Source of the DNA: Deltaproteobacteria bacterium
GTDB taxonomy: Bacteria > Bdellovibrionota > JACOXK01
Direction of reading: 5' to 3'
NCBI GenBank assembly: GCA_016186995.1
Contig: JACPKQ010000026.1
Location: forward strand, 1-24,139
DNA: 24,139 nt
The position numbers and the translations under genes were made by a program. Below are positions 1-24,139 of the stretch, piece after piece (the first letter of the stretch is position 1; each line of letters begins with the position of its first letter). The notes under the pieces are model-generated. The model saw nothing but the letters and a program-made list of their open reading frames with translations, was not told the DNA's origin and searched no databases.

Positions 1-5
1 ATTCT

Positions 6-176
6 GTCACATAAAGTTACCTAGTATGTTTTGAAGGCCGTCTCGGAGGCCTAAGCGGGCATGGATTTTTTACGAAGTAAAAAAGAGCGAGGCCGAGAGG
101 CGTGCGGTGTTTTTCTCGCAGGGAAAAACAACCGCTGTGCCTGAAAAATATACTAGGTAACTTTATATGAGGTGAC
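6..176. repeat. MITE-like palindromic element, foldable as a three-way junction
   Basis: Perfect 17-bp terminal inverted repeats (ATAAAGTTACCTAGTAT at 11-27, its complement at 150-166) are flanked by a second inverted pair, GTCAC at 6-10 and GTGAC at 172-176. Inside are two further arms. In the first, 41-52 pairs with 90-98 (3-nt bulge) and is capped by TTTTTTAC-GAA-GTAAAAAA at 66-84. In the second, 104-115 pairs with 123-135 (one extra base). The whole can fold into a long stem with two side arms. No transposase or credible ORF lies inside. The core is more GC-rich than the neighbouring genes. A non-autonomous mobile element or extragenic palindrome is inferred; copy number is unknown. Confidence 0.6.
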
Positions 177-242
177 CACCAAGAACTTAAGTTGTAAAAA
201 AATATCCCCAATTCAGAACCTAGGTTGTAGAAATAGAAATAC

Positions 243-272
243 TGGATCCCTGCCGGGGGCGGGAATGACAAC
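243..272. repeat. Short palindromic repeat of the GTCATYCC family, downstream of the PilZ gene
   Basis: The + strand reads ATCCCTGCCGGGGGCGGGAATGACA. TCCC-t-GCC (247-254) pairs with GGC-GGGA (258-264), and the right edge is the AATGACA end shared with other repeats in this window. It begins 8 bp beyond the PilZ stop, on the side where that transcript would end. It could therefore act as a 3' stem-loop, although no clear U-tract follows. Confidence 0.5.
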
Positions 273-279
273 GTACTTT

Positions 280-630
280 TTAAAGACTGCTTTCTAAAAA
301 GTTATGGATAATTTTCTGATCTTCTTGGTCAAGCTCGGAAAACTCAACACCAATACCCGCAGGCTGGGTGGATGTGCTTTTATGAAAAGGTTGTATCCAT
401 TTTATAATACCTTTTACCTTTAAGAGTTGTGGACTATTGGGGAGTGAAAAATGGAGTTCGACTTGGGTTCCTGGCTTATACTCATCAACCGTTTTAAGAA
501 AAACTCCCTCTTCGCTCATATTATCAGAACTATAAGTTTTATAATCCTCTTCTACAGCCCCTTTAACACGTAAAACAACGTGAGCTTTAACCTTTTTACG
601 TAGGTATTTTCGGCGGTTACTTAAAGCCAT
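280..630 (-). CDS. PilZ domain protein (c-di-GMP receptor)
   Basis: 116-aa cytoplasmic protein consisting of a single PilZ domain. Both c-di-GMP binding signatures are visible: RxxxR near the N-terminus (RKYLR, about residues 7-11) and the (D/N)xSxxG motif as NMSEEG (about 37-42). Then follow the expected beta-strand pattern and a GIGVEF strand near the end. PilZ proteins bind c-di-GMP and pass the signal to motility, surface or secretion partners; which partner applies here cannot be told. ATG start with AGGAAA about 6 nt upstream. The gene stands alone, divergent from the carboxylase operon. A diguanylate cyclase is encoded at 19005-20063, so c-di-GMP is plausibly made in this cell. Confidence 0.85.
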   Translation of the reverse strand: MALSNRRKYLRKKVKAHVVLRVKGAVEEDYKTYSSDNMSEEGVFLKTVDEYKPGTQVELHFSLPNSPQLLKVKGIIKWIQPFHKSTSTQPAGIGVEFSELDQEDQKIIHNFLESSL

Positions 631-675
631 ATATTTCCTAAAATAACATAAAGAATTTGACTGTCGACCCTCACT

Positions 676-757
676 TTGTCATCCTTGCTACTCAGGGGGC
701 TTGGGTGTGTTTATCCAATCCCTCCTCTCTCATGGATATGAAGTTTCGGGATGACAA
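676..757. repeat. 82-bp element bounded by TTGTCATCC / GGATGACAA inverted ends
   Basis: TTGTCATCC (676-684) and GGATGACAA (749-757) are perfect 9-bp inverted ends. They match the GTCATCC / GGATGACA edges of the other palindromic repeats in this window. The element fills most of the divergent gap between the PilZ and carboxyltransferase genes and reaches the start of the latter. Its interior has no clear further palindrome. Confidence 0.4.
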
Positions 758-762
758 GAAAT

Positions 763-2286
763 ATGGATATTCAACAAAAAATTAAAGAACTCAGAGAAAA
801 AAATATCCAAGCCGAGCTCGGTGGTGGAGAAGAACGAATTAAAAAACAACACGAAGCCGGGAAGATGACGGCACGCGAACGTATTGATGTTCTTCTTGAT
901 GAAGGTTCTTTTACAGAAATTGATAAATTTGTAATCCACAATAACATCCTCACAGATGGTGTTATTACAGGTTTTGGAACTATTTCAGGACGCCTTGTTT
1001 TTATTTTTTCTCAAGACTTTACCATTTTTGGAGGCTCTCTTTCAGGGTCTCATGCTAAAAAAATATGTAAGATTATGGATTTGGCCTTAGAAAATGGAGC
1101 TCCTGTTATTGGGCTTAATGATTCAGGTGGAGCTCGTATTCAAGAAGGAGTTCAAAGCTTAGGGGGTTATGCCGATATTTTTTACCGAAATACAAAAAGC
1201 TCTGGTGTGATTCCTCAAATTTCAGCTGTTATGGGCCCCTGTGCTGGAGGTGCTGTTTATTCACCTGCCATTACCGATTTTATTTTTATGGTTCATAAAA
1301 CAAGCTACATGTTTGTGACAGGCCCTGAGGTTGTAAAAACTGTAACTCATGAGGAGGTCAATAAAAGTGAACTTGGGGGGGCAACGGTTCATTCTCAAAA
1401 ATCAGGAGTGGCTCACTTTGCTTGTAAAGATGAAAAATCATGCCTTCTTATGATTCGAGAACTTTTGAGCTTTCTTCCCTCTAATAATTTAGAAGATGCA
1501 CCTCTCTATCTCACACAAGATGATCCAAAAAGAATAGATCCACAATTGATTTCACTTGTTCCTACTAACGCTAAAACACCTTATAATATTAAAGATATTA
1601 TTACGACGATTCTTGATGATCATGTATTTTTGGAAGTACACGCAAACTATGCTCAAAACATTGTTGTTGGTTTTGGAAGATTGAATGGCCAAAGTGTAGG
1701 TATTGTTGCCAATCAACCCAACTACCTAGCTGGATGTCTTGATATTCATGCCTCTTTAAAAGGGGCTCGATTTGTGCGCTTCTGTGATGCCTTTAACATT
1801 CCTCTTGTAACACTTGTTGATGTTCCAGGATTTTTGCCAGGTGTTGATCAAGAACATGGCGGCATTATTAAACACGGGGCTAAACTTCTTTATGCCTTTG
1901 CTGAAGCAACCGTCCCTAAAATCACACTCATTACCCGAAAAGCTTATGGTGGTGCCTATGATGTGATGAATTCAAAACATATCGGAGCTGATTTAAACCT
2001 TGCCTATCCAACAGCTGAAATTGCCGTCATGGGCCCTGAGGGTGCTGTTAATATTATTCATAAAAAAGAGCTCGCCGAAGCCAAAAATCCACAGAAGAAA
2101 AAAGAAGAGCTTACAAAAAAATACAGAGAAACGTTTGCAAACCCCTATAAAGCCGCTGAACTTGGATACATCGACGAAATTATAGAACCCCAAGAAACAC
2201 GCCCTAAACTCATTAAAGCACTTTCAATCCTTAAGAAAAAACGTCGAAAGAATCCACCTAAAAAACATGGCAACATCCCTCTTTAA
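763..2286 (+). CDS. pccB: Propionyl-CoA carboxylase, carboxyltransferase (beta) subunit
   Basis: Transfers carboxyl from carboxybiotin to an acyl-CoA, probably propionyl-CoA, giving methylmalonyl-CoA. It is a fused alpha/beta-type carboxyltransferase of about 507 aa, the normal PccB length. Landmarks (numbered from the 763 start) are the N-terminal [21 protein letters not shown] block, [10 protein letters not shown] (about 120-129), [11 protein letters not shown] (about 157-167) and AYGGAYDVM (394-402). Asp400 matches the Asp that favours propionyl-CoA over acetyl-CoA in Streptomyces PccB. The ATG at 751 would add MTRN but lies inside a repeat end; the ATG at 763 gives the family-typical [10 protein letters not shown] start. 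Neither has a strong SD. First gene of an operon ending in methylmalonyl-CoA mutase. A decarboxylase or another acyl-CoA carboxylase is less likely. Confidence 0.88.
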
Positions 2287-3778
2287 AAAAATTCTTATTG
2301 CAAACCGCGCTGAAATCGCGGTTCGCATTATTCGATCTTGCAAAGAATTAGGTATTCAAACGGTTGCCGTTTATTCAAAAGTAGATACAGCAAGCAACCA
2401 TGTTAAATTTGCTGATGAGGCTTACCTTATTGGGGAAGAGCCCATGAGCTATCTGAATTGTGAAAAAATTATTAAAATTGCTAAAAAAGCAGGGGCCGAC
2501 GCTATTCATCCAGGCTATGGTTTTTTATCTGAAAATACAGAATTTGTTGAACTCTGTGAGAAAGAGAAAATTGTTTTCATTGGCCCAGATAAAGAAGTCA
2601 TGCACTGTATGGGAAATAAACTCACTGCCCGTAAAGCCATGGAAAAGGCTCACATTCCTATTATACCCGGCACTTTAAAACCTATTCGGAATGCAGGGGA
2701 AGCCAAAAAAACAGCCAAAGACATCGGATATCCTGTTCTTCTGAAACCTGCTGATGGGGGGGGTGGAAAGGGTATGATGCTTGTTCATAAAGACAGTGAG
2801 GTGACAGAGGCTTTCGAAGCGGCTCAAAGAATTTCAAAGCGAGCTTTTGGAAGTGATCAAATTTATATTGAAAAATACTTAGAAAAACCAAGACACATTG
2901 AGGTACAGATTTTAGCAGATAAAAATGGAAATACAGTTCATCTTTATGAACGAGAGTGCTCTGTTCAAAGAAGACACCAAAAAATTATTGAAGAAACACC
3001 CTCTCCTTTCTTAAATGATGCCATTCGACAAAAAATATGTGAAACAGCTGTTAAAGCAGCTCAATCTATCGGTTATATAAACGCAGGAACTATTGAATTT
3101 ATTGTAGATAAAAATCATAACTTTTATTTTATGGAAATGAATACTCGCCTTCAGGTGGAACATCCTCTTACAGAATGGGTAACGGGGGTTGATCTTGTCA
3201 AAGAACAAATTAAAATTGCTTGTGGAGAAAAACTTTCCTTTAAACAAAAAGATATTCCACAACGTGGGCATTCAATAGAGTGCCGCATTTATGCTGAAAA
3301 CCCTGAAGAAAACTTTCTACCTAGCCCAGGTAAAATTATCTATCTCGAAATTCCAGAGGGGCCTTTCATTCGGAATGATGCATCTATTTATGCAGGCTAT
3401 GAAGTTCCTCTTTTTTATGATCCTATGATCGCTAAAGTCTCTGTATGGGCCAAAGATAGGGAGGGGGCAATATCAAAAATGAAGTTTGCTCTTTCACAAT
3501 CTAAAATTTTAGGGATTCGAACCACCGAAAGCTTTCTTATAAGCCTTTTAGAAAATAAAGATTTTGTAAGTGGCTCTTATGATACACACCTTGTTCAAAA
3601 ACATCTTGGGAAAAAAATTGCAAAGAAAGGTTTTGAAGAGAAAGAAATTCATGCAGCCTTGATTGCTTCTACTATTCACGCCTATGAGGTATCAAGCATT
3701 AAACCCCTGCTTTCTGAAAGCAAAACTTCACCCTGGCTACTCCAGGCACGACAAGAGGGAATAAGAAATGATCTTTGA
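2267..3778 (+). CDS. accC: Biotin carboxylase subunit of acyl-CoA carboxylase
   Basis: 503 aa. ATP-dependent carboxylation of biotin on the carrier protein encoded next. Domain order is the N-terminal biotin carboxylase domain ([16 protein letters not shown]), the ATP-grasp domain with the glycine-rich loop [11 protein letters not shown] (about 160-170) and the catalytic block [15 protein letters not shown] (about 288-302), then the C-terminal domain with ECRIYAENP. The length fits a free-standing subunit, so the carrier domain is not fused as it is in many PccA proteins. The start overlaps the pccB 3' end by 20 nt, suggesting translational coupling. It probably works with the propionyl-CoA carboxyltransferase, though a shared role in acetyl-CoA carboxylation cannot be excluded. 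The tail after about residue 460 is variable. Confidence 0.93.
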
Positions 3779-4256
3779 AGCTCAATGTGAAGATAAAAAA
3801 TATAAAATTAAATTAGAAAAACAAAAAAAGATGTACTCTATTGTTATTAATGACACCAAGTATGAAGTTCCTTCAAACTGGCAAAATATTTTAGTTTTAG
3901 AAAATAAGGTTTTTCATGCTACCTCTTACAAACAAGAAAAAAATCAGTACCATACCTTTGTAAATGGAAGAACAGTTCGTTTAAAACTTCAGACAGAACA
4001 AGAAAAATTACATGATTCTTTGGCACAAGAAGATGAAGCCAATCATTTAACAACATCGATGCCTGGAAAAATCGTAAAAGTTATGGTGCAAGTAGGAGAT
4101 GTTGTTCACAAAGGGCAATCACTTGTTATTATGGAAGCTATGAAAATGGAAAATGTTCTTAAATCTCCTTGTGAGGGTACAATACAAGAAATTAAAGTCC
4201 AGGAAGGAAGTAGTGTGGATGCAGGTGCCACACTCATACGTATTAAAATCCAATGA
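3768..4256 (+). CDS. Biotin carboxyl carrier protein of acyl-CoA carboxylase
   Basis: 162 aa. The C-terminal biotinyl domain (about 90-162) has [17 protein letters not shown] and the biotinylation motif EAMKMEN, with the modified lysine at about residue 126, 36 residues from the end as usual. The N-terminal part (1-85) is a small, charged, beta-rich region of the kind seen in free-standing carriers of propionyl- and methylmalonyl-CoA enzymes. The flexible Pro/Ala linker common elsewhere is replaced by a short acidic stretch. It shuttles carboxybiotin between the two preceding gene products. The start lies inside the last codons of the biotin carboxylase gene (11-nt overlap), with GAGGGA upstream. 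Confidence 0.92.
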
Positions 4257-5824
4257 GAAAAAAAAAGTTTGAAACAAGTTCACATGTCGAAATAAAAGAC
4301 CTCTACCAAGAAAAAGATACAGGGGGTGTTACGCTTGGAAAACCAGGTGAATACCCTTTTACACGTGGTATTTACCCTTCAATGTATCGAAGTCGTTTGT
4401 GGACAATGCGCCAGTATGCAGGTTTTGCGAGAGCTGTAGAATCCAACAAACGATACAAATACCTTTTAGAACATGGCCAAACAGGGCTCTCTGTGGCTTT
4501 TGATCTTCCTACCCAGATGGGTTTAGATTCAGATCACAAACTAGCTCACAATGAAGTGGGTCAATCAGGTGTTGCGATTGATTCACTCGCCGACATGGAA
4601 ATTCTTTTTAAAGGTATTCCTCTTGATAAGGTATCTACTTCTATGACGATTAATGCCACAGCAGCCATTCTTCTTTCTTGTTATATTGCTGTTGCAGAAA
4701 AACAAGGTGTCGATTCTAAAAAGTTAAGGGGCACGATCCAAAACGACATTTTGAAAGAGTACATTGCACGAGGCACTTATATTTATCCACCTAAACACTC
4801 ACTTAAAATTATTTGTGATATTTTTGCTTATTGCAAAGATCACCTTCCCAATTGGAATAGCATGAGCATTAGTGGTTATCATATTAGAGAGGCTGGTTCG
4901 ACCGCAGTTCAAGAAGTAGCTTTTACACTTTCAAATGCTATTACTTATGTTGAAGCTGCCCTTAAATCCGGACTTTCACTTGATGAATTTGGAGGAAGGC
5001 TTTCTTTCTTTTTTAACTGTCATAACAACTTTCTAGAAGAAATCGCCAAATTTAGAGCAGCTCGTCGCATGTGGGCAAAAATTATGAAAGAAAGATTTAA
5101 AGCAAAAGATGAAAAATCTTTTATGTTACGATTTCACACCCAAACTGGGGGCTCTACTCTTACCGCCAATCACATTGAAAACAATGTAGTACGTGTCACC
5201 CTCCAGGCCATGGCTGCTGTTTTAGGAGGAACACAATCGCTTCATACCAACTCAAAAGATGAAGCACTTTCACTTCCTTCAGGAGAGGCTGCAAAGCTTG
5301 CCCTTCGTACCCAACAGATTATTGCTTATGAGTCAGGGGTTGCCGATTTTGTAGACCCACTTGGAGGTTCTTACGCTATTGAATCTTTGACCAACGAAAT
5401 TGAGAAAAAAGCTTTTGAGTATATAGAAGAAATAGAAAAAAGGGGTGGGGCTATTCGTTGTATTGAGGAAGGCTACCAGCAAAGTGAAATACAAAATGAA
5501 AGCTATCAATATCAAAAAGCACTCGAAAAAAAAGAAGAATTTGTGGTGGGAATGAATCTATTTCAAGAAAAAGAAGAAGCTATCTATAAAATTTATAAAG
5601 TTTCAGAAAAATCTCAGAAAACTCAAAGAGAAGCTCTCAAAAAAATGAAGGCAAAGAGAGACAATAAAGCAGTTCAAAAAGCACTTTCTACGTTAGAAAA
5701 AGCTGCCAGAGAATCTCAAAATCTCATGCCTCACATTCTTCAGGCAGTTAAAAGCTATGCCACAGTGGGAGAAATCTCTGACATTCTTCGCAAAGTCTTC
5801 GGCGAATACAAACCTAATTTTTAA
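4253..5824 (+). CDS. Methylmalonyl-CoA mutase large (catalytic) subunit
   Basis: 523 aa. TIM-barrel part of B12-dependent methylmalonyl-CoA mutase, interconverting (R)-methylmalonyl-CoA and succinyl-CoA. The substrate-binding residues of the Propionibacterium enzyme align at one constant offset of 34: Tyr89 is Tyr55 (MRQYAGF), Arg207 is Arg173 (KEYIARGTY) and His244 is His210 ([11 protein letters not shown]). Isobutyryl- and hydroxyisobutyryl-CoA mutases change the Tyr/Arg positions, so methylmalonyl-CoA is the likely substrate. [11 protein letters not shown] and [10 protein letters not shown] are intact. There is no C-terminal cobalamin-binding domain; in split mutases that is a separate small protein, not encoded in this window. 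The ATGA overlap with the carrier gene shows tight coupling. It ends in a 4-nt overlap with the convergent TPR gene. Confidence 0.92.
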
Positions 5825-6336
5825 TGAACAGAAAGTCTCAGGTCTTCTAAAATTTCCTGAACTTCTTCATTTTCGGAATCCAGACTCAAAACAACTTCAA
5901 ACTCTTCAATAGCCCTCGTCAGCCACCCTTTTTCAAAATAAATACGACCTAAATTAATATAGGGGTAATGCCGTGGCTCATATCTTTTGGAGGTTTTAGC
6001 CTTTTCTAACCAGGGGATAGCTTCATCGTTTTTTCCGAGGCGCATCAGATAAGAACCTATATCGTTATAAGGATTTCCAAAATCAGGATCAATAACAACA
6101 GCCTTTTTACAAAGCTCAATAGCCTGCTCAAACTCACTTCTTTGAGAAAGCATCCATCCCCAATAGGTATAGGCTTCAGCTGTTGGAAAATGTGAAATGG
6201 ATTTCTCAAAGCATTCAATAGCAGCGGGAATATCGTTTTCTTGGGCGTACTCACAGCCTCTTTCAACAAGTTGGAGCGCTCGGACCTGCTTGATGTCCAC
6301 CACCTTGTCTTGGACCATGTAATCATCATGGTACAC
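5821..6336 (-). CDS. Tetratricopeptide repeat protein
   Basis: 171 aa with about four TPR units (roughly residues 19-52, 54-86, 88-120 and 125-157), each with the W/L-G-Y-A-P spacing. Examples are [19 protein letters not shown] and [20 protein letters not shown]. No signal peptide or membrane segment, so probably a cytoplasmic protein-protein scaffold; the partner is unknown. The annotated start is GTG; an in-frame ATG six codons later is an alternative, and neither has a strong SD. Last gene of the minus-strand PBP1A operon, 22 bp after the amidohydrolase. The stop shares TTAA with the stop of the convergent mutase gene. Confidence 0.8.
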
Positions 6337-6358
6337 AAAACTTCAATAAGAGAAAAGA

Positions 6359-7534
6359 TTATTTTGTTGGAAACTCATTAAAATACGTTAGTGCAATTTT
6401 TTTCATCACCTCAACACCGACTAAAAGGGACTCTTCATCAATATCAAAATAAGGGCTGTGGTGAGGGTGAATAAAGCCTTTTTCTTTATTTTCGCCGCCT
6501 CCAAAATAAAAACACCCAGGCACTTCATTTAAAAAAAATGAAAAATCTTCTCCACCCATTGTACGACAATCAGTCACAATATTTTCTTCCCCAACAACTG
6601 AGGCAGCCATTTCATGAACAAACCGAGTCATGTGAGGTTCGTTAATGGTAACAGGGGTGTATCTTTGAAAATCAAGTTCGTACCGTGCTCCGTAAGCCTC
6701 ACACACACCTTTAATCACTCTTTCAAAATGTACGGGGACTTCATCCCACATTTTTTTGCTCATGGTGCGAACAGTACCCACCAATTTTGTTTTTTCAGGA
6801 ATAATATTAAAAGTAGCACCCCCTTCAATTTTACCGACAGTCACCACAAGAGAATCAAGTGGGTCTGCATTACGACTCACCACACTTTGAAGTGTGTTCA
6901 CCACTTGAGAAGCAACAACGATGCTATCCACTGTTTGATGAGGCATAGCACCATGCCCGCCCTTACCAATAATAGTAAGTTCAAACATATCAACAGAAGC
7001 CATAATAGGCCCAGGAACAACAGCTACTTTTCCAATAGGTAAGCCACTCCACACATGGAGGCCAAAAGCAGCTTCAACTTGAGGACCTTTTAAAACCCCC
7101 TCTTGAACCATTTTCTCTGCACCGTTTCCACCCTCTTCAGCAGGTTGAAAAACAAACTTAAGATTGCCAGGAAGTTTTTTATTTTTAAGTTCTTTAGCTG
7201 TTAAAAGAAGGGTTGCCATGTGCATGTCATGCCCACATGCATGCATCGCCTGCGGGTTCTTAGATTGATAAGGGGTATTATTAACTTCTTGAAGTGGAAG
7301 AGCATCCATATCTGCTCGAAGCAAGATACAACGTTTTTTTGTATCGTCTGAATGAAGGGCCACAACACCTGTTTGTGCCATTCCAAAAGAAGGCTTATAA
7401 CCATAGGATTTAAGCTCTTCTTGAATTTTTTTGGCAGTGTTGACTTCTTGATATTTCAGTTCAGGGTGCTTATGGAAATAACGTCTGAGTTCAACAATTT
7501 TTTTCTGATCTTCTTTTGATAAACTTGTTTTCAT
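6359..7534 (-). CDS. M20 family metallo-amidohydrolase (hippurate/N-acyl-amino-acid hydrolase type)
   Basis: 391 aa, the usual length for the M20D amidohydrolase family, which hydrolyses N-acyl amino acids or similar amides with one or two metal ions. Motifs in order: RRYFHKHPEL (N-terminal), RADMDALPL, MHACGHDMH (metal binding, about 97-105), QPAEEGGNGA (catalytic Glu pair), GKGGHGAMPH at the dimerisation lid domain, TMGGEDFSFF and HHSPYFDIDE at the C-terminus. There is no signal peptide, so it is cytoplasmic. The real substrate cannot be read from sequence; hippurate hydrolase and IAA-amino-acid hydrolase annotations are generic. It follows the dehydrogenase gene by 26 bp and precedes the TPR gene by 22 bp, so co-transcription is likely. 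Confidence 0.9.
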   Translation of the reverse strand: MKTSLSKEDQKKIVELRRYFHKHPELKYQEVNTAKKIQEELKSYGYKPSFGMAQTGVVALHSDDTKKRCILLRADMDALPLQEVNNTPYQSKNPQAMHACGHDMHMATLLLTAKELKNKKLPGNLKFVFQPAEEGGNGAEKMVQEGVLKGPQVEAAFGLHVWSGLPIGKVAVVPGPIMASVDMFELTIIGKGGHGAMPHQTVDSIVVASQVVNTLQSVVSRNADPLDSLVVTVGKIEGGATFNIIPEKTKLVGTVRTMSKKMWDEVPVHFERVIKGVCEAYGARYELDFQRYTPVTINEPHMTRFVHEMAASVVGEENIVTDCRTMGGEDFSFFLNEVPGCFYFGGGENKEKGFIHPHHSPYFDIDEESLLVGVEVMKKIALTYFNEFPTK

Positions 7535-7560
7535 AATTTCTCAAAATTAATCCCACTTTT

Positions 7561-8700
7561 TCATTTAGGCAAGTAAAGAAGAGAAATGAGCCTATAAACA
7601 GCTCCACCATAGTGTATGATGTAAAGCTCGCCTTCATGGTCTTGTGAAAAAGAAGCAATTTTTAAATGAGAATGATTGACAAGCTGAGGTTTTGAAGCTT
7701 TTTTCCCATCGTATTTAAGTGCCCACATTTTTCCTGTTCCAAAATCAGCATAAATATAATGGCCGATAAGTTCTTGAAGTTTTTTTCCTCTATAAACAAA
7801 ACCACCTGTAACTGAATAACCCTCATCCCTTCCATATTCAACTAGTGGAAGTTCTAAACCTTCTTTTTTACAATCTTCTGATGGTTTATAGCAAAGAGTT
7901 CCCTCCATAATACGCCAACCATAGTTTTTTCCCTTTTGAATAACATCGATTTCTTCCCGACGAACTTGGCCAACATCGCCTGCATAAAGAGTTCCTGTTT
8001 CAGAATCAAAACTAAACCGCCAGGGGTTTCGAAGACCATAAGCCCAAATTTCTTTCCGAGCTTCTTGATGATCTACAAAGGGATTATCTTTTGGAATTTC
8101 ATAAGGTTCTTTACCGTTCACATCGATTCTTAAAATACTTCCTAAAATTGTTTTTAAGTTTTGCCCGTTGTTTTTTGGATCTCCAGCGCCACCACCATCT
8201 CCAACACCCATATAAAAATATCCATCAGGACCAAAAGCAAGCTGGCCACCATTGTGATTGTCATAGGGTTGTTCAAAGGTAAGAATGATTTTCTCAGATT
8301 TTTTATCTGCTAAATTTTTCTCCCCAAGTTGCCACTTTGAAATAACAGTATAAAGTTTGCCTTCTTTTCTTGTTGTATAATTTAAATAAAACTTTTTGTT
8401 TTTTTTAAAATCGGGATGAAAAGCAATACCTAAAAGCCCTTTTTCTCCACCACTTTCAACCTTCTCTGAAATATCTAGGAAAAGCTCTTTTAAAATTTTT
8501 TTATCTTTAAAAACTTTAATAACACCAGCTTGCTCTAAAACAACGTATCGAGAAGAACCATCAGGAATTTCTGCCATATCGGTAGGATAAGAAAAACCTT
8601 CTACCACTTTTTCAAGTGCATATTGTGCCCATGAAGGATAGGAAAAAAAGAATAAAAATAAAAACAAATATTTGAATTTAAAAACCACGGAGGGTTTCAT
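7561..8700 (-). CDS. Secreted PQQ-dependent sugar dehydrogenase-like (GSDH/sorbosone dehydrogenase) beta-propeller
   Basis: About 379 aa. Family landmarks are DNHNGGQLAFGPDG with the His of the active-site loop, YMGVGDGGGAGDP, WAYGLRNPWRFSFD and GDVGQVRREEIDV. They match the soluble aldose sugar dehydrogenase/YliI type, which oxidises sugars in the periplasm when PQQ is bound. I chose the ATG at 8700 because it begins a clear signal peptide (MKPSVVFKFK, a hydrophobic LFLFLFFF stretch, likely cleavage after SYPSWA). The longer reading frame to 8742 would bury it behind a basic extension. The start overlaps the PBP1A 3' end by 23 bp. PQQ synthesis genes are not in the window, and many family members are untested, so the enzymatic role is inferred. 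Confidence 0.82.
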   Translation of the reverse strand: MKPSVVFKFKYLFLFLFFFSYPSWAQYALEKVVEGFSYPTDMAEIPDGSSRYVVLEQAGVIKVFKDKKILKELFLDISEKVESGGEKGLLGIAFHPDFKKNKKFYLNYTTRKEGKLYTVISKWQLGEKNLADKKSEKIILTFEQPYDNHNGGQLAFGPDGYFYMGVGDGGGAGDPKNNGQNLKTILGSILRIDVNGKEPYEIPKDNPFVDHQEARKEIWAYGLRNPWRFSFDSETGTLYAGDVGQVRREEIDVIQKGKNYGWRIMEGTLCYKPSEDCKKEGLELPLVEYGRDEGYSVTGGFVYRGKKLQELIGHYIYADFGTGKMWALKYDGKKASKPQLVNHSHLKIASFSQDHEGELYIIHYGGAVYRLISLLYLPK

Positions 8701-11257
8701 CCGTTGTTTTTTTCTCTTGGGCATTATCTTCCTCAATAACAATATCTTCTTTTTGTTCTTCTACTTCACTAGGTTCCGTGCCCTGTTTAAAGGCAGCGTA
8801 CACACCATTTTTGGCTTGTGGTTGAGCCAATAACCCTGTTTCAGGATCAATCTTTAAAAAAGTTATTCCTTGAGGAGCTACAAATTCTTTTTTTGGATAA
8901 TTCTCTAAAACTTCCTTCATATAGTTTGTCCAAATAGGGGCAGCGGCGGAAGAACCCGTTTCAAACTTACCAATGGCCTTACTTTTGTCATCCATTCCAA
9001 CCCACACCCCTGTCACAACATCGGGTGTATAACCAATAAACCATGCATCTTCATAATTATCTGTTGTGCCTGTTTTACCTGCTACAGGACGATTCAGTTC
9101 TTTAAGCCGCCACCCTGTTCCTTCTTGCACAACAGCCTCAAGGAGATTTGTTGTTACAAAAGCTGTTTCAGGAGAAATAGCTTGGTTTTCTTGCAAGCTT
9201 GCATCGAATTGTTTCAAAAATTTCCTTAACTCTTGTGCTTTTACTTCTGCATTCTTTTTATCTTCAACACTTGCAAACTCTCTTCTTTGATCAAAATCAA
9301 CTTTCACCTCTATTTTCCTCTGCACGAGGGGTTCCTTAAATTGCTCTATCACTTTTCCATCGCGATCTGCTATTTTTTCGATAAAAATAGGTTCAACAAG
9401 TTTTCCACCATTAGCAAAAACAGAATAAGCACGTGTCATTTCCCATAAAGAAGCACTTGAAGACCCCAAAGCTGAAGAAAGATCTTCATTCATTGTGGAA
9501 GTAATTCCTAATTTTTTTGAATAGGCTAAAACATATTCAACCCCTACATCCTGTACAATCTTAATGGTTGGAATGTTCCTAGATTTAATAAGTGCTGTTC
9601 TAAACAAAGTATCGCCATAAAACTTTTCACCATAATTATCGGGTCTCCACTTATGATCATTTTTTTTATCCTGATAAATAATAGGAGCATCTGTAATCAT
9701 CGTGGCTGATGTGTATCCTTTATCAAGAGCTGCGGAATAAATAACAGGTTTGAAAGTAGACCCTACTTGTCGATAGGCCTGATGGGCTCTGTTAAACTCG
9801 CTTTTTGTAAAATCATAGCCCCCTACCATTGATAAAACTTTTCCCGTGCCTTGCTCTAAAGAAAGCACAGCCCCTTGAACTTCGGGCTCTTGCTCTAAAG
9901 AAAGCTCTATTTCTTGTGCTGGAAGAATGCTTATGATCTTAACTGAAAGAATATTTCCTTCCGCAAAAGCATCACTTGGTTTTTTAAGAACACGAGATTC
10001 CCAGTAAACTTCTGCGTTAACCGGGCTTGCCCACTGTAAATTGTTAAGAGCAATTCTTCCTAAACGTGTTCCTATGTGCACCTCGATAAACTCTTTTTCA
10101 TCATCCACTTTTGTAACAACGCCATCGTAAATCTGATTTACATCTAAAGGGGTATCTTCTTCATAAAGTTGTGGATCGAGGTAAAACCCAAAATTACCGT
10201 TTTCAAGCGGAACTAAATCTCTTGTGAAATATTTGTTATAAACTAGATTTTTATGTTGTTCCTTTAAATAAGATGTAACTTGTTCTTTTTCAATATGTTT
10301 TAAAACACCCCTAAAACCACGACGCTTATCAACCTCTCTTAACCCCTCTCTTAAATGAGTTTGAGCAGCCTTTTGAAAACGAGAATGAAGGGTTGTGTAA
10401 ATTTTTAACCCTGAAGTCAAATAATCTATTTTAGGATACTGACTCATGAGATACTTTCTGACATGTTCTGCAAAATAAGGAGCTGCATCAAACTCAGAAT
10501 CATTCTGAATTTTTAATTCCTGAAGTATAGCTTTTCTTCTTTGTTCATCTGTAATGAAACCCTCATCCTGCATGCGTTTTAAAACATAGATTTGTCTACC
10601 CTTTGCTTTTTGTGGGTGGTGATAAGGCGTGTAATGGCTTGGGGATTGCGGTAGTCCAGCTAAAATGGCAGCTTCAGCAAGTGTAAGGTTTTCTGTCTTT
10701 TTTCCAAAATAAATGTGCGAAGCAGCCTCAATACCATAAGCACCATGACCTAAATAAACTTGATTTAAATATAAATAGAGAATCTCTTCTTTTGTAAGAT
10801 GCTTTTCCATAGTGCTCGCTAAAATCATTTCTTTTACTTTTCGAACAATTGTTTTGTGACGTGTTAAAAATAAAGATCGTGCTACTTGTTGGCTAATTGT
10901 ACTGCCACCCTGTTTCCAATCACCTGCCTTAAAGTTAACCATCATTGCACGAAAGATTCCTGGAAAATCTAAACCCTTATGCTCAAAGAAACGATCATCT
11001 TCTGCAGCTATAAAAGCATGAATAACTAGTTTTGGGATTTTCTCAAAAGGAATAACGTAACGTTTTTGTTTATAAAGCTCTCCAATTTTAACACCATCAG
11101 AAGAATAAATTTCTGTAACAATAGGAGGACGATAATTTTTAAGTGCAGAAAGTGGAGGGAGATCCTGTGTCAAATAAAGAACAACCCCTAAAGTAAGAAG
11201 AATAGAACAAACAAACCCAATAAGTGTAAATTTAAGAAATCTTCTTAAAAATTTCAT
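8678..11257 (-). CDS. mrcA: Bifunctional penicillin-binding protein 1A (glycosyltransferase/transpeptidase)
   Basis: 859 aa class A PBP that polymerises and crosslinks peptidoglycan at the outer face of the inner membrane. There is an N-terminal membrane anchor (about 10-31). The GT51 domain has the catalytic Glu86 in EDDRFFEHKG and GGSTISQQ (117-124). An OB-like insert lies at about 310-425. The transpeptidase domain has Ser500 in STFK, SRN at 559-561 and KTG at 728-730. An acidic, Lys-rich tail (about 830-859) follows. A charged helical insertion at about 650-695 sits between the SRN and KTG motifs. ATG start with AAGAGG upstream. First gene of a minus-strand operon and divergent from the alpha/beta hydrolase gene. 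Confidence 0.95.
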   Translation of the reverse strand: MKFLRRFLKFTLIGFVCSILLTLGVVLYLTQDLPPLSALKNYRPPIVTEIYSSDGVKIGELYKQKRYVIPFEKIPKLVIHAFIAAEDDRFFEHKGLDFPGIFRAMMVNFKAGDWKQGGSTISQQVARSLFLTRHKTIVRKVKEMILASTMEKHLTKEEILYLYLNQVYLGHGAYGIEAASHIYFGKKTENLTLAEAAILAGLPQSPSHYTPYHHPQKAKGRQIYVLKRMQDEGFITDEQRRKAILQELKIQNDSEFDAAPYFAEHVRKYLMSQYPKIDYLTSGLKIYTTLHSRFQKAAQTHLREGLREVDKRRGFRGVLKHIEKEQVTSYLKEQHKNLVYNKYFTRDLVPLENGNFGFYLDPQLYEEDTPLDVNQIYDGVVTKVDDEKEFIEVHIGTRLGRIALNNLQWASPVNAEVYWESRVLKKPSDAFAEGNILSVKIISILPAQEIELSLEQEPEVQGAVLSLEQGTGKVLSMVGGYDFTKSEFNRAHQAYRQVGSTFKPVIYSAALDKGYTSATMITDAPIIYQDKKNDHKWRPDNYGEKFYGDTLFRTALIKSRNIPTIKIVQDVGVEYVLAYSKKLGITSTMNEDLSSALGSSSASLWEMTRAYSVFANGGKLVEPIFIEKIADRDGKVIEQFKEPLVQRKIEVKVDFDQRREFASVEDKKNAEVKAQELRKFLKQFDASLQENQAISPETAFVTTNLLEAVVQEGTGWRLKELNRPVAGKTGTTDNYEDAWFIGYTPDVVTGVWVGMDDKSKAIGKFETGSSAAAPIWTNYMKEVLENYPKKEFVAPQGITFLKIDPETGLLAQPQAKNGVYAAFKQGTEPSEVEEQKEDIVIEEDNAQEKKTTDETLRGF

Positions 11258-11274
11258 GATAGCCTCTTAGTCTA

Positions 11275-11297
11275 TTGCTTTAAGGCCCCAAAAGCAA
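11275..11297. promoter_or_regulatory. Inverted repeat in the PBP1A leader (possible operator or RNA hairpin)
   Basis: TTGCTTT (11275-11281) and AAAGCAA (11291-11297) are perfect 7-bp arms around a 9-nt GC-rich spacer, 18 bp upstream of the PBP1A start in the 154-bp divergent gap. It could be an operator or a hairpin in the 5' leader. No bound factor can be named. Confidence 0.3.
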
Positions 11298-11312
11298 ATG
11301 GGTCTCTCCTCT

Positions 11313-11335
11313 GTCATCCCCGTGAAGACGGGGAT
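11313..11335. repeat. Short palindromic repeat of the GTCATYCC family, in a divergent promoter gap
   Basis: GTC precedes a perfect 8-bp hairpin, ATCCCCGT-GAAG-ACGGGGAT (11316-11335), followed by a T-rich stretch. It resembles a terminator for the + strand, but no + strand gene ends here. It lies between divergent genes, so a dispersed repeat is the better explanation. Confidence 0.55.
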
Positions 11336-11411
11336 CCATCTTTTTCTACCAACCTGATTCTCAAATGCATAAAACTTGATCTTTTCTCTTCTTTTTATTA
11401 AGTAAGAGGGC

Positions 11412-12269
11412 ATGTCTGTTCAAACGGGTTTTATAAAAGGTCGAGACCAAACTCAAATTTATTACAACCTCCAAGGTATTGGAAATCCTTTAGTTTTTTC
11501 CTATGGAGTCACCTGTGGTGTGTATCATTTCAAATACCAGTTCAAATACTTTAAAGACCAGTATCAAATCCTTCAATACGATTACAGGGGCCACCATAAC
11601 TCAGAAATGCCTCAAAAATTTGAAAATCTTAATATTGAAGAGTGTGCTTATGATTTAAAAGCTATTTTAGATACGCTTAAAATTGAAAAGGCAACTCTTG
11701 TAGGACACAGCATGGGGGTTGCTGTTAATTTAAAATTTTATGATCTTTTTCCAGAAAGAGTCAAAGCCCTTGTTCTTGTATGTGGTGGAATCAGAAACCC
11801 TTTTGATATTATGTTTTACACGGATCTTACAAAAGTTTTTTTTGAAGCAACCAAATGGGGTTATCTCAATTATCCAGAACCACTTACAAAAATTTGGAAA
11901 AACATCCCTCTTTCTTTGACTCATCAAGTTATTTCTTTACTCGGGTACAATAAACTTCTTTCAGATAAAAATGACATTATGCAATATGTTGAGGGCATGA
12001 AAAGTCACCCTATAGAAACTCTTCTTTATTTTTTACAGGATTACTCCAAATTTAATGGGAAAAATATATGTGAAAAAACAATATGCCCAACACTTATCAT
12101 AGGCGGGCAAGCAGATCTTATTACTCCAATAGCCCATGTAAGAAAAATTCACAGCTTTATTAAAGGCTCTGAACTTTTTATCGTACCCCACGGAAGTCAT
12201 GTATCACAAGTAGACATGCCTGAAGTTGTTAATTTAAGAATTGAAAAATTTTTGAACTCTTTGAGTTAA
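11412..12269 (+). CDS. Alpha/beta-fold hydrolase
   Basis: 285 aa, cytoplasmic. The catalytic triad is visible: nucleophile Ser100 in the elbow VGHSMG, Asp235 in GGQADLITP and His263 in HGSHVSQ. The oxyanion region follows strand beta3 (LVFSYGVTCG). The lid (about 125-210) is rich in aromatic residues and helices. Such enzymes are esterases, lipases, haloperoxidase-like or C-C hydrolases; the substrate cannot be inferred. ATG start preceded by AAGAGGG. It is a single-gene unit, divergent from PBP1A and convergent with the small coiled-coil gene, with which it shares a 4-nt TTAA overlap. Confidence 0.88.
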   Translation: MSVQTGFIKGRDQTQIYYNLQGIGNPLVFSYGVTCGVYHFKYQFKYFKDQYQILQYDYRGHHNSEMPQKFENLNIEECAYDLKAILDTLKIEKATLVGHSMGVAVNLKFYDLFPERVKALVLVCGGIRNPFDIMFYTDLTKVFFEATKWGYLNYPEPLTKIWKNIPLSLTHQVISLLGYNKLLSDKNDIMQYVEGMKSHPIETLLYFLQDYSKFNGKNICEKTICPTLIIGGQADLITPIAHVRKIHSFIKGSELFIVPHGSHVSQVDMPEVVNLRIEKFLNSLS

Positions 12270-12610
12270 ATCGTATCTTCTAACTTCGAAATTCTTTTTT
12301 CATGCTCTTTTAGTTTCTTATCATGTATATCATCTCGATCATGAAGTAATTTATTATCATCAATCAACTTATTTTCCATTCTGAGTTGAATTATTTCCAC
12401 AGTATCAACCCTATCGTGCAATTCATCTACACGACCGCGCAGCCCATCCACACGGTTTTCTAATTTTACCCTTGTTTCTCGTAACTCATTTCTTATTTCT
12501 GCCCTTTCTTTTTTGGCAATTTTAAGTTCATCATAGACTGGGGTAAAGTGCTTTAAGAGAAGTTCGCCCATTTTTTCAATAGTGACTGGTTTATCTTGTT
12601 TTTTCTTCAT
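12266..12610 (-). CDS. Small coiled-coil protein of unknown function
   Basis: 114 aa, highly charged, with no signal peptide or membrane segment. From about residue 30 to the end it is predicted coiled coil. RVD recurs at exact 7-residue spacing (NRVDGLR, GRVDELH, DRVDTVE), then a second heptad stretch runs to the C-terminus (KLKEHEKRISKLEDTI). The N-terminal 25 residues (KPVTIEKMGELLLKHFTPVYDEL) may form a short separate motif. I do not recognise a named family. Last gene of the minus-strand murein/RNase J operon, 92 bp after the RNase J stop, so it may instead have its own promoter. The ATG is read directly; SD is weak. Confidence 0.65.
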   Translation of the reverse strand: MKKKQDKPVTIEKMGELLLKHFTPVYDELKIAKKERAEIRNELRETRVKLENRVDGLRGRVDELHDRVDTVEIIQLRMENKLIDDNKLLHDRDDIHDKKLKEHEKRISKLEDTI

Positions 12611-12702
12611 AAATTATGTTTTAAAGAAATAATTTAAAGCTGTCTAGATTTTAAATTTTAGCTCTTTATGGTAGCCTGAAGGTTTTTGGGTTTTTATATC
12701 CA

Positions 12703-14313
12703 CTAAATATCTAGAATGATAGGTAAAACAAGAGGGCGTTTGAGTTCTCTGGACTTAAAAAAGCGGCGCACACCAATTCTGATTTCTTCTTGAAGTTCCT
12801 CAATAGATTTTTCTTGTTTTAAGTATTTAAATGCTACTTTTTTGGCTTCTTCAAAAAGTTCTTCATGCTTTTTCTGAGAAAGAAACCCTTTGGCATAAAG
12901 ATGTGGGCCTTCGATGACTTCTCCTGTTTTTTCATTTCGTATCACAACTACAAAAATAATACCTTTTTCTGAAAGATTTCTTCTTTCTTTAAGGATAGTA
13001 TTTTCTAAATCGTCCCCTGCAATGCTATCTACAAAAACATGACTCACTTCAATATGATCTATTTTCTTTAAAGAATTTTTTGAAGCTTCTATAACATCTC
13101 CATCTTGAGCAATAACACTGTGAACACGAGGGTTCACCTCTTTAGCTAAAGCTTGGTGCATCGTAAGATGTCTATATTCTCCATGAACAGGAATAAAAAA
13201 TCGAGGCTTTATCATTTTATGTAAAAGTTTAAGTTCTTTTCTGTGTGCATGTCCTGAAGTATGGATATCTGAAATATCTCCATAAAGAACACGGGCACCT
13301 TGTTCACACACATGGTTCAGAAGTTTATGAATGGCTCTTTCATTACCAGGAATAAAACGCGAAGAGAGTATCACAAGATCGCCCTCTTTAAGCTTAATAT
13401 GGGCATGAGAACGATAAGCAAGTCTTGTTAAAGAGGCATAAGGTTCTGCTTGAGAGCCTGTAATAATAAAAATAAGATTATCCTCTTGAGGGTTATCTGT
13501 AATAATATCTGTGCTTTTAAGAATACCTAATTCCCTTGCAATCTGGGTATTTGAAAGCATGCTTCTTCCATCAAGAAAAACCCTTCTTTTATGTTTTTTT
13601 GCTAAATCGAGAAGGTAACTAATGCGTCTTAAATTTGAGGCAAAAGAACTAATAAAAACACGCCCTTTTTCTTTGGCAATAATTTTGTCAAAGTTTTTCT
13701 TAATCTCTTCTTCTGAAAGACTTGCTCCTTCTCTTTCAACATTAGTACTATCAGCAAAAAGAAGATGAATACCCTGTTTACCTATTTTTTTTATTTTTTC
13801 TTTGTGCTTTTTTTTGTAAGGATCAAACTTAAAATCTCCGGTATGAAAAATATGTCCCACAGGAGTTTTAATAAAAAGCGCCATACTATCAATAATGGAA
13901 TGAACTGTTTCTACAAACTCAACTTCAAAAACACCAACATCTACTTTATCTCCATCTTTGACAGTTTTAACTTTTACATGTTTATCATGTGCTCCTTTTA
14001 ATTTTTGAAGAATGAGTTCCCGTGCAAAACGAGGCGCATAAATCGGAATGGGTTTTTGAACATCTTGTAAAAAGAAGGGAAGGGCTCCAATATGATCTTC
14101 ATGTCCGTGAGTAATAACAATGGCTTTAATATTTTTTTGTAAAATGGATTTGTAATCAGGAATCACAACATCCACACCCAAGCTTTGGGTATCAGGAAAC
14201 ATAAGCCCACAATCAATGATAAGGCACTCCCCCTCACATTCTAAAACCATCATGTTCAGGCCTATTTCACCTAAACCACCTAGAGGTAATATTTTTAGAC
14301 TATGAGAGGTCAT
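12703..14313 (-). CDS. rnj: Ribonuclease J
   Basis: 536 aa metallo-beta-lactamase/beta-CASP nuclease with 5'-3' exonuclease and endonuclease activity on RNA, used in mRNA decay and rRNA maturation. The zinc motif HGHEDHIG is at 69-76, with later ligands in ETVHSI and HTGDFKFDP. The beta-CASP insert carries FADSTNVEREG, and the C-terminal motif TSGHAHRKELKLLH is intact, as is FIPVHGEYRHL. The C-terminal oligomerisation region is present, so the protein is slightly short of but comparable to the usual 550 aa. SD AAGGAAAG precedes the ATG. It lies downstream of two murein enzymes on the same strand with an 85-bp gap. Confidence 0.94.
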   Translation of the reverse strand: MTSHSLKILPLGGLGEIGLNMMVLECEGECLIIDCGLMFPDTQSLGVDVVIPDYKSILQKNIKAIVITHGHEDHIGALPFFLQDVQKPIPIYAPRFARELILQKLKGAHDKHVKVKTVKDGDKVDVGVFEVEFVETVHSIIDSMALFIKTPVGHIFHTGDFKFDPYKKKHKEKIKKIGKQGIHLLFADSTNVEREGASLSEEEIKKNFDKIIAKEKGRVFISSFASNLRRISYLLDLAKKHKRRVFLDGRSMLSNTQIARELGILKSTDIITDNPQEDNLIFIITGSQAEPYASLTRLAYRSHAHIKLKEGDLVILSSRFIPGNERAIHKLLNHVCEQGARVLYGDISDIHTSGHAHRKELKLLHKMIKPRFFIPVHGEYRHLTMHQALAKEVNPRVHSVIAQDGDVIEASKNSLKKIDHIEVSHVFVDSIAGDDLENTILKERRNLSEKGIIFVVVIRNEKTGEVIEGPHLYAKGFLSQKKHEELFEEAKKVAFKYLKQEKSIEELQEEIRIGVRRFFKSRELKRPLVLPIILDI

Positions 14314-14398
14314 TACTTTCCTTATTGTGAAGTGTTTCGAAGAAAAAGCAAGTCTTCCTCACGTACATCAACTAATGCGCACTCAACTTCACGTAATA

Positions 14399-15775
14399 CT
14401 ATCGTGGAATGACAAGAAACTGTCCTACTTGAATATATCTTTTATCTTCAATGTTATTTATCTGTTTTAACTTTTCAACTGTCGTTCTATAACGACTGGC
14501 TAGGTAAGAAAGTGTGTCGCCACTTCTAACCTTGTGATAGTGCGCTCGATTCTGCCTAGCGTAACGCTTTTCAAGTGGAATTTTGCCATATTGAGACAAA
14601 AATATTTTTTGCTTTCCTTTTGGAATCCTTAAAACAAACCCTTTAGGAATCAGTTTTAACCCTTTAATAACTTTACGACTCAAGGCGGGGTTAAGCTCTA
14701 CAAGCTCATTTTTAGAAACATCTGTATAATTAACAAGAGCTCCTAAAGAAATATAATTTTTTAAAACAACTTCATCATACTCAAGAGGTGGTTCTACTTT
14801 AAGTTCACCAAAATACTTTTCTGAATCTCTCTCAACTTCCAAGGCCGCAAGCAAACAAGCATAAAAATTTTTAGAAGCAAAACCAAAAGTAGGGCTTGTG
14901 TAATTATCCACAATTTCAACAAGATCTTCCGTTCCCATTCTTTTTGTAATGCGATTAATACCCATTCTTCCATGATTATAGGCCGTTACAGCTAGGGGCC
15001 ATGATTCTAAAGTTTCATAATTCAATTTCAAAAACTCTGCCGCCGCCTCGGTTGATTTTATAGGATCTCTTCTCTCATCCACAACGTCATTCATGACTAA
15101 AGAGCTTTCACGTGCTGTTGCCCTCATAAACTGCCACAAGCCAGCTGCCCCCGCATGAGAATGAGCCTGTAATTGAAATGAGGATTCTACAAATGGCAGC
15201 CGTGTGAGTTCAAGTGGAAGACCTTTTTGAGCAAAAGTATCTTCCATCATAGGAAGATACTTTCCCGAATATTGAATAGCTTTTCTAAATTTATCTTTCT
15301 GTCCTAACTGTGCTCTTACCCTAGTCGAACCTTTTTGATATTTTCGTTTCGCCTCTTCAAGGCGCTTATTAACAAACTTTATTTTAGAACCACTACTTAA
15401 ATCCCCTCTTTGCATAATATCTTCAACATCCACAACTTCATAAATAGTTTTTGATTCAATATCATGAATAACATATTGATGTGTTGAATAAACTGCATAA
15501 ATCTTTTTCCAAAAATTAACTTTGTACTCAAGTCCGTTGGGTACTCTAAAAAGTCCTTTTTTATCATCGAAAGAAGAAATTCTTTTGTCCAAAATACCTT
15601 GGGGTTCTCGATCATAATCTACATCATCAGGACCTTCTTCAGCTTCTTTGAGTTTTTCTTCTATAAGCTCAAGAGGAAATGGAAGGGGTAAAACCGCAAG
15701 AATCTTTCCAAAAGAAAAACCTAATTTAAGAGGCACAAAGAGGGCAACAAACAAATAAAAAATAACTTTAGGCAC
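14399..15775 (-). CDS. Lytic transglycosylase (MltD-like) with C-terminal LysM domain
   Basis: 458 aa, exported. Cleaves the MurNAc-GlcNAc bond with formation of anhydro-muropeptides. There is a short N-terminal signal peptide or anchor (about 3-22). The SLT domain lies at about 180-310, with catalytic Glu197 in LPFVESSFQ, then HSHAGAAGLWQFM and AVTAYNHG. A degenerate LysM-like segment (about 340-395) and a good LysM (YHKVRSGDTLSYLASRYRTT to FLVIPR, 412-457) bind glycan. The lipobox of classical MltD is not obvious. The start is GTG, with AAGGAG 6 nt upstream; both sit in a perfect hairpin (listed separately). It follows the PBP4 gene by 38 bp, so both belong to one murein-hydrolase operon. 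Confidence 0.92.
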   Translation of the reverse strand: MPKVIFYLFVALFVPLKLGFSFGKILAVLPLPFPLELIEEKLKEAEEGPDDVDYDREPQGILDKRISSFDDKKGLFRVPNGLEYKVNFWKKIYAVYSTHQYVIHDIESKTIYEVVDVEDIMQRGDLSSGSKIKFVNKRLEEAKRKYQKGSTRVRAQLGQKDKFRKAIQYSGKYLPMMEDTFAQKGLPLELTRLPFVESSFQLQAHSHAGAAGLWQFMRATARESSLVMNDVVDERRDPIKSTEAAAEFLKLNYETLESWPLAVTAYNHGRMGINRITKRMGTEDLVEIVDNYTSPTFGFASKNFYACLLAALEVERDSEKYFGELKVEPPLEYDEVVLKNYISLGALVNYTDVSKNELVELNPALSRKVIKGLKLIPKGFVLRIPKGKQKIFLSQYGKIPLEKRYARQNRAHYHKVRSGDTLSYLASRYRTTVEKLKQINNIEDKRYIQVGQFLVIPR

Positions 15776-15805
15776 GAAAAACTCCTTTTTTGGCTTTCGT
15801 GCCTA
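15769..15805 (-). promoter_or_regulatory. RNA hairpin enclosing the ribosome binding site and start codon of the lytic transglycosylase
   Basis: In minus-strand RNA, TAGGCACGAAA (15805-15795) pairs perfectly over 11 bp with TTTCGTGCCTA (15779-15769). The start codon GTG (15775-15773) is in the 3' arm and the Shine-Dalgarno AAGGAG (15787-15782) is in the 15-nt loop. This can mask initiation unless melted by a ribosome, protein, RNA or temperature. A T-rich stretch follows six bases later, so partial terminator activity between the two genes is also possible. Confidence 0.6.
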
Positions 15806-15813
15806 CTTTTCGG

Positions 15814-17091
15814 CTAAATACGTGCTTCTCTTAACTCACCAAGAATTTTATCAATACTTTCCTGAAGTTTTGTGGAAGGCATGAGAGAACTGTTTAAAAT
15901 GATAGAAAAGGCCAAAACCTGCTTAGAGGTTGTTTTAAGAAAACCTGTTAAACTCATCACCCCATTTAAAGAGCCTGTTTTAGCTCGAAGCGACCCTTCA
16001 AAGGGTGTGTTATCAAACCGCGCAAGAGTTCCGTTTTCTTCTGGAAGAACATAAGAATCTTTTTTAAAATCCATTTTTTGGGTTAAAAAATCATCCATCA
16101 CCTTTAAACCTTTCTCAGTTGAACCAGGAGCTCCCAATTTATAAGCCCCCATAGTTTTTACAATTTGCTCAGCAATAAAATTATTGCTGAAAAGATTTAA
16201 AGCCGACGCAATTTCACGAAGCATTTTAGATTCATAAGTTAAAATGAGCTTTGCTTGTGGAGGAACAATGCCTTTTTGAATGCTTCCCTTTACTTTAATG
16301 TTTCTTTCTTCAAGAAATGTTTTAAAAACAGATCCATAATAATAAAGCGGATTTGCAATATTTTTATAAATTCTTTTTTCTTTTAAGCTTTCTGGAACAA
16401 TACCTTGAATTTTAATAATTTCTTTTTTGTCTTGAGAAAATCGATCAACTGTAAATGTCCCCTTTTTTCCGGTAACAGCCAAATTCTGAACTTCAACATA
16501 GGGAGATGCAGGGTCTACAATAACTTTTGGCTTTCCACCCAACTTTGCAGGCCGAACATAAATAGCAACAACATTAAAATTTAAAGAAAGAGCCCCTAAA
16601 GGCGCACTATAAGCCCTTTCAGAGCCTGTTTGAACCCAACCTTCTGTAAATTTTTGATCATCAAAGTAAGAATCATCTAAAACAAGATTGTGAACTGATT
16701 TAAGATCTTCTCTTGAAAGATCATTGACCAAAAACCACAGTCTTTCAGTCACAAAAAGCGGATCACCATACCCCTTAACATAGAGATTTTTCCCATCATA
16801 AAAAACTTCTGTTTTAAATTTATAATAGGGTCCTAAAACATTAAGAGCAGTAACAGTTGTAATAAGTTTTGTATTAGAAGCAGGAATAAGTGCTACATTT
16901 TCAGAGTGTGAAAAAACAGGTTTTCCACTTTCAACTTCCGATGCCAAAATAGAAGCCTCAATTTTTTTAAAATCTTCGGATTCAAGAATTTTTTCAATAT
17001 TCTTCTTCCATGTAGGTTTTGCACACGCTTCAGAAAGAAAAAGAATTAAACAAAGAAAAACAAGAGGAAATATTTTTTTCAAACTCACCAT
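15814..17091 (-). CDS. dacB: D-alanyl-D-alanine carboxypeptidase/endopeptidase (PBP4, family S13)
   Basis: 425 aa, periplasmic, trims or cleaves peptide crosslinks in murein. Signal peptide: MVSLKK, then hydrophobic residues to about 20, likely cut near EACA-K. Active-site triad: Ser72 in SNTK, SNN at 302-304 and KTG at 371-373. The large inserted domains typical of S13 lie between (about 85-290). Unusually, the block after APGSTEKGLKVMDDFL jumps directly to LPEENGTLARFDN. The usual DGSGLSR segment and the stretch after it (about 35-40 residues in E. coli-type proteins) are absent, which explains the short length. SD AAGGTG lies before the ATG. First gene of the minus-strand operon; only 37 bp separate it from the divergent binding-protein gene. 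Confidence 0.9.
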   Translation of the reverse strand: MVSLKKIFPLVFLCLILFLSEACAKPTWKKNIEKILESEDFKKIEASILASEVESGKPVFSHSENVALIPASNTKLITTVTALNVLGPYYKFKTEVFYDGKNLYVKGYGDPLFVTERLWFLVNDLSREDLKSVHNLVLDDSYFDDQKFTEGWVQTGSERAYSAPLGALSLNFNVVAIYVRPAKLGGKPKVIVDPASPYVEVQNLAVTGKKGTFTVDRFSQDKKEIIKIQGIVPESLKEKRIYKNIANPLYYYGSVFKTFLEERNIKVKGSIQKGIVPPQAKLILTYESKMLREIASALNLFSNNFIAEQIVKTMGAYKLGAPGSTEKGLKVMDDFLTQKMDFKKDSYVLPEENGTLARFDNTPFEGSLRAKTGSLNGVMSLTGFLKTTSKQVLAFSIILNSSLMPSTKLQESIDKILGELREARI

Positions 17092-17128
17092 TGCACCTTT
17101 TTTTAAAATACGTTATACGAAATATAGA

Positions 17129-18652
17129 GTGAAACGTCTTTTTATCTTATTATGCCCCATTCTCATTTTGTTTCAAGCATGTACAAGAGGTACTCCTCAA
17201 GATGCACTTGTTATCGCTATTGAGTCGCCAGTTAAAAATTTAGACCCTCGATTTGCAACAGATGCTTACTCTCAAAGGGTCGTTGAACTTATGTATAGCG
17301 GGCTTGTAAGGCTTAATGAAAAGTCTGAAATAGTGGGTGATCTTGCGACCCACTGGGATATGCCAGATGACAAAACCTATGTTTTTCACTTAAGAGAAGG
17401 GGTTACATTTCATGATGGAACGCCTTTAACAGTTGAAGACATTAAATATACCTTTGCTTCACTTGTAGATCCTGAAACAGGGTCGCCCTATAAAACTGCT
17501 TTTGAAAAAATTGAAAGTGTTGAAGCAACGGACTCAAAAACTATTAAACTAACCCTTCATGAAGTGAATGGTGCTTTTCTTATAGATTTAACAGTAGCTC
17601 GCATTATACCCAAACATGCGGATGATCTTAAAACCCAAGCTTTAAACAACCACCCCATTGGAAACGGCCCCTACCAGTTTGTCAAAAAAGATTTGAATAA
17701 AATCACACTTAAAGCCTTTCCAAACCATTTTTGGAAGACTCCAAAACTTGGGCAACTTATTATTAGAACTGTGGCAGATGATACAACCCGTATTGCCCTT
17801 CTTAAGAAAAAAGAAGTTGATCTCATCCAAAACGCTCTTCCTTCTGATGCACTCAAACAGTTTGTGGATAAAGAAGATTTTTTTATTCAAAAGGTTCCCA
17901 GCCTTACTTACAAATATTTAGGCATGAATCTCAATAATAAAATTTTAAAAAATAAAAAAGTACGGGGAGCTCTCGCTTACGCCCTCAATACAAAAGAAAT
18001 TATTCAATATGCATTAGATGGTTTAGCTATCCCTGCAACAAGTATTCTTTCACCCGAAAGCCCTTTCTATGAAGAAAATACCCAAAAATACTTTTACGAT
18101 ATTAAAAAAGCCAAACAACTTTTAGATGAAGCAGGCTATCCAGAGTTATCAGGAAGATCCTATAGATTTTCTCTTACTTTTAAAACATCCACAGCTCCTG
18201 AAGCTTTAAGCATTGCAAAAATTATCGCAAATCAACTTAAAAAATTAAATATTAATGTTGAGGTTGTTTCTAACGAGTGGGGAACTTTTTATTCTGATAT
18301 TAAAAACGGAAATTTTGAACTTTTTTCTCTTCAATGGGTGGGAGTTACAGAACCCGATATTTTTTACAATGTTTTTCACTCTTCCATGATTCCTCCTCAT
18401 GGAGCTAATCGTGGTTATTATAAAAATCACTTTATTGATCAACTCACCGAACAAGGTCGAAAAACGGTTGATCTGAAAAAAAGAAAAGCCATTTACTCTC
18501 AAATCCAAAAAATGATTGCTCAAGATTTACCTTACATCCACCTTTGGCATCAAACATATTTTGCAGTTGCTCAGAAAAATGTTCAAAACCTTATATTGTG
18601 GCCCACAGGAAGCTTTATTCCCCTTGTAGATTGTACAAAAGTTAGAAAATAA
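17129..18652 (+). CDS. ABC transporter substrate-binding lipoprotein, family 5 (peptide/nickel type)
   Basis: 507 aa extracytoplasmic solute-binding protein of the DppA/OppA type. The signal peptide ends at Cys18 (ILFQAC), probably lipidated although the lipobox is not ideal. Family landmarks include NLDPRFATDAYSQRVVELMYSGLV, LREGVTFHDGTPLTVEDIKYTF, NHPIGNGPYQF and the C-terminal QIQKMIAQDLPYIHLWH. The substrate is probably oligopeptides or murein peptides; the sequence alone does not decide. It begins with GTG and almost no SD. No permease or ATPase gene is adjacent. It lies divergent from PBP4 and ends at its own AT-rich terminator. The murein context makes cell-wall peptide uptake a reasonable guess only. 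Confidence 0.9.
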   Translation: MKRLFILLCPILILFQACTRGTPQDALVIAIESPVKNLDPRFATDAYSQRVVELMYSGLVRLNEKSEIVGDLATHWDMPDDKTYVFHLREGVTFHDGTPLTVEDIKYTFASLVDPETGSPYKTAFEKIESVEATDSKTIKLTLHEVNGAFLIDLTVARIIPKHADDLKTQALNNHPIGNGPYQFVKKDLNKITLKAFPNHFWKTPKLGQLIIRTVADDTTRIALLKKKEVDLIQNALPSDALKQFVDKEDFFIQKVPSLTYKYLGMNLNNKILKNKKVRGALAYALNTKEIIQYALDGLAIPATSILSPESPFYEENTQKYFYDIKKAKQLLDEAGYPELSGRSYRFSLTFKTSTAPEALSIAKIIANQLKKLNINVEVVSNEWGTFYSDIKNGNFELFSLQWVGVTEPDIFYNVFHSSMIPPHGANRGYYKNHFIDQLTEQGRKTVDLKKRKAIYSQIQKMIAQDLPYIHLWHQTYFAVAQKNVQNLILWPTGSFIPLVDCTKVRK

Positions 18653-18671
18653 AAGCGTAAAGAAAGTTGAC

Positions 18672-18691
18672 GTTTACACTGTAAACTTTTT
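18672..18691 (+). terminator. Probable Rho-independent terminator after the substrate-binding protein gene
   Basis: GTTTAC-ACT-GTAAAC (18672-18686) followed by five T residues, 19 bp beyond the stop codon. The stem is only 6 bp and AT-rich, so it is weak. Confidence 0.5.
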
Positions 18692-18848
18692 GATCATTCT
18701 TTAAGCTATTGAAATTAAAAGTTTTTTGAGGCTTTCAGTGACTTGAGAGGATTCTTTTTTGTATTCGTAATCATAACAACTGACCTAAAGTGGGGGTAAA
18801 CCCCTTGATTTTTCAAGTATTTACGGTATTTATATGGCCCTTGTGCTC

Positions 18849-18864
18849 TGGCACATCCGTTGCA
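18849..18864 (+). promoter_or_regulatory. Sigma-54 (RpoN) promoter upstream of a structured RNA
   Basis: TGGCACATCCGTTGCA matches the consensus TGGCACG-N4-TTGCW at every defined position except A for G at the seventh. GG and GC are exactly 12 bp apart. Predicted +1 is near 18875. It is non-coding and correctly oriented toward the terminator-ended RNA. Such promoters need an AAA+ enhancer-binding protein; none is encoded in this window. Confidence 0.8.
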
Positions 18865-18874
18865 ATCTTAACTC

Positions 18875-18993
18875 TTTGCAGGGCCGAAATGACTTTAAAG
18901 ATTTTTAAAATTTGTGGGATTCGTCCCACATACAAAGGTAGCGAGATTTCTAGCAGTTCGGCCTTCCTGCCAGATTTTTTCGCTACCTTTTTT
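18875..18993 (+). ncRNA. Predicted sigma-54-dependent small RNA or attenuating leader
   Basis: About 119 nt from the predicted start to the end of the U-tract. Structure: a 5' segment with GCAGGGCCGAA (18878-18888), an A/U-rich single-stranded stretch, a perfect hairpin TGTGGGA-TTCG-TCCCACA (18913-18930), then an 11-bp terminator stem, AAAGGTAGCGA (18934-18944) with TCGCTACCTTT (18980-18990), enclosing a small GCAG/CTGC hairpin. GCAGGGCCGAA can instead pair with TTCGGCC..CTGC (18957-18970), which competes with the terminator. No GEMM c-di-GMP aptamer core or other riboswitch that I know is visible. Either a free sRNA or a 5' attenuator of the next operon. Confidence 0.6.
18934..18993 (+). terminator. 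Rho-independent terminator of the predicted RNA
   Basis: Perfect 11-bp stem AAAGGTAGCGA / TCGCTACCTTT with a 35-nt loop holding an inner GCAG/CTGC hairpin, ending in a run of six T residues. It finishes 11 bp before the response-regulator ATG, so transcripts reaching that gene from upstream must read through. Confidence 0.75.
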
Positions 18994-19004
18994 ATTTTAT
19001 AACA

Positions 19005-20063
19005 ATGGTTAATAGTAAACACGCAATTCTTATCGTCGATGATGAAAAAGAAAATCTCTTAGCTCTTAAGAGGACACTTCATTCATTAGCCGAAATTCAT
19101 CTTGCTCAAAGTGGGCGAGAAGCACTTTCTATACTTAAAGATCATCCTATTTCAATCATCATTACTGATCAAAGAATGCCAGAAATGTCTGGTGTTCAAC
19201 TTCTTAAAAAAGTTTATAAAAGTTTTCCGGATGTCATGCGCATTATTCTTACTGGTTATACAGATATTGAAGATTTAATTGAAGCTATTAACACAGCTCA
19301 TATTTATCGATATCTCACAAAACCCTGGAACAACGAAGAACTTATATTCATTGTTAAACAAGCCATGGAAAGATACGAACTTAAAACAGAAAATATTTAT
19401 CTTACAGAAAATCTTCAAAAACAAAATGAGAAGTTACAAGAAAAAGAACAAGAACTTAAAAAAATAAATAAATTTTTGGAAAAAAAGATCGAAGAAAGAA
19501 CACATGATCTTAAAAGACTCAATAATAAATTGAGCCAACTTGCTATTACAGATGAACTTACAGGCATTGGGAACCATCGTTTTTTTCAAACAAGTTTTGA
19601 ACGTGAAATAAACCGTGCAAAACGCTATGGAAGAGATCTTTCACTGCTTATCATCGACGTCGATCATTTTAAAATTTATAATGATCAAAACGGACATCCT
19701 AAAGGTGATAAAGTATTAAAAACCATAGCTCAGATTTTGAGCAAAAATGTTCGGGAAGAAGATATTGTCACTCGCTATGGTGGTGAAGAATTTGCTATTA
19801 TTACCCCAGAAACCAATGAAATAAAAGCAGGCGAGCTTGCTGAAAGAATCAGAAAAGCAGTTGAACAATATCAGTTTCCACATGCCCATGTTTTACCAGA
19901 AGGGACGCTTACTATTAGTATTGGAGTGGCCACCTTTCCTAAAGATGGAAAAACAATGAAAAGCCTCTTTAATAAAGCAGACAAAGCTTTGTATGTTTCT
20001 AAAAAACAAGGTCGAAACCAGATTTCTCTCTGGGAAATTCCTAAGAAAAAAGCTAAAAAATAA
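19005..20063 (+). CDS. Response regulator with GGDEF output (diguanylate cyclase)
   Basis: 352 aa, cytoplasmic, makes c-di-GMP from two GTP. The receiver domain (1-120) has acidic pocket Asp12/Asp13, phospho-acceptor Asp55 (IITDQRMP), Thr83 and Lys106 in LTKPW. A coiled coil (about 127-178) acts as a dimer stalk. The GGDEF domain (about 180-345) starts with DELTGIGNHRFF and has an intact GGEEF (259-263). RxxD (250-253) lies exactly five residues before it, an inhibitory I-site. The cyclase should thus be active and product-inhibited. No histidine kinase is adjacent. There is no SD before the ATG, which lies just beyond a terminator. The stop overlaps the rsmE start (TAATG). Confidence 0.93.
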   Translation: MVNSKHAILIVDDEKENLLALKRTLHSLAEIHLAQSGREALSILKDHPISIIITDQRMPEMSGVQLLKKVYKSFPDVMRIILTGYTDIEDLIEAINTAHIYRYLTKPWNNEELIFIVKQAMERYELKTENIYLTENLQKQNEKLQEKEQELKKINKFLEKKIEERTHDLKRLNNKLSQLAITDELTGIGNHRFFQTSFEREINRAKRYGRDLSLLIIDVDHFKIYNDQNGHPKGDKVLKTIAQILSKNVREEDIVTRYGGEEFAIITPETNEIKAGELAERIRKAVEQYQFPHAHVLPEGTLTISIGVATFPKDGKTMKSLFNKADKALYVSKKQGRNQISLWEIPKKKAKK

Positions 20064-20809
20064 TGACACGTCTTTTTGTTGATGATCCACAGCTTAAAAT
20101 TAATAACATTATTGTACTTAAAAATGAGAAGTACAATAAGATTAAAAATGTTTTAAGACTTAAAAAAGATCACAACCTTATTTTATTTAATAATTCTCAC
20201 AAAGAGTTTATTGGAAAAATCGTTCAATGCTCTTCCAGAGAAACCCACATCCTTATTATTGAGGAAATTTCTAAAAATACAGAAAAGAAAATAACTATTT
20301 CTATTGCAGGGGCTCTTACCAAAGGCAAAAAAATTGAATGGGTTTTTCAAAAGGGAACTGAGCTTAATGTTTCTGAATTTTATCCACTTATTTCAAAAAG
20401 AAGCCTTGTTAAAGATGTTTCCCAAAACAAAGTTGAAAGATGGAGAAGAATTCTTGAAGAAGCGGGAAGCCAATGCGGAAGGGTTGATGTACCCAAACTT
20501 TATGACCCACTTTTGATAGAAGAATACTTTCAACACATGAAAAACATTCAAGCTAATAAAATTATTTTAGTAGAACCTAACCACAAGCAAGAAAGTTCAT
20601 GTCATTTTTCAGGAAAAGAATTTCATTTATTGACGGGTCCTGAAGGTGGATTTACTCAAGAAGAGCTCATTTTAGCCAAAGAGGCAGGGTTTCAATCTTT
20701 AACCCTAGGGGGGCTGACGTTACGGGCAGAGACAACCCCTATTGTTGTAACCGCCATTCTTCAAAACCGCTTCGGTAATCTTACAATCACAAACATTGAC
20801 CAGAAATAA
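20063..20809 (+). CDS. rsmE: 16S rRNA m3U1498 methyltransferase
   Basis: 248 aa. SAM-dependent SPOUT-class enzyme that methylates N3 of U1498 in 16S rRNA. The N-terminal PUA-like domain (about 1-70) is followed by the SPOUT domain with KGTELNVSEFYPLISKRS, EEAGSQCGRVDVPKL, the SAM-knot glycine loop LTGPEGGFTQEE and LGGLTLRAETTPIVV. Normal length. Its ATG shares one base with the stop of the diguanylate cyclase gene, so it is translationally coupled and co-transcribed. Confidence 0.93.
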   Translation: MTRLFVDDPQLKINNIIVLKNEKYNKIKNVLRLKKDHNLILFNNSHKEFIGKIVQCSSRETHILIIEEISKNTEKKITISIAGALTKGKKIEWVFQKGTELNVSEFYPLISKRSLVKDVSQNKVERWRRILEEAGSQCGRVDVPKLYDPLLIEEYFQHMKNIQANKIILVEPNHKQESSCHFSGKEFHLLTGPEGGFTQEELILAKEAGFQSLTLGGLTLRAETTPIVVTAILQNRFGNLTITNIDQK

Positions 20810-20832
20810 AGCTTCCTCTATTTTAGAGCTTA

Positions 20833-21402
20833 ATGGAAAAACATGACGATCTTGATTTTATCCCTTTAAACAGAGGATTAGGGCTTCAACCTCGCATTAA
20901 GAAAAATGTGGAGCTTCCTAAAATCTACAAGCCTGAAATTTTAACTGAAAAAAAGATTCTTCCTTCTATTAAAACAGAAGATCTTCGTACCTATATTCAC
21001 AAAGCAACATCTTCTCAAAGATTAAAAGCTTATCTTCTCGATTTTACTTTTACACTCATATTCTATACTCTTTTTCTTGCCACCATTTTTCTTCTCACAT
21101 ATTTTATTGATGGGGAAGGGATTGTTCTTTCTCAATTAAGCTCACTTAAAATAGAGCTTTCTCTGCTTTTCCTTTTTACATATGTTTTTTACTTCAGTTT
21201 TTTTGATGGTTTAGCAGGCCAAACACTTGGGAAAAAGCTCTGTCATATTGAGGTCCTATGGAATGAGGCCCCCTCGAAGTTTTTCCGCGTACTTATAAGA
21301 GTTCTTGCAACCCCTTTGTTTTTCTTCTATATATCAGAAAAAAATTACCTCCAGGATTGGTCATCCAAATCGACTGTAGTTGAAGTTCAATGTCTAAAAT
21401 AG
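20833..21402 (+). CDS. RDD family membrane protein
   Basis: 189 aa. A soluble N-terminal region (1-60) carries a FIPLNRGLGLQ motif that I associate with RDD proteins of Bdellovibrio-like bacteria. The RDD domain follows: SSQRLKAYLLDF with the Arg and Asp in the first helix (about 60-90), a second helix (about 105-125), the signature FDGLAGQTLGKKLCHIEVL, a third hydrophobic segment (about 150-165) and QDWSSKSTVVE in place of the usual HDRxAGTxVV. Inner-membrane, function unknown; RDD proteins have been linked to ion transport or envelope roles. SD weak. It overlaps rfaE2 by 13 bp. Confidence 0.82.
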   Translation: MEKHDDLDFIPLNRGLGLQPRIKKNVELPKIYKPEILTEKKILPSIKTEDLRTYIHKATSSQRLKAYLLDFTFTLIFYTLFLATIFLLTYFIDGEGIVLSQLSSLKIELSLLFLFTYVFYFSFFDGLAGQTLGKKLCHIEVLWNEAPSKFFRVLIRVLATPLFFFYISEKNYLQDWSSKSTVVEVQCLK

Positions 21403-21872
21403 TCGAACGAGAAAAACTAAAAAAAATAAGACGCACCTTAAAAGGCACTGTTGTCTTTACCAATGGTTGCTTTGATATTCTTCATGTAGGACACATTCAA
21501 TATCTTAAACAGGCTCGTAAGCTCGGAAGCTATCTTGTGGTGGCTCTTAACACAGATAAAAGTGTTCGAAAAATAAAGGGTAAAAATAGACCTATTGTTC
21601 CTCAAAATGAACGGGCAGAAGTTTTAGCCGCTTTAGAATGTGTTGATTTTGTTACATTCTTTGATGAAGACACACCTTTAAAAACTTTAAAACTCTTACA
21701 GCCTCATATTATTGTAAAAGGTGGGGATTGGGCGAAAGAAAATATAGTGGGTAAAGACGTTGTTGAAAAATATGGGGGTCAAGCTATCTCTCTTAATTTT
21801 GTTGAAGGTAAATCCACATCACACATCATAGATAAAATCCTTAAGACCTCCATACCGTCATCCCGGACTTGA
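21390..21872 (+). CDS. rfaE2: D-glycero-beta-D-manno-heptose 1-phosphate adenylyltransferase
   Basis: 160 aa. Makes ADP-heptose for the LPS inner core. The cytidylyltransferase-fold motif [13 protein letters not shown] has the HxGH signature at 32-35. [30 protein letters not shown] and VKGGDW are intact. This is the stand-alone C-terminal half of HldE; the kinase half must lie elsewhere. The last residues (SIPSSRT and the stop) are read from the 5' arm and loop of a palindromic GTCATCC repeat, so the natural C-terminus was probably altered by that insertion. The conserved end (STSHIIDKI) lies before it, so activity should survive. Starts inside the RDD gene. Confidence 0.92.
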
Positions 21873-21890
21873 CCCGGGATCGATATTCTT
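21857..21890 (+). repeat. GTCATCC-family palindromic repeat overlapping the rfaE2 stop; terminator-like
   Basis: GTCATCCCGGACTTGACCCGGGATC: ATCCCGG (21860-21866) pairs with CCGGGAT (21874-21880), followed by a T-rich tail with a short T-run around 21889-21893. The rfaE2 stop TGA lies in the loop. It may both end rfaE2 transcripts and separate them from serS, 36 bp further on. Confidence 0.55.
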
Positions 21891-21915
21891 TTTCATTTAT
21901 GCTACAGTCATTTCT

Positions 21916-23187
21916 ATGCTAGATCTTAAACTTTTTTCGAATCACCCTGAAATCATTGAAAAAGCTCTCAAAAGAAGAGGGGACAAAACCTCTCTTAAAG
22001 AACTTTTAAACCTTATTCAGAAAAGAAAAGAAGAAATTTCTAAAAGAGAAAAGCTTCAAGCAGAGCAAAATAAAGTAACAACTGAAATAGCTAAACTTAA
22101 GAAAGAAAAGAAAGATGCTAAAAAACAAATTGAAGCTATGCAAAAAGTTTCAAAAGAGGTCAAGCTTGCAGAAAACGAAGCGGCTCACATTGAAGAAACT
22201 TTGAATCAAAAACTCTTCTTTATTCCCAATATTCCTCACGAATCGGTCCCAGATGGAAAAGACGCTTCTTCAAATAAAGAAATAAGAAAATGGGGGAAAA
22301 TATCACAGTTTTCCTTTACCCCACTTTCTCACGTTGATTTAGGAACAAAACTTAATATTCTCGATTTTGAAACAGCGGCTCTCATAACAGGGGCTCGTTT
22401 TACAATCTTCAAAGGTTTAGGGGCACGTCTTGAAAGAGCTATTATTAATTTCTGCTTAGATCAAAATACAAAAAAGGGTTACCAAGAAACCCTCACCCCA
22501 TTCATGGTCAATCGTACCTCAATGACGGGTACAGGCCAGCTACCAAAGTTTGAAGAAGATGCTTTCAAATTAGAAGGGGTGGACTACTTTCTTGTTCCTA
22601 CAGCAGAAGTTCCACTTACAAATATGCTTCGAAATAAAATTTTAAATAAAGAAGACCTGCCACTTCTTCTCACAGGATACACACCTTGTTTTAGAAAAGA
22701 GGCGGGTTCTTATGGAAAAGATACATCAGGTCTCATCCGACAACATCAATTTGAAAAAGTAGAACTTGTTAAATTTGTAGAACCAGAAAATTCCTATGAA
22801 GAACTTGAAAAGTTAACCCTCGATGTTGAAGGTTTATTACAAGCTTTAGAACTTCCTTATCGAGTTGTGTGTTTATGTGCTGGAGATCTTGGATTTTCGG
22901 CAGCTAAAACTTACGATGTTGAGGTATGGATCCCATCGCAAAAAACATATCGAGAAACATCCTCATGCTCTAACTTTGAAGATTTTCAAGCACGACGAGC
23001 GAATATCCGATATCGAAAAGATGCAACCTCAAAACCTCAATTTGTACATACCCTCAATGGTTCAGGACTCGCTACAAGCCGTATTATTCCAGCTATTTTA
23101 GAGGGGCTTCAACAACAAGATGGATCTATAAAAATCCCCAGAGCTCTTGTTCCTTACATGGGCGGGGTGGATACTATTTCTGTTTAA
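21916..23187 (+). CDS. serS: Seryl-tRNA synthetase
   Basis: 423 aa class II aminoacyl-tRNA synthetase charging tRNA-Ser. The N-terminal long coiled-coil arm (about 25-105, Lys/Glu-rich) binds the long variable arm of tRNA-Ser. The catalytic domain has motif 2, [22 protein letters not shown], split here as [13 protein letters not shown] and [12 protein letters not shown]. It also has [21 protein letters not shown]-type serine/ATP contacts and motif 3 near [15 protein letters not shown]. It ends with the normal [11 protein letters not shown] tail. No SD is visible before the ATG. A tRNA-Ser gene lies about 580 bp downstream. Confidence 0.96.
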
Positions 23188-23288
23188 AAGCTTAACATGT
23201 CTGTACTTTTTAACATTTGATAATAAACTTTCGGCATATTTATTTATTTAAGTTGTTAAAATAATTTAATTTTTATTTTTCCTCACAC

Positions 23289-23304
23289 TGGCACGATAAT
23301 TGCT
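23289..23304 (+). promoter_or_regulatory. Perfect-consensus sigma-54 promoter of the small lipoprotein gene
   Basis: TGGCACGATAATTGCT matches TGGCACG-N4-TTGCW at all defined positions. Predicted +1 is near 23315, leaving a leader of about 19 nt that contains the SD AGGAGGT before GTG at 23334. Upstream is very AT-rich, with TTAACAT at 23192 and 23210 and TGTTAA at 23254, which could be activator or IHF sites. Confidence 0.88.
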
Positions 23305-23333
23305 CTCCATAAAATCTGAAAATAGGAGGTATT

Positions 23334-23648
23334 GTGAAACAAATCTTTTTATTGAGTTTCATTGTTTTATGTTTAGGGTGTGGCCGAGGCACCATTGTTT
23401 TTGAAGAAACACAAGTTAAGTCTGAAGAATATCCTTCAGGAGAATCTGAAGAATATCCTTCAGAAGAAATAGAAACTACTGCACCCGTAGTCACTGACAA
23501 TAATTGTGTCACTGATATTGTGAATCTTCCTTGTGGAATTTACTGCATCCAAATTGGTGAAAGAGTTATTTGGTTTGAAATTAAAAGCGAAGATTTTGGG
23601 CCTCAGTTCTATCCAGGTGGAGATCCAAGACTCGAACCTCGATTTTAG
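23334..23648 (+). CDS. Small lipoprotein of unknown function
   Basis: 104 aa. Starts with GTG after a strong AGGAGG. The signal peptide MKQIFLLSFIVLCLGC ends in a lipobox-like LCLGC, so Cys16 is probably acylated. The mature protein has an acidic, low-complexity part (about 22-48) containing a tandem SEEYPSGE/SEEYPSEE duplication. It is followed by a compact C-terminal part with three cysteines (NCVTDIVNLPCGIYC), a hydrophobic strand IQIGERVIWFEI and a Pro/Gly-rich end. I do not recognise a family. Expression is predicted to depend on sigma-54 and an activator not encoded here. An outer-membrane or periplasmic-facing role is inferred from the lipoprotein signal only. Confidence 0.75.
   Translation: MKQIFLLSFIVLCLGCGRGTIVFEETQVKSEEYPSGESEEYPSEEIETTAPVVTDNNCVTDIVNLPCGIYCIQIGERVIWFEIKSEDFGPQFYPGGDPRLEPRF
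23421..23468 (+). repeat. 24-bp tandem duplication inside the lipoprotein gene
   Basis: Two head-to-tail copies (23421-23444 and 23445-23468) differ at a single base (G/A). Each encodes SEEYPS(G/E)E, and each contains the palindrome CTGAAG-AATATC-CTTCAG. The reading frame is kept (8 codons), so it may expand or contract without a frameshift. Confidence 0.8.
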
Positions 23649-23656
23649 TATTTTAC

Positions 23657-23690
23657 AACCCTCGAGCCTCATCTAGGGTTCAGAATGACA
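23657..23690 (+). repeat. Palindromic repeat with AATGACA end, downstream of the lipoprotein gene
   Basis: AACCCT (23657-23662) pairs with AGGGTT (23675-23680), extended by AG/CT past a 2-nt bulge, then CAGAATGACA. It is 8 bp past the stop codon. It shares the AATGACA edge with the other repeats and may serve as a 3' stem-loop, although no T-run follows directly. Confidence 0.45.
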
Positions 23691-23721
23691 ATCTTACCGA
23701 CCCGCGATCTACTTTTTTTTA

Positions 23722-23750
23722 TTGTAAATAAAAACGTCCCCGATTATGGT
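23722..23750 (+). promoter_or_regulatory. Candidate sigma-70-type promoter for tRNA-Ser
   Basis: TTGTAA (23722-23727) and TATGGT (23745-23750) are separated by 17 bp, each 4/6 to consensus. Predicted +1 is near 23757, about 13 nt before the tRNA. Confidence 0.4.
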
Positions 23751-23769
23751 TTTGTAAGCATTCTTTTAA

Positions 23770-23856
23770 GGAGAGGTGGCAGAGCGGTTGAATGCGGCGG
23801 TCTTGAAAACCGTTAGGCCCGTAAGGGTCTCGGGGGTTCAAATCCCTCCCTCTCCG
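23770..23856 (+). tRNA. tRNA-Ser, anticodon UGA
   Basis: 87 nt. The acceptor stem GGAGAGG / CCTCTCC is perfect, with discriminator G at 23856. The anticodon arm GCGGT-CTTGAAA-ACCGT gives anticodon TGA (reads UCA/UCG-type serine codons). A long variable arm (GGCCCGTAAGGGTC) marks it as a class II tRNA. The T arm GGGGG-TTCAAAT-CCCTC is intact. 3' CCA is not encoded, so it must be added by a nucleotidyltransferase. Confidence 0.96.
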
Positions 23857-23889
23857 AACTAAAAATATCGCTTCATAGCAGTTTGCCAA

Positions 23890-23932
23890 TGAAGACATAA
23901 TGTCAATTCATGTTTTTAATGATATAAATCAT
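23890..23932. promoter_or_regulatory. Dyad symmetries upstream of the protease gene
   Basis: TGAA-GACAT-A-ATGTC-(aa)-TTCA around 23891-23909 and ATGAT-ATAA-ATCAT just after it lie in the 121-bp gap between tRNA-Ser and the next gene. They are operator-like dyads; AT-richness makes chance occurrence possible. No terminator is seen for the tRNA. Confidence 0.2.
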
Positions 23933-23977
23933 ATAACAACAAATTATTAGAGTATTAGAGATTGGTTTCAAGAAAAA

Positions 23978-24139
23978 ATGGAGAAAAAACAAAAAAAACC
24001 ACAACCTAAAATATTAGGCTGGAGAGAGTGGGTAGGCCTCCCTGACCTTGGCATTAAAAGAATTAAAGCAAAAATTGATACAGGGGCACATACTTCTTCT
24101 CTTCACGTTTCTCACATCAAATTTTTTAAAAAAGGAAGT
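23978..24139 (+). CDS. ATP-dependent zinc protease/RimB-like protein (partial, runs off window)
   Basis: The first 54 codons are present; the gene continues past the window end. The N-terminal [30 protein letters not shown] is the hallmark of the Zn_protease (PF05618) family. The retropepsin-like Asp-Thr-Gly-Ala motif (about 34-37) probably carries the catalytic Asp. Members are often next to rimK and related ATP-grasp genes, but the downstream neighbours cannot be seen here. The start is the ATG with an A-rich upstream and no strong SD; it lies 121 bp after the tRNA-Ser gene. Confidence 0.85.

Follow-up and report, generated by a model that had tools for sequence, protein, structure and literature searches.

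The window analyzed here is a stretch of 24,139 nucleotides from a 1.68-Mb, 93% complete genome (G000). Its features are collected in Table 1. A gene for a REC-GGDEF response regulator, i.e., a diguanylate cyclase with an intact GGEEF motif and an RxxD inhibitory I-site, is preceded by a sigma-54-type promoter element and a structured RNA, and followed by genes for an RsmE-type methyltransferase and an RDD protein. The ATG of the cyclase gene starts 11 nt after the end of the U-run of the RNA, and no Shine-Dalgarno sequence is visible upstream of it. On the other side, a gene for a solute-binding protein (SBP_bac_5) is inserted between the RNA and a divergent gene for a PBP4-type carboxypeptidase. 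In the homologous loci of families f4 and f24 that were scanned with Pfam, the Peptidase_S13 gene is the immediate divergent upstream neighbor, and RsmE lies downstream in those scanned loci that reach far enough.

Table 1. Features of the locus and of the dispersed repeat (positions refer to the window unless a locus is named)
Feature	Position	Strand	Basis
PBP4-type D-Ala-D-Ala carboxypeptidase (Peptidase_S13), divergent neighbor	15814..17091	-	Pfam
SBP_bac_5 gene, between the Peptidase_S13 gene and the RNA	17129-18652		
Sigma-54 (RpoN) -24/-12 element TGGCACATCCGTTGCA	18849..18864	+	exact TGGCAC-N5-TTGCW match
Predicted +1, 12 nt past the C of the -12 GC	18875	+	inferred from the geometry of sigma-54 promoters
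GCAGGGCCGAA, a complement of the conserved loop and of the 3' side of the loop's stem that might form a competing pairing	18878..18888	+	
Perfect 7-bp hairpin with UUCG tetraloop	18913..18930	+	sequence and fold
Long hairpin, homologue of the f4/f24 hairpin	18934..18990	+	covariance model R1 match
Apical motif CAG-NN-CGGCCUUC-CUG, conserved; CAG and CUG close a 10-nt loop	18954..18969	+	
U6 run of the intrinsic terminator	18988..18993	+	sequence
REC-GGDEF response regulator / diguanylate cyclase	19005..20063	+	Pfam Response_reg 3.7e-22, GGDEF 5.9e-53
RsmE-type 16S rRNA methyltransferase, downstream neighbor	20063..20809	+	Pfam Methyltrans_RNA
Dispersed repeat	about 8-175; L317, L319, L322, L324, L330-L333, L337, L338, L340-L342		

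The promoter element TGGCACATCCGTTGCA differs from TGGCACG-N4-TTGCW at a single base, the seventh; the -24 TGGCA, the -12 TTGC and the fixed TGG-N8-TTGC spacing are all present. A genome-wide scan of G000 returned 25 exact TGGCAC-N5-TTGCW sites, versus none for the reversed pattern used as a control, and the genome encodes rpoN (PF04552, 1.4e-66). The site is therefore well above chance and the promoter call is sound, in agreement with an earlier note on this DNA, which had described a sigma-54 promoter one base off the consensus.

A putative terminator-ended RNA begins at the predicted +1, 3' of this site. It has a ~50-nt 5' extension that is particular to G000; the UUCG hairpin sits in this extension, and the f4/f24 homologues are without it. 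The long hairpin that follows consists of an 11-bp terminator stem (18934-18944 paired with 18980-18990), an internal loop and an apical stem. Seven of the eight nucleotides past the folded stem are U. Both the stable stem and the U-tract of an intrinsic terminator are found in G000. Positions 18876-19000 fold at -36.8 kcal/mol (z = -3.5), and none of 200 shuffled sequences folded as well. The UUCG hairpin, the 11-bp terminator stem and the six U residues reported in the earlier note are thus borne out by sequence and fold. Its statement that no ORF lies inside the RNA is also fair, since the two overlapping mechanical ORFs that span it (18790-19002 on the plus strand and 18813-19022 on the minus strand) matched no Pfam family.

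To find homologues of this RNA, we compared the upstream regions of orthologous REC-GGDEF genes and then carried out a motif search. Direct DNA comparison with 59 relatives yielded only chance matches outside G000; the homology is visible only by reading upstream of the orthologous genes. A common motif, CAGNNCGGCCTTCCTG, was first seen in two genomes of another family. When the whole set of 368 genomes available for the phylum was searched, it turned up at 12 places, and the reversed-pattern control gave two matches. At nine of the 12 places, a TGG-N8-TTGC site is followed by a long hairpin whose apex carries the motif. The nine hairpin copies lie in eight genomes, namely G000, G313 (two copies), G055, G047, G314, G315, G037 and G031, and the seven genomes other than G000 belong to families f4 and f24. 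In every homologue found, then, the sigma-54 site is located 5' of the RNA, and a REC-GGDEF orthologue follows the hairpin in all copies except the second one in G313, where the contig ends. The remaining three places, elsewhere in the genomes, have neither a sigma-54 site nor a long hairpin and look like chance occurrences.

The copies share a common fold: a lower stem (about 11-13 bp) leads through an asymmetric internal loop to a middle stem, above which a CAG/CUG helix closes the 10-nt NNCGGCCUUC loop. Across the nine aligned copies from eight genomes, 14 of the 16 apical positions are invariant. Covariation was assessed in an alignment of seven non-window sequences: both partners vary in 12 of the 23 pairs, 85% of the cells pair, the covariation score was reached by none of 500 shuffles, and slid registers scored far below the correct one. 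The loop remained constant as both stems diverged, also between different classes of the phylum, and this pins down a specific putative recognition site. If that site is real, its partner could be fished for directly. We also considered an antisense reading, in which the structure would be the leader of the divergent PBP4 gene, and rejected it on account of the G-U pairs and the better folding of the plus strand in 7 of the 8 homologues.

The earlier note had suggested a covariance search with homologues from relatives. The model that we used (R1) was built without the window sequence, and homologues were found in seven other genomes. R1 matches 18929-18996 with 27.5 bits, corresponding to E = 1.9e-5 for the window and 1.3e-3 for the whole genome. 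Elsewhere it recovered only the already known genomes, a match to the motif alone in G041 and an echo on the reverse strand in G315. As a specificity control, and for that use only, we took viral contigs, in which the motif has at least 120 matches that we regard as chance; on 80 of these contigs, preselected for the motif, R1 scored mostly 15-18 bits, with one score of 25.2. Since 27.5 bits is modest next to 25.2 in an unrelated locus, the membership of G000 rests mainly on the loop, the promoter and the gene linkage taken jointly. The G000 copy differs from those in f4/f24, both in the 50-nt extension and in having a different stem.

The modest score, close to the best among the 80 preselected unrelated loci, would suit a chance combination of features in G000, namely a sigma-54 promoter of the cyclase gene and an unrelated terminator that stops read-through coming from the SBP gene upstream. 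Against this, the 14 fixed bases recur in other families at the same place relative to gene and promoter, and simple counting gives a probability of about 1e-6 for such a chance occurrence within a ~150-nt leader. We therefore regard a chance combination as very improbable. Judged from sequence comparison, the element in the window is a conserved, covarying RNA that is absent from Rfam and linked both to a sigma-54 promoter and to a single diguanylate cyclase gene.

The distribution of the element among relatives follows the same gene. In the motif search of the 368 genomes of the phylum and in the covariance-model search, the hairpin was not seen apart from a REC-GGDEF gene. G051, a 95% complete genome, has neither the REC-GGDEF orthologue nor the hairpin. 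G316 has a degenerate sigma-54-like site (TAGTAT...TTGCAT) with the ATG almost directly after it and no hairpin in between. The hairpin is also missing from the six genomes of g8, a genus of family f4, in which the -12 region reads GTGC, TCGC or similar, a TATACT/TATAAT-like box is present, and the ATG is close by. In a REC-GGDEF tree, the f4/f24 clade has full support and leaves out the G000 gene, which branches outside it; g8 lies inside the hairpin-bearing clade, with support of 100/100 for g8 itself and 97/90 for the node joining it to G037 and G031. This nested position points to loss of the hairpin together with the sigma-54 promoter. Upstream of the orthologous genes of family f2, from the window's own class, neither a sigma-54 site nor the hairpin was found, a point that counts against the leader reading given below. 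The pattern in G051, G316 and g8, together with the tree, is that of an optional leader of the REC-GGDEF gene.

These data bear on the proposal of the earlier note that the element is a sigma-54-dependent sRNA gene in an otherwise unannotated gap. The promoter and the structured, terminator-ended RNA stand. The RNA is not isolated, though: it ends just short of the REC-GGDEF start codon, and its apical loop is conserved in other families. A free-standing sRNA would be placed beside the cyclase gene by happenstance, and its pyrimidine-rich loop (CGGCCUUCCUG) would serve as a seed pairing with purine-rich sites near the start codons of other mRNAs. The clean terminator with U6 in G000, the U-rich tail in G313, the exposed loop that is invariant on variable stems and the missing Shine-Dalgarno sequence before position 19005 would all suit such an RNA. 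Nevertheless, we consider it unlikely, and less likely than a cis-acting leader, for the following reasons. In the genomes searched, the element lies directly 5' of a REC-GGDEF orthologue and nowhere else, and is missing where the gene is missing, as in G051. In G316, hardly any sequence separates the sigma-54-like site from the start codon, and there is no hairpin between them. Most f4 homologues have no good U-tract and are not obvious terminators. In G000, the short distance from the U-run to the ATG leaves no room for another promoter. Lastly, the loop complement GAAGGCCG yields no recognizable target set in G000. Its 26 sites in that genome comprise the loop's own reverse complement, 13 sites in one transposon-like repeat and 12 others, and the search for trans targets revealed no pattern among these 12. 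The excess of sites is accordingly due to the repeat.

Our preferred reading, which we hold to be probable, is that 18849-18993 comprises a sigma-54 promoter and a cis-acting 5' leader of the REC-GGDEF gene, with the leader serving as an attenuator in G000. Built on the promoter, the hairpin with its covariation and invariant loop, and the linkage to the gene, this model predicts a transcription start, attenuation, binding of the loop and control of the cyclic-di-GMP output. Sigma-54 RNA polymerase, driven by an enhancer-binding protein, would start near 18875 and transcribe a leader whose core is the long hairpin with the invariant 10-nt apical loop. In G000, the hairpin would act as an intrinsic terminator by virtue of its stem and U6 run, so that transcription would stop ahead of the ATG as long as nothing disturbs the formation of the hairpin. 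The partner that decides this, be it a protein or an RNA, is likely to recognize the loop. Because the terminator lies 11 nt before the ATG, with no room for a further promoter, the G000 leader is best read as an attenuator.

The mechanism in the relatives is probably different. The spacing between the sigma-54 site and the hairpin is constant in f4/f24, which places the predicted +1 at the base of the hairpin; the start codon, where it can be placed, lies about 90 to 150 nt further downstream. The U-tracts are strong in G000, fair in G313, which has a U-rich tail, and poor or broken in most f4 copies. Since most f4 copies lack a terminator-grade U-tract, intrinsic termination, and with it attenuation, cannot be the shared mechanism. 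In the f4 relatives, a hairpin that starts at +1, mostly with no U-tract, more likely acts on translation or on mRNA stability.

The 5' extension of G000 contains a possible switch. The segment GCAGGGCCGAA, found in this genome and not in the other RNA-bearing ones, can pair with the conserved loop. In folds of prefixes representing the growing transcript, this pairing is dominant from about 18963 to 18983, and the terminator afterwards. The duplex between GCAGGGCCGAA and the loop has an energy of -14.7 kcal/mol, reached by 21 of 2000 shuffles, and that with the whole apical hairpin -18.7 kcal/mol, reached by 61 of 2000. The predicted strength of this pairing is unusual, not extreme, and only suggestive of a switch.

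It is also conceivable that both modes of action are combined, in that the terminated leader regulates the cyclase gene in cis while its short product acts in trans. Such a dual role would fit the terminator-bearing copies in G000 and G313 as well as the invariance of the loop, yet no target set was found and the trans activity is superfluous for explaining the data, and we regard this combination as quite improbable. Returning to the cis-acting leader, a broader proposal seems to us possible, if somewhat doubtful: that the element represents a regulatory RNA of a new class, in which a leader hairpin coupled to sigma-54 tunes the synthesis of the diguanylate cyclase and a dedicated partner (protein, RNA or ligand) reads the hairpin's invariant CGGCCUUC loop, the terminated leader possibly being trans-acting as well.

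No known family accounts for the element. A scan of the window against Rfam identified only a tRNA elsewhere and gave no match for the RNA. For the seven homologous loci, no Rfam family scored above its gathering threshold, the cyclic-di-GMP riboswitches included; at a loose threshold, the best weak match was to Termite-leu, with 22.9 bits versus a threshold of 51. We found no description of the hairpin element in the open-access literature, and the word 'undescribed' in the earlier note thus holds.

Among known systems, Qrr and GlmY are sigma-54-dependent sRNAs in which the promoter lies directly upstream of a short terminator-ended RNA. The RNA in the window is also short, terminator-ended and directly 3' of a sigma-54 promoter; however, it is fixed 5' of one gene, most likely as its leader, and has no sequence or Rfam relation to either. 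In Klebsiella, the nasF operon likewise has a sigma-54 (Ntr) promoter. Like the nasF leader, the window element is probably a 5' leader, with an intrinsic terminator and a conserved hairpin loop. In ANTAR-type antitermination (NasR, EutV, AmiR), such loops are read by the regulator (PMC3369931, PMC7496416), and the targets consist of two tandem hairpins with hexanucleotide loops that have A at position 1 and G at position 4 (PMC3369931). The window element, in contrast, has a single conserved hairpin, whose NNCGGCCUUC loop is 10 nt long, and no tandem hexaloops, and we rejected its assignment as an ANTAR target. A search for ANTAR proteins gave no match in 17 genomes, including the RNA-bearing ones, nor any in the control genomes. 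The cyclic-di-GMP riboswitches and the merRNA of Bdellovibrio are likewise RNAs tied to cyclic-di-GMP signaling, the latter probably from the same phylum (PMC3627812). The window element differs from them in being a single hairpin, as opposed to a multi-helix aptamer, and in matching no Rfam riboswitch; in addition, merRNA has no conserved gene downstream (PMC3627812), whereas the window element precedes a synthesis gene. Under the leader model, two layers of control over cyclic-di-GMP synthesis would meet at a single gene: sigma-54 and an activator would act on initiation, and the RNA loop would act after it.

Several further observations were made along the way. In G000, the exact sigma-54 sites are mostly found a short distance 5' of an ORF on the same strand, often one for a lipoprotein or secreted protein, as judged from the translated starts; one site precedes fliA. 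The sigma-54 regulon of this genome thus looks to be dominated by surface proteins. A second exact site in the window (23289-23304) lies upstream of ORF 23334-23648, a short ORF with a GTG start, a good Shine-Dalgarno sequence and no Pfam match that encodes a putative lipoprotein. Another exact site, at 19792-19807 on the plus strand of contig C26 (L042), is followed by a putative RNA of about 155 nt (about L042:1527-1680) that ends in a very long hairpin and UUUCUUUUU. This RNA folds at -62 kcal/mol (z = -7.0), has no Rfam match, and is flanked on both sides by genes solely on the opposite strand. As a stand-alone sigma-54-dependent sRNA, it is a stronger candidate than the element at 18849-18993.

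The GAAGGCCG-bearing dispersed repeat has terminal inverted repeats, ACATAAAGTTACCTAGTAT, and a short form of ~170 bp. At least 13 copies or copy ends are present in G000, some with extra inserted sequence, and it looks like a miniature inverted-repeat transposable element.

In the g8 loci L133, L134, L137, L184, L185 and L187, TTGGTA or a similar sequence, followed by TATAAT or TATACT, lies over the bases that correspond to the sigma-54 site, and the REC-GGDEF start codon is very near the predicted transcription start. This arrangement may represent a natural swap of promoter class, from sigma-54 to sigma-70-like. In the f2 loci L128, L129 and L130, a different conserved stretch, about TTTGACTCTTTCAYAYGAATTGCTTACTCTA, is located just 5' of the REC-GGDEF start codon; further upstream, these loci share a long inverted repeat that is rich in GC.
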